Source of the DNA: Psychroserpens jangbogonensis
GTDB lineage: Bacteria > Bacteroidota > Bacteroidia > Flavobacteriales > Flavobacteriaceae
Reading direction: 5' to 3'
DNA length: 64,000 nucleotides
Assembly (NCBI RefSeq): GCF_000797465.1
Contig: NZ_JSWG01000001.1
Coordinates: 310,001 to 374,000 of the forward strand
The notes below the pieces were generated by a model, which was given only the letters and a program-made list of their open reading frames with translations, was not told the DNA's origin and did no database searches. A program made the translations under genes and the position numbers. Below are positions 1 to 64,000 of this stretch, piece by piece; position 1 is the stretch's first letter, and each line of letters starts with the position of its first letter.

Positions 1-20
1 GACTTTATGAACTATAATTT

Positions 21-28
21 TATTTTTG
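21..28 (+). promoter_or_regulatory. -7 promoter element (TATTTTTG)
   Basis: TATTTTTG matches the Bacteroidota housekeeping -7 consensus TAnnTTTG and lies 23 bases before the ATG of the DUF2795 gene. The -33 element would fall at or before the window edge, so it cannot be checked. Confidence 0.5.
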
Positions 29-51
29 CAAAAAATAAACACCATTAAGAA

Positions 52-273
52 ATGTATTGGACATTAGAATTAGCATCGTATTTAAGTGATGCGCCTTGGC
101 CAGCAACAAAGGACGAATTAATTGACTTCGCTATTAGAACAGGAGCTCCTTTGGAGGTTGTTGAAAATCTACAAGCGATAGAAGACGAAGGCGACTCTTA
201 CGACTCCATTGAAGAAATTTGGTCAGATTATCCAACTGACGAAGATTATCTCTGGAATGAGGACGAGTATTAA
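52..273 (+). CDS. DUF2795 family small protein
   Basis: A 73-residue acidic protein that starts at an ATG with a good -7 element upstream. It resembles the DUF2795 family: an N-terminal segment (LASYLSDAPWPATKDELIDF) followed by a predicted helix and a strongly acidic tail rich in D, E, Y and W (residues 45-73). No enzymatic motif, signal peptide or membrane segment is visible, so it should be cytoplasmic. It is followed by its own rho-independent terminator, making it monocistronic, with secA next on the same strand. The molecular role of DUF2795 is not established and nothing here adds to it. Confidence 0.8.
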   Translation: MYWTLELASYLSDAPWPATKDELIDFAIRTGAPLEVVENLQAIEDEGDSYDSIEEIWSDYPTDEDYLWNEDEY

Positions 274-315
274 AGATAATTGAAATGAAAATTATCTTTT
301 CGATAAAAGAAACGT

Positions 316-343
316 AAAAAAGTCTCATTTAGAGACTTTTTTT
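316..343 (+). terminator. Rho-independent terminator after the DUF2795 gene
   Basis: Stem AGTCTC/GAGACT extended by an A-tract/T-tract pairing, five-base loop, ending in a run of seven T. It separates the DUF2795 gene from secA. Confidence 0.8.
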
Positions 344-452
344 GTGCCTGAATCTTTCAGAATAAATAACACAAATCATATCTTTGGGGTTCTTAAACCT
401 TAGAAGATAAAACGTTGCTTGCATCGTTTCTAAATAATATAAACAAACACCA

Positions 453-3400
453 ATGAGTTTTTTAAATTCAGTAATAAAAGTATTTGTAGGAGATAAATCT
501 AAACAAGATGTTAAGGCACTCTCTCCTATTGTAGAACAAGTCAAATCATTTGAAAGTGCACTTGTGCAATTGTCACATGACGAATTAAGAGCTAAAACAG
601 CAGAATTCAAAGCTAAAATTGCGGAAGCTCGTAAACCACTTCAAGATGATATCGATCAGTTATTGAAAGATGCCGAAGACACTCAGGATATTGATAAAAG
701 AGAAGATATCTACGAATCAGTTGATAAAATTAAAGACGACATCTATGAAGTTACAGAGGCTGTTTTAAATGATATCATGCCTGAAGCTTTCGCTGTAATA
801 AAAGAAACAGCAAAGCGTTTTGTGCATAACACAGAAATTCCTGTACAAGCTAATGAGTTTGATCGTGTGGTTTCTGGTGATAAAGATTATGTAACGCTGC
901 AAGGAGATCAAGCAGTTTGGTCACATTCTTGGGATGCCGCTGGTAAGGCAATTATTTGGGACATGATTCATTATGATGTTCAGTTAATTGGTGGTGCAGC
1001 AATGCATCAAGGTAAAATTGCAGAGATGCAAACTGGTGAAGGTAAAACTTTAGTAGCAACACTTCCTGTATATTTAAATGCATTATCTGGTAAAGGTGTA
1101 CACTTAGTAACGGTAAATGATTACTTAGCAAAACGTGATAGCGCCTGGATGGCTCCTATTTTTGAGTTCCACGGAATGAGTATTGATTGTATTGATTACC
1201 ATCAACCAAATTCTGAAGAAAGACGTAAAGCATATAGAGCAGATATTACTTACGGAACCAATAACGAGTTTGGTTTTGACTACTTAAGAGATAACATGGC
1301 GCACTCGCCAGATGATTTAGTACAACGTCCACATCACTACGCTATTGTAGATGAGGTCGATTCTGTATTAGTCGATGATGCACGTACACCATTAATTATT
1401 TCTGGACCAATTCCTCAGGGTGATCGTCATGAATTTACAGAGTTAAAACCAAAAGTTGATGACATTTCAAATGTTCAAAAGAAAGAGCTTGTAAGTGTTT
1501 TGGCTGAAGCTAAAAAATTAATTGCTGAAGGTGATACTAAAGAAGGAGGTTTCTTATTATTAAGAGCTTACAGAGGTATTCCTAAAAATAAAGCCTTAAT
1601 TAAATTCTTGAGTGAAGAAGGAATTAAACAATTACTTCAGAAGACTGAAAACTTCTACATGCAAGACAACAATAGGGAAATGCCTAAAGTTGATGCAGAA
1701 CTCTACTATGTTATTGAAGAAAAAAATAATCAAGTCGAATTAACAGATAAAGGTGTTGAATATTTATCTGGTAAGGACAATCCTGATTTCTTCGTTATGC
1801 CAGAAATTGGTATGGAAATCTCAAAAATTGAGGATAAAGGACTTTCTAAAGAGGAAGAAGCTGCAGAAAAGGAAGAGCTTTTCAGAGACTTCGGAATCAA
1901 ATCTGAACGCATACATACACTTAATCAATTACTGAAAGCTTATGCTTTATTTGAAAAGGATATTCAGTATGTTGTGATGGAAAACAAAGTTATGATTGTT
2001 GATGAGCAAACTGGTCGTATCATGGATGGCCGTCGTTATAGCGATGGTTTACACCAAGCGATTGAAGCTAAAGAAAATGTAAAAATTGAAGATGCTACAC
2101 AAACGTTTGCAACAGTAACGCTTCAAAATTACTTTAGAATGTACCGCAAACTATCTGGAATGACAGGTACTGCAGTTACGGAAGCTGGAGAATTTTGGGA
2201 AATTTACAAATTAGATGTCGTTGAAATTCCAACCAACAGACCAATCGTTCGTGATGACAAACAGGATTTAGTTTATAAAACTAAACGTGAAAAATACAAT
2301 GCCGTTATTGATGAGGTAACAAAACTTTCTCAAGCAGGTCGACCAATTTTGATTGGTACAACTAACGTTGAAATTTCTGAGCTTTTAGGTAAAATGTTAT
2401 CTATAAGAAAAGTACCTCACAATGTCTTAAATGCGAAACTCCATAAAAGAGAAGCCGATATTGTTGAGGAAGCTGGACAACCAGGACAAGTAACGATTGC
2501 GACAAACATGGCAGGTCGTGGTACAGATATTAAGTTAATTGACAAAGTAAAAGAAGTTGGTGGTTTAGCAATTGTTGGTACAGAACGTCATGATTCTCGT
2601 CGTGTCGACAGACAGTTACGTGGTCGTGCTGGGCGTCAAGGAGATCCAGGAAGTTCACAATTTTACGTGTCTTTAGAAGATAATTTAATGCGTCTTTTTG
2701 GTAGTGAACGTATTGCCAAAATGATGGATAAAATGGGATTAGAAGAAGGCGAAGTGATTCAGCATTCTATGATTTCAAAATCTATTGAGCGTGCTCAGAA
2801 AAAAGTGGAAGAAAACCAGTTTGGTGTTCGTAAGCGTTTATTAGAATATGATGATGTAATGAATGCACAGCGTGAAGTAGTTTACAAACGTCGTCGTCAT
2901 GCACTTCATGGAGAACGTCTTCGTGTGGACTTAGCAAACATGATTTATGATACTTCAGAAGGAATTGCTGGAACAAACAAAGAAGCTGAAGATTTCAAAA
3001 ACTTCGAATTTGAGTTGATTAGATATTTCTCTATGAGTTCTCCTATTTCAGAAGCTGAATTTGGTAAGCTTGCAGTTCAAGATATTGCAGGAAAAGTTTA
3101 TAAAGCTGCCTTTGAACATTACAGACAAAAAATGCAACGTAATGCTGAGTTAGCATTCCCAGTAATTGAGAATGTATATTTAAATCAGCGTGATAAATAC
3201 AAACGTATTGTTGTTCCTTTTACAGATGGTGTAAAGAATATACAAGTTGTTACAGATCTCGAAAAAGCATACGAAACTAAAGGAACACAGTTAATCAATG
3301 ATTTTGAAAAGAACATTACATTAGCAATTGTTGATGATGCTTGGAAAACGCATTTACGTAAAATGGATGAATTAAAGCAATCTGTACAGTTAGCTGTTCA

Positions 3401-3803
3401 CGAGCAAAAAGATCCATTATTAATCTATAAGTTTGAAGCTTTTGAATTGTTTAAACAAATGATTGATCAGGTGAATAAGGATGTTATTTCGTTCTTATTT
3501 AAAGGTGAATTGCCTACTGAAACTCAAAATAGCATTCAAGAAGCAAAAACACGTAAGCAAGAAAATCTACAAACTCAAAAAGACGAAATTCCTAATATGG
3601 ATGAACGTGCTGCGCAAAATAGAGCTGCAGGAAACACACAACGTCAGCAAGAAGTGGTAGAAACTATAGTTCGTGACAAACCAAAAATTGGTCGTAATGA
3701 TCGTGTTACAATTAAACACGTGATGAGCGGAGAAAATAAAACCGTAAAATACAAACAAGCAGAACCATTAATCGCTAAAGGTGAATGGGTTTTGATTGAA
3801 TAA
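453..3803 (+). CDS. secA: Preprotein translocase ATPase SecA
   Basis: The motor ATPase that pushes unfolded preproteins through SecYEG at the inner membrane. The Walker A motif (MQTGEGKT) is near residues 192-199, the Walker B/DEVD motif (AIVDEVDSVLVDDARTPL) near residue 300, and the second RecA-like domain carries TNMAGRGTDIKL and the RQLRGRAGRQGDPG arginine-finger segment. At 1116 residues it is about 200 longer than E. coli SecA. Part of the excess is an insertion at roughly residues 325-430, as is usual for Bacteroidota. The tail reads KIGRND and then diverges: the usual Cys-rich zinc motif that contacts SecB and lipids is absent. Monocistronic, with a terminator 85 bases downstream. Confidence 0.98.
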   Translation: MSFLNSVIKVFVGDKSKQDVKALSPIVEQVKSFESALVQLSHDELRAKTAEFKAKIAEARKPLQDDIDQLLKDAEDTQDIDKREDIYESVDKIKDDIYEVTEAVLNDIMPEAFAVIKETAKRFVHNTEIPVQANEFDRVVSGDKDYVTLQGDQAVWSHSWDAAGKAIIWDMIHYDVQLIGGAAMHQGKIAEMQTGEGKTLVATLPVYLNALSGKGVHLVTVNDYLAKRDSAWMAPIFEFHGMSIDCIDYHQPNSEERRKAYRADITYGTNNEFGFDYLRDNMAHSPDDLVQRPHHYAIVDEVDSVLVDDARTPLIISGPIPQGDRHEFTELKPKVDDISNVQKKELVSVLAEAKKLIAEGDTKEGGFLLLRAYRGIPKNKALIKFLSEEGIKQLLQKTENFYMQDNNREMPKVDAELYYVIEEKNNQVELTDKGVEYLSGKDNPDFFVMPEIGMEISKIEDKGLSKEEEAAEKEELFRDFGIKSERIHTLNQLLKAYALFEKDIQYVVMENKVMIVDEQTGRIMDGRRYSDGLHQAIEAKENVKIEDATQTFATVTLQNYFRMYRKLSGMTGTAVTEAGEFWEIYKLDVVEIPTNRPIVRDDKQDLVYKTKREKYNAVIDEVTKLSQAGRPILIGTTNVEISELLGKMLSIRKVPHNVLNAKLHKREADIVEEAGQPGQVTIATNMAGRGTDIKLIDKVKEVGGLAIVGTERHDSRRVDRQLRGRAGRQGDPGSSQFYVSLEDNLMRLFGSERIAKMMDKMGLEEGEVIQHSMISKSIERAQKKVEENQFGVRKRLLEYDDVMNAQREVVYKRRRHALHGERLRVDLANMIYDTSEGIAGTNKEAEDFKNFEFELIRYFSMSSPISEAEFGKLAVQDIAGKVYKAAFEHYRQKMQRNAELAFPVIENVYLNQRDKYKRIVVPFTDGVKNIQVVTDLEKAYETKGTQLINDFEKNITLAIVDDAWKTHLRKMDELKQSVQLAVHEQKDPLLIYKFEAFELFKQMIDQVNKDVISFLFKGELPTETQNSIQEAKTRKQENLQTQKDEIPNMDERAAQNRAAGNTQRQQEVVETIVRDKPKIGRNDRVTIKHVMSGENKTVKYKQAEPLIAKGEWVLIE

Positions 3804-3887
3804 TCGCTAAGCGATATTTGGTTATCTCACTCCGTCGGAAATAATCAAATTAGTAATAGACAGTCATTCCTAATTTAAAACGGAATC

Positions 3888-3922
3888 AAAAAATCCTGAA
3901 CTTAACCATTCAGGATTTTTTT
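3888..3922 (+). terminator. Rho-independent terminator after secA
   Basis: A perfect 13-base inverted repeat (AAATCCTGAA core) around an 8-base loop, ending in seven T. Confidence 0.85.
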
Positions 3923-3956
3923 ATTACCTTGAAACCACTAACTAAACAAAATTATC

Positions 3957-4364
3957 ATGAGGAATATTCTTGCAACCATTGTTGGATTTGTAGTAGCAGG
4001 TGTAACTGTTTATATATTTGAAACGCTTCTTGGTCAATCTCTATTTCCATTACCAGAAGGCGCAGACCCAATGAATATGGAATGGATAAAAAATAATATG
4101 GATCAAATTCCAACTGGTGCAAAAGTATTTGTTGTCATCGCTCATTTTATGGGAATTGTGGTTGGTATGTTTGTAGCAGGATTAATTTCTAAAACCAGTA
4201 TGGTTCCTGCTTATATTGTTGGTTGCTTAATGATCGCAGCAACTTTTTTCAACATCTTTGTATTACCAAAAGAATTATGGTTTTCTATTTCAGATGGCGC
4301 ATTTGCATTTGTTGGATTCTTGATTGGAACATCACTAGCTAAAAAGCAAATGACAAAGGTTTAA
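3957..4364 (+). CDS. Small four-helix membrane protein, unknown function
   Basis: A 135-residue protein with four hydrophobic stretches, at about residues 3-25, 54-78, 82-101 and 108-127. A polar loop (PLPEGADPMNMEWIKNN) sits between the first two. Two glycine-rich helix-packing motifs (GIVVGMFVAG and GFLIGTS) are visible. No catalytic or transport signature is recognisable. It lies alone between the secA terminator and a convergent gene, so context gives no function. The start is the first ATG and leaves the first helix intact. Confidence 0.7.
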   Translation: MRNILATIVGFVVAGVTVYIFETLLGQSLFPLPEGADPMNMEWIKNNMDQIPTGAKVFVVIAHFMGIVVGMFVAGLISKTSMVPAYIVGCLMIAATFFNIFVLPKELWFSISDGAFAFVGFLIGTSLAKKQMTKV

Positions 4365-4462
4365 AAAGTTCGCTTTTTACGAGCGAGTAATTGAACTTTA
4401 AACCTTGATTTTTGTAATAATCTTAAACTCATAAATTGGTTAAGAGGCTGAAATTGGGCTAA

Positions 4463-5143
4463 TTATAATTTCAAAATGAGATTTGGATCCGGACAATTGC
4501 TTCTATAAAATTCTAAATCTTGCTTTGAGCATACGCCTGGATAATCACCAACATACTCTTGCATGTCTTTAATAATCTGAAAGTGTAAATGAGGTGGATA
4601 ATCACCATTTACCGAAGCATCGCCTAAAGTAGCAATCTGTTCTCCTTGTTTGAATTTTTGTCCGATAGTAAGATGTTGGATAGATTCCAAACTTAAATGA
4701 CCATACAACGTGTAAAAATTAAAGCCTTGTATATTATGTTCAAGAATAATCGTCGGACCATAATCGCCAAAATTAGTGTTATTCTTAAAGTTATGTACTA
4801 CACCATCCAAAGGTGAATAAATTGGAGTTTCAGAAGCTATCCAAAGATCGAGTCCTAAATGAATATTGCGTTCCGTTTCAGGATTTGTATCTTTAAAATA
4901 AGAACTGCGTTGGTAAATGTTTCGGGTTTCAAGATAACCTCCAAAAGCGACTTTAGCTTTGTTTAAAGCACTATGATTATTTACAAAAATTTCTAGCTTT
5001 TCAGAAGAAGACACATCAACAGATTTAAGTGTTTCATTAGTGGTTGACAAATCTAAAGCTACATAATCGTTTTTAGAAAAAGACGAATCAATAACTGAGC
5101 ATTTTGGCAAGGTTTTAATAAGTTGTTCCACTGAAGTCTTCAT
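4463..5143 (-). CDS. M23 family peptidoglycan DD-metallopeptidase-like protein
   Basis: A 226-residue protein with the M23 (LytM) zinc-site motifs HLGLD (HxxxD) and HLHF (HxH), plus the strand YSPLDGVVH typical of the fold. Family members cut peptide cross-links in peptidoglycan. No signal peptide or membrane anchor is evident, which is odd for a wall hydrolase; cytoplasmic members of the superfamily exist. Its ATG overlaps the stop of the upstream serine hydrolase gene by one base (TAATG), so the two are translationally coupled and form the end of the leftward sigma-factor cluster. Confidence 0.85.
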   Translation of the reverse strand: MKTSVEQLIKTLPKCSVIDSSFSKNDYVALDLSTTNETLKSVDVSSSEKLEIFVNNHSALNKAKVAFGGYLETRNIYQRSSYFKDTNPETERNIHLGLDLWIASETPIYSPLDGVVHNFKNNTNFGDYGPTIILEHNIQGFNFYTLYGHLSLESIQHLTIGQKFKQGEQIATLGDASVNGDYPPHLHFQIIKDMQEYVGDYPGVCSKQDLEFYRSNCPDPNLILKL

Positions 5144-6642
5144 TAATTTAAAGCCTTTGCAAGTGCTTCAGCTTTATCTTTAGCATAGGTTAAAGTGCTA
5201 TCCATCGCAAAACATTTTTTGAAATTTTCCAACGCTTTCAAGGAATCTCCTTTAACTAATAATGCATCTGCAAAACTATCGTAAACATTTGCAGAATTTG
5301 GATACTCTTCGGTATTTAATTTAAATATTGCCAAAGCACTCTCCAATTTATTTTCATTTAATAACCCATAACCTAATAGATTAATATCACCTTCATTAAC
5401 ATCATACGCTGTTGTATCTGTTTTAACCTTGTGATAAAGGCCAATTGCATCATCGACATTCGTTTCAAAAGTTAGTTTTGCCATTTCCTTAGAGACATTT
5501 TTATTTGGCAACTCATAAGGTTTGTTACCTAAGATATTAGAAATACCAAAGAATATATCTCTCAAATGTTCTGAAGAATTGTTTGTTAGAATAATATACC
5601 CATTTTTCGCACCAACCTCATTATGAACATACGTTCCAAAACCAACCCAACCACCAGAATGAGCAACCACCAAATCACCATTTGAATCGGCATTTATTTG
5701 CCAACCAAAACCATAGCGTGTTTTTTCGCCATTATTGAGTGTTCCTGGAGACCAAGCTTCATCTAAATAATCTTTAGAAATTATAGTATAATTAGCCAAG
5801 GCCATATTCCATTTATACAAATCATTTAACGTTGAATAAATACCACCATCACCTCTAACATCATTTACAATGTCATAGTCATTTGGTAGCATATCTTTTT
5901 GATTTAAAGCCAGTCTATAACCATAAACCCGATTAGGCATGTCTGAATCTTCTTCTATCTGATATTTATACAACGTGGTGTTTGTCATGCCAATAGGATC
6001 AAGAATATGTTCTTTTAAAAATTCTCTAAAATGCTGTCCAGATGCCTTTTCAACAATTGACGCTAAAAACAAATAACCTGTATTGCTATACTCCCATTTC
6101 TCTCCTGGCTGAAAGTCTAATTCTGGATTTACAGCATAAAACTCCTTGATAATTTCATCATTTCCAAGAAGGTATTGTTTAGTAGAATCTTCTCGCACAA
6201 AGTTTTGATGAATCAATCTTTCATAATCAGTAAGCCCAGAAATATGATGCAATAAATGACGAACTGTTATATTATCGTAGGGAAATTCGGGTAAAATTGT
6301 ATTGACTTTTTGATCATAATCTAATTTTCCTGCTTCTTTAAGTTTCATAATTGCCATTCCTGTAAATTGCTTACTTACAGAAGCTAAACGAAATTGTGAA
6401 TTTATATCAAGTGAATCTAACGGGTTTATTGATCGCAAGCCATTAGAACTGGTGAAAATAATTTCACTGTCTTTGTAAACTAAGATATTACCTGTAGAAA
6501 TGCCCTTAGATTTCATTGCACTAACAAAATTAGCATATTCGCTTGCTAAAGTATCCGCATTTGCTATTTGAGTATCCTTTTTACATGAAAAAAAGCATAC
6601 CGAAACGAGGCATACTAGTGTGAATTGTTTTATTAAAAGCAT
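5143..6642 (-). CDS. Serine hydrolase lipoprotein (beta-lactamase class C fold) with C-terminal TPR region
   Basis: A 499-residue protein with a lipoprotein signal ending in FFSC (Cys20). The beta-lactamase/penicillin-binding fold carries the nucleophile motif SVSK (S88-K91) and the YSN motif (EYSNTGYLF), as in class C enzymes and D-aminopeptidases. A KTG-like box is replaced by a HSGGW segment, normal for this superfamily. Residues from about 395 to the end look like TPR repeats (LLNENKLESALAIF, NVYDSFADALL). It probably acts in the periplasm on cell-wall peptides or small esters; the substrate cannot be read from sequence. Coupled to the downstream M23 gene. Confidence 0.88.
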   Translation of the reverse strand: MLLIKQFTLVCLVSVCFFSCKKDTQIANADTLASEYANFVSAMKSKGISTGNILVYKDSEIIFTSSNGLRSINPLDSLDINSQFRLASVSKQFTGMAIMKLKEAGKLDYDQKVNTILPEFPYDNITVRHLLHHISGLTDYERLIHQNFVREDSTKQYLLGNDEIIKEFYAVNPELDFQPGEKWEYSNTGYLFLASIVEKASGQHFREFLKEHILDPIGMTNTTLYKYQIEEDSDMPNRVYGYRLALNQKDMLPNDYDIVNDVRGDGGIYSTLNDLYKWNMALANYTIISKDYLDEAWSPGTLNNGEKTRYGFGWQINADSNGDLVVAHSGGWVGFGTYVHNEVGAKNGYIILTNNSSEHLRDIFFGISNILGNKPYELPNKNVSKEMAKLTFETNVDDAIGLYHKVKTDTTAYDVNEGDINLLGYGLLNENKLESALAIFKLNTEEYPNSANVYDSFADALLVKGDSLKALENFKKCFAMDSTLTYAKDKAEALAKALN

Positions 6643-6684
6643 TGTATTTTGATTAATGTAGTTTTACATCATAAAAGTAATGTT

Positions 6685-8241
6685 TTAGTTTTTAAGAGTG
6701 ATTTCACTAAACTTAGCGTTAAGAACAATTGATTTAACTATGCTTTTACCATTTGGATAGTTTTCAATGGTTTTTTTGTTGGTCATGACATTATTAAGCT
6801 TTGAACGATTGCCTTTAAAATAAACACTATAATCATTTTGTGGTAATGATATTAAGGCATCACTATTCTCCAAAATAATATTAAGATTAGAAAAAGAATC
6901 TGCAATATTGGCAATGGTTAAATCACCAAAACTTCCATCAATAATAGCATTATTCAATAAATTACTTAATTCAATATCTGATGAAATACTATTTAGCACC
7001 AAACTCCCTACAGTTTGAATATGAGCATCTTCAACATACTTAATATTAAGCTCTCCTAAACTCCATGTTGTAATATCAATTGGAGAATAAGAAACATTGA
7101 TGGAAGTCTCGCTTCCATCAATGTGATTTGCTACTAATACACCATGTGATATATCAGCCTTTAAGTTGTTTATTACTGAAGACATTTTTAATTCGCCATG
7201 TCTAACATTCATATTCAACTTTCCTTTTTTAGGCATTTTAATTTTTATTGTTCTCTTAACGTTGTCGCTTCTCAAATGCAAACTTCTACTGCGACTTTCA
7301 TTACGATGCTCATGAGCTTCCTCACGTCTTTCTCTTGCTTCATGACGCTTTTCCATAGCTTCCTCTCTAGCTTCTCTGCTGGCTTCTCTACTTTTTTCTC
7401 TTGCTTCCACACGTTGTTCAATTACTAGAGCTCGTTCTTCCATTTCCTTACCGTACTTTTCTCCCCAAGCTTCCATCTTTTCTTCCCATTCATCATCAAA
7501 TCTTAGTTCGTACTCTTTTCCCCAAGCTTCCATTTTTTTACCATAATCTTCACCAAAGCGTTCTCCCCATTCTTCCATAGCTTTTTCATAACCGGAAAAG
7601 TCAACATTAGCCATTTTTCTTCCCCAAGCTTTCATTTTCGCTTCATTTTCTGCTCCAAACTCTTTACTCCATTTATTTAAGTAAGCTTCACCATCTTTTT
7701 CATAAGCTTCAGTATCAAAGCTAACGTTTGTAACACCTTCTGGCAACTCTGGTAATTCCGGCATTTCTGGCATATCAATATTATCCATTTCTGGCATTTC
7801 TGGTAACTCAGGCATCTCTGGCATATCAGGCATTTCTGCAATTTCGATATGTAGATTTTCTAGAAGCTTCAAAGACTCTAAATCTAGATTCAAATCCTCT
7901 AAGTTGAGATCTAATTCATGAAGATTGTTCCATGAAGTTGGAGACCCTTCTGAGCTAATTTTTACATAATCACCTGATCCTTCTACTTTAAGATTCCAAG
8001 CTTTAAGTGCTTCTTGTAATTCTTCTTTTGAAAGTTTTTTACCTTCAATGTAGGCTTCAATTTCTAAAGTATTCTTGTTCCATGTATCAATCTCAATTTG
8101 AACATAGCTTGTATTTAGATCAATATTTACATCTTTAGTAACATCAATCTTCTCTGATAATTTTGTTAACTTTTGTTGTGCTGAAACACTTATTGTGAAA
8201 CAGAAAAACAATAGTATTAACGTTGTATAATTTGTTTTCAT
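6685..8241 (-). CDS. Secreted DUF4097-like adhesin-type protein with low-complexity repeats
   Basis: A 518-residue protein with a clear signal peptide (residues 1-21, ending SVSAQ). A short N-terminal beta region is followed by a proline-rich MPEMPELPE repeat (about residues 137-167). Next comes a charged helical region with repeated KMEAWGxxYG units (about 185-265) and an Arg/Glu/His-rich stretch (about 265-320). The C-terminal 190 residues look like the beta-helix of DUF4097 putative adhesins. Such genes commonly sit behind an ECF sigma/anti-sigma pair, as here, which suggests an envelope stress role. The repeats are unusual and make this protein longer than simple DUF4097 members. Confidence 0.75.
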   Translation of the reverse strand: MKTNYTTLILLFFCFTISVSAQQKLTKLSEKIDVTKDVNIDLNTSYVQIEIDTWNKNTLEIEAYIEGKKLSKEELQEALKAWNLKVEGSGDYVKISSEGSPTSWNNLHELDLNLEDLNLDLESLKLLENLHIEIAEMPDMPEMPELPEMPEMDNIDMPEMPELPELPEGVTNVSFDTEAYEKDGEAYLNKWSKEFGAENEAKMKAWGRKMANVDFSGYEKAMEEWGERFGEDYGKKMEAWGKEYELRFDDEWEEKMEAWGEKYGKEMEERALVIEQRVEAREKSREASREAREEAMEKRHEARERREEAHEHRNESRSRSLHLRSDNVKRTIKIKMPKKGKLNMNVRHGELKMSSVINNLKADISHGVLVANHIDGSETSINVSYSPIDITTWSLGELNIKYVEDAHIQTVGSLVLNSISSDIELSNLLNNAIIDGSFGDLTIANIADSFSNLNIILENSDALISLPQNDYSVYFKGNRSKLNNVMTNKKTIENYPNGKSIVKSIVLNAKFSEITLKN

Positions 8242-8293
8242 GGTTTTGTTTTTGTTTTGAAATAAAATTTCAATTTAAGTCTTAAGGATATTT

Positions 8294-8875
8294 TTATAAT
8301 ATGACACTTCCATCTGAAGTGTTTAAATCATGTAATTGTTCTTTTAAGCGATACAATAAATTAAGACGTAGTTTTAAATTATCAATCAAGGCGCTAACGG
8401 TTAATTCATTTGGTCCATTTTCTGTAAGCTCAATTGATAGACGTTTATACTCTTGATTTAACTCTGCAAGTCTTACAACGTAACCATCAAAAAGCTCTTT
8501 ATTTTCTGGAGTTTGTTTAATTTTAGATAATTCCAGATTGATATTAGCCAAATAATAATCTTCAACTGTTTTCAAATCTGGAGAGATATCTCCAAGTGAT
8601 TTAAGTTGGTCTTCATTAGTTTGATTTTGATTTTCTACGACTTGATTTTCTATAGATTTTGGTTGTTGTGTGAACTTGTATGCTCCGAAGGCTAATCCAA
8701 TTAAAATTACTATGCTTGCCGCAATTTGTAAAACACTGAAACGTTTATTGATTGATGTTTCTTCAGGCAAAGCGCTGTCTAACTTATTAAGAAAGCGTGC
8801 CTCATGACCTTCGCTCATTTTCAGTTGCGAATCCTTCTCTTCATTTTTAAATAAATTTCTAAGATCTTGTGCCAT
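8294..8875 (-). CDS. Probable anti-sigma factor (single-pass membrane protein)
   Basis: A 193-residue protein with a charged cytoplasmic N-terminal part (1-48), one membrane helix at about 50-68 (VLQIAASIVILIGLAFGAY) and a helical C-terminal domain. It overlaps the 3' end of the ECF sigma gene by 17 bases in another frame, so the two are translationally coupled. Together with the topology this points to the cognate anti-sigma factor. There is no zinc-binding HxxxCxxC motif, so if it is an anti-sigma factor it is of the non-ZAS type. Assignment rests on topology and neighbours, not on a diagnostic motif. Confidence 0.7.
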   Translation of the reverse strand: MAQDLRNLFKNEEKDSQLKMSEGHEARFLNKLDSALPEETSINKRFSVLQIAASIVILIGLAFGAYKFTQQPKSIENQVVENQNQTNEDQLKSLGDISPDLKTVEDYYLANINLELSKIKQTPENKELFDGYVVRLAELNQEYKRLSIELTENGPNELTVSALIDNLKLRLNLLYRLKEQLHDLNTSDGSVIL

Positions 8876-9410
8876 TTTTGATAGGTGTTAAAAGTGCTTT
8901 TAATTTTGATTTCCCTCTAGAGAGTTGAGTTCTTGATGCGATTTCTGTAATATTTAAAATTTCAGAAATTTCCTGGTGGTCGTAACCTTCAACCAAATAC
9001 AACATGACAACATATTGATATTTATCTGGTAACCTTTGGATGGCATCTTTAACCTCATCTACTGTTATTGTATCCTCTACCAACCATTCGTTTTCATAAC
9101 TTGAGTCGACTACTTTCAGGTGCACCTCATCTAATTCTAGCAAATGTTGCTTTTTAGATTTTAAACAGTCAATACATTTATTTACAACGATACGTTTCAA
9201 CCAAGCTCCAAAAGTTACTTCTGCTTTAAACTGATCTAATTTTGAAAATGCTTTAATAAAAGCTTCTTGTACGATATCTTCAGCTTCCATAGAATCCTTC
9301 ATAAAGCGCATGGCAACGATATACATTCCATCACAATACTGCTTGTACAACTGCAGTTGAGCAATGCGATTATTTTGCCTACATTTTTCAATAATATTAG
9401 ATTGTAACAT
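8859..9410 (-). CDS. ECF-family RNA polymerase sigma factor
   Basis: A 183-residue sigma-70 family factor of the ECF group. Region 2 has the usual EDIVQEAFIKAF segment (about residues 43-54) and region 4 a helix-turn-helix around YDHQEISEILNITEIASRTQLSRGKSKL. It should direct RNA polymerase to a small regulon including its own operon. It heads a leftward cluster of sigma factor, anti-sigma, DUF4097-like adhesin, serine hydrolase and M23 peptidase. A possible ECF-type promoter lies 40-60 bases upstream. Confidence 0.92.
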   Translation of the reverse strand: MLQSNIIEKCRQNNRIAQLQLYKQYCDGMYIVAMRFMKDSMEAEDIVQEAFIKAFSKLDQFKAEVTFGAWLKRIVVNKCIDCLKSKKQHLLELDEVHLKVVDSSYENEWLVEDTITVDEVKDAIQRLPDKYQYVVMLYLVEGYDHQEISEILNITEIASRTQLSRGKSKLKALLTPIKNGTRS

Positions 9411-9447
9411 CTAAAACTTCTTTTGGTTTGGTATAGTTCAATTTAAA

Positions 9448-9473
9448 GACGACACAAAAAACAAAGTGTTGCA
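9448..9473 (-). promoter_or_regulatory. Candidate ECF-type autoregulatory promoter
   Basis: On the minus strand TGCAACA (9467-9473), a 15-base spacer and CGTC (9448-9451) precede the sigma gene. AAC-type -35 and CGTC-type -10 boxes are typical of ECF promoters. No TAnnTTTG element is found here, which fits autoregulation. Confidence 0.4.
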
Positions 9474-9591
9474 AAAATGTTTTACTTTTTTTAAAAAAAT
9501 AAAATAGATATCCTAAAAGTACGTTAAGTTATATTGGGAAGTTATTGATTTACTACTATCTTTATAACCCACTTTGAAATTGAAAATTTTT

Positions 9592-10167
9592 ATGAATACG
9601 TTTTTAAAACGACTTCTCATTATATTGTCCATTGTAACTATTGGACTTTTTCTTTACTCACATTTTGTAGAAAACATATTTTCTAATCGCTTAAGTCCGA
9701 AAGATACTGTGGAGTTTAAACTTAACGATTTGAAATTAGAAGTCTTTTACAACAGACCATCAAAAAAAGGACGTGAGGTTTTTGGTGCTTTAGTGCCATA
9801 TGATAAAGTTTGGCGTACAGGAGCTAATGAAGCCACAACTTTTGAGACCAATAAGAATCTTATGGTTGATGGTATTTATATTCCGGCTGGAAAATATTCA
9901 ATTTGGACAGTTCCTAATGATAGCGTTTGGAAAGTAATGCTCAATACAAAACAGTATCCTTGGGGAGTTAATGAACAAATGCAACCACTATGGGATCCAA
10001 ATTATGATCTTTTAGAAATTGATGTTTCTTCAGAAACTTTAAATAAAGTTGTAGAGCAATTCACGATTGCGTTTGATAATTCTACTGATGAGCTTAAGCT
10101 TACTATGGCTTGGGACAAAACAAAAATTGCTGTACCTTTAGTGGTGTTAAAAGACAAAAAGGAATAA
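9592..10167 (+). CDS. DUF2911 domain protein, membrane-anchored
   Basis: A 191-residue protein. The reading frame is open from a TTG at 9574, but the ATG at 9592 gives a normal N-terminal membrane anchor (LLIILSIVTIGLFLYS) and is preferred. The rest matches DUF2911, with VFYNRPSKKGREVFG, VWRTGANEATTF, IPAGKYSIWTVP and WGVNEQ. These are beta-rich extracytoplasmic domains common in Bacteroidota with no known activity. meaB follows in the same frame only two codons after the stop, so the pair is probably one transcript, although the functions appear unrelated. Confidence 0.85.
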   Translation: MNTFLKRLLIILSIVTIGLFLYSHFVENIFSNRLSPKDTVEFKLNDLKLEVFYNRPSKKGREVFGALVPYDKVWRTGANEATTFETNKNLMVDGIYIPAGKYSIWTVPNDSVWKVMLNTKQYPWGVNEQMQPLWDPNYDLLEIDVSSETLNKVVEQFTIAFDNSTDELKLTMAWDKTKIAVPLVVLKDKKE

Positions 10168-10173
10168 AGGCAT

Positions 10174-11247
10174 TTGACCAAAAAAACAAAATCTTCTGCA
10201 TTACAAAATAAAGAAGGTGTTTCTCAATCTGAAATCACCAACGCATCGTCTATTACCAAAATTCAACAGAAACGTAAAACAAAGCCAACAACTCAGAAGT
10301 TAATCTCTGAGATTATTGAAGGCAATATTACTGCTTTAAGCAGAGCAATAACTTTAGTTGAAAGTTCAAATCCAAATCATTTAGAGCAAGCCAACAATAT
10401 TATTAAAGGTTGTCTTCAACATGCAAATGCTTCAGTAAGAATTGGCATTACAGGAGTTCCTGGAGTTGGTAAGAGTACATTTATTGAAGCCTTTGGAATG
10501 CATTTAACTTCTATAGGTAAAAAGGTAGCAGTATTGGCTATTGATCCAAGTAGTAGTTTAAGTAAAGGGAGTATTTTAGGTGACAAGACCAGAATGGAAG
10601 ACTTGGTAAAAAACGAGAATGCTTTTATAAGACCTTCTCCTTCTGGCAGTTCTTTAGGTGGTGTAGCCCGAAAAACGCGTGAAACAATTATCTTATGTGA
10701 AGCTGCAGGTTTTGACACCATTATGATTGAAACTGTTGGTGTTGGACAAAGTGAAACTGCAGTTCATAGTATGGTGGATTTCTTCTTATTACTGAAGTTA
10801 GCTGGAGCTGGAGATGAGTTACAAGGCATAAAACGTGGTATCATTGAAATGGCAGATGCCATTGCCATCAATAAGGCAGATGGTGACAATCTAAAAGCGG
10901 CAAAACTCGCTAAGCTTGAATTTAATAGAGCTTTACATTTATATCCTCAGAAAGATTCAGAATGGCAACCAAAAGTGATGTTATGTAGCGCTTTAAAACA
11001 AGAAGGTATTGAAGATCTTTGGAAAGTAGTTCAATCTTATATAGCGCACACTAAGTCTAACAATTACTTTGAGCACAATAGAAAAGAGCAAAACAAATTC
11101 TGGTTATTGCAAACTATTGAAGACCGATTGAAATCTGATTTTTTTAATCAGCCAAAGATAAAAGAAGCACTAAAACTTCAATTGCAACTTATTGAGGATG
11201 GGGAAACAACCCCTTTTGTAGCTGCAGAATATTTACTTAGTTTGTAA
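10174..11247 (+). CDS. meaB: MeaB/ArgK-type G3E GTPase (methylmalonyl-CoA mutase chaperone)
   Basis: A 357-residue P-loop GTPase. Walker A is GVPGVGKST (residues 92-100), followed by AIDPSSSLSKGSILGDKTRM and the Switch/Walker B segment TIMIETVGVGQSE. AINKADGD gives the NKxD base-recognition motif. The family protects and reloads B12-dependent methylmalonyl-CoA mutase. The start is a TTG at 10174, because a stop at 10165-10167 blocks the frame upstream and no ATG occurs before the P-loop. No mutase gene is in the window. The 3' end overlaps the convergent broken epimerase by 11 bases. Confidence 0.93.
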   Translation: MTKKTKSSALQNKEGVSQSEITNASSITKIQQKRKTKPTTQKLISEIIEGNITALSRAITLVESSNPNHLEQANNIIKGCLQHANASVRIGITGVPGVGKSTFIEAFGMHLTSIGKKVAVLAIDPSSSLSKGSILGDKTRMEDLVKNENAFIRPSPSGSSLGGVARKTRETIILCEAAGFDTIMIETVGVGQSETAVHSMVDFFLLLKLAGAGDELQGIKRGIIEMADAIAINKADGDNLKAAKLAKLEFNRALHLYPQKDSEWQPKVMLCSALKQEGIEDLWKVVQSYIAHTKSNNYFEHNRKEQNKFWLLQTIEDRLKSDFFNQPKIKEALKLQLQLIEDGETTPFVAAEYLLSL

Positions 11248-12181
11248 AATTAGCCTTATACCAATCTACTTGTTTTTGAACCGCTTCTAATAAGGTTGTT
11301 TTCGGATCGTAATTCAACAATTTTCTAGCCTTATCAATATTGGCTTTTGTACGAGATTGATCACCTGGACGTTTAGGAATTACATTAAGAGCAATTGATT
11401 TTCCAAGCACTTGCTCTACAGCTTCAATTCCATCTTTAGTGGTGTGTTCTACTTCAGTTCCTAAATTAATAATTTCGCCATCTACTTTTGCCTCATTAGA
11501 AATCACACTAACTATACCATCTACAATACCACCAACATAAGTAAAACTTCGTAAATGCTTATCACTACCTTCAAATAAAGGGAATGGTTTATCTTGTAAT
11601 CCTAATGCAATCAGTTTGGTATACATCTTTTCAGGACGCTCTCTTGGTCCAATTACAAAATAAAGTCTTAACGAACAAGCAGGCATTAATAGCTCTCTAC
11701 TCTTTTGAAGTACAAGCTGCTATGCTGCTAATTTTGTCACGCCATAATGCGATGCTGGCTTAGGTGCAATACTTTCTGGAAATGTTGCTTCCAAACCATA
11801 TATAGATGATGTTCCAATATTAACAAAGAGTTTTAAATTTGAACAAGAAAGGGCAAAATCTACTAAATTTTTTGTTGCAATTATATTATTAGAAAAATAG
11901 TCTTCAAACGTACACGTTTGAGAAATTCCAGGTTGTGCAGCAAAATGAAAAATATAACTGAAGTCATGAGGTAAATCCTCAGCAAAACTAGCGTCTCGTA
12001 AATCTCTCTTGATTATAGTGATTCCTTTTTCAGTTAATTCCTTAGCGTTTAACTGTTTTAAATCTAAACTATAGTAATCACTAAAACTATCTAAAGCTAC
12101 AACTTCATGTCCAAGACTATGTAGACGTTCAGCCGTATGAGAACCAATAAATCCAGCTGCTCCAGTAACAAGTATTTTCAT
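11237..12181 (-). pseudogene. NAD-dependent nucleotide-sugar epimerase, interrupted by an in-frame amber codon
   Basis: An extended SDR of the UDP-glucuronate 4-epimerase type. The N-terminal part (12181-11723) has the NAD loop GAAGFIGSH (residues 8-16) and the catalytic Tyr146/Lys150 pair in YGVTK. Codon 154 is TAG (11722-11720). Reading straight on in the same frame gives QLVLQKSRELLMPACSLRLY and a complete C-terminal half to 11237. Family members usually have Glu here (KLAAEQL), so one G-to-T change of GAG explains the stop. As written only a 153-residue fragment is made. A recent pseudogene, a readthrough site or a sequencing error are all possible. Confidence 0.85.
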
Positions 12182-12252
12182 TTTTATGATTTAATGCACA
12201 AAATAACAATATATAAATCAATCTAAAACCATAATCGGAGTATAAAAAAGAA

Positions 12253-12260
12253 TATTTTTG
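12253..12260 (+). promoter_or_regulatory. -7 promoter element (TATTTTTG)
   Basis: TATTTTTG lies 13 bases before the GTG start of the glycosyltransferase gene. No convincing -33 TTTG was found. Confidence 0.4.
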
Positions 12261-12273
12261 CAGTACTAAGTCT

Positions 12274-12996
12274 GTGAAAATGCAATTTAAATTCACCATT
12301 ATTGTTCCTGTTTATAATGAAGAAGACAATTTAAAACGTCTTGAAGATGAACTGTTGGCTTATATCCGCACCTCAGAAATATCGACAAAAATCTTATTTG
12401 TTAATGATGGTTCAACAGATGAAAGTCTGACTAGTATTGAATCTATTTGCAAAAGAAACATTGATTTTAGTTTCTTATCATTCGATAAGAACTATGGATT
12501 AAGCTCAGCCATTAAAGCAGGGTTTGATTATACAGAGACTGAATTTGTTGGTTATATTGATGCAGATTTACAAACGTCTCCAAAAGATTTCAATTTACTT
12601 TTGGAACATATGAATGACAATGATTTGGCAACAGGTGTTCGCACTCATCGAAATGATAGTTTGTCAAAAAAAGTATCTTCAAAAATCTCTAATAGTATAC
12701 GCAGGCTTTTCACAAAAGATGGAATGGACGATACTGGCTGTCCTTTAAAAGTAATAAAAACCGAATACGCAAAACGAATTCCAATGTTTAGAGGCTTACA
12801 TCGATTTCTACCAGCAATGGTTCTTTTGCAAGACGGAAATATTAAACAAATACCTATTCAGCATTTCCCAAGAGTTGCTGGAAGTTCAAAATTTGGAATA
12901 AAAAATCGGTTACTTGGACCATTAGCAGATTGCTTTGCCTATTTATGGATGAAGAAAAAAACGATTAATTATAAGGTTAGCAAGCAACAACTCTAA
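12274..12996 (+). CDS. Family 2 glycosyltransferase (dolichol-phosphate mannosyltransferase type)
   Basis: A 240-residue GT-A fold enzyme. The N-terminal strand FTIIVPVYNEEDNL is followed by FVNDGSTDES, a YIDADLQTSP segment supplying the DxD metal/nucleotide-sugar motif (about residues 92-101), and a FPRVAGSSKFGIKNR basic loop typical of the DPM1/GtrB subgroup. There is no C-terminal membrane domain. It probably transfers a sugar to a polyprenyl phosphate at the inner face of the membrane. The start may be the GTG at 12274 or the ATG at 12280. It is divergent from the broken epimerase, so both may once have served surface glycan synthesis. Confidence 0.88.
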   Translation: MKMQFKFTIIVPVYNEEDNLKRLEDELLAYIRTSEISTKILFVNDGSTDESLTSIESICKRNIDFSFLSFDKNYGLSSAIKAGFDYTETEFVGYIDADLQTSPKDFNLLLEHMNDNDLATGVRTHRNDSLSKKVSSKISNSIRRLFTKDGMDDTGCPLKVIKTEYAKRIPMFRGLHRFLPAMVLLQDGNIKQIPIQHFPRVAGSSKFGIKNRLLGPLADCFAYLWMKKKTINYKVSKQQL

Positions 12997-12999
12997 ACT

Positions 13000-13575
13000 T
13001 TAGTTGCGCTCGAATCTATACTGCAAGTATTTGAATAGCTTATAAAATAAGAAACCTGAAAAGGCACCAAATAACATTCCGCTTAACACATCTAATGGAT
13101 AATGCACGCCAACATAAATTCTACTATAACCCATAGCAATAGCCCAAACGACTAAAATGTATGTTATGTATTTGTATTTAGATCGAAGCATTAAACTCAT
13201 AAATACTGCAACTGCCATTGAATTTGAAGCGTGACCAGAGAAATATCCATATTTGCCACCACATGACCGTTTTACTAATCTAATGATGTCATCAATTTCC
13301 GGATTATAACAAGGTCGTAATCGCAGGACCAACATCTTTTTAAATAAATTAGTAATTTGATCTGTAAATGTAATCATCAATGCAATAACCAAAATTGTTA
13401 TAAGAAACATCTTCATTGTAAGACGTTTATACAATAAAAAGAGTAACAGTGCATAAAATGGAATCCAATTAAACTTGGTCGTATAAAACATCCAAAAAGC
13501 ATCCCACGTTTCTGTACCTAATCCATTTAGGTACACAAATAATTCGGTGTCAAGTTTTACTAATTCTTCTAACAT
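13000..13575 (-). CDS. PAP2 family membrane phosphatase
   Basis: A 191-residue integral membrane protein with the complete PAP2 signature: K80-x6-R87-P88, then S113-G114-H115, then S151-R152-x5-H158-x3-D162. About five hydrophobic segments surround it. Relatives dephosphorylate undecaprenyl pyrophosphate or phosphatidyl-glycerophosphate, with the active site on the periplasmic side. The ATG overlaps the stop codon of the preceding 75-codon gene (TAATG), so they are coupled. The substrate cannot be decided from sequence. Confidence 0.9.
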   Translation of the reverse strand: MLEELVKLDTELFVYLNGLGTETWDAFWMFYTTKFNWIPFYALLLFLLYKRLTMKMFLITILVIALMITFTDQITNLFKKMLVLRLRPCYNPEIDDIIRLVKRSCGGKYGYFSGHASNSMAVAVFMSLMLRSKYKYITYILVVWAIAMGYSRIYVGVHYPLDVLSGMLFGAFSGFLFYKLFKYLQYRFERN

Positions 13576-13802
13576 TATTCGTCGTATATAGAAACTTCTC
13601 TATCATAAAAATCGGTTGCAGACTGAATAAGATTTTCAGCTTCGGCTTCAATTTCTTTTTCATCATGCTCATCAAACTCTTCAAACCATTCTACTTCATC
13701 ATCTTCGAGATTGATAATAAATCGAGGAAATTCAGTATGAATAACATAAATCGCATTGGGATGATCTGTATTATCGCCTAGTATGAATTTTGGAAGTTCC
13801 AT
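13575..13802 (-). CDS. Small acidic protein of unknown function
   Basis: A 75-residue, strongly acidic protein (a run such as NLEDDEVEWFEEFDEHDEKE at its centre) with no signal peptide or membrane segment. It starts at an ATG 19 bases after the MATE exporter stop and overlaps the PAP2 phosphatase start by one base. The arrangement MATE, small acidic protein, PAP2 looks like a single operon. The coupling to PAP2 supports it being a real gene. No family was recognised. Confidence 0.7.
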   Translation of the reverse strand: MELPKFILGDNTDHPNAIYVIHTEFPRFIINLEDDEVEWFEEFDEHDEKEIEAEAENLIQSATDFYDREVSIYDE

Positions 13803-13821
13803 GTATATTAAATGTTTAGTC

Positions 13822-15204
13822 TTAACTATTATTTGAATTCAAAATTAACTTTTTAGTTAGATAATTAAACCTAATAAACAATAAAATTGCTGCAACTGTT
13901 AATCCTGCTAACAATCCTAACCAAATTCCGAAGCTTCCATACGCCTCTTCTTTGCCTAAAAAATAACTTATAGGAAATCCGATAACCCAGTAAGATATAA
14001 ATGTAATGAGTGTTGGTATTTTGACATCTTGCAACCCTCGTAGAGCTCCCAAAACAACAACTTGTATACCATCACTTAGTTGAAAAATTGCAGCAGCAAT
14101 CATTAGTTTTGATGCTATACTAATCACTTCTGTATTATCAATTAAGTTTTCTGCATCATTGAGGTCTACATATAGTTTAGGAAGTTGATTATGAAATATA
14201 AAGAAAATTATTCCAAAGAATATGGATAACATAATTGCCAATAAAAAGAATGAAAACGCAATGCGACGCAATTCAAAATATTGATGTAATCCTTTTTGAT
14301 TGCCTACTCTAATCATAGAAGCAACACCTAATCCCATAATCACCATAAAGGTCATTGATGATAGATTTAAAGCGATTTGATTAGCTGCTTGAGGGTTTTT
14401 CCCTAATAATCCGCTTAACCATATAGCTGCTGTAAATATTGCGACCTCAAAAAACATCTGCATCGCACTTGGATAACCCAAATTAATTACTTTCTTAAAC
14501 ATCAACTTATCTAAAACAAATAGTTTAATATTTGTTACATAAGCTCTAGATTTTTCTTTTTTAGTGAGTAGCCACCAAAGATAAATCACCATGATTACTC
14601 TTGAGACTAAGGTTCCATATGCAGCACCAACGATGCCCATTTCTGGAAAACCAAACTTCCCAAAAATGAGTAAATAGTTTAATACTATATTGACGATATT
14701 AGCCAAAACAGTAGCATACATAGGATATCTCGTCATTGAAAGTCCGTCACTAAATTGCTTAAAAGCTTGAAAAATTATTAATGGTATTAATGAAAACGCT
14801 ACAAGATTAAGATAGGGCAAAGCGAGCTCAACAACCTCAACAGGTTGCTTCATAAAATACAATAGTGGTTTAGCTAAAAAGACAGAACAAAATAGCACTA
14901 GACCTAAAATTATGCATAGAAATAAGCCATGTTTAAATGACGATTTACCTTCCTTAAAATTATTGCCTGCATCAGCTTCAGCAACAAGTGGTGTAATTGC
15001 CGTTGAAAAACCAATTCCAATAGACATGGCAATGAACATAAAACTATTTCCTAAGGAGACAGCCGCCAATTCCGCTGTTCCAAGCTGACCAACCATTACA
15101 TTATCAACAAATTGTACAAGTGTATGCCCCAACATTCCCAGCATCACTGGTGCAGCCAATTTCCAATTAAGTTTAAATTCTTTTGTGTAATCTGATAAAG
15201 TCAA
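13822..15204 (-). CDS. MATE family multidrug efflux transporter
   Basis: A 460-residue, twelve-helix transporter that should exchange Na+ or H+ for drugs or metabolites at the inner membrane. The N-terminal part shows the MATE pattern APVMLGMLGHTLVQFVDNVM and GTAELAAVSLGNS, repeated in weaker form in the second half (GYPSAMQMFFEVAIF). Length is normal for NorM/DinF-like members. It is the first gene of a leftward operon with the small acidic protein and PAP2, and has a good promoter of its own. The substrate is unknown. Confidence 0.93.
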   Translation of the reverse strand: MTLSDYTKEFKLNWKLAAPVMLGMLGHTLVQFVDNVMVGQLGTAELAAVSLGNSFMFIAMSIGIGFSTAITPLVAEADAGNNFKEGKSSFKHGLFLCIILGLVLFCSVFLAKPLLYFMKQPVEVVELALPYLNLVAFSLIPLIIFQAFKQFSDGLSMTRYPMYATVLANIVNIVLNYLLIFGKFGFPEMGIVGAAYGTLVSRVIMVIYLWWLLTKKEKSRAYVTNIKLFVLDKLMFKKVINLGYPSAMQMFFEVAIFTAAIWLSGLLGKNPQAANQIALNLSSMTFMVIMGLGVASMIRVGNQKGLHQYFELRRIAFSFFLLAIMLSIFFGIIFFIFHNQLPKLYVDLNDAENLIDNTEVISIASKLMIAAAIFQLSDGIQVVVLGALRGLQDVKIPTLITFISYWVIGFPISYFLGKEEAYGSFGIWLGLLAGLTVAAILLFIRFNYLTKKLILNSNNS

Positions 15205-15223
15205 TCCTATAATTTTAAGTCTT

Positions 15224-15252
15224 CAAAGGTAAGTCTTTGTAGAATATTACAA
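15224..15252 (-). promoter_or_regulatory. Promoter of the MATE exporter gene
   Basis: On the minus strand TTG (15250-15252), an 18-base spacer and TACCTTTG (15224-15231) match the Bacteroidota -33/-7 pattern. The start codon follows 20 bases downstream. Confidence 0.55.
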
Positions 15253-15483
15253 GTTAAATACCTCAAATTTGTAAAAAACCGAATTGCAATAGATTGACAA
15301 TTATAACGTTATAAACTCAAATTGTTGATAAGTTGAATTCTATTTATTTAGCCAGAACATTTGAAAGCATTATTTTTACTCTATAAATACCTTATTTTAG
15401 TAGGTTAGGTATTTGGGATAGAAACTTTTTTAGCTATTATTTTAGAGGGATTTAAAAATTTTGTTGTTAAAAAACGTTTCAGG

Positions 15484-15510
15484 CAAAAAGAGGATTTATT
15501 CCTCTTTTTG
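15484..15510. terminator. Orphan terminator-like hairpin
   Basis: A perfect 11-base stem (CAAAAAGAGGA and its complement) with a 5-base loop and A/T-rich stem ends, so it could work on either strand. No annotated gene ends next to it: the flanking genes diverge from it. Confidence 0.5.
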
Positions 15511-15592
15511 TTGTTTATAGCGTTTTGTTATTTAACAAAACTTTTGAACTACCAATTACAAGGTTTTGTAAATTATACACCAAACCTTAATT

Positions 15593-16540
15593 ATGAAATT
15601 TATTACTCTCCTTTGCATTTGTTTTGTTTCTGTTATTTATTCTCAATCCAAAGACAATAATCCAGTTCCATTTATAGAAAATACTGCGATACAGTTTCCT
15701 AATGTTAGAGATGTCGCAATCACAGCAAATGAAAATGAAGTTATCTTTTCAGCCCAAAGCGTTATGGGAGATGTTTCCGCACTTGTGTACGTTAGAAAAA
15801 ACAAAGAAGGCTGGTCAACTCCTGAAGTTCTTTCTTTTTCTGGACAATATTTTGATATTGAACCTTTCTTTTCTAGTGATGGGCTCGCATTATACTTTGC
15901 TTCAAATAGACCTTTGAATGAAACGTCTTCAGAATCTAAAGACTTCGATATTTGGTATGCAACAAGGACAAGTATAAGCGAAAGATGGTCTGAACCTCAA
16001 AATTTAGGAGCTCCAATAAACACAGAAAAGGATGAGTTCTATCCCGTTATTACAGATTCAAAAAACATATACTTTACTCTTGATAATTTGGCCTCGAAAA
16101 GAAAAGATGACATCTATTTGAGTGAATTTAAAGATGGTACTTACACTACTCCAAAACCTTTAGGTAATGCCATAAATAGTGAAGGATATGAGTTTAATGC
16201 TTTTATTTCACCAGATGAATCCTTTTTAATATATAGCTGCTATAATAGAAAAGACGGTTTTGGTAGTGGTGATCTTTATATAAGCTATAAGAACGACAAC
16301 AATGAATGGAGTGAATCAAAAAACATGGGCAATACCATAAATTCTGACAAGATGGATTACTGCCCATTTGTTGACACGAATTCTAAAACCCTATATTTTA
16401 CAAGTAAACGAAATGCAACACGTAAAAATTATACTTCTAGAATGACTACGGAAGAACTAAAAAAGGTGTTTAGTAGTTATAAAAATGGGGCTAGCAGATT
16501 ATATAAAATGAAAATGCCTGAATTAAAAACAAAAGACTAA
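15593..16540 (+). CDS. Secreted PD40 (WD40-like beta-propeller) repeat protein
   Basis: A 315-residue protein with a short signal peptide (about 1-17, ending VIYSQ). The rest is built of PD40/TolB-type repeats: FFSSDGLALYFASNRP, YPVITDSKNIYFTLD, ISPDESFLIYSCYNR and YCPFVDTNSKTLYFTSKR. Such propellers bind proteins or ligands outside the inner membrane. There is no OmpA or peptidase domain attached, so this is a stand-alone propeller. It ends two bases from the convergent ATP-grasp gene. The function cannot be narrowed further. Confidence 0.82.
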   Translation: MKFITLLCICFVSVIYSQSKDNNPVPFIENTAIQFPNVRDVAITANENEVIFSAQSVMGDVSALVYVRKNKEGWSTPEVLSFSGQYFDIEPFFSSDGLALYFASNRPLNETSSESKDFDIWYATRTSISERWSEPQNLGAPINTEKDEFYPVITDSKNIYFTLDNLASKRKDDIYLSEFKDGTYTTPKPLGNAINSEGYEFNAFISPDESFLIYSCYNRKDGFGSGDLYISYKNDNNEWSESKNMGNTINSDKMDYCPFVDTNSKTLYFTSKRNATRKNYTSRMTTEELKKVFSSYKNGASRLYKMKMPELKTKD

Positions 16541-16542
16541 CG

Positions 16543-17652
16543 TTATATGCGTCTTTCTACCCATTCTATAAATCTATAGAATGTTGGAATTGGATCTTTA
16601 ATGAAAGACATAGCTTCAGAATTATTAACGAGGAAATTCTTTTTAAATAGAAATGAAGGTTTTCTTTTGATAGACTTTAACACACCTTTTAAACGCATAT
16701 ACTCAATCTCTTTATATTGTGTGTTTTCAATTGCATTATTCATAGCCAATTGAACAGCTAACTCAGGGAAGTTGATTCCAGCAAATCTAGAACCTTCAAC
16801 GCTTCCCCAAAAACGAGCGTTTATTTCAATGATTTTATAATCATTTCTATTTTCATCATAACGTAAATCAATATGAGCAACGCCAGACCAATGTAGTGCT
16901 TCCATGAGTTTAGCAACTAAATCTAATAATGCATCATTCCTTAAAAAATCAAAGCTTAATTGTGGAGCAAAAGAATTATGACCTTGTAATTTTCCTTTTT
17001 GGATAGTATGCGTGAGAATTTTTCCATTTAAACAAAGTACACTACAATCTATATCGTACCCTTCAATGTATTCCTGAATGAATAATTCACTAAAGTCTGA
17101 ATGCTTATTTAAATACTTATCTAGTTCTTTCTCACCTTTAAACTTCACTATTCCATAACCTCCTTTTTCATCCAAAGGTTTTATTAAAACGGGAAATTGC
17201 AAGTCAAATTCCTCATTAGAATACGACTCAAAACTACTGAAATGTTTATACTTGGGATGTGGTAATTTATGCTCATTCAAAAAACGACTAAGCTTGTGTT
17301 TATTAATGGCAATTTCAAAATTACCGATTTCAGGTAGTGGTATTACTTTTACTGAATTTGGTAAATCATGCGAATTATTAATAAAAAATCCAATAGCATC
17401 TTCTGCAATGGGAATAATAATTGAAATGTTCTGGTCTTTGACTTCCTTAGAGATTATCTCCAACCATTCTTTATTAGAGGTCTTTTTATAAAATTTATAA
17501 TACGATGTATACTTAGAATACTTTGTAGCAGTTCTTTTCTTGTCAGATAACACAAAAAATTTGTAATCAGAATTCTGAGACAAACAATTCATAACGGTTA
17601 GAGCCCAAGTGCTATTGCCATCTGGTATTAAAACATGAAACTTAGAACTCAT
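16543..17652 (-). CDS. ATP-grasp domain protein
   Basis: A 369-residue protein of the carboxylase-like ATP-grasp superfamily. The region FPVLIKPLDEKGGYGIVKF (about residues 150-168) is the ATP-binding lysine and glycine-rich loop, and HIDLRYDEN plus IIEINARFWGSVEGS (about 255-285) supply the metal-binding residues. The N-terminal part resembles a pre-ATP-grasp Rossmann domain (HVLIPDGNSTWALTVMNCLS). Enzymes of this group join an acyl phosphate to an amine or thiol, for example in dipeptide or modified-sugar synthesis. The substrate is unknown and the neighbours do not help. Confidence 0.82.
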   Translation of the reverse strand: MSSKFHVLIPDGNSTWALTVMNCLSQNSDYKFFVLSDKKRTATKYSKYTSYYKFYKKTSNKEWLEIISKEVKDQNISIIIPIAEDAIGFFINNSHDLPNSVKVIPLPEIGNFEIAINKHKLSRFLNEHKLPHPKYKHFSSFESYSNEEFDLQFPVLIKPLDEKGGYGIVKFKGEKELDKYLNKHSDFSELFIQEYIEGYDIDCSVLCLNGKILTHTIQKGKLQGHNSFAPQLSFDFLRNDALLDLVAKLMEALHWSGVAHIDLRYDENRNDYKIIEINARFWGSVEGSRFAGINFPELAVQLAMNNAIENTQYKEIEYMRLKGVLKSIKRKPSFLFKKNFLVNNSEAMSFIKDPIPTFYRFIEWVERRI

Positions 17653-17700
17653 GAATTTGTAAGGGAATTAGTCGATTATGCTTTTCAAATATAACAGTTT

Positions 17701-18648
17701 TCAATAAAATGGAAGAATAGCTTTTTGTTGTGCTTCGTTAAATTCTGAAATCATATCGCTAACGATTTGAGCAGCAGGCTTTATATCATGAATCAACCCA
17801 GCAATTTGTCCGATTTCTAACTCGCCATCATCAAGATCTCCTTCAAACATTCCGCGTTTTGCTCTTGCTCTACCAAGATGGGTTTTTAACTCTTCAACTG
17901 TAGGGCCTTTTTTATAAATTTCTTGAAGCTCATTGAAAAACTTGTTTTTTATAAGTCTAACTGGAGCCAATTCTTTTAATGTGAGTTGTGTATCACCTTC
18001 TTTAGCATCAACAACAACATTTTTGAATGCTTGATGCGAAGATGCTTCTTCGCTAGCAACAAATCTACTACCAACTTGCACTGCATCAGCACCTAATATC
18101 ATAACCGCAAACATTGTACTTCCTGTTGCAATTCCACCTGCAGCAATTAACGGAATACTCAATTGCTCTTTTACCATTGGAATTAAAGTCAATGTTGTGC
18201 TTTCTTCGCGACCATTATGACCTCCTGCTTCAAATCCTTCAGCAACAACAGCATCTACACCAGCTTCTTGAGCTTTGAGAGCAAATTTCACACTACTAAC
18301 GACATGAACAACGGTAATACCTCTTTCTTTCAACCAAGATGTCCATGTTTTCGGGTTTCCAGCCGAAGTAAACACAATTTTCACATCCTCTTCAACGATA
18401 ATATTCATTATCTCCACAATGTTTGGATATAGCATTGGGACATTAACACCAAACGGCTTGTTAGTCGCTTTTTTACATTTTTGGATATGTTCTCGTAGCA
18501 CATCTGGATACATGGAGCCTGCACCAATTAAACCAAGTGCACCAGCATTACTTGCAGCCGAAGCTAATTTCCAACCACTATTCCAAATCATTCCAGCTTG
18601 GATTATTGGATATTTAATATTGAAAAGCTCAGTGATTTTATTTACCAT
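17701..18648 (-). CDS. Nitronate monooxygenase family flavoprotein
   Basis: A 315-residue TIM-barrel flavoprotein. FMN-binding features are visible: the N-terminal YPIIQAGMIW strand, the glycine-rich PLIAAGGIATGSTMF segment, and GADAVQVGSRFVASEEASSH near residue 190-210. The family includes nitronate monooxygenases, which detoxify alkyl nitronates such as propionate 3-nitronate, and the enoyl-ACP reductase FabK, so the exact reaction is open. The start codon lies directly against the stop of the upstream subtilase gene with no gap, implying co-transcription. Confidence 0.85.
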   Translation of the reverse strand: MVNKITELFNIKYPIIQAGMIWNSGWKLASAASNAGALGLIGAGSMYPDVLREHIQKCKKATNKPFGVNVPMLYPNIVEIMNIIVEEDVKIVFTSAGNPKTWTSWLKERGITVVHVVSSVKFALKAQEAGVDAVVAEGFEAGGHNGREESTTLTLIPMVKEQLSIPLIAAGGIATGSTMFAVMILGADAVQVGSRFVASEEASSHQAFKNVVVDAKEGDTQLTLKELAPVRLIKNKFFNELQEIYKKGPTVEELKTHLGRARAKRGMFEGDLDDGELEIGQIAGLIHDIKPAAQIVSDMISEFNEAQQKAILPFY

Positions 18649-20262
18649 TTAAGATTTTATAAGTTTGAATGTTTTAGAACCTTTATTAGATTCAAAAGAC
18701 ATCATGTAAACACCTGAAGCCATTAAAGACAAATCTAATTTGGTTTCAGATTGAATAATGTTTTTTTCTAAAACTAGTTTCCCTAAAACATTGTATATTT
18801 TCAAGTTCGTTGGTTCTGCACTAGTCGGAATTTGAATATTAAGGATATTACTTACTGGGTTTGGAAAGACTTTAAAGCGCACAAATTCTTCTTCCGCAAG
18901 TGACAAACCAATTTCTAAGGCCAATTCAAAATTTGGAATTCCAAAACCTAAAAAGAAGTCTGGCGTATTAAATTGTGATGCAGACATCCTCACGAATTGC
19001 TTAATTTCTTCATTGGTAGCATCTGGCAATGCTTGCCACAACGAAGCAATTGCTCCAGCCATAATTGGAGAACTAAAAGATGTTCCGCTATTATTTATGA
19101 TAACATTACTTGAATTAACAACTGCTGCAGCCGCTCCTCGAGCTACTACATCTGGTTTTTGAGTAGGTTGCGATGCATTTCCTTGAGAGCTAAATGGCGC
19201 ATAATTACCTTCAAAATCGACAGCTCCAATACTAAAAACACCTGATGCATCAGCTGGTGCTCCAACAATTTGCCACTCATTACCACCTGAATTTCCAGCT
19301 GAGTTTACAACTAGGATTCCTTTTTCATTTGCAATATTTGCGCCTTTTGTAATAAAAGCAGTATTACCATCCATATCACTTGGAGTGTAACTATAATTCT
19401 CATTTTCAAAAACGCGATAACCTAAAGACGAATTAATAATATGAACACCTAGACTGTCTGCACGCTCGGCAGCTTCAACCCAATAACTTTCTTCAACTGG
19501 CATTTCACCAGCAGAGTCTTCAGTCCTAAATAAATAATATGAAGCATCTGGAGCTGTCCCAACAAATTCATCTTGAATAAAACCAGCCATATCACTCAAT
19601 ACTCTTGTTCCATGTTCATTGCCAGTAAATTCAAATACATCATCGTTACGATCAACAAAGTCATAACCTCCTAATAAATCATCATTATCACGTAAACGTT
19701 GAAAGGCATCCATGGTATTCACATTTGGAAATCCAGCATCTAATACTGCTATTACAATGCCTTCTCCAGTATAATCTGATACATGTAAATGATCTACACC
19801 TATCATTTCTACTTGGTTTAGAGCACTTCCGTATTCGAAATCGATCAAACTTTCTTCAATCTCAAATTTATTATTACTCAATGCTACTCTGGATTCGGAA
19901 TTGAGGCTTTTGTCAGCAAAATCAATAGATGCAACAAAATCTAAATCTGCAAGAACACTAATATTATCAGTTTCTAAACCTATAACGTAAACAGCATTGA
20001 ACCATTTTGATTTCGCCATAACCGTAATTCCAGTTTGAACTTTAAGTTGTGAAATATAATTTTCGTTAACAGGAACGTCACGCTCATCAATAGGAATACT
20101 GTGAGTAGCCTTTCTTTCTATTGCGTTTTGAGTTAAAATTGAGATTGGGTTAGCTATTGAAGTAGCTACATTTTCTTTATCTGTAAGATAAACCCAAGCA
20201 TGTTCTTGTGCAAAAGACATGTACTGAAAAAGCATAAAGCCTATGAGTAATAGTTTTTTCAT
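18649..20262 (-). CDS. S8 family serine peptidase (subtilase) with T9SS type A sorting domain
   Basis: A 537-residue secreted protease. After a signal peptide (1-18) and a propeptide-like region comes the subtilisin domain, with the catalytic triad Asp175 (VLDAG), His217 (GNEHGT) and Ser395 (SGTSFSSP), plus the oxyanion Asn region (VVNSAGNSGG). The last ~75 residues (FKVFPNPVSNILNI through GSKTFKLIKS) are a type IX secretion C-terminal domain. The enzyme should therefore cross the outer membrane and be anchored at the surface or released. It directly precedes the nitronate monooxygenase gene. Confidence 0.95.
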   Translation of the reverse strand: MKKLLLIGFMLFQYMSFAQEHAWVYLTDKENVATSIANPISILTQNAIERKATHSIPIDERDVPVNENYISQLKVQTGITVMAKSKWFNAVYVIGLETDNISVLADLDFVASIDFADKSLNSESRVALSNNKFEIEESLIDFEYGSALNQVEMIGVDHLHVSDYTGEGIVIAVLDAGFPNVNTMDAFQRLRDNDDLLGGYDFVDRNDDVFEFTGNEHGTRVLSDMAGFIQDEFVGTAPDASYYLFRTEDSAGEMPVEESYWVEAAERADSLGVHIINSSLGYRVFENENYSYTPSDMDGNTAFITKGANIANEKGILVVNSAGNSGGNEWQIVGAPADASGVFSIGAVDFEGNYAPFSSQGNASQPTQKPDVVARGAAAAVVNSSNVIINNSGTSFSSPIMAGAIASLWQALPDATNEEIKQFVRMSASQFNTPDFFLGFGIPNFELALEIGLSLAEEEFVRFKVFPNPVSNILNIQIPTSAEPTNLKIYNVLGKLVLEKNIIQSETKLDLSLMASGVYMMSFESNKGSKTFKLIKS

Positions 20263-20295
20263 CTTGCAATTATTTGGGTAATTTTTTACTGCAAT

Positions 20296-21483
20296 TTAAG
20301 AAATAACTCCCGAACCTACTAATTCGTCATCTAAATACCACGCAACAAACTGTCCTTCGGTAATAGCGGATTGTAGATTTTCAAACTCTACAAAAAGACC
20401 ATTATTCATCTTGTAAATCGTTGCATTTTCAAGAGTTTGACGATAACGAATTCTGGCTTTTACAGACATTGATTCACCATTAGCTAAAGCTAAATCTTCG
20501 CGTACCCAATGCAATTCTTCATTAGTCACGAATAAAGCCGTTTTAAGTAATCCTGGATGACTTTTACCTTGACCTGTATAAATTACATTTTCATCTACGT
20601 CAGTATCTATAACAAACAATGGCTCTACAGTTCCTCCTACTGCCAATCCTTTACGTTGTCCTTTTGTGAAATAATGTGCGCCTTGATGTTTCCCTACTAT
20701 TTGTCCATCTGAAACTGAATATTCTTTTTTTTGAGTTAAATATTCTAGTTCCTGTTCTTTTGAATCAAATGCTGGTGCTTTAATTTGATATAGCTCTTGC
20801 TCTTTAGGTATTTCAACAATAACCCCTTCTTTAGGTTTTAATTTTTGTTGAAGAAACTCAGGCAATCTCACTTTCCCAATAAAACATAGGCCTTGAGAAT
20901 CTTTCTTATCTGCGGTTACCAAATCAAGTTTTGTTGCAATCTCTCGAACTTCGGGTTTTGTCAATTCTCCAATTGGGAATAGAGCTTTTGCTAATTGCTT
21001 TTGAGACAATTGACATAAAAAGTAAGATTGGTCTTTATTAGTATCTGCGCCAGCTAAAAGCTGATAAACTTCTTTTCCGTCTTTTTCAAGTATCCCTTTT
21101 CTACAGTAATGACCTGTAGCTACATAATCTGCTCCAAGATCAAGTGCTATTTTCATGAACACATCAAATTTGATTTCTCGATTACAAAGCACATCAGGAT
21201 TTGGTGTTCTTCCTTTTTTATATTCGTCAAACATATAGTCGACAATACGATCTTTATATTGCACACTCAAATCTACTGTTTGGAAAGGAATGCCTAACTT
21301 ATCAGCAACTAACATGGCATCATTGCTATCATCTAACCAAGGACATTCATCAGAAATAGTCACAGAATCGTCATGCCAGTTTTTCATAAACAAGCCAATT
21401 ACTTCATAACCTTGCTCTTTTAATAAGTAAGCAGCAACGCTTGAATCTACACCTCCGGAAAGTCCGACAATAACTCTTTTCAT
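20296..21483 (-). CDS. mnmA: tRNA 2-thiouridine(34) synthase MnmA
   Basis: A 395-residue enzyme that activates U34 of tRNA-Lys, -Glu and -Gln with ATP and inserts sulfur from a persulfide. The PP-loop SGGVDSS (residues 9-15) is at the N-terminus. The two catalytic cysteines are Cys100 (PDVLCN) and Cys200 (QGLCFIG), both present, and the [13 protein letters not shown] motif follows. Compared with E. coli MnmA there is an insertion of roughly 30 residues after the second Cys ([15 protein letters not shown] region). It lies 33 bases upstream of the subtilase gene. Confidence 0.97.
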
Positions 21484-21500
21484 TCTGCAAAATTAAGAAA

Positions 21501-21531
21501 TAAAAATAGCAACGTAAACACCGTTGCTATT
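21501..21531 (-). terminator. Rho-independent terminator after the YwqK-like gene
   Basis: A perfect 10-base stem (AATAGCAACG and complement) with a 7-base loop. Read on the minus strand it is followed by a T-run. It lies between the YwqK-like stop and the mnmA start, so it ends the YwqK-like transcript. Confidence 0.8.
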
Positions 21532-21561
21532 GTATATGACTATATAGTAAATAACTTTTAA

Positions 21562-22284
21562 CTATTGCTTTTTTGGATTATTACTTCGTCGGGTATGATC
21601 TGTTGATTTTTTGAGTTTTCCACCTTCATAATAGTTCCAGGTTTTGTGTTTGCGTCCATGTTGGTATTCGCCTTCGGCTAACATAATTCCATCACCATCA
21701 TAGTATTTTGCCAAACCATGAAGTTCATCATTTTTATATAAGAATTCTTTTAGCAATATTCCTTTTTCTGAATACCATTTAGATTCACCTTCTAACTTTC
21801 CGTCCTTGTAAATTGAAGTTTCAGCGATCTGACCATTTTTATAGTATACAACCTTGTCACCTACTAAATTACCATTATCATCATAAGATTCGGTAGACAT
21901 AACTGCAGCAGAATTATTATGGTAATAGGTCCACTTCCCAGTATATAGTCTTCCATTCATAGTTCCTTCACTAATCGGCTTTCCTTTTGATGAGATAAAT
22001 TTAACAGAAGCCATGCTATTATTAGGATTGAAGACTTTAATAGCACTCAAAACACTTTTCTTTTTATTTAAGGTATAAAACTTAAACGTGTCCATTTCTT
22101 TACCATGATCAAACTTACCTTCATACCGTAATTGATCAGTTTTATCAAAATACTTTTTCCATACGCCATGGCGATTCCCTGCCTCATCAAACTGATTTAC
22201 AGTGTTTTGAGCAAAAGCACCAAGACTTATCATTGTTAAAATAAACATAAAAAATAAGCGATTCATAATATTTTGTTTAATCAT
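21562..22284 (-). CDS. Secreted YwqK/MORN-like repeat protein
   Basis: A 240-residue protein made of MORN-like repeats, each with a xxYxxGxxxG core: YEGKFDHGKEMDTF, VYYKNGQIAETSIYKDGKLEG, AKYYDGDGIMLAEGEYQHGRKH and WNYYEGGKLK. Databases often label such proteins toxin-antitoxin YwqK family antitoxin, but there is no toxin gene here and it has a signal peptide. The ATG at 22266 (MNRLFFMFIL..., cleavage after GAFAQ) may be the true start; the ATG at 22284 adds six residues. It should be periplasmic or surface-exposed. It has its own terminator. Confidence 0.8.
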   Translation of the reverse strand: MIKQNIMNRLFFMFILTMISLGAFAQNTVNQFDEAGNRHGVWKKYFDKTDQLRYEGKFDHGKEMDTFKFYTLNKKKSVLSAIKVFNPNNSMASVKFISSKGKPISEGTMNGRLYTGKWTYYHNNSAAVMSTESYDDNGNLVGDKVVYYKNGQIAETSIYKDGKLEGESKWYSEKGILLKEFLYKNDELHGLAKYYDGDGIMLAEGEYQHGRKHKTWNYYEGGKLKKSTDHTRRSNNPKKQ

Positions 22285-22347
22285 TTCGTAGTTTTGTTAA
22301 ACAGATTGATTTGATAGAATAAAGTTAAACAACAAAAACTCAAAAAA

Positions 22348-23751
22348 ATGAAAATTATTTCAAAAACATTTAAAATTTTGCCTTTATTATTATTCGTCTT
22401 TGCTTTTCAAGCATGTAGCAGCGACGATGATAATGATTCAATTACCTTGCCGCAACAATTAGACATTGTGGAAACTGCAATTGCGACGCCTGAACTATCT
22501 AGTTTAGTAGCCGCTTTACAAGCTGCAGATGGAGATTTAGTAAGTGTACTTAAAGGAAATGGTCCTTTTACAGTATTAGCTCCAACAAATGATGCTTTTG
22601 CGACATTCTTAAGTTCAAATGGATTCGCTCAATTAAGTGACGTACCAACAGACGTTTTAGCTCAAGTATTATTAAACCATGTTATTTCTGCCAATATAAC
22701 ATCAACTACTTTAGCAGGATTAGGAAGCGGTTACACAAGAACAAATGCTGATGGAGCAGGAAACGAAAACCTAAGTATTTATTATGACACGTCAAATGGC
22801 GTACGATTTAATAATTCATCTTCTGTAATAGATGGAGGAGCTGATGTTAGTGCTTCTAATGGTACAGTTCATATTGTTGATGCTGTAATAGGTTTACCAG
22901 ACATTGTTGACCATGCATTAAACAATGACAATTTCACTTCATTAACTGGAGCGTTATCATCTGAAAACTTAGTAACTACATTACAAGGAGCTGGTCCATT
23001 TACAGTATTTGCTCCAACAAACGATGCTTTTGCTGATTTTACAAACCCTAACAGTAACGGTTTATCAGATATTCTTTTAAACCATGTACTTATAGGCACT
23101 ACAGCTTTAGCGGAAGGTTTATCAACAAGTTATGTAAGTACTGGTGCTGCAAATGCTGATGGTGACAACTTAAGTTTATACGTTAATGTTGGTGACGATG
23201 GTAGCGTTATGCTCAATGGATCTTCTATGGTAGTTGTTACTGATGTGATTGGTACTAATGGTGTGATTCACGTTGTAGATAATGTTATTGACTTACCTAC
23301 AATTGCAACTTTTGCAACTACAAATGCTGCTTTAGGAAACTTAGTTGCTGCTTTACAATTAGCTGATACAGGTTCACCAACAGTACCATGGATTAATACA
23401 GTTTCTGATGTTGCTGCTGGACCTTTTACAGTATTTGCTCCAACAAATGATGCTTTTGCTGATTTATTATTAGAGTTAGATCCTTCAGGAAATACAGCTC
23501 TAGGTGATTTAGATCCTGCAACAGTTGATGCTGTTTTACTAGTACATGTTGTTAGTGGAAATGTTCGCGCTGCTGATTTACCAAGTCTAATGGGAACTGT
23601 TCCTACATTAGGAGGAGATTTATCTTTAGATGTAAACACATTAACACTTACGGATGCTTTAATGAGAGAGATTGGAATTATTGCTGCACTTACAGACATT
23701 CAAGCTACGAATGGTGTTGTACACGTTGTAGACAGAGTAATACGTCCATAA
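22348..23751 (+). CDS. Fasciclin (FAS1) lipoprotein with three FAS1 domains
   Basis: A 467-residue protein. The lipoprotein signal ends at FAFQAC (Cys23), followed by SSDDD, which in Bacteroidota often accompanies surface export. Three FAS1 domains follow, at about residues 33-185, 187-325 and 326-467. Each has the FTVxAPTNDAFA motif and a closing NGxVHVVDxVI motif. FAS1 domains mediate adhesion to proteins or polysaccharides. Domains 2 and 3 share a 41-base stretch that is almost identical at the DNA level. Terminated 60 bases downstream. Confidence 0.93.
   Translation: MKIISKTFKILPLLLFVFAFQACSSDDDNDSITLPQQLDIVETAIATPELSSLVAALQAADGDLVSVLKGNGPFTVLAPTNDAFATFLSSNGFAQLSDVPTDVLAQVLLNHVISANITSTTLAGLGSGYTRTNADGAGNENLSIYYDTSNGVRFNNSSSVIDGGADVSASNGTVHIVDAVIGLPDIVDHALNNDNFTSLTGALSSENLVTTLQGAGPFTVFAPTNDAFADFTNPNSNGLSDILLNHVLIGTTALAEGLSTSYVSTGAANADGDNLSLYVNVGDDGSVMLNGSSMVVVTDVIGTNGVIHVVDNVIDLPTIATFATTNAALGNLVAALQLADTGSPTVPWINTVSDVAAGPFTVFAPTNDAFADLLLELDPSGNTALGDLDPATVDAVLLVHVVSGNVRAADLPSLMGTVPTLGGDLSLDVNTLTLTDALMREIGIIAALTDIQATNGVVHVVDRVIRP
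22999..23465 (+). repeat. Near-identical FAS1 repeat units inside the fasciclin gene
   Basis: The segment at 22999-23039 recurs at 23425-23465 with one mismatch over 41 bases, and a weaker copy is at 22567-22601. They encode the FTVFAPTNDAFADF motif of successive FAS1 domains. Confidence 0.8.
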
Positions 23752-23811
23752 AAATATTCATTTCAAATTGATTAATAGTAGATTAATTTGACCTGATTGA
23801 TTGGTTGGTTG

Positions 23812-23846
23812 AAAGAGCTTCTAGAACGTCTAGGAGCTCTTTTTTA
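23812..23846 (+). terminator. Rho-independent terminator after the fasciclin gene
   Basis: A 14-base stem (AAAGAGCTTCTAGA with one wobble pair), 3-base loop ACG, then a T-run. Confidence 0.85.
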
Positions 23847-23863
23847 TTGCTTTAGAATAAGCG

Positions 23864-23903
23864 AATAAAAAAGCCTCTGGATAATTCCATAGGCTTTTTT
23901 ATT
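23864..23903 (-). terminator. Terminator after yidC
   Basis: A perfect 13-base inverted repeat (AATAAAAAAGCCT and complement) with a short inner TGG/CCA pairing. Read leftwards it ends in a T-run 18 bases after the yidC stop. Confidence 0.8.
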
Positions 23904-23920
23904 ATTAACTAAACTAACAC

Positions 23921-25834
23921 TTACTTTTTACCTCTTTGTTGTGCTTGTTTTTGTTCTTCTGCTTGAACCATCATATCAGCCATTTTTTTCTGAAACTTGT
24001 TCTGTTTTTTAGGCTTTTTCTTATTCTCTTGCATTTGAGCATGAATCTTATCTTCATCTAAAATGTAATTCTTAATCACTAACATAATTCCAATACTAAT
24101 AAGGTTAGAAATAAAGTAATACAAACTCAATCCTGATGCATACTGATTAAAGAATACTAACATTAAGATTGGTGAGAAGTAAATCATATACTTCATCATT
24201 TTGCCCATATCAGGCATACCTTCTTGAGTAGGTTGTGATGCCATTTGTTGACCAGTAGTCATTTTCATGTAAAAGAAAATTGCGATAGCAGCCAAAATTG
24301 GAAATAAACTCACGTGATCTCCATACATAGGAATACTAAATCCATTAGGGAAATCGTAAATAGAATCAAAAGATGATAAATCATCTGCCCAAAGGAAACT
24401 CTTTTGTCTTAAAGCGAATGCTGTTGGGAAAAACATGAATAATGCATAGAATACTGGCAATTGAATTAATCCTGGCAAACATCCAGCTAACGGACTTGCG
24501 CCTGCTTTGTTCTGAAGAGCCATTGTTTCCTGTTGCGCCTTCATTTTGTTGTCTTTGTGCTTTTCCTTAATCGCATCCAATTCTGGTTTTAAAACACGCA
24601 TCTTAGCTTGTGACAAGAATTGCTTGTATTGCACAAACGACATCATCAATTTGATTAAAACCGTCATTACTATAATAGCAATACCATAAGGTAAAAACCC
24701 ACTTAAAAATCCGAATAGCGGAATAAACAAGTGCTTATTGATCCATCCAAAAATTCCCCAACCAAATGGGATACTCTCTTCTAAACTATGTTCATATTGC
24801 TTAAGAATCTTACTATCTGTTGGTCCGAAATACAATTTAAAATTGTTGTCTGCTTCTCCTCCATTAAATGCTAAAGGCAATTTTGAAGCAAACTGTTTTG
24901 TAAATACGGTGTCTATAGCCTCATCTGCAACTAAATCGTTAGATGAAATGGTAGCTTTTGTAAAGGGTTGATCTGCAACTAAAATTGAACTAAAAAAGTG
25001 TTGTCTGTATGATAACCATCTTGCATCTTCAATGATCTCTTCATCTTCACCAGCTTGTGCTAACTTACTAATCTTATCACCTTCATGCATGTAGGTTAAT
25101 CGTGTGTAACGATTTTCATAAGTAATACTTTCATCATGACGATAGGTCTTTAATCTCCAATCTAAATTGATTTCTTGAGAACTATTAACCACATTGTTTA
25201 ACCCTTTAGATACAATTGAAAAATCAACCATATATTCACCAGGTTTCAACTCATAACGGTATTCTAAATACTTGTTTTCTGAAGATTTTAACTTCATAGA
25301 CACTATGGTATTCTCTCCATTCATAGACACAGAAGGTTGGAAATACAAATCTTTAGTATTTAAGATTCTGTTATCTGCTGTTGGAAACGTAATGTTGAAA
25401 TCTTGATTACCATCTTTTATTAAATGAATAGGTACAGAATCGTAATCGACAAAGCTGCTCAATCTTACTTCTGAAAGAAACCCACCTTTATTACTGAATT
25501 TTAAATCAAGAACATCTGTCTGAACAGTTGTATGCGCATCTGTTGCAGATGGCAATGTAGAAGAATAGGCAAAAGCACCTAACTTACTTTTTAAGCCTAC
25601 TAACTGAAGTGAATCGTTTGCAGAATTATTAGAATAATCTGCAGCTGTAGTCACAACAGCATCTTCAGTAGTTTTTTCAACTGCTGCTTTTTTCTCTGCT
25701 TCTACTTGTTCTTGCTTTTCTTTTTCAGCAATTTCTTCAGGTGTTGGCTGATTTTTCCACATCATGAATAACAAGATTCCGAATATAAGAACGAATCCTA
25801 TGATGGACTTTAAGTCAAATTTTTTTTCTTCCAT
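23921..25834 (-). CDS. yidC: Membrane protein insertase YidC
   Basis: A 637-residue insertase that folds membrane proteins with or without SecYEG. An N-terminal membrane anchor (IIGFVLIFGILLFMMW) is followed by the large periplasmic beta domain (about 60-350). The conserved five-helix core starts at about 365: GWGIFGWINKHLFIPLF, the YKQFLSQAKMRVLKPELDAI cytoplasmic hairpin, and GCLPGLIQLPVFYALFMFFP. The C-terminal tail is long and basic (KKKPKKQNKFQKKMADMM), suitable for ribosome contact. pyrG lies 65 bases upstream and may be co-transcribed. Confidence 0.97.
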   Translation of the reverse strand: MEEKKFDLKSIIGFVLIFGILLFMMWKNQPTPEEIAEKEKQEQVEAEKKAAVEKTTEDAVVTTAADYSNNSANDSLQLVGLKSKLGAFAYSSTLPSATDAHTTVQTDVLDLKFSNKGGFLSEVRLSSFVDYDSVPIHLIKDGNQDFNITFPTADNRILNTKDLYFQPSVSMNGENTIVSMKLKSSENKYLEYRYELKPGEYMVDFSIVSKGLNNVVNSSQEINLDWRLKTYRHDESITYENRYTRLTYMHEGDKISKLAQAGEDEEIIEDARWLSYRQHFFSSILVADQPFTKATISSNDLVADEAIDTVFTKQFASKLPLAFNGGEADNNFKLYFGPTDSKILKQYEHSLEESIPFGWGIFGWINKHLFIPLFGFLSGFLPYGIAIIVMTVLIKLMMSFVQYKQFLSQAKMRVLKPELDAIKEKHKDNKMKAQQETMALQNKAGASPLAGCLPGLIQLPVFYALFMFFPTAFALRQKSFLWADDLSSFDSIYDFPNGFSIPMYGDHVSLFPILAAIAIFFYMKMTTGQQMASQPTQEGMPDMGKMMKYMIYFSPILMLVFFNQYASGLSLYYFISNLISIGIMLVIKNYILDEDKIHAQMQENKKKPKKQNKFQKKMADMMVQAEEQKQAQQRGKK

Positions 25835-25899
25835 TTGTATTGATTAGAGTCTCCTTTAAAAGAAGAGGACGCTTTGAGATAACAAAAAGCTGTCCAATA

Positions 25900-27546
<1,647 letters not shown>

Positions 27547-27557
27547 TTAAACGCAGG

Positions 27558-27565
27558 CAAAATTA
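27558..27565 (-). promoter_or_regulatory. -7 promoter element before pyrG (TAATTTTG)
   Basis: TAATTTTG on the minus strand fits TAnnTTTG and lies 20 bases upstream of the pyrG ATG. No good -33 TTTG was found. Confidence 0.4.
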
Positions 27566-27772
27566 CAAAATAAAACTAGTTATTTGGGTATTGTTTAAGG
27601 TTTAATAGTTAAAATTCAGTTGAAGCATTTTAGAATTAAAAAACCATGAAATTTTTACAACAGGTTCATAGAACTCCGTATTGATTTTATTAAAAAAAAA
27701 GACGAACTTTGTGTGACAACAGATATGATCAATTTCAACTGAACATATTTCAACGAAAACATACCATACATC

Positions 27773-28435
27773 ATGTTTAAGAAAATTAAAGCTAAAATAA
27801 GGGGTTTTAAATATGCGAAAGCAGATAAAGTGTTTTGTATTGGCAACAATAAAACGGGAACAACTAGTGTGGCTAAAATTTTCGAAGAAGTTGGTTTAGC
27901 TGTTGGACGTCAAGAACCTTTTGAGTTCCTTGTAAACGATTGGTATAACAATAACTATACAGAAATACTTAATGACGTCAAATACAAAGGTGTTGCGTTT
28001 CAAGACATTCCTTTTAGTTTGCCAAACACGTATAAGGTACTTGATAAACATTTCCCGAATAGCAAGTTCATATTAACGGTTAGAGATTCACCAGAGGCAT
28101 GGTATAAATCACTTACCTCTTTTCATGCTAAATTATTTGGAAATGGAAACATTCCAACAAAAGAAGATTTACAAAACGCAGACTATATTTATAAAGGTTG
28201 GATGTGGGACGTGAACAGAATGCTTTACAACACTCCTGAAGACGATATTTATAACGAGGCCATTGTAAAACAGCAATATATTGATCATAACGATGATGTT
28301 ATTGCTTATTTCAAGGATAAACCAGGACAGTTGCTTGTTGTGAATCTAAAAGACAAAGACACCTTAACAAGAATTCTAGCTTTTTTAGGAGTAAAAAGTG
28401 ATCTCAAAGAGATTCCTTGGGAAAATAAAACCTAA
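27773..28435 (+). CDS. Sulfotransferase family protein
   Basis: A 220-residue protein with the PAPS-dependent sulfotransferase pattern. The 5'-phosphosulfate loop is IGNNKTGTTSVAKIF (about residues 23-37), and the 3'-phosphate-binding segment is KFILTVRDSPEAWYKSL (about 99-115), both intact. The C-terminus has the LLVVNLKDKDTLTRILAFLG helix seen in bacterial and eukaryotic members. It would transfer sulfate to a glycan, lipid or small molecule. No PAPS synthesis genes or glycan cluster flank it, so the acceptor is unknown. It is isolated and transcribed against its neighbours. Confidence 0.85.
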   Translation: MFKKIKAKIRGFKYAKADKVFCIGNNKTGTTSVAKIFEEVGLAVGRQEPFEFLVNDWYNNNYTEILNDVKYKGVAFQDIPFSLPNTYKVLDKHFPNSKFILTVRDSPEAWYKSLTSFHAKLFGNGNIPTKEDLQNADYIYKGWMWDVNRMLYNTPEDDIYNEAIVKQQYIDHNDDVIAYFKDKPGQLLVVNLKDKDTLTRILAFLGVKSDLKEIPWENKT

Positions 28436-28453
28436 GTCTTTTACTATAACATC

Positions 28454-28684
28454 CTATCTAGGATATCGCTTCTGAATATCTCTAATGAGATGCTCCAATC
28501 CATTTAATTTGAGTTCATACACTTGGGTCAACATATCACCTAATTTTCCTTTTGGGAAACCTTTGTTGTGGTACCAAACGACATAATATTCTGGCAAGTC
28601 AATGAGGTATCTACCTTCGTATTTACCATAAGGCATTTTGGTATGTGCGAGTTTTATTAAAAATTGAGGGTCTGGTTGGATCAC
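28454..28684 (-). CDS. DUF3820 family protein
   Basis: A 76-residue protein matching DUF3820: KMPYGKYEGRYLIDLPEYYV followed by the WYHNKGFPKGKLG segment. This small domain resembles the Quorum-sensing-regulator/exonuclease-associated QsrR-like fold found with nucleases, but no function is proven. It is the last gene of the leftward LysM-OsmC-DUF922-DUF3820 operon, 2 bases after the DUF922 stop. A short ATCCTA/TAGGAT repeat overlaps its stop codon but lacks a T-run. Confidence 0.85.
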   Translation of the reverse strand: MIQPDPQFLIKLAHTKMPYGKYEGRYLIDLPEYYVVWYHNKGFPKGKLGDMLTQVYELKLNGLEHLIRDIQKRYPR

Positions 28685-28686
28685 TA

Positions 28687-29232
28687 TTATTGCTGAGATT
28701 TGTAAGCTTCAAACTTCTTTAAATTTTCAGTCACATAAGCAGCCCATTTGGCTTGCTCTTCTTTATTAATAGAATTCTGGCTCTGTGTATCATATTGACT
28801 TTGCATGTCTGCCAGTTCTTTATTCACTGCTTTATGAAGTGTGTTTAATTGCGCTTTTATGTTTTGAGAAACTTGTAATCGTGCCAATCGATATCGAAAG
28901 ATACGTACGTGTAATTCGGTAATATCAAAATGAAGTTGCTCATGCGCCAATATATGATCATTACATCTGTCTTCAATATACCATGAATCTTCTGTGTAAA
29001 AATACGCTTCGGCTTGTGCATCAAAATCAGTAATGCGATTATCTGTTTTTCTTACAGAATACGTAAATGTTATTCCGGAAGCTGTCACTGCTGCAGCATC
29101 AGATTCGGTTTGTTTTGGTCCTTTAAAATCTGCCCATGATAATTTTTTGGCGTCATTCCATTCAATGGTTTCACCATCAATTACTGAGCTGTTTAGAAAC
29201 ACTACAAGAATTAAAAAAAATCTAGTTATCAT
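28687..29232 (-). CDS. Secreted DUF922 family putative zinc protease
   Basis: A 181-residue protein with an N-terminal signal (ITRFFLILVVFLNSSVIDG) and the DUF922 motif ILAHEQLHFDITELH around residue 96-110. HExxH is a zinc-metalloprotease signature, and the DITE following it is family-typical. The WNDAKKLSWADFKG opening is also characteristic. It should act in the periplasm; substrates are unknown. Its start overlaps the stop of the OsmC gene by one base. Confidence 0.85.
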   Translation of the reverse strand: MITRFFLILVVFLNSSVIDGETIEWNDAKKLSWADFKGPKQTESDAAAVTASGITFTYSVRKTDNRITDFDAQAEAYFYTEDSWYIEDRCNDHILAHEQLHFDITELHVRIFRYRLARLQVSQNIKAQLNTLHKAVNKELADMQSQYDTQSQNSINKEEQAKWAAYVTENLKKFEAYKSQQ

Positions 29233-29633
29233 TAGTTCCAGTTAAACGTGATATCTTTTTCGATATCAGGATGTAAACTGTAATGAACAGGACAGGTATT
29301 TGCAATACGTTCTAAAATCTTACGGGTTTTGTCATCAGCTTCAAAAGGAAACTCTAAAACCACTTCAATTTTCGAAATCCGTCTTGGTTCGCTCGCCATT
29401 GTTTTAGCAACATGTGCTGTGGTTCCAGTCATGTCAACTCCCATATCGCGTGCTTTGATTCCCATAACGGTAATCATACAACTGGCTAATCCTGTAGCTA
29501 CAGTATCTGTAGGTGAGAACGCTTCCCCTTTGCCATTATTGTCTGTTGGTGCATCTGTAAAGAAGGAATCTTCAGATTTGAGATGTGTGCTTTCGGTTCT
29601 TAAATCGCCTAAATACGTTACTTTCGAGGTCAT
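29232..29633 (-). CDS. OsmC family peroxiredoxin-like protein
   Basis: A 133-residue OsmC/Ohr-fold protein. The segment GLASCMITVMGIKARDMG (about residues 49-66) carries one conserved Cys, and NTCPVHYSL (about 113-121) the second. Both cysteines needed for thiol-dependent reduction of organic hydroperoxides are thus present. The spacing fits the OsmC/YhfA-like branch more than Ohr. It overlaps the LysM gene by 4 bases and the DUF922 gene by 1, so it is embedded in a tightly coupled operon. Confidence 0.88.
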   Translation of the reverse strand: MTSKVTYLGDLRTESTHLKSEDSFFTDAPTDNNGKGEAFSPTDTVATGLASCMITVMGIKARDMGVDMTGTTAHVAKTMASEPRRISKIEVVLEFPFEADDKTRKILERIANTCPVHYSLHPDIEKDITFNWN

Positions 29634-31537
29634 AGTTTTGCTTCAACAATAGTTAAGTTATCATACTTTACGATGTAAACTGCTTCGTTGTAATAACCAC
29701 CAAACATCTTTTTTGAGTATCTGAATTTGTTCTCGACATACTCAGTTTCAATTTCGCTTGACGAGGCTTTGTATAAATCATCTTCCGAAGCCAAACGCAA
29801 TAACAAGTCTAAGGTTAAATCGAAACCACGAACTGCATATTTATTAGGACTTACATTGTAGGTATTCATGTATTTTTTAACAAAGCTATTTCTCGATGCC
29901 ACAGCAATCGTTTTATTTACTGAAGGATAATGAAATTTCAAATTAGACAAATGGTAGTTAGAAATCTCTTTACCTTCAAAAGCTTTATTTTTATTAGTCG
30001 TCATTAAAATGATTTCCTGATCATCCAAATTTAAACCATTAATCATACTAATCACATTTGAAGCAAAACCTTCATTATCGGTTTCTAAAAACACAATGTT
30101 TGTTCCTGGCTTAAACACATTTTCTAAATCAGTTTGGTAAATAAAATAAGCTTCACGTCCTTTTTTATTCTTTCTAGACAAAATTTGTTTCGCTGAAGGA
30201 AATTCAGCTTTCAACCTATCACTTATAGTTTTGTTTTTCGAATCTGAAATGATCACCATATGCTTAGGCAGAGAATCACTCTTTACAAAATTAATAATCG
30301 ATTGCTCTAACAATTCACTTGTTGGAACGGTTTGAAACACATTATCATATAAGTTTGTCGGCATTGTTAAAGGTGACACTACAGGCACATTATCACGTTT
30401 CAGTTTTGATGCCACGCGATCCAAATTACCAGGCATTAGTGGACCAATAACGGCATCATACTCTGAAAAATCGTTAGCTTCTAATATCTTAGTAATTTCT
30501 GAAATCTGATTTCTAGTATCAATTACTTTCAGGTTCGTAGAAATCCCTAATTGTTTTGCCGAATCTAAAGCCATCAATACACCTGCATGAAAATCTAAGG
30601 ACACAGATAATAAGCCATTTGTACGAATCATCTTTTTAGCTTCTTGAACAGAATCGACATCTACCTTATTTAAGCTAAAAGGCAACATTAATGCGATGCG
30701 CTTAGAACTTAAGTTTTTTAGATTTGCAGATAAGTTTGTACTCTCAACATCTCTAACATCGTTAGCTGTTTCAATATTTCCAGGCACTTTTAAAACCATT
30801 CCTAGTTTCAAACCACCTTCTTTAAGTTCAGGGTTTAAGGCTTCTAATCCTTCTTGAGTTACACCTAATTTACGATTTAAAGCCATGAAACCTTCACTCT
30901 TTAAAACCGTATAATAATTGAATTCTTCTTCGACAGTTTTCTCTTCGTTATTGCTAATATTTGGCACGTTAAGTTCGTCACCTGGTTGCAATACGTCATT
31001 CATATTCGGATTTAAAGCTTCCAAGTCTGGAACTGTAATTCCGAATTTATAAGCCACTCTCCATTTGCCTTCTTTAGGGGCAACAACATACTTTTTTATC
31101 GTATTGTTTAAGCTTACTTTATTGACAATAGTCTTATAACGAGGAATCTTAAGTCTGTCGCCTTTTCTCAAATTCTTTGAATAGAGCGTTGTATTGTATT
31201 TCTTGATATCCTCAACTTCAATAGCATATTTTTGAGAAATACTGAATAGCGTTTCCTTACGTCTCACTTTATGCGTTTTGTATCCAATAAGTTCTTTTGT
31301 TTCTGTTGGAATGTCTTCGTTTTTTACTCGTGACGATGGAATAATCAAAACCATATCTGGCTCTAATCCTTTTTTCGCATCAGGATTTAGAGCAAAAATA
31401 TCAAAAGGTGTCACCAAATATTGCTTCGCTATTTCTTCAATAGTTTCGCCTTTTAGGACTTTGTGCGTTTTGTAATCTTGAGCCATTGCAGTAAAACTGC
31501 AAAACAAAATAACAATGATGATTAAGAGTTTTTTCAT
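29630..31537 (-). CDS. LysM-repeat protein fused to a periplasmic binding-protein-like domain
   Basis: A 635-residue protein with a signal peptide (1-19, ending FTAMAQ). Four LysM modules follow at about residues 20-68, 86-132, 148-193 and 206-252. Each has the xGETLxxIA / NP / LxxGxxLxIP pattern, for example YKTHKVLKGETIEEIAKQYL. From about 280 to the end it resembles a type 1 periplasmic binding protein (KRIALMLPFSLNKV, YDAVIGPLMPGNLDRVASKL, MVIISDSKNKTISDRL). It probably binds peptidoglycan and senses or carries a ligand in the periplasm. First gene of a four-gene operon; guaA lies upstream. Confidence 0.88.
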   Translation of the reverse strand: MKKLLIIIVILFCSFTAMAQDYKTHKVLKGETIEEIAKQYLVTPFDIFALNPDAKKGLEPDMVLIIPSSRVKNEDIPTETKELIGYKTHKVRRKETLFSISQKYAIEVEDIKKYNTTLYSKNLRKGDRLKIPRYKTIVNKVSLNNTIKKYVVAPKEGKWRVAYKFGITVPDLEALNPNMNDVLQPGDELNVPNISNNEEKTVEEEFNYYTVLKSEGFMALNRKLGVTQEGLEALNPELKEGGLKLGMVLKVPGNIETANDVRDVESTNLSANLKNLSSKRIALMLPFSLNKVDVDSVQEAKKMIRTNGLLSVSLDFHAGVLMALDSAKQLGISTNLKVIDTRNQISEITKILEANDFSEYDAVIGPLMPGNLDRVASKLKRDNVPVVSPLTMPTNLYDNVFQTVPTSELLEQSIINFVKSDSLPKHMVIISDSKNKTISDRLKAEFPSAKQILSRKNKKGREAYFIYQTDLENVFKPGTNIVFLETDNEGFASNVISMINGLNLDDQEIILMTTNKNKAFEGKEISNYHLSNLKFHYPSVNKTIAVASRNSFVKKYMNTYNVSPNKYAVRGFDLTLDLLLRLASEDDLYKASSSEIETEYVENKFRYSKKMFGGYYNEAVYIVKYDNLTIVEAKL

Positions 31538-31605
31538 TCAAAAAAAATATTTTATGTACCGAATGCTTTTACTTTTGAAACAAATTCCGTCCATAAGTCA
31601 CAAAT

Positions 31606-33141
31606 TTATTCCCATTCAATAGTTGCTGGTGGTTTTGAACTAATATCGTATACTACTCTATTAACGCCTTTCACCTTATTTATTATCTCGTTAGAGGTTT
31701 TTTGTAAAAATTCATATGGAAGATTTACCCAATCTGCTGTCATTCCGTCTGTACTTTCAACAGCCCTTAAAGCGACACATTTTTCGTAGGTTCTCTCATC
31801 TCCCATTACTCCTACACTATTCACAGGCAATAACATTGCTCCTGCTTGCCAAACTTTATCGTATAAATTCCAAGATCTCAAGTTATTAATAAAAACAGCA
31901 TCTACCTCTTGTAATATACGTACTTTCTCTGAAGTTATATCTCCAAGAATTCGAATTGCTAGTCCTGGACCAGGAAATGGATGACGACCTAATAATTGTG
32001 AATCCATATTCATAGATGCACCAACACGTCTCACCTCATCTTTAAATAAAGCTTTTAGTGGTTCAACTATTTTAAGTTTCATAAAGTCAGGTAATCCTCC
32101 AACATTATGATGACTTTTTATTGTTGCACTTGGACCTCCTGTTGCCGAAACACTTTCGATAATATCTGGATAAATGGTTCCTTGTGCTAACCATTTCACA
32201 TCTTGTATACGATGTGCTTCATCATCAAAAACTTCAATGAACACACGACCTATCGCTTTTCGTTTTTCTTCAGGATCGCTCTTACCAGCCAAAGCATCCA
32301 AAAAGCGTGCCGAAGCATCAACACCTTTTACATTGAATCCCATTCCTTTGTATTGATGTAATACATCTTCGAATTCATTTTTACGCAGTAATCCGTTATT
32401 TACAAAAATGCAATATAAGTTTTCACCTATGGCTTTATGCAATAACATAGCAGCTACTGAAGAATCTACTCCTCCTGATAAACCTAAAACTACTTTATCA
32501 TTTCCTATTTGTGCTTTAAGTGCATCAACAGATTCTTCAACAAACGATTGAGGCGTCCAATCTTGCTCAACTTTAGCAATTTTAATTAAGAAATTACTTA
32601 ATAATTGGTGACCATCAGTTGTATGATATACTTCTGGATGAAATTGTATTGCGTATGTATCTTCTCCTTCAATTTTATAAGCTGCATTTTCTACATCACT
32701 AGTGCTTGCTAATAAAACGCCTCCAGTTGGTAATTGTTTTATTGTATCACTATGGCTCATCCAAACTTGGCTGCCTTCGTGGATATTCTCAAAGAAATCT
32801 TCATTAGGTTTTACAAAACCTAAATTGGCTCTTCCATATTCTCTTGTATTAGATTCTGCAACTACTCCACCTGAAAAATGTGCTAAATACTGAGCACCAT
32901 AACAAACGGCAAGCATTGGTTTTTCACCACGAATACCTGCTAAATCTGGATGTAGAACGGCTTCTCCTCTTACAGAGTTAGGGCTACCAGATAGAATAAC
33001 AGCTTTAAAGGTCTCAGAATCACTAGGAATCTTGTTATATGGATGAATTTCGCAGTAGATATTTAACTCTCTTACACGACGCGCTATTAGCTGTGTGTAT
33101 TGCGAACCGAAATCTAAAATAAGGACTTTGTTGTGTTGCAT
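31606..33141 (-). CDS. guaA: GMP synthase (glutamine-hydrolysing)
   Basis: Converts XMP to GMP. The class I glutaminase domain has Cys80 in AVCYGAQ and the FHPEVYH His/Glu pair. The ATP-pyrophosphatase loop is GLSGGVDSS (about residue 222), and the C-terminal dimerisation domain ends KPPATIEWE. The frame is open two codons further from a TTG, but the ATG at 33141-33139 gives the standard start [12 protein letters not shown] and 511 residues. It precedes the LysM operon by 68 bases. Confidence 0.98.
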
Positions 33142-33214
33142 GTGCAAAAGTAATAATTGATTTTAGAATGGCTATTTAAGAATTGTGATTTTTTGAACAA
33201 CTTATGAATAATTA

Positions 33215-34027
33215 TCATTTCAATTCTTGAGCCATATCTTTCTGTAAAGCTTCCGCTTTTTGAGCTGCAGCTTGAGCATAATCCTTTCCATCGGAAGCAT
33301 AAATAATTCCTCTAGACGAATTGACTAATAAACCAACATTTGGTGTCATTCCGTATTTACAAACGTCTTGTAAGTTTCCGCCTTGAGCTCCAACTCCAGG
33401 AACTAATAGAAATGCTTCTGGAATTATTTTTCTAATGTCAGCAAAATATTCCGCTTTAGTAGCGCCTACTACATACATTAAGTTTTCTGAATTCTTCCAA
33501 TTTTTAGAAGTTTCTAAAACGTGTTTATACAATTCTTCACCTTGAATGTCTTTGGTTTGAAAATCGAAAGCTCCAGCATTAGACGTTAATGCTAATAAAA
33601 TGGTATGCTTGTCTTTGACTTCTAGAAACGGTTCAACAGAATCTTTTCCCATATAAGGCGCAACAGTCACACTATCAAAAGCTAAATCTTCAAGAAAGGC
33701 TTTGGCGTACATACGACTCGTATTACCAATATCACCACGTTTCGCATCTGCAATCGTAAAGATTTCTGGATGTTTCACATTAAGATACATAATGGTTTTC
33801 TCTAAGGCTTTCCAGCCTTTTAATCCGTAAGCTTCATAAAACGCTGTGTTGGGTTTATAAGCCACACACAAATGATGTGTTGCATCGATTATGGCTTTAT
33901 TAAAAGCGAAGATAGGATCTTCTTCATCCAATAAATGCTTCGGAATTTTATTGAGGTCGACATCCAATCCTATACAAAGAAAGGATTTCTTTTTTTGAAT
34001 TTGTTCGGTGAGTTGTTGTGTTGTCAT
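33215..34027 (-). CDS. pyrF: Orotidine-5'-phosphate decarboxylase
   Basis: A 270-residue enzyme that decarboxylates OMP to UMP, the last step of de novo pyrimidine synthesis. The N-terminal [15 protein letters not shown] and the active-site motif [14 protein letters not shown], with the catalytic Asp-Lys-Asp set, are intact. So is the phosphate-binding PGVGAQGG followed by [10 protein letters not shown]. Its length and motif spacing fit the type 2 (PyrF_2) subfamily. A terminator separates it from prfA upstream, so it has its own transcript. Confidence 0.96.
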
Positions 34028-34032
34028 GATAT

Positions 34033-34056
34033 AAAAAAAGCCTCAAAAAGAGGCTT
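34033..34056 (-). terminator. Rho-independent terminator after prfA
   Basis: Stem AAGCCTC/GAGGCTT with a 5-base loop, followed on the minus strand by a T-run, between the prfA stop and the pyrF start. Confidence 0.8.
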
Positions 34057-34060
34057 AGTA

Positions 34061-35137
34061 TTAAATATGTTCGTCGCTTGCTTTTAGTTTTTCCGTGTTT
34101 TCAGCAAGTTGTAATTCGTCAATTATTTTTTGAATATCTCCATTTACGATATTTGATAAATCGTATAATGTCAAACCAATTCTGTGATCAGTAACACGAC
34201 CTTGAGAATAGTTATATGTTCTAATCTTAGCACTTCTATCTCCTGAACTCACCATGCTACCTCTCTTTTCAGCATCTGCCGCATTCTTTTTAGCCAATTC
34301 CATTTCATATAAACGAGAACGCAATACTTTAAATGCTTTCTCTTTATTCTTATGTTGAGATTTTTGATCTTGACATTGAGCAACCAATCCTGTTGGCTCA
34401 TGCGTTAAACGCACTGCAGAATACGTCGTGTTTACCGACTGACCTCCTGGACCTGAAGAACAGAAAAAGTCAACTCTTACGTCTTTAGGATTAATTTCTA
34501 CATCAAACTCTTCCGCTTCTGGAAATACCATACAGGTTGCAGCACTTGTATGCACACGACCTTGAGTTTCAGTTTGTGGCACACGTTGTACACGATGCAC
34601 ACCAGCTTCAAACTTTAAGGTTCCATAGACATCATCACCATTAACTTCAAACTGAATTTCTTTAAATCCACCATTAGTTCCTTCACTGTAATCTACCACA
34701 TCAACTTTCCAGCCTCTGCCTTCACAATATTTCGTATACATTCTGAATAAATCACCTGCAAAAATACTTGCTTCATCACCACCTGTTCCAGCACGTAATT
34801 CAACAACAGCATTTTTAGAATCTTCTGGATCTTTCGGAATTAATAAGAATTTAATGTCGTCCTCTAGCTTCGGGATTCCTTCTTTAGCTTCATCGTATTG
34901 CATTTTAGCCATTTCAACCATTTCGGCATCACTGCCATCTGCAATAATTTCTTCAGCTTCTTTAAGATTATCAGTAAACTCAAGATACAATTCTCGTTTG
35001 TCCATTAACAAACGTAAGTCTTTATACTCTTTATTAAGTTGAACATAGCGCTTTTGATCTGTAATAATATCAGGTTGAATGATTAAATCACTCACCTCAT
35101 CAAAGCGTTGTTTTATGATCTGTAATTTCTCTAACAT
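34061..35137 (-). CDS. prfA: Peptide chain release factor 1
   Basis: A 358-residue class I release factor that reads UAA and UAG. The GGQ motif that enters the peptidyl-transferase centre is in [15 protein letters not shown] (about residue 230), and the anticodon-like PxT region is in [10 protein letters not shown]. The length is standard. A -7 element (TATTTTTG) lies 22 bases upstream of the ATG and a terminator directly follows. Confidence 0.97.
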
Positions 35138-35158
35138 CTATCTCTTAAAATTGTGTTT

Positions 35159-35166
35159 CAAAAATA
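35159..35166 (-). promoter_or_regulatory. -7 promoter element before prfA (TATTTTTG)
   Basis: TATTTTTG on the minus strand, 22 bases before the prfA ATG. No clear -33 element. Confidence 0.4.
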
Positions 35167-35249
35167 CAATATTTTATGGATTTTAAGTAGTTGATTAATT
35201 GTTAACAACTCAGAAAAATATTTTTTTAAGTTTTGACGTTATATGTGAT

Positions 35250-35540
35250 ATGGGAAAGCAATTTACAGCCATACTAAACTATTATAGGTCAATGGCTTTT
35301 TGGTCGTTTCTGGTCACTCTAACCATAACGGTTATAAATCCAGAATTAATTCTAGCGCTCAGCACTAAGTTATGTTTGATTTTTGTGTTGTGGTTTACAT
35401 TGAACGACAGAAAAATGCGACAACGACTTCGCTTTTACAAAATACGAGGTGTATCTAACTTAAAATTCTTCAGTGTGATTTTTGTATTTGACAGCTTTGT
35501 AACTTGCGTATTTTTACTCCTAATCAAAGGGTTTATCTAA
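35250..35540 (+). CDS. Small membrane protein, unknown function
   Basis: A 96-residue protein with hydrophobic segments at about residues 16-36, 38-50 and 72-92. The frame extends upstream to a TTG at 35199, but the ATG at 35250 (MGKQFTAILN) is a better start because the upstream residues are unlike a leader. A basic loop (RKMRQRLRFYKIRG) separates the last two helices. No family was recognised. Its stop overlaps the stop of the convergent purM gene by 3-4 bases. Confidence 0.55.
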   Translation: MGKQFTAILNYYRSMAFWSFLVTLTITVINPELILALSTKLCLIFVLWFTLNDRKMRQRLRFYKIRGVSNLKFFSVIFVFDSFVTCVFLLLIKGFI

Positions 35541-36715
35541 TACTCAAACACTCCAAATTCGCTTGTAATCGTCAATTTTTTAGATTCTGAAGCTTCTACA
35601 CGACCAATAACTTGAGCATTCACATTAAACGAGTTAGAAATGGCAATGATATCTTCAGCAATTTCAGGAGACACATATAATTCCATACGATGTCCACAAT
35701 TAAACACCTGATACATTTCTTTCCAATCGGTTTTAGATTGCTCTTGAATTAATTTAAACAAAGGTGGAATTGGAAACATGTTCTCTTTTACAATATGCAA
35801 ATTATCAATAAAATGAAGAATCTTGGTTTGTGCTCCTCCAGAGCAATGCACCATTCCGTGAAGGCTATCACTTGTATATTTTGAAAGTATTGCTTTTATA
35901 ATTGGCGCATAAGTTCGCGTTGGTGACAATACCAATTTACCAGCATCAATAGGTGAATCTTGAACAGCATCAGTTAATTTCGTTTGTCCAGAATACACTA
36001 AATCTTCAGGAACAGAAGCATCAAAACTTTCAGGATACTTTTCAGCTAAATATTTATGAAACACGTCATGACGAGCAGATGTTAAGCCGTTACTTCCCAT
36101 TCCTCCATTATATTCAGTTTCGTAAGTTGCTTGTCCGAAACTTTCTAATCCTACTATAACATCACCAGGTTTAATATTAGCATTATCAATTACATCACTT
36201 CGTTTCATTCGAGCAGTAACTGTAGAATCTACGATTATAGTTCTTACTAAATCTCCAACATCTGCAGTTTCGCCTCCTGTAGAATGAATAGTAACACCAA
36301 AGGATTTTAAATCTTGGATAAGTTCTTCAGTTCCATTAATAATAGCAGAAAGTACATCACCTGTAATTAGGTTTTTATTACGACCAATAGTAGAAGACAG
36401 CATGATATTATCTGTTGCACCAACACATAACAAATCGTCAATATTCATAATGAGTGCATCTTGCGCAATACCTTTCCAAACTGAAATATCTCCAGTTTCT
36501 TTCCAATACATGTATGCCAAAGACGATTTTGTTCCAGCACCATCAGCGTGCATGATAAGACAGTAGTCTTCATCATTAGTTAAATAATCTGGTACAATTT
36601 TACAGAATGCCTTAGGAAATAATCCTTTATCGATATTTTTAATGGCATTGTGAACATCTTCTTTTGATGCAGAAACACCACGTTGTGCGTAGCGTTTACT
36701 TATGTCTTGACTCAT
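35537..36715 (-). CDS. purM: Phosphoribosylformylglycinamidine cyclo-ligase (AIR synthase), Bacteroidota type
   Basis: A 392-residue AIR synthase/PurM-fold protein. The N-terminal KRYAQRGVSASKEDV replaces the usual YxxAGVD opening. The nucleotide-binding HADGAGTKS, the NIDDLLCVGA segment and the STGGETADVGD loop are clear. Typical PurM has about 345 residues; the longer form is what Bacteroidota normally carry. It catalyses ring closure in purine synthesis. Single-gene unit, convergent with the small membrane protein gene. Confidence 0.9.
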   Translation of the reverse strand: MSQDISKRYAQRGVSASKEDVHNAIKNIDKGLFPKAFCKIVPDYLTNDEDYCLIMHADGAGTKSSLAYMYWKETGDISVWKGIAQDALIMNIDDLLCVGATDNIMLSSTIGRNKNLITGDVLSAIINGTEELIQDLKSFGVTIHSTGGETADVGDLVRTIIVDSTVTARMKRSDVIDNANIKPGDVIVGLESFGQATYETEYNGGMGSNGLTSARHDVFHKYLAEKYPESFDASVPEDLVYSGQTKLTDAVQDSPIDAGKLVLSPTRTYAPIIKAILSKYTSDSLHGMVHCSGGAQTKILHFIDNLHIVKENMFPIPPLFKLIQEQSKTDWKEMYQVFNCGHRMELYVSPEIAEDIIAISNSFNVNAQVIGRVEASESKKLTITSEFGVFEY

Positions 36716-36751
36716 AACCTAAAATTAGACCACAAAAGTAACAATTGTTAT

Positions 36752-37468
36752 CTATTTTTTAATGTAATATTCATCATTTAAAAGATTAGAATCAATTACA
36801 GTAGCTTGTTCTTTTAGTTTTTTAGATCTCATTTTTGAACCACCAAAATAGAAATTAACACCTAAAGCCATTCTGAAATAAGTATCATCAGAATCTCCAG
36901 CTTCAAGACCATCTAACTCATCACTTAAAACATAGTTATAGTCTGTGTAAAGTTTAATACCGATTGTATCAGATGCGATATACTCAACTCCACCTCCACC
37001 TTGAAACTTATTCGCCGTTTCTCTAAAGTGGTTAGACGCATTTAAACCAGCTCCTGCAAAAACAAAAGGCGAAAATCTATTATGAGGTAGAACGGTCAAT
37101 TCAAGATTGATGTCGAATGACATAAAACCTTCATTATAAACATCGATATACGCCAAATTAAATTTATGATATCCAATATCGATTCCAAAATGCGGAGTGA
37201 TATGTCTTTTGTAACCCAAATGAGTATAAATCTCAAACATAGGATCTACAAAATCTCCATTAATAACTGAAGTCCCAATGGCCACGTCAAATACGTTTGC
37301 GCCTCTTAAGTCATAAAATTCGGTTCTGAAATTGTCCTTAATCTTAGTTTCACTAGTCTCTTCTGAAGATGTTTCTGAAGTTGTCTCTTGAGCTAACGCC
37401 TTTAAGGGCATAAGAATTAAACATAGCAATGCTATTGTTTTAATATAAAATGGTTGTGCTATCATCAA
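36752..37468 (-). CDS. Outer-membrane beta-barrel protein
   Basis: A 238-residue protein with a signal peptide (cleavage after LKALAQ, about residue 26), an acidic Ser/Glu/Thr stretch (28-42) and then alternating amphipathic strands (VFDVAIGTSVING, FGIDIGYHKFNLAY, FSPFVFAGAGLNAS, GVNFYFGG). The barrel resembles OmpW/outer-membrane beta-barrel domain families. No enzymatic or ligand motif is visible. It ends in a polar 30-residue tail rather than a terminal aromatic strand, which is slightly unusual. Confidence 0.75.
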   Translation of the reverse strand: MMIAQPFYIKTIALLCLILMPLKALAQETTSETSSEETSETKIKDNFRTEFYDLRGANVFDVAIGTSVINGDFVDPMFEIYTHLGYKRHITPHFGIDIGYHKFNLAYIDVYNEGFMSFDINLELTVLPHNRFSPFVFAGAGLNASNHFRETANKFQGGGGVEYIASDTIGIKLYTDYNYVLSDELDGLEAGDSDDTYFRMALGVNFYFGGSKMRSKKLKEQATVIDSNLLNDEYYIKK

Positions 37469-37601
37469 TTTTAATATTAATTAAACATATTAATCAATAA
37501 CAAAATAGAATTTAAGTTCACGATTTAGGGGAAAATCGGATTGTAATATAAAAAATTAATTATCAATAGGTTAGCTTTTTTCAAATTTCACCTATGCGCA
37601 T

Positions 37602-37642
37602 AAAAAAAAGACAAACGAAATATTTATATTCCGCTTGTCTTT
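37602..37642 (-). terminator. Rho-independent terminator after the 46-residue peptide gene
   Basis: On the minus strand a stem AAAGACAAGCG pairs with CGTTTGTCTTT (one wobble) and is followed by eight T. Confidence 0.8.
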
Positions 37643-37695
37643 CAAGTCGATAAATTAAATTTATCTGACTGTTTCTTTTGTAACTGATAAAGTGT

Positions 37696-37836
37696 TTACG
37701 ATTCTGCCTGCAAACTTAATTCAGTCTTAACGACCTCATCTTGTGTAAGACTCTCATTGACATCCGAAGAATCATCTTGAGAGAATAGCAGCGTAGCAAA
37801 CATTAAAGCAGCTACACTAAGTAGTAACTTCTTCAT
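37696..37836 (-). CDS. Small secreted acidic peptide (46 residues)
   Basis: A short frame, ATG at 37836 to TAA at 37696. It encodes a textbook signal peptide (MKKLLLSVAALMFATLLFSQ) followed by 26 acidic, polar residues rich in Asp, Glu, Ser and Val. It has a -7 element (TAAGTTTG) 28 bases upstream of the ATG and its own strong terminator downstream, so it is a complete transcription unit. No family was recognised. It would be exported to the periplasm or beyond as a peptide of about 26 residues. Confidence 0.75.
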   Translation of the reverse strand: MKKLLLSVAALMFATLLFSQDDSSDVNESLTQDEVVKTELSLQAES

Positions 37837-37863
37837 TTTTACAAAAATTGATTAATAGCATGA

Positions 37864-37871
37864 CAAACTTA
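37864..37871 (-). promoter_or_regulatory. -7 promoter element of the small peptide gene (TAAGTTTG)
   Basis: TAAGTTTG on the minus strand matches TAnnTTTG and would give a leader of about 20 bases. Confidence 0.45.
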
Positions 37872-38000
37872 ATGAATTATGTAGCTAGGTTTGAGTTGTT
37901 AACAATTTTTTCGATTAGTTGTGAAAATAAGTCGTTGAACTACCACTTTTTTCCTACAATTAGGGTAGAAATACGTACATAATCCAATAATTTTAACATG

Positions 38001-38042
38001 AAAAAACCTTCAAAACAATGGTTATGCATTGTCTTAAAGGTT
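38001..38042 (-). terminator. Strong terminator after the GSIII gene
   Basis: A 16-base stem on the minus strand (AACCTTTAAGACAATG with two wobble pairs), a 6-base loop and a six-base T-run. Confidence 0.8.
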
Positions 38043-38134
38043 ATTTTTAACAGTTGTTTATTCTAATTAATCAATTGATTTCCATTGAATTTGAATCAAT
38101 AATACTTGCATTATTTTCGCACCAAAGCTGATTT

Positions 38135-40321
38135 TTATTTTGTAAAAAGAAGTTCTCTATACTTCGTTAATGGCCAAAGTTCGTCATCGACTAACAGCTC
38201 TAATTTATCACAATGATACCTGATATCTTCAAATAGTGGTTTTACTATTTCGCAATAAGCACTGGCTTTATTTTCTATATTATCAATGGCATTTGCTTTT
38301 TTTCGTTCTTCAGTCATTTTAGTAACTTTAGAATTGATACCTTCAATATGACTAGAAATTTCCTCAATAAGCTTGAGTTGCTCTTTAGCTAATTTTTTAA
38401 ATGACGCTCCGTAAATCTCTTTAAGTCCTTTTACATTATCAATTAAAACATTCTGATAACGGACTGCTGTTGGCACTACATGGTTTCTAGCAATATCGCC
38501 TAAGACGCGTCCTTCTATTTGAATTCTCAATACGTATTCTTCAACCTCAATTTCATAACGAGCTTCAGATTCAATTTTGTTCATAACGTTCATCTCTTCA
38601 AACAGACGAATTGCTTTCTTAGATACTTTAGCTTTTAATGCTTCAGGTGTTGTTTTATTATTACTTAAACCTCTCTTTTTAGCTTCTTTTTCCCAAGCTT
38701 CAGAATACCCGTTTCCTTCAAAAAGAATGTGCTTCGATTTTTTAATATATTCTCTAAGCACATTAAATATCGCATCATCTTTCTTCATGTCTTTTTTAGA
38801 GATTAAGCCTTCAACTTCTTCTTTAAAATCAACTAATTGTTTTGCAACAATTGTATTTAGAACTGTCATTGGATATGCACAATTTGCAGTCGAACCTACA
38901 GCTCTAAATTCAAATTTATTTCCTGTAAATGCAAAAGGAGAAGTTCGATTTCTGTCAGTATTATCTAATAACACATCTGGTATTTTACCAACAACATTTA
39001 GTTTTAAATCTGTTTTTTCTTGAGGCGACAGTTTACCAGTCGTAACATTTTCTAACTCATTTAAGGTATGAGTTAGTTGGGCTCCTATAAACACAGAAAT
39101 AATTGCTGGAGGCGCTTCATTTGCACCTAATCGATGATCATTACTTGCTGAAGCAATCGCAGCTCTTAATAATTCCTCGTTATCATAAACCGCTTTTATT
39201 GTGTTTATGAAAAAGGTTAAAAACTGAAGATTACTCATTGGTGTTTTTCCTGGACTCAACAAATTAACTCCAGTATCTGTACTCAAACTCCAGTTATTAT
39301 GTTTCCCAGAACCGTTTACACCTGCAAATGGCTTTTCGTGAAATAAGACTTTAAAGCTATGACGCTCGGCAACTTTATCCATCACATCCATCAAAAGTGA
39401 ATTATGATCCACGGCCAAATTGGCTTCCTCATAAATTGGAGCTAATTCAAATTGATTTGGAGCAACTTCATTATGTCTTGTTTTTACGGGAATTCCTAAT
39501 AACATACATTCGGTTTCCAAATCACGCATGTAAGCCATTGCTCTATTCGGAATGGTTCCAAAATAATGATCGTCTAATTGCTGTCCTTTAGCTGGAGAAT
39601 GTCCGAGAAGAGTTCTACCTGTTAATGTAATATCTGGTCTTGACATTGCCAATCCACTATCTATTAAAAAATATTCTTGTTCCCAACCTAATGAAGCATT
39701 TACTTTTTTTACATTCTTATCAAAATATTTACAAACAGATACAGCAGCATTATCTACCGCATGAAGCGCTCTCAACAAAGGTGTTTTATAATCTAAGGCC
39801 TCACCAGTATAAGACACAAATACTGTTGGAATACATAAAGTCGTTCCATATACAAAAGCTGGAGATGTAGGATCCCAAGCTGTATATCCTCTCGCTTCAA
39901 ATGTATTTCTTATTCCACCATTTGGGAAACTTGAAGCATCAGGTTCTTGCTGAACTAATTGTCCGCCTTCAAATTTTTCGATAGCCAAACCATTTCCAAT
40001 AGTTTCAAAAAAGGCATCATGTTTTTCAGCAGTTGCTCCTGTTAATGGCTGAAACCAATGCGTATAATGAGTAGCTCCTTTAGAAATTGCCCATTCTTTC
40101 ATACCACTAGATATATGGTCTGCAACAGTTCTATCAATTTTAGAACCTTTACTAACGGCATTCATAACGCTTTCGAAAGCCTCATTTGTCAAATACTGAC
40201 GCATTGTTGATTCATTAAAAACATTAGCTCCAAAAATTTCTGAACGTCTAACATTCTCTTCAATCTTAACTGGCTTATGGTTAAACACCTCTTTTAAAGC
40301 ATGGAATCTTAAAGTGGACAT
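38135..40321 (-). CDS. glnN: Type III glutamine synthetase
   Basis: A 728-residue GSIII, the large glutamine synthetase typical of Bacteroidota, which forms glutamine from glutamate, ammonia and ATP. Visible motifs are GWEQEYFLID (glutamate/metal site), KTRHNEVAPNQFELAPIYEE, NGSGKHNNWS (ammonium/ATP site) and FEFRAVGSTANCA. The frame is open 20 codons further to a TTG, but MSTLRFHALKEVFNHKP is the standard start and lies right after a -7 element. It is divergent from a GSII gene, with a repeat-rich 180-base region between them. Confidence 0.95.
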   Translation of the reverse strand: MSTLRFHALKEVFNHKPVKIEENVRRSEIFGANVFNESTMRQYLTNEAFESVMNAVSKGSKIDRTVADHISSGMKEWAISKGATHYTHWFQPLTGATAEKHDAFFETIGNGLAIEKFEGGQLVQQEPDASSFPNGGIRNTFEARGYTAWDPTSPAFVYGTTLCIPTVFVSYTGEALDYKTPLLRALHAVDNAAVSVCKYFDKNVKKVNASLGWEQEYFLIDSGLAMSRPDITLTGRTLLGHSPAKGQQLDDHYFGTIPNRAMAYMRDLETECMLLGIPVKTRHNEVAPNQFELAPIYEEANLAVDHNSLLMDVMDKVAERHSFKVLFHEKPFAGVNGSGKHNNWSLSTDTGVNLLSPGKTPMSNLQFLTFFINTIKAVYDNEELLRAAIASASNDHRLGANEAPPAIISVFIGAQLTHTLNELENVTTGKLSPQEKTDLKLNVVGKIPDVLLDNTDRNRTSPFAFTGNKFEFRAVGSTANCAYPMTVLNTIVAKQLVDFKEEVEGLISKKDMKKDDAIFNVLREYIKKSKHILFEGNGYSEAWEKEAKKRGLSNNKTTPEALKAKVSKKAIRLFEEMNVMNKIESEARYEIEVEEYVLRIQIEGRVLGDIARNHVVPTAVRYQNVLIDNVKGLKEIYGASFKKLAKEQLKLIEEISSHIEGINSKVTKMTEERKKANAIDNIENKASAYCEIVKPLFEDIRYHCDKLELLVDDELWPLTKYRELLFTK

Positions 40322-40346
40322 ATCAAGTATATTATAAATTATAGGG

Positions 40347-40354
40347 CAAAAATA
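40347..40354 (-). promoter_or_regulatory. -7 promoter element of GSIII (TATTTTTG)
   Basis: TATTTTTG on the minus strand, 25 bases before the GSIII ATG at 40321; this placement supports the shorter start. Confidence 0.45.
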
Positions 40355-40380
40355 GCTAATATTTAAAATAATAAAGAACA

Positions 40381-40448
40381 AACCCCTAAAAAAATAGGGG
40401 TTAATCAGTTGTTAATAACATTTTACCTAAAAATACCCCTATTTTTTT
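40381..40448. promoter_or_regulatory. Inverted repeats between divergent glutamine synthetases (candidate operator)
   Basis: AAAAAAATAGGGGT (40388-40401) recurs in inverse orientation at 40435-40448, with 33 bases between. The first copy is also a local hairpin (AACCCCT/AGGGGTT) and the second is centred on AAATACCCCTATTT. The second copy touches the -33 box of the GSII promoter. Confidence 0.5.
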
Positions 40449-40476
40449 TGACCTAAGTATAAAATATTTACATTTG
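40447..40476 (+). promoter_or_regulatory. Promoter of the GSII gene
   Basis: TTTG (40447-40450), an 18-base spacer and TACATTTG (40469-40476) match both Bacteroidota promoter boxes. The ATG is 28 bases downstream. Confidence 0.6.
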
Positions 40477-40504
40477 TCCTTTAAATTTTTAAAATAAATT
40501 AAGC

Positions 40505-41518
40505 ATGAGCAAATCTAAGTTAGAGTACATTTGGTTAGATGGACATAAGCCAACTCAAAATATGAGAAGCAAAACTAAAGTAGAACAAGACTTTAGTGGT
40601 AAATTAGAAGATTGTCCTATTTGGTCTTTTGATGGATCATCAACTGAACAAGCATCTGGAGGAGCTTCTGACTGTTTATTAAAACCAGTAGCAATTTATC
40701 CAGATCCTGTAAGAAAGGATGGGTTTTTAATAATGGCAGAAGTTTTAAGCGCAGACGGAACTCCACATTCATCAAACGCTAGAGCAGCTATTGATGATGA
40801 TGATAACGATTTTTGGTTTGGCTTTGAACAAGAATACTTCTTAATGGATGCTAAAACAGATTTACCTCTAGGGTTTCCAAGAGGTGGGTTTCCTGGACCA
40901 CAAGGAAAATACTATTGCTCAGTTGGTGGACGCTATACTTGGGGAAGAGATTTTGTTGAGGAACATGCCGATTTGTGCATTGCTGCTGGATTGAACTTTG
41001 AAGGTATTAACCAAGAGGTTGCTCCTGGACAATGGGAATATCAATTATTCGCTCAAGGCGCAAAAATAGCAGGAGACGAAATTTGGATCTCTCGCTATTT
41101 ATTAGATCGTTTGACTGAGAAATATGGCTACTATATTGAATATCACCCAAAACCTGTAAAAGGAGATTGGAACGGTTCAGGTATGCATGCAAATTTTTCA
41201 AATACAACTTTAAGAACTTGTGGTTCTCAAGAAACTTATGAGAAAATATGTGAAGCCTTCAGACCTGTAGTAGAAGAACACATGGATATATATGGTGAGT
41301 TTAATGATGAACGCTTAACAGGTTTACACGAAACTGCCCATGTATCAGATTTCTCTTATGGTATTTCAGATAGAGGCGCTTCTATTAGAATTCCTATTAT
41401 TACTGTAGAGAAAGGCTGGAAAGGTTGGTTAGAAGACCGTCGTCCAGCTTCAAATGCTGATCCATATAAAATTGCTGGTCGAATTATTAAGACAGTGAAA
41501 TCAGCTAATATTAGCTAA
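40505..41518 (+). CDS. Type II (eukaryote-like) glutamine synthetase
   Basis: A 337-residue GSII with the beta-grasp DGSSTEQA segment near residue 45, FGFEQEYFLMD (glutamate and metal ligands, about 112), INQEVAPGQWEYQ, and NGSGMHANFS (about 224). The catalytic RxxxGxxSxRIP region appears as SDRGASIRIPI. Adenylylation of GSI does not apply to this type, so control is probably transcriptional. It is divergent from GSIII and shares its promoter region; a terminator follows. Confidence 0.95.
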   Translation: MSKSKLEYIWLDGHKPTQNMRSKTKVEQDFSGKLEDCPIWSFDGSSTEQASGGASDCLLKPVAIYPDPVRKDGFLIMAEVLSADGTPHSSNARAAIDDDDNDFWFGFEQEYFLMDAKTDLPLGFPRGGFPGPQGKYYCSVGGRYTWGRDFVEEHADLCIAAGLNFEGINQEVAPGQWEYQLFAQGAKIAGDEIWISRYLLDRLTEKYGYYIEYHPKPVKGDWNGSGMHANFSNTTLRTCGSQETYEKICEAFRPVVEEHMDIYGEFNDERLTGLHETAHVSDFSYGISDRGASIRIPIITVEKGWKGWLEDRRPASNADPYKIAGRIIKTVKSANIS

Positions 41519-41540
41519 ATCATACAATACATTTTATTCA

Positions 41541-41578
41541 AAAACGTCTTCTTAATTTACAAGAAGGCGTTTTTTTTT
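41541..41578 (+). terminator. Rho-independent terminator after GSII
   Basis: Stem AAACGTCTTCTT/AAGAAGGCGTTT (one wobble), 7-base loop, then nine T. Confidence 0.85.
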
Positions 41579-41581
41579 AGT

Positions 41582-42523
41582 TTAAGATTTAAAAGCAAAA
41601 AAGATAAACAATCCATAAGCAATGATTAATAGCAAGCCTTTATACCTTGATATATTAAATCGCTTTGGTATAATTATTAATGGAATTAATACTGCAGAAA
41701 AAGCTAACATCCAAAAAATATCACGAGATAAGATAGAGGAATCCGTTACTTCGATAGTTTTTATAATTGAAGTTAAACCCAATACAGAGCCGATATTAAA
41801 AATATTGGATCCAATTAAATTCCCAAGAGACAAGGCTTTTTCTTTTTTTACAGCTGCAATAATGGAAGCTGCTAATTCTGGTACACTAGTACCAATAGCA
41901 ATAACCGTCGCAGCAATTACAGCGTCGCTAACTCCGAGAGCAGTAGCCAATTCTTTTGCACCATCAACCAACCATACTGAACCAAAGTACAATGCAACAC
42001 CACCAATAAGCAACCAAATAAAAATTTTAAAATTTGAAACTATTGCCAGACTATCATCAACTTGTTCTAATATTTTTTCTTTTTTGGCAACCTTTATTAA
42101 TACTATCAAAAACAAGATTAACGAGCCAAACAAAATGCCTCCTTCAATTTTCGAGAGCTTATTGTCGTTACTCAAAAAGTAATATAATGCAATTGAAAAC
42201 AGCATCATTACTGGCCAATTGAGTTTATAGAAACTTTTATCTACAGCTATAGAACTTACAAAAGCTGTAATACCTAAAACTAGTCCTATATTGGCAATGT
42301 TTGAACCTATTACATTATTTAAAGCAATAGCTGGAGAACCAGTTAATGCAGCATTTAAGCTTACTAAAAGTTCTGGAGCAGACGTTGCAAAACTCACAAC
42401 TGTCATACCTATAACCATTTTAGAAATGTTTAACTTAAAAGATAAAGCGACTGAAGACCGAACTAAAAACTCACCTCCTACAACCAAAAGCATCAATCCT
42501 AAGATGATCCAAAGTAAACTCAT
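41582..42523 (-). CDS. Calcium/sodium antiporter (CaCA family, YrbG type)
   Basis: A 313-residue, ten-helix exchanger. The two inverted alpha-repeats are clear: GMTVVSFATSAPELLVSL with GSNIANIGLVLG in the first half, and AIGTSVPELAASI with GSNIFNIGSVLG in the second. The Glu in each SAPEL/SVPEL motif binds the cation. It exchanges Ca2+ for Na+ or H+ across the inner membrane. Monocistronic, convergent with GSII. Confidence 0.95.
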   Translation of the reverse strand: MSLLWIILGLMLLVVGGEFLVRSSVALSFKLNISKMVIGMTVVSFATSAPELLVSLNAALTGSPAIALNNVIGSNIANIGLVLGITAFVSSIAVDKSFYKLNWPVMMLFSIALYYFLSNDNKLSKIEGGILFGSLILFLIVLIKVAKKEKILEQVDDSLAIVSNFKIFIWLLIGGVALYFGSVWLVDGAKELATALGVSDAVIAATVIAIGTSVPELAASIIAAVKKEKALSLGNLIGSNIFNIGSVLGLTSIIKTIEVTDSSILSRDIFWMLAFSAVLIPLIIIPKRFNISRYKGLLLIIAYGLFIFFAFKS

Positions 42524-42600
42524 GTAATCACATTTTTTGCGAAGATACTACTTCATCTGAATAATAATAAAATTAGTTTTTAAAACTTAAAATTTAGTTA

Positions 42601-42648
42601 AATAACTACATTAATAGTTGTATAACTATAAAAATAGTTATAGATTTG
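42601..42648 (+). promoter_or_regulatory. Tandem BlaI-type operators overlapping the promoter
   Basis: A perfect dyad TATAACTAT-AAAA-ATAGTTATA (42621-42642) is preceded by a second copy AATAACTAC-ATTA-ATAGTTGTA (42601-42622) that shares two bases with it. A -33-like TTG is at 42618-42620 and TAGATTTG (-7 box) at 42641-42648. The repressor would cover both boxes. Confidence 0.7.
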
Positions 42649-42676
42649 TTTCACTACTAATTAAAATACTTTTAAC

Positions 42677-43036
42677 GTGCAACAACTCACTAACAAAGAA
42701 GAAGAAATTATGCATATCTTATGGAAGCTTGAAAAGGCTTTTGTAAAAGATGTTCTTGCAGAAATAAATGAAGATAAGCCACATTATAACACGCTATCTA
42801 CTATAATAAGGAATTTAGAAGAGAAAGGCTATGTGAGTTATAATGCCTACGGAAAAACACATCAGTACTTTCCTGTGGTTAGCAAAGAAGCATACAAAGA
42901 ACGCTTCATGAATACTGCCATTGAAAGTTATTTTAATAATTCATATAAAAATGTCGTTTCCTTTTTTGCCAAAGAGGAAAAGATTAGCGTCGATGAACTA
43001 AAAGAAATCATTGCTTTAATTGAAAAAAAGAAATAA
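42677..43036 (+). CDS. BlaI/MecI/CopY family transcriptional repressor
   Basis: A 119-residue winged-helix repressor. It starts with a GTG at 42677 (MQQLTNKEEEIMHILWKLEK), the normal family opening. The recognition helix is in YNTLSTIIRNLEEKGYVSY, and the C-terminal helices serve dimerisation. BlaI-type repressors are released from DNA when their membrane partner protease is triggered. The partner gene starts 2 bases after the stop. Two tandem dyads over its own promoter indicate autorepression. Confidence 0.93.
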   Translation: MQQLTNKEEEIMHILWKLEKAFVKDVLAEINEDKPHYNTLSTIIRNLEEKGYVSYNAYGKTHQYFPVVSKEAYKERFMNTAIESYFNNSYKNVVSFFAKEEKISVDELKEIIALIEKKK

Positions 43037-43038
43037 TT

Positions 43039-45555
43039 ATGGAGTATCTTTTAAAATCATCAACTGTAATCATTTTATTCTATTTGTGTTTCCATTTGTT
43101 TTTAAGGAAGGAAACATTTTTCCAACACAACAGAGGGTTTCTATTAATAGGAATGGTGATTGCACTCGTCTTTCCGTTAATTGTTATTCCTGTATATATT
43201 CCTTTGGAAACAGTAATCGTACCTGAATTTCAATATTTGAGTACTGCTGCTTCTCAGGCGGAATTGCCTTCAGCAACTTCAACTTTTCAATGGACTGATC
43301 TTATACCAATTGTTTATGGTATTGGGCTTATAATATTTCTAATTCAATTCTTGTTTCAATTTGGCTCCTTGCTCCTATTGGTGCTAAAGAACCCCAAAAA
43401 CAGAGAAGGTATTTATACATATGTTACGGTAAAATATGATATTTCTCCATTCTCTTTCTTTAAATGGATTGTTTTTAATCCGAATGCTTTTAAGGATGAT
43501 GAATTAGAATTAATCCTCACTCATGAAAAAGTTCATGCAAGTCAATTACATTCTATTGATATTCTATTAACACAATTAGCTTGTTCTGTCTTTTGGTTCA
43601 ACCCATTAATGTGGCTATATCGTAAAGATGTAAGACAAAATTTAGAATACATAGCTGACTTTAAAACACAAACAACATCTAATAAGGATAGAACATACCA
43701 ACATTTATTATTAAAAACCAGTGTTACGAATCATCAAATTCCATTATCAAATAATTTTTATAATTCATTAATCAAAGAACGAATCGTTATGTTAAAAAAA
43801 TCAAGATCAAACAAAAGAAAACAATGGCGCTATTTACTAATACTTCCTTTACTATCAGGCTTATTAATGAGCGTGAGTACAAAAGAAGTTTATGTTGAGG
43901 CGAATTCAACTTTTGAAAAACCTGACAACACGTTTGAGTTTGTTGTTACTAAAAAAACGACTGACTCAGACCTCAAATCTATGTCTAAATCTATAGAACA
44001 AAAAGAAGGCAGTTTAGTCTTTAGTGACATAAAAAGAAATGAAAATGATGAACTAACTAGTGTTTTTGTAAAACTATATAATCACAGTTATGGTGGTGGA
44101 AATTCAATTAAACCTATAGAGGATTTTATAATTTACAAAGAGCTCTCAGGACTTAAAGGTGGCTATGTAGGTCGTTTAGGAAATGGCACAACACATTTTG
44201 GAAGCAGTGATCTTAATGCTATTTATTCCAAAGAAAATGAAGGTCAGCGAAAAGCATTCGAAAAAAGAGTACAGTCTGCTGTTATTAAAAATGGTCTTTT
44301 TAGTGAAGAGGACAAAAAGAGAGCTGACAACAGCGAAATAATTGAAATTATCATAACCAAGATCACAAGTGACTCTGACCTTAATAACATAAAAAAAGAA
44401 CTACAAAGTAAAGGCATCACCTTTAATTATAGCAATTTAAAACGAAATGCTAAAGGAGAAATTACTGCCATAAAAACAAAGTTTAAAAATGATAAAAATT
44501 CTACTAATTACAATGTTTCTGGTGACGAAGGCATAAAATCATTCCAATTCAAAAGTAGTGATGACACGTTTAGTGTAGGGACCGTTGACAGTAACACATT
44601 CATTTACAAATCTGATAACAATAGTAATGTAAACGTACAATCTTCTGGAAACAACAGAAAAGTAATAGTTATAGATGAAGAAGAGGAGAGCGGTACTACT
44701 TCAGTAAACATGAAGACTTTAAAGAATAAAGACACTGTTTATTTTGTTCAGAGGAATAACAAATTTACGTTATCAACAGGTGATGAAGACTCTAATATTT
44801 TTATCAACGAATCTGACGAACCAATATTCATTATAAATGGTAAAAAAGTTGAAAAATCATTTTTTGAAGATGTAGATTCTGATGACATACAATCTGTATT
44901 TATATTAAAGGGAGAAAAAGCGTTGGAGAAATATGGTGATGAAGGCAAGAATGGTGTTATCTTAATGACAAAGAAAGGCTCTAATAATCTATTTATAGAA
45001 TCAAAGAAGGATGTTAATGGCAATGTTTTTATTGAATCAAAAAATGAGTTCATAATTGAAACTGATGGTGATGAACCACTTTACATATTGGATGGAAACG
45101 TTATCAATAAAAACAAAATGAAGGACATAAATCCTAATGAAATTGAAAATGTCGAAATACTCAAAGACAAATCTGCAGTGACATTATATGGAGAAAAAGG
45201 AGAACATGGTGTAATAGTAATTAATACCAAAAAGAATATAGGGAAATCAGTTTCTAATGTTGTTACAACCTTTTATGTAGAAGATCATGAAGAACGCGTT
45301 GATGTACTGACTAAAAATGCAACAAAAGCAGATTTAGACAAAATCAAAAAAGATCTTAAAGCACAAGGTATTGATGCTAAATTCTCAAAAGTAAAACGCA
45401 ATAAAGCTGGTGAGATTACTACGATTAAAATTTCTTTAAATGATAATAATGGCAGACAATCAAGCGCTAGTTTTAAAGAAAAGAATCAAGCTATCCCAAA
45501 AATTGTAATGGGTAAAAAGGGGAATAAACTTTTTATAAATTCGATAGAAAACTAA
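43039..45555 (+). CDS. M56 (BlaR1-like) membrane metallopeptidase with TonB-plug-like repeats
   Basis: An 838-residue protein. The N-terminal third is the BlaR1/MecR1 membrane peptidase: helices at about 5-19, 33-54, 88-116 and 265-280, with the zinc motif HEKVH (162-166) and a downstream NLEYIAD. The extracytoplasmic part is unusual. A roughly 45-residue unit (TSDSDLNNIKKELQSKGI and relatives) occurs three times, near residues 297, 432 and 743. Two TonB-receptor plug-like units (INGKKV...KYGDEGKNGVILMTKKG, about 593-650 and 676-735) lie between. There is no penicillin-binding sensor, so the signal is not a beta-lactam in the classic way. Confidence 0.88.
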   Translation: MEYLLKSSTVIILFYLCFHLFLRKETFFQHNRGFLLIGMVIALVFPLIVIPVYIPLETVIVPEFQYLSTAASQAELPSATSTFQWTDLIPIVYGIGLIIFLIQFLFQFGSLLLLVLKNPKNREGIYTYVTVKYDISPFSFFKWIVFNPNAFKDDELELILTHEKVHASQLHSIDILLTQLACSVFWFNPLMWLYRKDVRQNLEYIADFKTQTTSNKDRTYQHLLLKTSVTNHQIPLSNNFYNSLIKERIVMLKKSRSNKRKQWRYLLILPLLSGLLMSVSTKEVYVEANSTFEKPDNTFEFVVTKKTTDSDLKSMSKSIEQKEGSLVFSDIKRNENDELTSVFVKLYNHSYGGGNSIKPIEDFIIYKELSGLKGGYVGRLGNGTTHFGSSDLNAIYSKENEGQRKAFEKRVQSAVIKNGLFSEEDKKRADNSEIIEIIITKITSDSDLNNIKKELQSKGITFNYSNLKRNAKGEITAIKTKFKNDKNSTNYNVSGDEGIKSFQFKSSDDTFSVGTVDSNTFIYKSDNNSNVNVQSSGNNRKVIVIDEEEESGTTSVNMKTLKNKDTVYFVQRNNKFTLSTGDEDSNIFINESDEPIFIINGKKVEKSFFEDVDSDDIQSVFILKGEKALEKYGDEGKNGVILMTKKGSNNLFIESKKDVNGNVFIESKNEFIIETDGDEPLYILDGNVINKNKMKDINPNEIENVEILKDKSAVTLYGEKGEHGVIVINTKKNIGKSVSNVVTTFYVEDHEERVDVLTKNATKADLDKIKKDLKAQGIDAKFSKVKRNKAGEITTIKISLNDNNGRQSSASFKEKNQAIPKIVMGKKGNKLFINSIEN

Positions 45556-45595
45556 AATCAAAAAAGCCCAAATTTAAATTTGGGCTTTTTTGATT
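45556..45595. terminator. Bidirectional terminator between M56 and endonuclease genes
   Basis: A perfect 40-base palindrome (20-base arm AATCAAAAAAGCCCAAATTT). A- and T-runs at its ends serve both convergent genes. Confidence 0.9.
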
Positions 45596-47575
45596 CTAAT
45601 TAATAATTATCTTTTTGACAACCTGTTTATTATTTGAATACAGATTAAGCAAGTAAATACCACTTGACAATTCTAAATCTATATAATCATCGTTTCGTAA
45701 ACTGAAAGTTTTGATCTTTCGTCCTTCTATTGAAAGGATTTCAATTTTGGCTTCGTTTTGTAATCCTCTAATGAAGATACGATTTGATGTAGGATTAGGA
45801 AACACTTGAATTTGAGTTGTATTAAATTCAGAAATACTTAATTCTTGATCCCAAACATCACCTACATTATCTCCCCAAATATATTCGACTAAATCAGGCT
45901 GATCAATAAAAGGATTCCTATTGATTTGCCACGTAAATACTACATTATTACGATTCATCTCATAATCATCAGGAGGATCATTTCTATGCCAATCTAATAA
46001 GGTTGCTAAATCTCCTAATTCTCCTGTTGTACCTTCTGGAAATCCATTAACTACTTGAAGTCCGTTAAATCTTATTTCCATATATAAAACACTTCTAGCT
46101 ACATCACCATAAAAACTAGCTTGATTAGCACTTGGCCCTGTATATTCACCATAATGCTGATTTCCTCTAGAACTATTTTCTGGTCCATCAACAGCTCTTA
46201 AAGCATGTGCATCTGAGTTTCCATGGCGCAATGAATCTGCAGTAGTATTCCAAAACACATTTCTACCATCTGCAATATCATCTTCGTCTATATCAAAATA
46301 TCCACCACGAGAACGAGGATACGTATGTTCTCTATTCCATTTTCCAGTACTCACAGAACCTGTTTGAAAATCTAATTTAGGACGACCTTGTTCAGTATAC
46401 ACTAACCACATTTGATTACTATTCTCTGGATTTTGATCAGCTTCTTTTAATATGTCAATAACATCAGCATAGGTTTGCGCTCTTACAACACCTTCTTCAG
46501 CGATTATATCTTGTAAGGCTTGACGCAATTGAGCATCAGCTAAACCATCTAAGCTATCATAATAATCATTTGGTTGTGTACCTGCCACTGTTTCAAACGT
46601 TGGATTTAAAGGCGTCCCAAATGATGCCGTCGTAAAGTCGTTATCTACAATTCGTATTTCAATATTATCATTAAGTTGGATGTATGGTAATGCCAAACTT
46701 ACAAATCGAATTCTAGTCACTTCATCGCCTTCATCATCACTGTCATCCACAAGAGTAATTGTTGTCGATGCTGTATTTTGTCCCATCGGAATAGTGATAG
46801 AAGTATTACCAGTAAAATCAGAAGTATTAAAACCTTGATTATTTAGTAGAATATCAAAATCTAAGTTATCTGTTACATTAGATTCCGAAGTAAATGTAAT
46901 ATCAAAACTGTCGTCTTCATTATATTGTGTTTGAGCTACACTAATACTAATACCATTAAATATAATTCCGCTTCCATCATTAAGTTGTCTAGGTGTAGGC
47001 ACTGTTGACATATAAGAAACGTTTCCATCCATATCTTCAAAACGCTGAATGGAATTAGTATTGTTACTAGAACCTTCATTAATTTGCTCGATATCCACAA
47101 AATTTGGATCGTCATTAAAAATATCGATTAAGTCTAAATCGTCACTATCTGAAGTATCATAGATTAAGACATCTATTAAATCTGTTATAGTTGCAACGGT
47201 GCCTTCCAGAAAATCAAAATTATTAGCTTGATAAATTGCTACAGCATCTGCTCCATTTTGAATTACATTTTCAGAAATTAGAAATTGAGGCACTGGTGAT
47301 ACTGAATTACTACCAATTAGTAAAAGTCCGTTAACATCTGTAACCAAACCATCCAAATCAACAGTAAAGTAGCTTGAATTCATACCAGAGGTAGAACCGT
47401 TAAAAAACACCAACACATAACCATCTAACGCAAAGTTAGGTGTTTCTGAAAGTAGCTCCACAAATTCCATGTTATCGATTCCTGGAGTATCACAATCTAA
47501 CTCATTGATTACAACCTGAGAGAATAGTGGATTCGCTATTAAAGCTAAAAAAATAAAGAGTAATAAAGATTTCAT
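45596..47575 (-). CDS. Secreted endonuclease I family nuclease with lamin-tail and T9SS sorting domains
   Basis: A 659-residue protein with a signal peptide (1-19), then a lamin-tail-like domain (VVINELDCDTPGIDNMEFVE, about 20-190) and a Calx-beta-like region (about 205-310). The endonuclease I domain (about 335-560) carries WNREHTYPRSRGG and NVFWNTTADSLRHGNSDAHAL, with the His and metal ligands intact. The end (QIQVFPNPTSNRIFIRG...) is a T9SS type A domain. It should degrade extracellular DNA or RNA for nutrients. Monocistronic. Confidence 0.93.
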   Translation of the reverse strand: MKSLLLFIFLALIANPLFSQVVINELDCDTPGIDNMEFVELLSETPNFALDGYVLVFFNGSTSGMNSSYFTVDLDGLVTDVNGLLLIGSNSVSPVPQFLISENVIQNGADAVAIYQANNFDFLEGTVATITDLIDVLIYDTSDSDDLDLIDIFNDDPNFVDIEQINEGSSNNTNSIQRFEDMDGNVSYMSTVPTPRQLNDGSGIIFNGISISVAQTQYNEDDSFDITFTSESNVTDNLDFDILLNNQGFNTSDFTGNTSITIPMGQNTASTTITLVDDSDDEGDEVTRIRFVSLALPYIQLNDNIEIRIVDNDFTTASFGTPLNPTFETVAGTQPNDYYDSLDGLADAQLRQALQDIIAEEGVVRAQTYADVIDILKEADQNPENSNQMWLVYTEQGRPKLDFQTGSVSTGKWNREHTYPRSRGGYFDIDEDDIADGRNVFWNTTADSLRHGNSDAHALRAVDGPENSSRGNQHYGEYTGPSANQASFYGDVARSVLYMEIRFNGLQVVNGFPEGTTGELGDLATLLDWHRNDPPDDYEMNRNNVVFTWQINRNPFIDQPDLVEYIWGDNVGDVWDQELSISEFNTTQIQVFPNPTSNRIFIRGLQNEAKIEILSIEGRKIKTFSLRNDDYIDLELSSGIYLLNLYSNNKQVVKKIIIN

Positions 47576-47592
47576 TTATAGTCTGTTTTGCA

Positions 47593-47600
47593 CAAATGTA
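47593..47600 (-). promoter_or_regulatory. -7 promoter element of the endonuclease gene (TACATTTG)
   Basis: TACATTTG on the minus strand, 17 bases before the ATG. No -33 TTTG seen. Confidence 0.4.
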
Positions 47601-48118
47601 ATCATCAATTTGAGTATAATCGATTTATAGGTTTATTAAATGAATAATTTTAACATTAAAACGGCTAAAACTAACTGATTTAAAAACGAGTATCAAGTGA
47701 CATTTTTAATTTTTAAAAAGATGAAATTGCCGAAATACGTAGTTTTAAAGACAAATTCCCCCTTGGTTTTAAAAAAAACATCAAAAAACCTCCTTGAATT
47801 ATTACAATACCAAACAATTTACTTACAATAAGATTACAATTTGAAACTTCTTTCAAGACGGTCACATTAATACCGAAACATAAATCATCTTTTTAGTTAT
47901 AATATTATATTCAATTTCACGAATTTTGCTAAAAACGTTTGGTTATAGGATTTCCAAGGTTATATATTGAAAACTCAAACGAAAAAATAATAAATAATTA
48001 ACCTTTAAAACACTAAGAATTATGATGACACTTGCAAAACTAGTAATTGATTTAATTTTCTCAATATAAAAAAACTAAAAATCAGTTAATCAATCAAAAA
48101 ACAATCAACCAACACAAT

Positions 48119-48156
48119 GTAAAACTTATAAAAGCATAAGTTTTACATTTTCTTTT
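48119..48156 (+). terminator. Terminator-like hairpin upstream of the 50-codon gene
   Basis: A perfect 11-base stem (GTAAAACTTAT and complement), 6-base loop and a T-rich tail. No confident gene precedes it; it may end a short RNA carrying the 15-codon frame. Confidence 0.55.
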
Positions 48157-48219
48157 AAGGCCCCATTTGGCAACCATATTCAAAAACTGTACTTTTAAAT
48201 ATCATATGACAACCTCTTA

Positions 48220-48372
48220 ATGAAGAAAGGAATATTTAAAGCACTAGCCAAAATCAACAAAGCAGTCTTACCAAGTTATACAAAACGTAACTTAGACCTT
48301 AGCAAAGCCACTAATATTCAATTAGGAATTATTGGATGGCGAGTCTATGTGACCAAGCGTGCTTTGGAGTAA
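48220..48372 (+). CDS. Short basic conserved flavobacterial protein (50 residues)
   Basis: ATG at 48220 to TAA at 48372. The protein begins MKKGIFKALAKINKAVLPSY and ends GWRVYVTKRALE. From memory, similar 50-residue proteins occur widely in Flavobacteriaceae and are sometimes labelled SsrA-binding protein, although this is not SmpB. It is basic, probably helical, with no signal peptide. Its last 17 codons occur again, diverged mostly at third codon positions near the end, at 55587-55639. That makes it the left edge of a possibly inserted segment. Confidence 0.75.
   Translation: MKKGIFKALAKINKAVLPSYTKRNLDLSKATNIQLGIIGWRVYVTKRALE
48319..48372 (+). repeat. Left copy of a 54-base direct repeat
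   Basis: The 3' end of the 50-codon gene. It aligns with 55587-55639 with one base deleted in the right copy. Twelve bases (AGTCTATGTGAC) are identical, and the following codons differ only at third positions. Confidence 0.7.
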
Positions 48373-48600
48373 AAAAACAAAATTTCAACTTCAGTAACCG
48401 AGGCAACAATTACCACGTAATTCCAAAAATTTTAATCTTCCCTACTCTTCTCGTACCATTTAAATAATCTTAATTTCCAACCGTTTAGTCCTTTAATTAG
48501 CAATTTTAGCTGCATTTAAATTGTGACATCAAGCTTATGCCAACATACTAGAACAATACCATAATCCTAAATCGTATAAATCGTTTTATTATAAATTGCA

Positions 48601-48608
48601 TAGTTTTG
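48601..48608 (+). promoter_or_regulatory. -7 promoter element of the first AraC gene (TAGTTTTG)
   Basis: TAGTTTTG ends 38 bases before the ATG at 48647 and lies inside the longer frame that begins at TTG 48596, arguing against that earlier start. Confidence 0.45.
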
Positions 48609-48646
48609 CAAAGCCACAAAAGTTTCAATTTAAAATTAGATTTATA

Positions 48647-49492
48647 ATGAATTTAAGGTATGCTAAACATCCAGAACAAGGAAACCTTGTTCTAACAGAT
48701 TTTAATTGTGCTTCTTTTGAAAAAAGATTGGGTGTTGGCGATTATTACAAAGTAATTTGGGCAAAAGAGAATCCTATTACAATTGGCATCGATGGATACT
48801 TGGTGAATTTGGAAAAGGATCAAGTTTTGTTTTGTACGCCATTTAATATGATCCAAATAGAACCTTTTTTAAAAGGAGCTAGTTCAATAATTTTTGATCG
48901 CGAGTTTTACTGTATTAGAGATCATGATCATGAAGTATCGTGTAATGGTTTTTTATTTCTTGGGTCTTCAGCACCAACAATTGTAGATTTAACAAAAAAA
49001 GAAAGAAAGAGTTTTGAATTACATTTTATGTTTTTTGAAGAAGAGTTTGAAACCCAAGACCACATTCAAGGTGAAATGTTAAGAGTGCTACTTAAGAGAT
49101 TACTTATAAAATCGGTAAGACTTTTAAAGAAAACTATTATTGACCCAACAATGGAGCAATCAAAAATTGATATTATTAGACAATTTAATTTGTTGGTAGA
49201 AGCAAATTTTAGAGAAAAACATAAAGTATCCGATTATGCAGAACTCTTAAATAAATCACCAAAAACTATTTCCAACCTATTTACTAAGTATAATAACAAG
49301 ACACCTTTACAAGTTATTAATGATCGTATTATACTTGAAGCGAAAAAATTATTATTGCTTTCAGAAAAATCTTCAAAAGAAATCGCCTTTGATTTAGGGT
49401 TTAACGAAGCTTCTCACTTTTCTAAATTTTTCAAAAACTACGCAGATATATCACCAATTCATTTTAAAAAGAATACTTTAAACATCTATTAA
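48647..49492 (+). CDS. AraC family transcriptional regulator 1
   Basis: A 281-residue regulator. The frame is open from a TTG at 48596, but a -7 promoter element at 48601-48608 makes the ATG at 48647 (MNLRYAKHPEQGNLVL) the likely start. The N-terminal part is a cupin-like ligand/dimer domain. The C-terminal ~100 residues hold the two helix-turn-helix units, with VSDYAELLNKSPKTISNLF and the second ending SKEIAFDLGFNEASHFSKFF. It is followed 100 bases later by a second AraC gene. The ligand is unknown. Confidence 0.9.
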   Translation: MNLRYAKHPEQGNLVLTDFNCASFEKRLGVGDYYKVIWAKENPITIGIDGYLVNLEKDQVLFCTPFNMIQIEPFLKGASSIIFDREFYCIRDHDHEVSCNGFLFLGSSAPTIVDLTKKERKSFELHFMFFEEEFETQDHIQGEMLRVLLKRLLIKSVRLLKKTIIDPTMEQSKIDIIRQFNLLVEANFREKHKVSDYAELLNKSPKTISNLFTKYNNKTPLQVINDRIILEAKKLLLLSEKSSKEIAFDLGFNEASHFSKFFKNYADISPIHFKKNTLNIY

Positions 49493-49507
49493 TCTTTTTT
49501 TTAATTC

Positions 49508-49573
49508 TAGGAAAATAGACATCTAATCAGGTCAAATGTTTATCAACTAAAGCTACAACCACTTCTAACTTTG
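49508..49573 (+). promoter_or_regulatory. Putative activator site and -7 box before the second AraC gene
   Basis: TAGGAAAATAGACAT followed by CTAATCAGGTCA (49508-49534) resembles 53218-53245. TAACTTTG (49566-49573) is the -7 box. There is no -33 TTTG, as expected for an activator-dependent promoter. A GTATCT/AGATAC inverted repeat (49575-49594) sits directly before the ATG. Confidence 0.5.
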
Positions 49574-49594
49574 TGTATCTAAAAAAAAAGATAC

Positions 49595-50407
49595 ATGCAA
49601 CCTGAAATTGGATCGTTATATAATTATCCTTACATAAATTACAAAAATTGCAAAACGAAAGCTTTTCATATTGAAAGCGTTTCTTCGGCTAGCTTAATTT
49701 GGATTGCTAAGGGTAGTTTAAAATGCAGTATAAATAACCAAGTTACGGTTATACCATCTAACACTATTATCTTATTAGATAAAGGAAATGTATTTAGCTA
49801 TAAAAGTAATAGTAGGTCTCAAATAAAGATACTTGAGTTTAATACTGAAATTTTCCTAAACTCTGTAACATTTATATGTGGCTTCATTAACAACAACACT
49901 AAAAAAGATTTAAAAAATCACATTATGCTCTTTTTTAAAAATGAGCAATCACCTTTACTAACAGATACTTTTTCAATTGTTGAAGAATTAATCACGGGCA
50001 ACCATTTAGTAGATATCGAAAAATTGAGTTTTACAATTTGTAACCTATTGCAGAACGCTCTTATAGAGAAATCTGTTCAAGACTCCAAATACATTAATCG
50101 TTTTGGAGAACTTTTAAACTCACAGTATAACATATTTCATAATGTTTCTGATTACGCATCCCAACTCATTATGAAACCAAAAAATTTATTGCGTTTGTTT
50201 CAAAAAAACGAACTTAAAAACCCAAGTGAGATTATTAAAGAAAAATTGTTGCTTGAAAGCAAAAAAAGGCTTGTCTATACGGATGAAAGTATTAGAGAAA
50301 TCTGTTTTGAAATTGGATTTTCTGATCCTGCTTACTTTTCTAGATTTTTTAAAAAGCACACAAGTCTAACTCCTCAACATTTCAGAAAGGAGTACGCACA
50401 AAACTGA
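49595..50407 (+). CDS. AraC family transcriptional regulator 2
   Basis: A 270-residue regulator with an N-terminal cupin-like domain and a C-terminal AraC DNA-binding domain. The first HTH lies around VSDYASQLIMKPKNLLRLF, and the second around SIREICFEIGFSDPAYFSRFF followed by LTPQHFRKEY. It is related to the regulator immediately upstream but clearly diverged. The -7 box TAACTTTG and the segment after it resemble those before the Grx-Grx-TrxR gene, so this protein probably controls itself and the downstream cassette. Confidence 0.9.
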   Translation: MQPEIGSLYNYPYINYKNCKTKAFHIESVSSASLIWIAKGSLKCSINNQVTVIPSNTIILLDKGNVFSYKSNSRSQIKILEFNTEIFLNSVTFICGFINNNTKKDLKNHIMLFFKNEQSPLLTDTFSIVEELITGNHLVDIEKLSFTICNLLQNALIEKSVQDSKYINRFGELLNSQYNIFHNVSDYASQLIMKPKNLLRLFQKNELKNPSEIIKEKLLLESKKRLVYTDESIREICFEIGFSDPAYFSRFFKKHTSLTPQHFRKEYAQN

Positions 50408-50422
50408 TGTATAGCAGAATAA

Positions 50423-50446
50423 GGAAAAAAGTGCAAGTTAATAGGA
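50423..50446 (+). promoter_or_regulatory. Conserved upstream motif before the NTF2-like gene
   Basis: GGAAAAAAGTGCAAGTTAAT plus AGGA (24 bases) matches 53199-53222 at 20 of 24 positions. It lies 30-54 bases upstream of the ATG. Probably a binding site of one of the AraC regulators. Confidence 0.5.
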
Positions 50447-50476
50447 TTCTAATAAACTAATTTTAACATAATTTTT

Positions 50477-50860
50477 ATGGAAATAATAGAAACCATCAAT
50501 AAAAAACATAAAAGTATTAATCAAGATATTTTTTTCATGCTTCTCAAAAATCAAAAAATTGAAGAAGCCATTGAGAAGTTTATGGATGAGGATATTGAAA
50601 TAGAATATAATAGTAAACAACGTTTCATTTCAAAAAAGATCTGGATCAAATATCTAAAGAAAACCATTTTAAATACATCTACAGAAGTTGTTCAATTTAA
50701 GGTAGAAGAAACTATAAATCCAGAAGAAAAATTCAAATTTAGAATTTTTATGATTTGTAAAAAATTAAAAGGCACCTTCGATTTAACAGAAATAAGAGTA
50801 TGCAATATTTGGAAGAATAACCAGATCAATAAAATGGAATACAAACTAATAAATCACTAA
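50477..50860 (+). CDS. Small protein, possibly NTF2/SnoaL-like
   Basis: A 127-residue cytoplasmic protein with an N-terminal helix pair followed by alternating strands. The C-terminal EIRVCNIWKNNQINKMEYK strand-turn-strand resembles SnoaL-like members of the NTF2 fold, which bind small hydrophobic ligands, but the match is weak and no catalytic residue is recognised. It is 15 bases upstream of the first P460 cytochrome gene and carries the shared AraC-type motif upstream, so it appears to open the P460 operon. Confidence 0.6.
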   Translation: MEIIETINKKHKSINQDIFFMLLKNQKIEEAIEKFMDEDIEIEYNSKQRFISKKIWIKYLKKTILNTSTEVVQFKVEETINPEEKFKFRIFMICKKLKGTFDLTEIRVCNIWKNNQINKMEYKLINH

Positions 50861-50875
50861 CCTAAAACAAATAAA

Positions 50876-51994
50876 ATGAAGCTTAAAAAAATCTATAAAG
50901 TAATTGTACTTGTCTCAATCGTGACATGTTTCATTACTTCATGTAAAAACGAAGGAGAAGGATATCAAGACATTTCCTATTTCAAAATGAATACTGAAGG
51001 TGATTTAGAACGTCCACAGGATTATAGATCTTGGGTATATGTTGGAACACCTGTTACTCCAAATGACATGAATGATGGAAAAGCTGCATTTCCAGAACTC
51101 CATAATGTTTATATGGATCCAATGAGCTATGATCACTGGAAAAAAACAGGGACTTGGCGAGATGGCACTATTCTAGTTAAAGAACTCGTTAGTGTTGGCA
51201 CTAAAGCTGCTGTAAGTGGTAATGGTTATTTTATGGGAGAATTCATTGGATTAGAGGCAACAATTAAAAGTTCAAAACATTTCCCAGACGAACCAGGAAA
51301 TTGGGCATATTTCAGTTTTACCAACCCAAAAGGTGGTGATTTAGCAGATACAGGTAAAGCCTTTGAAACGCAAATGTGTAATTCTTGTCATAATGCTAGC
51401 GCAGCAGATGATTTTGTGTTTACCCAATATTATCCTGTATTATCAGCAGCAAAAGGCGTTGGAGAAAACATTACTCCAGAAAATGCAGCGAGAAGAACAG
51501 CTGCTCAAGCAAAGGCCTTTAGTGACGCTGGAGTATGGGATGCAATGGCACCAACACCAGAAGGTTTAACGCTTGAAATTCCACTAGGAAAAGAACAGTT
51601 GTTTGCCTATCTAAAATCCGGAAAATATAAAAGCTATTCCAATAAAGAAGCAACTGCTCACCCATCTTTAGGACCACATCAAAAATTAGGACTTCCAGTA
51701 CGTGTATTTATGAATGATATTATTGCGAAATCATTAGAAGAAGGAAATAATGAACATCCTTTGGGATCAGTAATAGTAAAAGAAATGTTTACAGCAGATA
51801 ACCAGCCTAATGGTTGGGCTATAATGGCTAAAACCCATGATAAATCAGATGGTGGAAATGGTTGGTTTTGGTACGAAGTAACCGATGATAATGATGCAGA
51901 CAAAATTGCTGCTATTGGAAATGGTGTTGAAGGCTGTGTAAGTTGCCATACCATTGGAAGAGACATGGTTAGAACTTCCTTCCCTTTAAAATAA
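50876..51994 (+). CDS. Cytochrome P460 family lipoprotein with extra C-terminal haem domain
   Basis: A 372-residue lipoprotein (signal ending ITSC at Cys23). Residues about 35-190 are a cytochrome P460 domain, with the YRSWVYVGTPVTPNDMN opening and the haem motif CNSCH (Cys168-His172). P460 proteins oxidise hydroxylamine or bind NO using a lysine-linked haem. A further ~180 residues end with a second c-type motif, CVSCH (Cys354-His358), so this is a dihaem fusion. A paralogue lacking the extension follows after 27 bases. Likely periplasmic and part of nitrogen-oxide or redox stress handling (inference). Confidence 0.88.
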   Translation: MKLKKIYKVIVLVSIVTCFITSCKNEGEGYQDISYFKMNTEGDLERPQDYRSWVYVGTPVTPNDMNDGKAAFPELHNVYMDPMSYDHWKKTGTWRDGTILVKELVSVGTKAAVSGNGYFMGEFIGLEATIKSSKHFPDEPGNWAYFSFTNPKGGDLADTGKAFETQMCNSCHNASAADDFVFTQYYPVLSAAKGVGENITPENAARRTAAQAKAFSDAGVWDAMAPTPEGLTLEIPLGKEQLFAYLKSGKYKSYSNKEATAHPSLGPHQKLGLPVRVFMNDIIAKSLEEGNNEHPLGSVIVKEMFTADNQPNGWAIMAKTHDKSDGGNGWFWYEVTDDNDADKIAAIGNGVEGCVSCHTIGRDMVRTSFPLK

Positions 51995-52021
51995 AAAATA
52001 ACTAAAAACAAAATATAAAAA

Positions 52022-52633
52022 ATGAATAAATTAAAATACATACTCGTAATGATGATAACTATGGTAATAGTGACATCATGTAATGAAAATAGCAATTATA
52101 TTGAAGCTACATATTTTACCATGGATTCAAATGGAGAGTTAATTCGTCCTGTAGATTATAGAACATGGATTTATGTTGGAACACCTTTAACGCCTAACGA
52201 CATGAATAACGGAAAAGCTGCTTTTCCGGAATTTCACAATGTATATATTGACCCAATAAGTTATAAACAATATAAAAAAACTGGCACTTGGAGAGAAGGC
52301 ACAATTCTTATAAAAGAATTAGTAAATGTAGGAAGTAAAGCTGCCGTTAGTGGCAATGGTTACTTTATGGGTGAATTTATTGGATTAGAAGCTACAATAA
52401 AAAGTAAAGAGCACTTTCCAGATGAGCCAGGAAATTGGGCATATTTTAGTTTTACTAACCCAACAGGAGGAACTTTAGCAGCAACTGGCAAGGCTTTTGA
52501 AACTGCTCAATGTAATTCGTGTCATAATTCAAGTGCAGGTGATGATTTTGTATTTACACAACATTATCCAGTACTTAGAGCAGCCAAAGGTGTTGGCGAA
52601 GAAGTAACACCAGAAAACACTGCAAAACGATAA
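52022..52633 (+). CDS. Cytochrome P460 family lipoprotein (single-domain paralogue)
   Basis: A 203-residue lipoprotein (signal ending VTSC at Cys20). It is nearly collinear with the P460 domain of the preceding gene, including YRTWIYVGTPLTPNDMN, SGNGYFMGEFIGLEATIKS and the haem motif CNSCH (Cys164-His168). It stops at GEEVTPENTAKR, exactly where the other protein continues into its second haem domain. That is about where typical P460 proteins end, so it is more likely the ancestral size than a truncation. Tandem duplication is clear at DNA level. A terminator follows. Confidence 0.88.
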   Translation: MNKLKYILVMMITMVIVTSCNENSNYIEATYFTMDSNGELIRPVDYRTWIYVGTPLTPNDMNNGKAAFPEFHNVYIDPISYKQYKKTGTWREGTILIKELVNVGSKAAVSGNGYFMGEFIGLEATIKSKEHFPDEPGNWAYFSFTNPTGGTLAATGKAFETAQCNSCHNSSAGDDFVFTQHYPVLRAAKGVGEEVTPENTAKR

Positions 52634-52676
52634 ACACAAATTGGTTTTAAACTATTCTCGTAATAGTTTTAGTGTG

Positions 52677-52718
52677 GCCCAAAAGGATTTTTTATTTATA
52701 CTTTTGGGCTTTTTTTTT
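52677..52718 (+). terminator. Rho-independent terminator after the P460 pair
   Basis: Stem GCCCAAAAG/CTTTTGGGC with a 15-base loop and a run of ten T. Confidence 0.85.
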
Positions 52719-52730
52719 TAAAATTAAAAA

Positions 52731-53198
52731 ATGATAAAAACAATTGTTTTATTATTATTTGTTGTCCAAATAAGTCAAACAACAATAGCTCAAGAGCATA
52801 TTGATAAAGAACCAGGCTTTGAGTTAGTTTTTTCAGGATTATCTATCTATAATACAGAAACTGAAATAAGTGATTTTGCTACTGAAATCCACCTCACTTA
52901 CTGGACGACACATAAATGGGCTTTTGGTGTAGGTTACACCCTTGTGTTTGAGGAAGACAATAAAATTGGCCATGAGGTCGCAGCATTGGTAAGCCATAAA
53001 CCTTGGTCATTTTTAACTGTAAATACTGGACCAAGTATTTCATTACCAAATTCTCATAAAGACACTGAAATATCCACTTATTTAGAATCTGAATTTGCAT
53101 TTAAAATAGGAAACATTCATACAGGACCAACTGCTGGAATTTTAGTCGGTGAAGATTTTAGATATTTTGGTGGCTTGCACATTAGTTATGAATTTTAA
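52731..53198 (+). CDS. Small outer-membrane beta-barrel-like protein
   Basis: A 155-residue protein with a signal peptide (1-20, ending TTIAQ). Seven or eight alternating strands follow (FELVFSGLSIYNTE, IHLTYWTTHKWAFGVGYTLVFE, SFLTVNTGPSISLP, FAFKIGNIHTGPTAGILVG, FRYFGGLHISYEF). The last residue is Phe, as in outer-membrane barrels. It resembles short unannotated barrels of Bacteroidota. It begins just after the P460 terminator and before the AraC-type control region of the Grx-Grx-TrxR gene. Confidence 0.7.
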   Translation: MIKTIVLLLFVVQISQTTIAQEHIDKEPGFELVFSGLSIYNTETEISDFATEIHLTYWTTHKWAFGVGYTLVFEEDNKIGHEVAALVSHKPWSFLTVNTGPSISLPNSHKDTEISTYLESEFAFKIGNIHTGPTAGILVGEDFRYFGGLHISYEF

Positions 53199-53263
53199 GG
53201 AAAAAAGTACAATTCATTAGGAGAAATAGATATTCCTAATGGTCATGTTGTGCCCTAACTTTG
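53199..53263 (+). promoter_or_regulatory. AraC-type control region before the Grx-Grx-TrxR gene
   Basis: It contains GGAAAAAAGTAC plus AATTCATTAGGA (53199-53222, shared with 50423-50446). A dyad ATTAGGA...TCCTAAT (53216-53240) follows, then TAACTTTG (53256-53263, -7 box). The region from TAGGA to the start codon also resembles the second AraC promoter. No -33 TTTG. Confidence 0.55.
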
Positions 53264-53284
53264 TGATACTAAAAAATAGAACCA

Positions 53285-54691
53285 ATGAATGAAATTAAAC
53301 TTTATGGTGCAGACTGGTGTCCAGACTGCCGAAGAGCAAAAGCATATTTAAAGGAAAACAACATAGATTACACCTTTGTTGACGTCGATTTAGATAAAGA
53401 GGCTACTGCTAAAGTAGAAGCAATAAATAACGGAAAACGTATCATCCCAACTATTATTATTAATGGGAAATCCTACACTAATCCAGAAAACGGTGAGTTA
53501 GCTTCTGTTCTAGGAATTAATGAAGAAGGTGATGTGCAACTTTTTGGCGCAGATTGGTGTCCAGATTGCAGGCGTGCAAAGAGTTTCTTAAGAGATAATG
53601 GCGTCAATTTTCAGTTTATAGATGTAGATGAATATGATTGGGCAACGCACAGAGTTGAAGAAATTAATAACGGAAAACGTATAATTCCAACATTATTAAT
53701 TGACGGTAAACCATATACCAACCCAGATAATGTTGAGCTTACAGAGTTGCTTTCAATAAATGTAGAAAAAGAGCATAAAATTTTTGACTCGATAATAATT
53801 GGAGGAGGTGCAGCTGGGTTGACAACTTCAATTTATGCACAGCGTGACCGTTTTGATACATTAATATTAGAGAAATCTACAATTGGAGGCAATGCTTTTC
53901 TAACTGAAAAGATTGAGAATTACCCTGGCTTTCAGTCGATCTCTGGTCCAAAATTAATGGAGAAAATGGAAGAGCAAGCTAAAACGTATGGCGCTGTTAT
54001 TAAAACAGGTGAAGAAGTTATTGCCATTACAAAACAAGGTGAACTATTTTCAATTCAAACAAAGAGTGCCACTTATTTAGGAAAAACAGTTGTCTTATCT
54101 ACAGGTTCTACTTATAGAAAGTTGGGAATACCAAATGAAGAAGAGCTCATAGGTTCTGGAATTCATTTTTGCGCAACTTGTGATGGCGCATTTTATAGAG
54201 ATAGAGATATTATTGTTGTAGGTGGTGGAAATTCAGCATTAGAAGAAGGAATCTTTTTAGCCGGTTTTTGCAAAAGTGTTAAAATCATACATCGATCTGA
54301 GCACTTTAGTGCATCAGAAACTTATATCGAAAAATTGAAATCAATTGATAACATTTCAACCTATATGAATAAAACATCACTTGAGTTTGTTTCAAATGAA
54401 AATGATTTATTTAAAGGACTTAAAGTTAAAGATAATGTGACTAATGAAGAATCAATTATTGAAGCAGATGGAGTATTTATTTTTATTGGTTTAATCCCAA
54501 ATACGCAATCATTTAGGGATGTGGTATCACTTGACGAACGTGAATTTATTCAAACTACAGGATTAGCAGAGACTTCAGTAAAAGGAATTTTTGCTGCTGG
54601 AGATTGCAGAGAAGGTGCGATTGCCCAAGTCGCAGCAGCAACTGGAGAAGGTGTTTTGGCGAGCTACGGAATTAGAAATTATTTGAAATAA
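53285..54691 (+). CDS. Fusion of two glutaredoxin-like domains and thioredoxin reductase
   Basis: A 468-residue fusion. Two tandem glutaredoxin-like domains (about 1-80 and 82-160) each begin GADWCPDCRRAK, with redox motifs Cys12-Pro-Asp-Cys15 and Cys92-Pro-Asp-Cys95. They share NNGKRIIPT as the cis-Pro loop. From about 165 follows a full low-molecular-weight thioredoxin reductase: FAD loop IIGGGAAGLTTSIYAQ, redox pair CATCDGAF (about 297-304), NADPH loop VVGGGNSALEEG, and GIFAAGDCREG. It could pass NADPH electrons straight to its own Grx domains. Control region shared with the AraC genes. Confidence 0.92.
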   Translation: MNEIKLYGADWCPDCRRAKAYLKENNIDYTFVDVDLDKEATAKVEAINNGKRIIPTIIINGKSYTNPENGELASVLGINEEGDVQLFGADWCPDCRRAKSFLRDNGVNFQFIDVDEYDWATHRVEEINNGKRIIPTLLIDGKPYTNPDNVELTELLSINVEKEHKIFDSIIIGGGAAGLTTSIYAQRDRFDTLILEKSTIGGNAFLTEKIENYPGFQSISGPKLMEKMEEQAKTYGAVIKTGEEVIAITKQGELFSIQTKSATYLGKTVVLSTGSTYRKLGIPNEEELIGSGIHFCATCDGAFYRDRDIIVVGGGNSALEEGIFLAGFCKSVKIIHRSEHFSASETYIEKLKSIDNISTYMNKTSLEFVSNENDLFKGLKVKDNVTNEESIIEADGVFIFIGLIPNTQSFRDVVSLDEREFIQTTGLAETSVKGIFAAGDCREGAIAQVAAATGEGVLASYGIRNYLK

Positions 54692-54697
54692 AAACTA

Positions 54698-55147
54698 ATG
54701 GAATTACCAATCAAAAAGAAAGTTTTAGTAGTTTTTGCGTTAGTTTTTATTGGAATACAGTTCTATAGACCAAATAAAAATGAACAATTGCCAGAAACTT
54801 TAGATGACTTTTTAATTGCAGAAAAAGCTCCAAAAAACATTAAATCATTAATTAAAAATTCCTGCTATAATTGCCATTCGAATAACACCAATTATTTTTG
54901 GTATGATCATATTGCTCCTGCAAGTTGGTTTGTAGATAACCATATTAAAGAAGCAAGAGAACATCTTAATTTTTCAAATTGGGCAACATTAGATAGCAGA
55001 GATAGAGCTGGAATGGTTTCTGAAATAGCAGTAAATATTTTAGAAGAAAAAATGCCATTACCTTCGTATGTTACAATTCACTCAGATGCTAAATTATCCG
55101 AAAGTAATAAACAAAAAATTTTAGAATGGCTTTATACTATTGATTAA
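54698..55147 (+). CDS. Haem-binding domain protein
   Basis: A 149-residue protein with an N-terminal membrane anchor or signal (KKKVLVVFALVFIGIQFY) and the haem-binding domain seen in many Bacteroidota cytochromes. One c-type motif, CYNCH (about residues 55-59), is followed by NNTNYFWYDHIAPASWFVD and KEAREHLNFSNW. It should sit on the outer face of the inner membrane. It starts 6 bases after the Grx-Grx-TrxR stop, so the two are co-transcribed. Confidence 0.88.
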   Translation: MELPIKKKVLVVFALVFIGIQFYRPNKNEQLPETLDDFLIAEKAPKNIKSLIKNSCYNCHSNNTNYFWYDHIAPASWFVDNHIKEAREHLNFSNWATLDSRDRAGMVSEIAVNILEEKMPLPSYVTIHSDAKLSESNKQKILEWLYTID

Positions 55148-55175
55148 TTCATTTTCATAAATAACAAAAATTAAT

Positions 55176-55568
55176 ATGATGAACTGGTATTTACCAATTA
55201 CTATTATTCCTGGTTTAGGAATGTTAATTCTATCTACTACCTCACAAATGATGACGTTAAGTTCAGAAATTGGAAGTTTGTTGGCAAATAAGTGTACTTT
55301 AAATCAACATAAAATTTCTGAACGAAAAATCAAACAATTAGGTTTACTAACTAGAGCTAGTGCATTGCTATATTTAGCAACAGGATGTTACGTGTTATCT
55401 GGAATTTTAGGTGTTGTTTTTGAAACAGAAGCAATTTTAAGTTTACCAAGTATTACGCTTTACTTAGGTACCGTTTTAATATTTATAGCCATTAGTTTGT
55501 TAATTCTCTATGCTTTTCGAGCTGTAAAAATAAGGAAAGACCAATTTATAAATAATCAAAATATATAA
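55176..55568 (+). CDS. Three-helix membrane protein, unknown function
   Basis: A 130-residue protein with hydrophobic segments at about residues 5-24, 55-78 and 88-116. The stretch PGLGMLILSTTSQMMTLSSE is reminiscent of DUF2721 membrane proteins, but the similarity is not strong enough to assign. It lies 28 bases after the haem-binding gene and is the last complete gene of the AraC-linked cassette. Confidence 0.65.
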   Translation: MMNWYLPITIIPGLGMLILSTTSQMMTLSSEIGSLLANKCTLNQHKISERKIKQLGLLTRASALLYLATGCYVLSGILGVVFETEAILSLPSITLYLGTVLIFIAISLLILYAFRAVKIRKDQFINNQNI

Positions 55569-55586
55569 GGTTATGATTTAAAGAAA

Positions 55587-55639
55587 CAATGAGCAGCTAT
55601 TGGTTGCTAGTCTATGTGACTAAACGAGCTTTGGAATAA
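55587..55639 (+). pseudogene. 3' fragment of the 50-codon gene (right copy of the direct repeat)
   Basis: These 53 bases align with the last 54 bases of the gene at 48220-48372. They keep the reading frame for LVYVTKRALE and the stop, but lack the first two thirds of the gene. The last four changed codons are all synonymous. It is followed at once by a strong terminator and the tRNA-Arg gene. Confidence 0.7.
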
Positions 55640-55644
55640 AACAA

Positions 55645-55676
55645 AAAAAGCAAGCTATTTTATTAGCTTGCTTTTT
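55645..55676. terminator. Bidirectional terminator between the gene fragment and tRNA-Arg
   Basis: A perfect 13-base stem (AAAAAGCAAGCTA and complement) with a 6-base loop. It can end rightward transcription from the cassette and the leftward tRNA transcript. Confidence 0.85.
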
Positions 55677-55685
55677 ATTTATTCG

Positions 55686-55759
55686 TGACCTCGACTGGAT
55701 TCAAACCAGTAACCTCTTGAGCCGTAATCAAGTGCGCTATTCAGTTGCGCCACGAGGCC
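55686..55759 (-). tRNA. tRNA-Arg (anticodon ACG)
   Basis: 74 bases fold into a full cloverleaf: acceptor GGCCTCG/CGAGGTC (one G-U), D stem GCGC/GCGC, anticodon stem CTTGA/TCAAG with loop TTACGGC, T stem ACTGG/CCAGT and discriminator A. CCA is not encoded. The D loop has A at position 19 and the T loop has T at position 56, an A19-U56 pair in place of the near-universal G19-C56. Confidence 0.95.
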
Positions 55760-55889
55760 TTTTTTAGTGGATGCAAATATACTACATTTATTAAGTCACT
55801 ACCAAACTATTTATTTCAAAATTTAAACTAAAGGTTATTCCATGTAACTATTTATAACAAAAATCACAATACATATCAATAGCTCTATA

Positions 55890-55897
55890 TATATTTG
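55890..55897 (+). promoter_or_regulatory. -7 promoter element of the sulfur operon (TATATTTG)
   Basis: TATATTTG lies 16 bases before the first YeeE/YedE gene. No -33 TTTG is apparent. Confidence 0.45.
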
Positions 55898-55913
55898 CAC
55901 TAATTAAACACGT

Positions 55914-56474
55914 ATGGAACACATATTACAGCCTTGGCCTTGGTACGTTTCAGGCCCTCTTATTGCATTAATTATGTTTACCCTAATCTATCTAGGTAAA
56001 ACATTTGGTATGTCATCAAATCTTAGAACACTCTGTGCTATTGGAGGTGCAGGAAAAAAAGTTAAATTCTTCCATTTTGATTGGAGATCCCAACTATGGA
56101 ATCTGATAGTGGTTTTGGGTGCTTTGATTGGTGGTTTTATTGCACATCAGTTTCTATCTGTTCCAACTCATATAGATTTAAACCCTAAAACGATTGAAGA
56201 TTTATCTCAATTGGGTTTTGAAAATGCTGGCCAATCATTACTTCCAGCTGAACTCTATAGTTGGGATGCTGTATTTAGCTTGAAAGGTATTTTAATTCTA
56301 GTAATCGGAGGACTTTTAGTGGGCTTCGGCACACGTTATGCAGGAGGTTGTACTTCTGGTCATGCTATAACTGGCCTAAGTAGTTTACAACGACCTTCTT
56401 TAATTGCTGTCATTGGTTTTTTTATTGGCGGACTTATTATGACTCATTTACTATTCCCTTTAATTTTTGGTTAA
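55914..56474 (+). CDS. YeeE/YedE family (TsuA-like) sulfur transporter, first half
   Basis: A 186-residue membrane protein with about four helices and the YeeE/YedE signature GTRYAGGCTSGHAITGLSSL (about residues 141-160). Its Cys is the one that relays thiosulfate or persulfide in TsuA. Full-length YeeE proteins have about 350 residues; here the second half is a separate gene starting one base after this stop. Together they should import thiosulfate-type sulfur or move it across the inner membrane. First gene of the sulfur operon. Confidence 0.92.
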   Translation: MEHILQPWPWYVSGPLIALIMFTLIYLGKTFGMSSNLRTLCAIGGAGKKVKFFHFDWRSQLWNLIVVLGALIGGFIAHQFLSVPTHIDLNPKTIEDLSQLGFENAGQSLLPAELYSWDAVFSLKGILILVIGGLLVGFGTRYAGGCTSGHAITGLSSLQRPSLIAVIGFFIGGLIMTHLLFPLIFG

Positions 56475-56475
56475 T

Positions 56476-56889
56476 ATGAAGTTTTTGAAATTTTTATTCG
56501 TTGGCATTATTTTCGGAATTGTATTGGTCAAATCTGAAGCCGTATCATGGTATCGTATTTATGAAATGTTCAAATTTGAATCCTTTCATATGTATGGAAT
56601 AATTGGAACTGCTATAGGCACTGGAGTCATTTTACTTCTTATAGCAAAACAATTAAAACTAAATAATTTAGAAGGAAATCAAATGAAAGTTCCTTTAAAA
56701 GATAAAGGTGTTTTTCGTTATATTATTGGCGGCACACTTTTCGGATTAGGCTGGGCTTTAGCTGGAGCTTGTCCTGGGCCAATGTACATATTAGTAGGAA
56801 CTGGAGCATTTTCAGTACTTATCGTAATCGCTGCTGCTTTAGTAGGCACTTATGTTTACGGAATTATCAAAGACAAACTTCCACATTAG
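56476..56889 (+). CDS. YeeE/YedE family transporter, second half (DUF6691 type)
   Basis: A 137-residue, four-helix protein. The ATG at 56476 follows the previous stop by one base; the frame is open three codons further to a TTG inside the upstream gene, which is unlikely to be used. The motif GGTLFGLGWALAGACPGPMY (about 87-106) is the second YeeE/YedE repeat with its own Cys. The two proteins probably pair in the membrane to make one transport unit. Next comes the persulfide dioxygenase-type gene. Confidence 0.9.
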   Translation: MKFLKFLFVGIIFGIVLVKSEAVSWYRIYEMFKFESFHMYGIIGTAIGTGVILLLIAKQLKLNNLEGNQMKVPLKDKGVFRYIIGGTLFGLGWALAGACPGPMYILVGTGAFSVLIVIAAALVGTYVYGIIKDKLPH

Positions 56890-56895
56890 TTAAAC

Positions 56896-56938
56896 CTGAT
56901 AAATGTCAGATAATAAAAAAGAATACTTCTTATATTTG
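56896..56938 (+). promoter_or_regulatory. Crp/Fnr-type dyad plus -7 box before the metallo-hydrolase gene
   Basis: CTGATAAATGTCAG (56896-56909) is a TGA-N6-TCA dyad typical of Crp/Fnr regulators. It lies 21 bases upstream of TATATTTG (56931-56938), which fits an activator replacing the -33 contact. Confidence 0.4.
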
Positions 56939-56968
56939 CATCATTGTTAAAACTAAATTGACATCGTT

Positions 56969-58375
56969 ATGAAAATCGAACAAATTTATACAGGCTGTTT
57001 AGCACAAGGTGCTTATTATATTGAGTCTGAAGGCGAAGTTGCCATTATTGATCCTTTACGAGAAACACAAGCATATATTGATAAAGCGAATACTAATAAT
57101 GCAAAAATCAAATATGTTTTCGAAACACATTTTCATGCCGATTTTGTTTCTGGTCATGTAGATTTGGCTAAAAAAACAGGAGCAACTATTGTTTATGGTC
57201 CTGGAGCTGAAACTACTTATGAGATTCATTCAGCAAAAGATGATGAAACGTTCAAGTTAGGAAACATCATAATAAAAGCATTACATACACCTGGTCATAC
57301 TCTAGAATCAACATCTTTCTTGCTCATTGATGAAAATGGTAAAAATCACGCTATATTTTCTGGTGACACTTTATTTTTAGGTGATGTTGGACGACCAGAT
57401 TTAGCAATAAAATCTGATTTAACAAAAGAAGACTTAGCAGGTATGTTATTCGATTCACTTCGTAGTAAAATCATGCCTCTTGCTGATGACGTTATCGTAT
57501 ATCCAGCCCATGGCGCTGGTTCTGCATGTGGAAAAAATTTAAGCAAAGAAACTGTAGGCTTTATAGGTGATCAAAAGAAAACGAATTACGCTTTAAGAGC
57601 AAATATGACTAAAGCAGAATTTGTAGAAGAAGTATTAGATGGTATTGCTCCTCCTCCACAATATTTTGCTAAGAATGCAATGATGAATAAAACGGGTTAT
57701 GATAGTTTTGAAACGGTTTTAAAATCTGGAAATTCACCTTTAAATCCACAAGATTTTGAAGCAATGGCCAATCATGAAGAAGCTCTAGTACTTGATGTAA
57801 GACCTGAAAGCGAATTCATTAAAGGGCATATTCCAAACTCTATCTTTATTGGATTAAACGGACAATTTGCACCTTGGGTTGGCGCATTAATAATTGATTT
57901 AAAACAACCTATTTTATTAGTTGTTCCTGAAGGAAAAGGAAAAGAAGCTGTAACTCGATTATCCCGTGTTGGTTATGACAATACCTTAGGTTATTTAGAA
58001 GGTGGTTTGGATGCTTGGATCGCTTCAGGTAAAGAAACAGACAATTTAGAATCTATTTCTGCTGAAACATTTGCTAAACGTATAAATAGTGAAGACATAA
58101 ATATTCTCGATGTTAGAAAAGATGGTGAATATAAAAGTAGCCATTTAGAAAATGCTCAGCATTTTGCATTAGACTTTATCAATACAAAAATGAATGAGGT
58201 TTCTAAAGACAAAACCTATCACATCCATTGTGCTGGTGGTTATAGAAGTGTCATTGCAGCTTCAATATTAAAAGCCAGAGGATATCATAACTTAGTTGAT
58301 ATCGCAGGTGGTTTTGAAGCTATCAAAAAAACGGATTTACCAACTACGGATTTTGTTTGTCCATCTACACTTTAA
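56969..58375 (+). CDS. MBL-fold persulfide dioxygenase-like enzyme with two rhodanese domains
   Basis: A 468-residue protein. The N-terminal metallo-beta-lactamase domain has THFHADFVSGH (about 53-63), HTPGHTLES and the FSGDTLFLGDVGRPD loop of ETHE1/CstB persulfide dioxygenases. Two rhodanese domains follow. The first (about 265-355) has lost the catalytic Cys, reading LLVVPEGKGKEA at that place. The second (about 370-460) keeps it in IHCAGGYRS. The enzyme should oxidise persulfide to sulfite and transfer sulfur. It is flanked by YeeE-type transporters and a CxxC protein. Confidence 0.93.
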   Translation: MKIEQIYTGCLAQGAYYIESEGEVAIIDPLRETQAYIDKANTNNAKIKYVFETHFHADFVSGHVDLAKKTGATIVYGPGAETTYEIHSAKDDETFKLGNIIIKALHTPGHTLESTSFLLIDENGKNHAIFSGDTLFLGDVGRPDLAIKSDLTKEDLAGMLFDSLRSKIMPLADDVIVYPAHGAGSACGKNLSKETVGFIGDQKKTNYALRANMTKAEFVEEVLDGIAPPPQYFAKNAMMNKTGYDSFETVLKSGNSPLNPQDFEAMANHEEALVLDVRPESEFIKGHIPNSIFIGLNGQFAPWVGALIIDLKQPILLVVPEGKGKEAVTRLSRVGYDNTLGYLEGGLDAWIASGKETDNLESISAETFAKRINSEDINILDVRKDGEYKSSHLENAQHFALDFINTKMNEVSKDKTYHIHCAGGYRSVIAASILKARGYHNLVDIAGGFEAIKKTDLPTTDFVCPSTL

Positions 58376-58377
58376 AT

Positions 58378-58647
58378 ATGGAAAATACATTTCAAATTCA
58401 AAACTTAAAATGTGGAGGTTGTGCACATACTATAATAACACGTTTAGAAGAATTTCAAGGAATTTCAAATGTTATAGTTGATAATGATGCTCATTCAGTA
58501 GGTTTTAGTTACACCGAAACGAAAGAATTGGAGTTGGTAAAAACATTGTTATCTACACTCGGATATCCAGTTGAAGGTGAATCAAATCCGTTAACAAAAA
58601 AAGCAAAATCTTTTGTTAGTTGCGCTGTTGGACGACTAAATAATTAA
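58378..58647 (+). CDS. Heavy-metal-associated (HMA) domain protein
   Basis: An 89-residue protein. The ATG at 58378 lies 2 bases after the previous stop. The HMA motif CGGCAHT (Cys12 and Cys15) can bind a soft metal such as Cu(I), or in this setting could carry sulfur. About 65 residues form the ferredoxin-like fold, and the tail holds a third Cys (FVSCAVGRLNN). No metal ATPase is nearby; the sulfur operon is its only context. A terminator starts at its stop codon. Confidence 0.88.
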   Translation: MENTFQIQNLKCGGCAHTIITRLEEFQGISNVIVDNDAHSVGFSYTETKELELVKTLLSTLGYPVEGESNPLTKKAKSFVSCAVGRLNN

Positions 58648-58691
58648 TCATAAATCACTATACAAGAGGTGATTAATGATTTTTATTTTTT
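58647..58691 (+). terminator. Rho-independent terminator of the sulfur operon
   Basis: A 12-base stem (ATCATAAATCAC, one mismatch), 10-base loop and a T-rich tail. Confidence 0.75.
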
Positions 58692-58717
58692 GTTTACAAT
58701 AAATTTAACATATAATA

Positions 58718-58750
58718 TTTTGAATCACTAGACGAGTGGTCATATATTTG
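58718..58750 (+). promoter_or_regulatory. tetR promoter with TetR operator in the spacer
   Basis: TTTG (58718-58721) and TATATTTG (58743-58750) flank TAGACGAGTGGTCAT (58729-58743), a TWGAC-N5-GTC dyad also found twice before the exporter gene. Binding would block the promoter, so tetR is autorepressed. Confidence 0.65.
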
Positions 58751-58768
58751 CATTATTAATTTTACAAC

Positions 58769-59365
58769 ATGTCAAAAACCTTAAAACACGATCTTAAAGC
58801 TGATGCTCTTTTAGAAAAAGGGATGGAGTTGCTTTGGTCTAAAGGTTATAATGCAACAAGTGTTAACGACATTGTAAAGGTTGCTGGAATACCAAAAGGT
58901 TCTTTTTATTTTTATTTTGAAAGCAAAGAAGACTTTGTAGTAAAAGCCATAGACAAATATTATTGTATGATGTTTACGCCTGCAAAAGCAATTTTGGAGA
59001 ATAAATCATTATCTCCAAAACAAAGGCTTCTCGATTTTCATGAATACAGGATTGATATTTTGAAAAATGAATTGGACTGTACAATGGGATGTATGGCTTG
59101 CAATATTGGAAATGAAATGGCTGAGCATAGTGAAAAAATTAGAACAGCAATTTTGATTCATGACCAAATGATTTTATCTACAATTACTGATGTAATTCAA
59201 GAAGCAAAAGACCTAGGAGAGATCAAAAATACAATGAGTGCTCAGGATATTGCTGCTTTTATAGAAGATGCTGGAAAAGGAGCTATGGTAAGTATGAAAG
59301 AATTAAATAGTTCTTATCCCATTGATAATGCAATGAATATGATCAGAAACGTTTTATTAAAATAA
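58769..59365 (+). CDS. TetR/AcrR family transcriptional repressor
   Basis: A 198-residue repressor. The N-terminal HTH is typical: GMELLWSKGYNATSVNDIVK, then AGIPKGSFYFYFESKEDF. The C-terminal part has a TetR_C_6/YxaF-like ligand domain with several cysteines (CTMGCMACNIGNEMAEHS), which could sense thiol-reactive compounds as NemR-type regulators do. It sits directly upstream of the exporter it probably controls: matching operators are found in its own promoter and twice in the gap before the exporter. Confidence 0.92.
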   Translation: MSKTLKHDLKADALLEKGMELLWSKGYNATSVNDIVKVAGIPKGSFYFYFESKEDFVVKAIDKYYCMMFTPAKAILENKSLSPKQRLLDFHEYRIDILKNELDCTMGCMACNIGNEMAEHSEKIRTAILIHDQMILSTITDVIQEAKDLGEIKNTMSAQDIAAFIEDAGKGAMVSMKELNSSYPIDNAMNMIRNVLLK

Positions 59366-59386
59366 TTATTTTTTTTGCATCAATAA

Positions 59387-59491
59387 TAGACGACTGGTCA
59401 ATTATTAATACAAATTACAACAGAAATTTATAATATTAGAAAAAGAATCTGAAATCAATAACCAAATGACCTTTTATAATCGACTGGTCAA
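59387..59491 (+). promoter_or_regulatory. Two TetR operators before the exporter gene
   Basis: TAGACGACTGGTCAA (59387-59401) and TAATCGACTGGTCAA (59477-59491) share CGACTGGTCAA and are spaced by 90 bases. They match the site in the tetR promoter. Confidence 0.65.
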
Positions 59492-59510
59492 CTAATCAAA
59501 TCAAAAAACA

Positions 59511-61889
59511 ATGAATGCATTAAAAAAAGTAAGCAACGCTTCTAACAAATTTGCTAGTCAATGGGCAACATTTGTTATTAAAAATAAATGGCTAGTATTA
59601 ATTGGAACTTTCCTCTTAGCAATAGGACTAGGTTCACAAGGTAAAATGGAATTTGATGGAGATTACCATGTATTCTTTAGTGAGTCGAATCCTGAATTAG
59701 AAGCTTTTGACGCATTACAAGAGAAATACACTAAAGATGATAACGTCATAATAGTCCTATCTCCTTCTAATGGAAACATATTTACAAAAGAAAATCTAAA
59801 TGCCATTGAAGAATTAACTACAGAATCCTGGAATACGCCATACTCTTCTCGAGTAGATGCTTTGACAAATTTCCAGCACACAAGCGCTGAAGGTGATGAT
59901 TTGTACGTTGATGATTTATCATATGAGTCGTCTTTGAAAAGTAATACAGAAATTGCTGAAATTAAAGAAAAAGCATTGAAAGAACCGTTATTGGTCAATC
60001 GAATTTTAAATGAAAAAGGTAGTGTTACAGCAATCAATATTACCGTTAGACTTCCTGGTGTAGATAGTGCAAAAGAGATTCCTGAAGTTACTGTTTTTAC
60101 AAGGAACATGGTTTCTAGTTTTAAAGAGAAGCACCCAAACTTTGAAGTACATACTTCAGGTTTAGTACCATTAAACACAGCATTTTTCGAGTCCTCAATG
60201 GCAGATATGGCATTGACAATGCTTATGCTACTTATTGTCATAATAACAACGTTTATATTAACTCGAAACATTTATAGTACAATAGCTACATTGGTTGTCG
60301 TTCTATTTTCAATTATAAGTGCTGTTGGTTTTATTGGTATAATGGGTATAAAACTAACACCTCCTTCAGCAACATTTATGACCATGATTTTAACGCTAGC
60401 TGTAGCGGACAGTATACACATACTTATCACTATGCTGCAAAAAATGCGACAAGACGGTCTTAATAAAGTTGATGCTTTAGTCGAATCGATACGATTAAAC
60501 TTTATGCCTGTTTTCATTACTAGTCTGACTACCGTAATTGGATTCTTGACTATGAATTTTGGAGATGTGCCTCCATTTTGGGATTTAGGAAACATTACTG
60601 CTTTTGGAATGACAATGGCATTTATTTTCTCGACAACAGTTCTGCCTGCATTAATGGCAATATTCCCTGTAAAAACCAAAGTGAGAAAAGAAACCGAAAA
60701 AACTAAGAAAAACTGGTATGCATCTCTCGGTAACCTAGTTGCTAATCAACCTTTAAGACTTACTTTTATTTCAATAGTTATTATTGGAGGATTAACCTTT
60801 TTAGCTACTAAAAACGAATTCAATGATGAGTTTATCAATTATTTTGATGAGAGCGTCACCTTCAGAACAGATACCGATTATATCAGTGAAAACTTAACTG
60901 GTATTTATAATATAGAATTTTCAATTGGTAGCGGTGAAAGTGGAGGAATTAATAACCCAGAATACCTTAAAAAACTTAATGGTTTTGAAGACTGGTTAAA
61001 TGAACAACCAGAAGTAGTACATGTAAATGCATTTAGTGAAGTTGCAAGACGTGTAAACAGATCAATGCATGGTGATGACGAAAGCTTTTATCGCGTTCCT
61101 GACAATCGTGAAGAAGCAGCACAATACTTACTACTGTATGAACTGTCCTTACCTTTTGGATTAGACCTCAACAACCAAATAAATGTAGATAAATCAGAAT
61201 CTCGTGTTACTGTAACCTTAAAAAATCTTGACAGTCCAGAGATGATTGCATTTGCCGAAAAAAGTGAGCGATGGTTAGTCGCTAATACTCCAAAGGAAAT
61301 GCATGCAATTGCTGTAAGTCCAATGCTAATGTTTTCTAAGTTAGGATTTAGGCAAGCAGAAAGCATGTTTAATGGAAACATTATAGCGCTTATTTTAATT
61401 TCATTAGTACTTATGCTCGCTTTAAGAAACTTCAAGCTTGGGTTATTAAGTATCATCCCAAATGTAACTCCAGTTCTCGTTGGTTTTGGGATTTGGGCAC
61501 TTTATAAAGGTCAAATCAATACTGGAATGGTAATCGTTTTTGGTATGACTTTAGGCATAATAGTAGATGATACTGTTCACTTTATGAGTAAATTTTTAAG
61601 AGCAAGAAGAGAGTTAGGATATGATGCAAAACAAGCTGTAGTATACGCTTTTGAAACTGTTGGAAAAGCACTTGTAACTACCACAATTGTACTATTAGCA
61701 GGATTTGCAGTGCTTTCAACTTCATCATTTGCATTAAATAGTTACATGGCAAGAATTACGGTAATCATTATAACAAGTGCTTTAATAATTGACTTTGTTT
61801 TATTGCCTTCATTATTAATTCTGACGAGTAAAAAGAAAGAAAAAATCATTCAAAAAAAGGAATACACACAAGTTATCCTTGATAAATAA
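59511..61889 (+). CDS. RND superfamily exporter (MMPL/patched-like)
   Basis: A 792-residue inner-membrane protein with about 12 helices in two repeats: one helix, a large periplasmic loop (about 48-220) and five helices, then the same again from about 405. The transmembrane relay segments are FMTMILTLAVADSIHILITM (about 287-306) and MVIVFGMTLGIIVDDTVHFM (about 674-693), each with an acidic residue for proton coupling. It is of the small MMPL/hopanoid-exporter type, not the tripartite AcrB type. It is under TetR control and followed by a LolA-like protein, so a lipid-like substrate is likely. Confidence 0.92.
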   Translation: MNALKKVSNASNKFASQWATFVIKNKWLVLIGTFLLAIGLGSQGKMEFDGDYHVFFSESNPELEAFDALQEKYTKDDNVIIVLSPSNGNIFTKENLNAIEELTTESWNTPYSSRVDALTNFQHTSAEGDDLYVDDLSYESSLKSNTEIAEIKEKALKEPLLVNRILNEKGSVTAINITVRLPGVDSAKEIPEVTVFTRNMVSSFKEKHPNFEVHTSGLVPLNTAFFESSMADMALTMLMLLIVIITTFILTRNIYSTIATLVVVLFSIISAVGFIGIMGIKLTPPSATFMTMILTLAVADSIHILITMLQKMRQDGLNKVDALVESIRLNFMPVFITSLTTVIGFLTMNFGDVPPFWDLGNITAFGMTMAFIFSTTVLPALMAIFPVKTKVRKETEKTKKNWYASLGNLVANQPLRLTFISIVIIGGLTFLATKNEFNDEFINYFDESVTFRTDTDYISENLTGIYNIEFSIGSGESGGINNPEYLKKLNGFEDWLNEQPEVVHVNAFSEVARRVNRSMHGDDESFYRVPDNREEAAQYLLLYELSLPFGLDLNNQINVDKSESRVTVTLKNLDSPEMIAFAEKSERWLVANTPKEMHAIAVSPMLMFSKLGFRQAESMFNGNIIALILISLVLMLALRNFKLGLLSIIPNVTPVLVGFGIWALYKGQINTGMVIVFGMTLGIIVDDTVHFMSKFLRARRELGYDAKQAVVYAFETVGKALVTTTIVLLAGFAVLSTSSFALNSYMARITVIIITSALIIDFVLLPSLLILTSKKKEKIIQKKEYTQVILDK

Positions 61890-61909
61890 TCAATTAAAAT
61901 ACAAACAAC

Positions 61910-62680
61910 ATGAAAACAATAATTTTAACATTAACACTTTTAAGTACAATCGGACTATTTGCACAATCTGCTGAAGATCGTGGATTAGAAATCGCAAAAG
62001 CAGCGGAAAACGCCGATTTAGGATTCAAAAGTTCTACAGTAGAATTAAAAATGACCTTGAAAAATAAAAATGGTCAAACTAGTGAGCGTCTTTTAACAAC
62101 AAAGACATTAGAATTAACAGAAGATGGTGATAAATCATTAATCGTTTTTAATAGTCCGAAAGATGTTAAAGGCACATCTACTTTAACGTTCACGCACAAA
62201 ATTGGTGCTGATGATCAATGGTTATTTTTACCATCTATAAAGCGTGTGAAACGAATTTCATCTAATAACAAATCAGGTCCATTTGTAGGAAGTGAATTTG
62301 CATATGAGGATTTGTCATCTCAAGAAGTAGAGAAATATGCTTATAAATTCTTAAATGAAAATGGAAACCTTCTAAATGTTGAACAAGATCCTGTAGACCC
62401 AAAATCTGGATATACACGACGCATAGTAACCTACAATAAAGATAAAGGGTACCGAATTGAAAAAGTAGAATTTTATGATCGTAAAAATTCACTTTTAAAA
62501 ACACTCACATACTCTGGATATAAACTCTATAAAAACAAGTTTTGGAGAGCAGCTTCATTTAATATGGTAAATCACCAAAGTAATAAAGAAACCTTATTAC
62601 AGTTCAGTGATTATAATTTTGGAGTTGATCTAGCAGAAGAAGATTTCACTCAAGTTGCTTTAAAAAGAGCTGGAAACTAA
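61910..62680 (+). CDS. Outer-membrane lipoprotein-sorting (LolA-like) protein
   Basis: A 256-residue periplasmic protein with a signal peptide (1-19, ending GLFAQ). It belongs to the LolA-like family that accompanies RND exporters: SLIVFNSPKDVKGTSTLTF, DDQWLFLPSIKRVKRIS, GPFVGSEFAYEDLSSQE. The half-barrel fold carries lipids or lipoproteins between membranes. It starts 20 bases after the exporter stop, so it probably shuttles that exporter's cargo. Confidence 0.92.
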   Translation: MKTIILTLTLLSTIGLFAQSAEDRGLEIAKAAENADLGFKSSTVELKMTLKNKNGQTSERLLTTKTLELTEDGDKSLIVFNSPKDVKGTSTLTFTHKIGADDQWLFLPSIKRVKRISSNNKSGPFVGSEFAYEDLSSQEVEKYAYKFLNENGNLLNVEQDPVDPKSGYTRRIVTYNKDKGYRIEKVEFYDRKNSLLKTLTYSGYKLYKNKFWRAASFNMVNHQSNKETLLQFSDYNFGVDLAEEDFTQVALKRAGN

Positions 62681-62691
62681 AGCATTTAAAA

Positions 62692-63111
62692 ATGATTAAA
62701 ATTTTCTTACGCCTTGCAATTGCAACTGGATTTCTGTCTGCAGTTGCCGATCGGTTTGGATTTTGGAATAAAGACGTTTCAGCTTGGGGAAATTGGGACA
62801 ACTTTTTAGAATACACAGCAGTGTTAAATCCATTAATTCCTGTTGATTTCATTCCAATAGTTGGAGCAACAGCTACAATAGCTGAAATTGTTTTTGCTTT
62901 GTGTTTAATAATTGGATACAAAACTGAATTATTTGCTAAGTTTAGTGGATATCTTATCTTATTATTTGCATTAGCAATGACATTCACTTCTGGAATAAAA
63001 GGCGCTTTCGATTACTCTGTTTTTACAGCAGTAGCAGCAGCATTTGCCTTAAGCACAATGAAAGCAAAGTCTTTTGAATTTGACATCGTATTGATGAAAA
63101 ACAAACTTTAA
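62692..63111 (+). CDS. DoxX family membrane protein
   Basis: A 139-residue protein with four hydrophobic segments (about 3-18, 55-78, 84-103 and 107-128). It has the DoxX/SURF4-like pattern: an opening IFLRLAIATGFLSAVADRFG, then IVGATATIAEIVFALCLIIG. Such proteins are linked to quinone/thiol redox chemistry in some bacteria, but most have no known role. It begins 11 bases after the LolA-like gene and belongs to the TetR-controlled operon. Confidence 0.85.
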   Translation: MIKIFLRLAIATGFLSAVADRFGFWNKDVSAWGNWDNFLEYTAVLNPLIPVDFIPIVGATATIAEIVFALCLIIGYKTELFAKFSGYLILLFALAMTFTSGIKGAFDYSVFTAVAAAFALSTMKAKSFEFDIVLMKNKL

Positions 63112-63116
63112 AATAT

Positions 63117-63204
63117 AAGCAATACCGTTGACTACTTAATCTACAATTCATAGTGATGGTTGGTTAGTTGGTTAATAGCAGTAGTTATTCGGTATTGCTT
63201 TTTT
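63117..63204 (+). terminator. Long hairpin with T-run between doxX-like and outer-membrane protein genes
   Basis: AAGCAATACCG (63117-63127) pairs with CGGTATTGCTT (63190-63200), followed by a T-run. Inside, GACTAC and GTAGTTA can extend the stem. The apical part is about 40 bases. It may terminate, or partly attenuate, transcription into the next gene. Confidence 0.6.
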
Positions 63205-63217
63205 AATACTAAACAAA

Positions 63218-64000
63218 ATGTTTAAGAATAGTAATTTATACATCCTTTTTCTCTTTTTCAGTTATACATTTTTAAATGCACAAACTGATGAAAGAAAAGT
63301 AACGCATGATTTTGAACTTGAAATAGAAGCTGAATATCGTTATTTTATTGATGACGCAAAGTTTCAAGGTCAGCAAGATCACTTTCCATCTATTGCAATT
63401 CTTCCAGAGTATAGTTTGCAATGGAACAAAGGATATGAAAGTCTAAATTTTACTGGTTTTCTTAGAATAGATAAAGATAATGAACGAACGCATTGGGATA
63501 TTAGAGAATTGTATTACCAAAAAGCACAAAGTAAATGGGAGCTAAGTATCGGCCTTAAAAAAGTATATTGGGGAGTTACAGAGAGCAATCATTTGGTAGA
63601 TATCATCAATCAAACAGATGCCGTTGAATCCTTTGATGGTGAAGATAAACTTGGACAACCAATGGTTCAATTTACGTACACCACAGACAACTTTGGTAGT
63701 TTCGATTTTTACTATTTACCATATCATAGAAAACGAACATTTGCAGGAGAAAAAGGACGCTTACGTTTTCCTGTTATTATAGATAAAGATGATATAAATT
63801 ATGAGAGTAGCGCAGAGGAATGGAGACAGGATGCTGCCTTTAGGTGGTCCCATTATTTTGGTGCTTTCGATATAGGAATATCTCATTTTTATGGAAACGG
63901 TCGTGAACCATTATTCACTTTTGATAATCAAGGGAATATTAACGCCTTCTACCCTGTTATTAATCAAACAGGATTAGATTTACAAGTCACTCAAAACGCG
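63218..64000 (+). CDS. Outer-membrane protein of the RND exporter cluster (cut by the window end)
   Basis: An open frame from the ATG at 63218 with no stop before the window ends (261 codons visible). It begins with a signal peptide (MFKNSNLYILFLFFSYTFLN, cleavage after AQ). Beta-rich sequence with many aromatic residues follows: YSLQWNKGYESLNFTGFLRI, WELSIGLKKVYWGVTESNHL, FTYTTDNFGSFDFYYLPYHR. This resembles DUF1302-type porin-like proteins that accompany RND exporters and LolA-like proteins. It would be the outer-membrane component of the system. The C-terminus is not seen. Confidence 0.82.
   Translation, partial: MFKNSNLYILFLFFSYTFLNAQTDERKVTHDFELEIEAEYRYFIDDAKFQGQQDHFPSIAILPEYSLQWNKGYESLNFTGFLRIDKDNERTHWDIRELYYQKAQSKWELSIGLKKVYWGVTESNHLVDIINQTDAVESFDGEDKLGQPMVQFTYTTDNFGSFDFYYLPYHRKRTFAGEKGRLRFPVIIDKDDINYESSAEEWRQDAAFRWSHYFGAFDIGISHFYGNGREPLFTFDNQGNINAFYPVINQTGLDLQVTQNA

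Follow-up and report, generated by a model that had tools for sequence, protein, structure and literature searches.

A sporadic redox gene cluster in a tRNA-Arg(ACG) hotspot of Psychroserpens jangbogonensis, with a probable recombination scar at its border

We hold with high confidence that a 7-kb block of nine genes in the window (the whole stretch of 64,000 nucleotides analyzed here, from Psychroserpens jangbogonensis, genome G000 in our set) is an insertion, the cargo of a horizontal-transfer hotspot bordered by a 50-codon gene and by tRNA-Arg(ACG). Positions 55587-55684, at the right end of the block, are very likely the remainder of an older and more compact junction made of the gene, a terminator and a convergent tRNA. 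On balance, we favor the view that a sporadic redox/stress cluster recombined into this family-wide hotspot and left the scar of the old junction behind.

Results

The region contains the following features (coordinates in the window, strand, description).

48220-48372, +, intact gene of 50 codons that bounds the hotspot on the left
48319-48382, +, left copy of the repeat: 3′ end of the gene plus about 10 bp
48650-49492, +, AraC-type regulator 1
49595-50407, +, AraC-type regulator 2
50477-50860, +, 127-aa gene without a Pfam match, resembling SnoaL by eye only
50876-51994, +, cytochrome P460-domain protein (372 aa), a second CxxCH lying close to the C end
52022-52633, +, short P460 paralogue of 203 aa
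52731-53198, +, 155-aa protein without a Pfam match, secreted and barrel-like as judged by eye only
53285-54691, +, Grx-Grx-thioredoxin reductase fusion
54698-55147, +, Haem_bd protein
55176-55568, +, DUF2721-like membrane protein (20.9 bits, under the Pfam cut-off of 28.3)
55587-55649, +, orphaned 3′ piece of the 50-codon gene, right copy of the repeat, probably left over from the old junction of gene, terminator, and tRNA
55645-55676, both strands, two-way terminator-like hairpin between the fragment and the tRNA (folding z of -6.3 and -5.0)
55685-55759, -, tRNA-Arg(ACG), which in this orientation bounds the hotspot on the right

The cargo named by the original prediction (two AraC-type regulators, two P460 genes, a Grx-Grx-thioredoxin reductase fusion and a Haem_bd protein) is present, as are the terminator and tRNA-Arg(ACG) beside the right copy of the repeat. 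Three ORFs of 127, 155, and 130 aa add to the genes named earlier. The short P460 paralogue stops at an identical residue position in G001, G011, G192, G406, and L142 and is therefore not a fresh truncation. Nucleotide homology of the block with the congeners G001 and G011 starts at 48646 and stops at 55558-55561. A composition bias, proposed as a check on the cassette, is absent: its G+C is 31.6%, against 31.6 and 32.8% in the flanks. Our literature search found no paper joining cytochrome P460, glutaredoxin, and Flavobacteriaceae.

The site was compared between our genome and 29 relatives, three of which (G013, G020, and G021) have intervals broken by contig ends. The flanks are syntenic in most of these relatives and the middle is variable, the gap between gene and tRNA ranging from 0.08 to 31 kb, with other cargo or none. 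In the window, the flanks include an endonuclease-like gene (45596-47575) on the left and YeeE-like genes (55914-56889) on the right. No block gene was found at this site in the 29 relatives, except for a partial AraC match of 24% in G006, and the closest relatives, G013 and G020, have a different operon at the spot. In a family survey, 89 of the 95 pairs on the same contig have the tRNA downstream of the 50-codon gene at a distance of no more than 60 kb. Fixed flanking genes enclosing varied content, by which a horizontal-transfer hotspot is recognized, are thus found across our genome and 29 relatives and in the 95 pairs. The arrangement that the prediction had suggested looking for, without cargo, exists: the 50-codon gene, a hairpin, and a convergent tRNA-Arg form a compact junction in G176, G073, G062, and G168, all of other genera, the stop codon and the tRNA being 41-69 bp apart. 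The congener G010 has 290 bp between them. A cassette kept at this place family-wide had been named beforehand as counting against the prediction; this does not apply, the cassette being sporadic.

The recurrence of the gene's 3′ end as an orphan fragment was confirmed. The two copies are 80% identical (genome-wide E value of 3.3e-8; nucleotides 18-80 of the query 55570-55800), with an ungapped core of 44 nt at 84%. A DNA profile of the gene built from 26 genomes, ours included, matched the fragment at an E value of 1e-4, the next-best non-gene match in 665 kb of hotspot regions (our genome and 29 relatives) standing at 1.9. At the protein level, a search of our genome returned the intact gene only and left the fragment undetected. 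The gene is present in 41 of 57 genomes (ours included), and 118 of the 140 genomes sampled across the family have it; its product has no Pfam or NCBIfam match at an E value of 0.01. The fragment lies 5 bp ahead of the two-way terminator, which is followed by tRNA-Arg(ACG). As predicted, the codon changes near the gene end are synonymous: there are four differences in the last ten codons (stop included), all of them silent, which fits two coding alleles and would have a chance of about 0.004-0.006 in an unconstrained stretch, this one having been chosen after the fact. Upstream of these codons, a 1-nt deletion seen by eye interrupts the fragment, which is hence not a gene. Its last 30 nt differ at 4 positions from our own gene, at 3 from that of G001, and at 8-9 from those of the three closest relatives. 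A foreign 3′ end within the intact gene was also considered; comparison by segment reveals no clearly foreign part, the first 99 nt being clade-like (0.82-0.86 to the three closest relatives, 0.69-0.73 to eight others compared) and the last 54 nt giving no signal either way (0.78-0.87 and 0.74-0.87).

These comparisons bear on another origin of the repeat, which we regard as unlikely: a tandem duplication of the 50-codon gene beside the tRNA, followed by insertion of the cluster between the copies and truncation of the right one, with no donor copy of the gene. Two features common to both copies are absent from all 20 congeners, a C at the third position of a GTC codon and, by eye, the Glu codon at the end, and the similarity extends a few bases beyond the stop codon. 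However, a single base in common, set against 20 congeners, says little about a recent shared origin, and the gene of G001 is equally close to the fragment. Moreover, two full copies were never seen, each positive genome having one match (41/41 and 118/118), and two events would be required.

The cluster is rare and occurs at several places. Cassette markers were found in 4 of the 23 genus genomes, ours included, and outside G000 at other places; the P460 protein was found in 7 of 397 family genomes, again with ours. All nine block genes are colinear between the HD and SelO genes in G001 and G011, and eight of the nine occupy a third site in a Winogradskyella MAG (L142); the fragment is absent in all three. 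The 4-fold sites, which are near-saturated, are equally diverged in cassette and core genes (0.473 and 0.464, respectively, against G001; 0.407 and 0.403 against G011). It therefore cannot be demonstrated that the cluster came recently from a donor resembling G001 or G011, and an old vertical presence followed by relocation may fit too. Trees made with FastTree and IQ-TREE have nearly star-like branches for G000, G001, G011, and L142 (75 and 61% support).

The cargo might then be native to the HD-SelO stress locus and have moved internally to the tRNA site without any import, an origin to which we give rather little credence. The cluster follows the HD gene, with MsrB-MsrA among it, in G192 and, with some parts absent or disrupted, in G406; the HD-SelO interval of G000 still contains MsrB-MsrA-Grx; and the divergence of the cassette equals that of core genes. 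But G002, G013, and G020 have MsrB-MsrA at this locus without the cluster and 15 more genus genomes have neither, so that repeated losses would be needed, and in L142 the cluster stands in another setting with equal similarity.

One known kind of genomic island is integrated at tRNA 3′ ends by tyrosine recombinases. Like the sites of such islands, this tRNA-Arg(ACG) spot has integrases with tRNA 3′ fragments about 0.9 kb away in at least four relatives (G005, G009, G017, and G021 among the matches listed), the integrase of G021 being broken by a stop. The block in G000 differs from these islands in having neither integrase nor tRNA 3′ copy and in lying beyond the terminator of the tRNA. The recombinase test covered the Phage_integrase family genome-wide and serine recombinases through a Pfam scan of the block ORFs. 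The predicted absence of an integrase held for the nine ORFs (Phage_integrase, Pfam, E value of 0.01) and for the whole 403-kb contig; the nine matches in the genome are all on other contigs. A search of the block's far border for a duplicate of the tRNA 3′ end gave at best 16 matches in 24 positions, against 13-16 in 12 shuffles, and the block does not join the tRNA 3′ end directly, since the terminator and the gene fragment intervene.

The prediction had proposed an element targeting the 3′ end of a gene, here the 50-codon gene. A site-specific element bringing a replacement 3′ end, its integrase since lost, would explain the geometry typical of elements at protein-gene 3′ ends, with an intact gene at the left border and an orphan 3′ end at the right, as well as the preserved reading frame of the gene. 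We nevertheless find it improbable. Related elements using the same gene end were not found, as no second orphan 3′ end was found either in the 665 kb of hotspot regions, where the intervals of G013, G020, and G021 are incomplete, or in further loci that total 718 kb and overlap these in part; in a power check, the gene profile detected ten 54-nt 3′ ends that had been planted, with scores of 38-45 bits. Furthermore, the hotspot integrases listed go with tRNA 3′ fragments, the block has no integrase, its composition is unbiased, and the same cluster occurs at other sites without the fragment. Finally, the match spans only 54-64 nt at 80%, yet chance similarity in a short AT-rich stretch is scarcely credible given an E value of 3e-8, a reading frame kept to the stop with synonymous-only changes in the last ten codons, and a position exactly as predicted by the compact sites elsewhere.

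Discussion

How could recombination of a sporadic cluster have left such a scar? We propose that the cluster, from AraC-type regulator 1 to the DUF2721-like gene, entered the site between the 50-codon gene and tRNA-Arg(ACG). At the left edge, the incoming DNA would have brought or regenerated an intact 50-codon gene through homologous recombination. At the right edge, an illegitimate join inside the resident gene would have left its last ~54 bases as a scar. Such joining would not need an integrase. This one-sided homologous plus illegitimate route is a tentative proposal, one candidate among several. Homology-facilitated illegitimate recombination is described as a process in PMC3240628, and PMC5361080 attributes orphaned 3′ regions to it. 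The latter paper also counts against one-sided joining, placing it orders of magnitude below ordinary homologous recombination in frequency.

Hotspots without mobile genes but with recombination in the flanks are described in PMC5635113. Like those chromosomal hotspots, the site has conserved core flanks, a fast turnover of cargo, and an occupant of a kind that often lacks an integrase; it differs in that the occupant of G000 leaves an orphan gene tail. A parallel for the tail may be the orphaned 3′ parts at the T6SS of V. cholerae and at Rhs loci, for which PMC5361080 proposes homology-facilitated illegitimate recombination: here as there, a new module follows a conserved anchor and the old 3′ part is retained downstream. 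Compared with those orphans, the tail in G000 is short and non-coding, it comes from a conserved 50-codon gene, and its mechanism is inferred.

Within the family, tRNA-Arg(ACG) is found beside the 50-codon gene in either orientation, and each orientation comes with a conserved promoter of its own. Some terminators and downstream repeats are common to both. A plain inversion of the tRNA is disfavored because the two orientations have different promoters. More speculatively, the tRNA could have switched orientation repeatedly between the same flanks. A recombination event inside the tRNA, or one joining inverted copies, would swap the promoter side and move the cargo hotspot across the tRNA. Eight nodes of the flank tree have support below 0.8. 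The switch may be driven by elements.

In sum, an odd orphan gene tail can be accounted for as a probable recombination scar, and a family-wide transfer hotspot at tRNA-Arg(ACG) is outlined in Flavobacteriaceae. In related bacteria, one P460/thioredoxin-reductase cluster, putatively involved in stress, occupies three different sites. The two orientations of the tRNA raise a testable question on how such hotspots arise.

Repeat of a gene end beside tRNA-Arg(ACG)

Nine genes, referred to as the block, separate a 50-codon gene from an orphan copy of its 3' end.

48111-48154, hairpin upstream of the 50-codon gene (19-nt arms, 89% complementary, 6-nt loop)
48220-48372 (+), 50-codon gene, reading frame intact
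48650-55568, block, from the first AraC gene to a DUF2721-like gene
52022-52633, short P460 gene (203 aa), within the block
55587-55649, orphan 3' fragment
55685-55759 (-), tRNA-Arg(ACG)

The recurrence of the gene's end near the tRNA, noticed in the original prediction, was recovered by a genome-wide search (80% identity over 63-64 bases, E 3.3e-8; 84% over a core of 44 bases). A DNA profile built from the 50-codon genes of 26 genomes, including this one, found the fragment at E 1e-4, and the hotspot regions searched (665 kb) gave no other non-gene match with E < 1. Within the last ten codons four positions have changed, all four synonymously as had been noted; without constraint such a pattern would be expected with a probability of about 0.004-0.006, calculated for a stretch picked post hoc. 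The fragment carries a one-base deletion upstream of these codons (by eye) and is hence not a gene. Its stop codon is followed after 5 bp by a two-way terminator-like hairpin and then by the tRNA, 45 bp from the stop codon, which agrees with the predicted arrangement.

This layout recurs in the family. Of 140 sampled Flavobacteriaceae genomes, 118 have the 50-codon gene and 128 the tRNA. The 50-aa protein encoded in the window matches nothing in Pfam or NCBIfam; short proteins of this kind are sometimes labelled SsrA-binding protein. The tRNA lies at most 60 kb downstream of the gene in 89 of 95 same-contig pairs (coordinates copied by hand). It is co-directional in 55 (median gap 588 bp, 5 above 2 kb) and faces the gene in 34 (median 7.6 kb, 24 above 2 kb). 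The cassette-free junction proposed as a check, with gene, hairpin and convergent tRNA, exists in G176, G073, G168 and G062, with 41, 44, 60 and 69 bp from stop codon to tRNA; their hairpin-like stretches were recognized by eye. Since the spacing in our genome matches these compact junctions, the fragment most likely represents the end of a resident 50-codon gene at an old junction.

A hotspot with changing contents

The site between the 50-codon gene and the tRNA is a hotspot. We compared it in the window's genome and 29 relatives, leaving out G019, where the 50-codon gene was not found. Most genus members share the flanks: BlaI/R-like and endonuclease-like genes to the left of the 50-codon gene and, to the right of the tRNA, YeeE-like and MBL-rhodanese-like ones (names by eye). 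The gap between gene and tRNA is smallest in G014 (76 bp) and largest in G017 (30.6 kb). Conservation of the cassette at this site in relatives would have spoken against the original prediction; its genes were not found there in the 29 relatives (contig ends interrupt the interval in G013, G020 and G021), save a 24% partial AraC match in G006. In the close relatives G013 and G020, translations of the operon beside the tRNA resemble ArsR, an arsenate reductase-like protein and Acr3 (by eye). In at least G005, G009 and G017, a tyrosine recombinase gene accompanies a partial tRNA-Arg copy at a distance of about 0.9 kb; the one in G021 is broken by a stop codon. Additional tRNA 3' copies occur in G004 and G007; G027 has tRNA-matching stretches of 16-17 nt, not significant alone.

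Both orientations of the tRNA occur between the same flanks (loci L061-L100), and the promoter differs with the orientation. In 26 genomes (8 and 18 by orientation), upstream 60-mers have similarities of 0.72 and 0.81 within orientations and 0.68 between (0 of 2000 label shuffles as extreme), whereas downstream 60-mers have 0.54 and 0.66 within and 0.59 between (33 of 2000); the shuffles ignore relatedness. Some terminators and repeats are common to both orientations (by eye, G030 and G002). Together, these patterns argue against a simple inversion and favour two ancestral promoter sides, combined with recombination or alternate loss. In G003 and G021, the promoter of their own orientation group does not fit at the expected place. 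G013 has an inverted tRNA 3' copy (E 0.003; L100 11955-11985), adjoining the YeeE-like gene and opposite to the intact tRNA, a possible trace of an orientation change. On the 3' side of the tRNA, next to its terminator, inspection by eye showed repeats several tens of bp long that contain small hairpins (GCTCCGCTTTGAAAA type) in L062, L074, L075, L090 and L094.

The cluster in other genomes

G001 and G011 carry the nine genes in the same order, at 76-82% nucleotide identity, with one extra small gene (118 aa) inside the cluster. Homology starts at 48646 and ends at 55558-55561. There the cluster is flanked by an HD-domain gene on one side and SelO on the other (names by eye). In 15 genus genomes only 146-212 bp separate the HD and SelO matches, which are not adjacent in G003 and G021. 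The gap is 1.3-1.5 kb in G000 (the window's genome), G002, G013 and G020, with MsrB and MsrA, and with Grx in all of these except G013 (names by eye). Redox genes thus vary at a second place, which follows the HD gene and reaches to SelO in those loci that have it (L112, L113, L116, L134, L135); its contents include MsrA, MsrB, Grx and the P460 cluster (names by eye). In a Winogradskyella MAG (L142) the cluster has yet another setting, the third; eight of its nine genes were identified there (67-91% protein identity), all but the DUF2721-like one.

Counting our own genome, the Grx-Grx-thioredoxin reductase fusion (E 1e-100) and the 372-aa P460 protein (E 1e-30) each occur in 4 of 23 genus genomes, and the latter in 7 of 397 family genomes (E 1e-60). 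The short P460 stops at the same residue in G000, G001, G011 and others, and this conservation across species makes it a gene of its own. In several species it directly follows the long one, as a conserved pair.

How the cluster may have arrived

The original prediction envisaged an element carrying its own copy of the gene's 3' end and restoring its target. Such a site-specific element fails the comparative test: no second orphan 3' end was found in the 665 kb of hotspot regions or in 718 kb of other, partly overlapping loci. Ten planted 54-nt 3' ends scored 38-45 bits with the profile, and the fragment itself 20.5. Besides it, weak matches were an inner piece in G164 (L158; E 0.98) and a 5' piece in G129 (L220 9474-9518; E 0.09), about 400 bp from the tRNA. 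Neither an integrase, whose absence the original prediction had noted, nor a copy of the tRNA 3' end is present in the block.

A serious rival is that the 50-codon gene was duplicated in tandem before an insertion. By count, the gene nearest to the fragment is that of G001 (3 of 30 positions differ), with the window's own gene second (4 of 30), so that it may derive from a gene of either kind. We favour homologous recombination on one side and illegitimate recombination on the other. DNA carrying the cluster would have recombined into the hotspot, joining homologously on the side of the 50-codon gene and illegitimately, inside the resident gene, on the other. Such a combination of homologous and illegitimate joining has been proposed for orphaned 3' regions (PMC5361080), and the process itself is described in PMC3240628. 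Hotspots that lack mobile genes but recombine at their flanks are also on record (PMC5635113).

Age and predicted role of the cargo

Divergence of cassette and core is nearly equal, at nearly saturated sites: 0.473 and 0.464 (G000-G001), 0.407 and 0.403 (G000-G011), 0.403 and 0.412 (G001-G011). The composition bias that was to be searched for did not appear, the G+C of the cassette being unremarkable. Neither measure therefore points to a donor or a date for the cargo. Its families comprise two AraC regulators, P460-type haem proteins, a Haem_bd protein and a self-contained glutaredoxin/thioredoxin-reductase protein, and in G001 and G011 the cluster adjoins genes resembling SelO, MsrA, EgtB and EgtD (names by eye). 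Judged from these families and neighbours, the cargo may serve to protect the cell from disulphide stress and from reactive species of nitrogen or oxygen.
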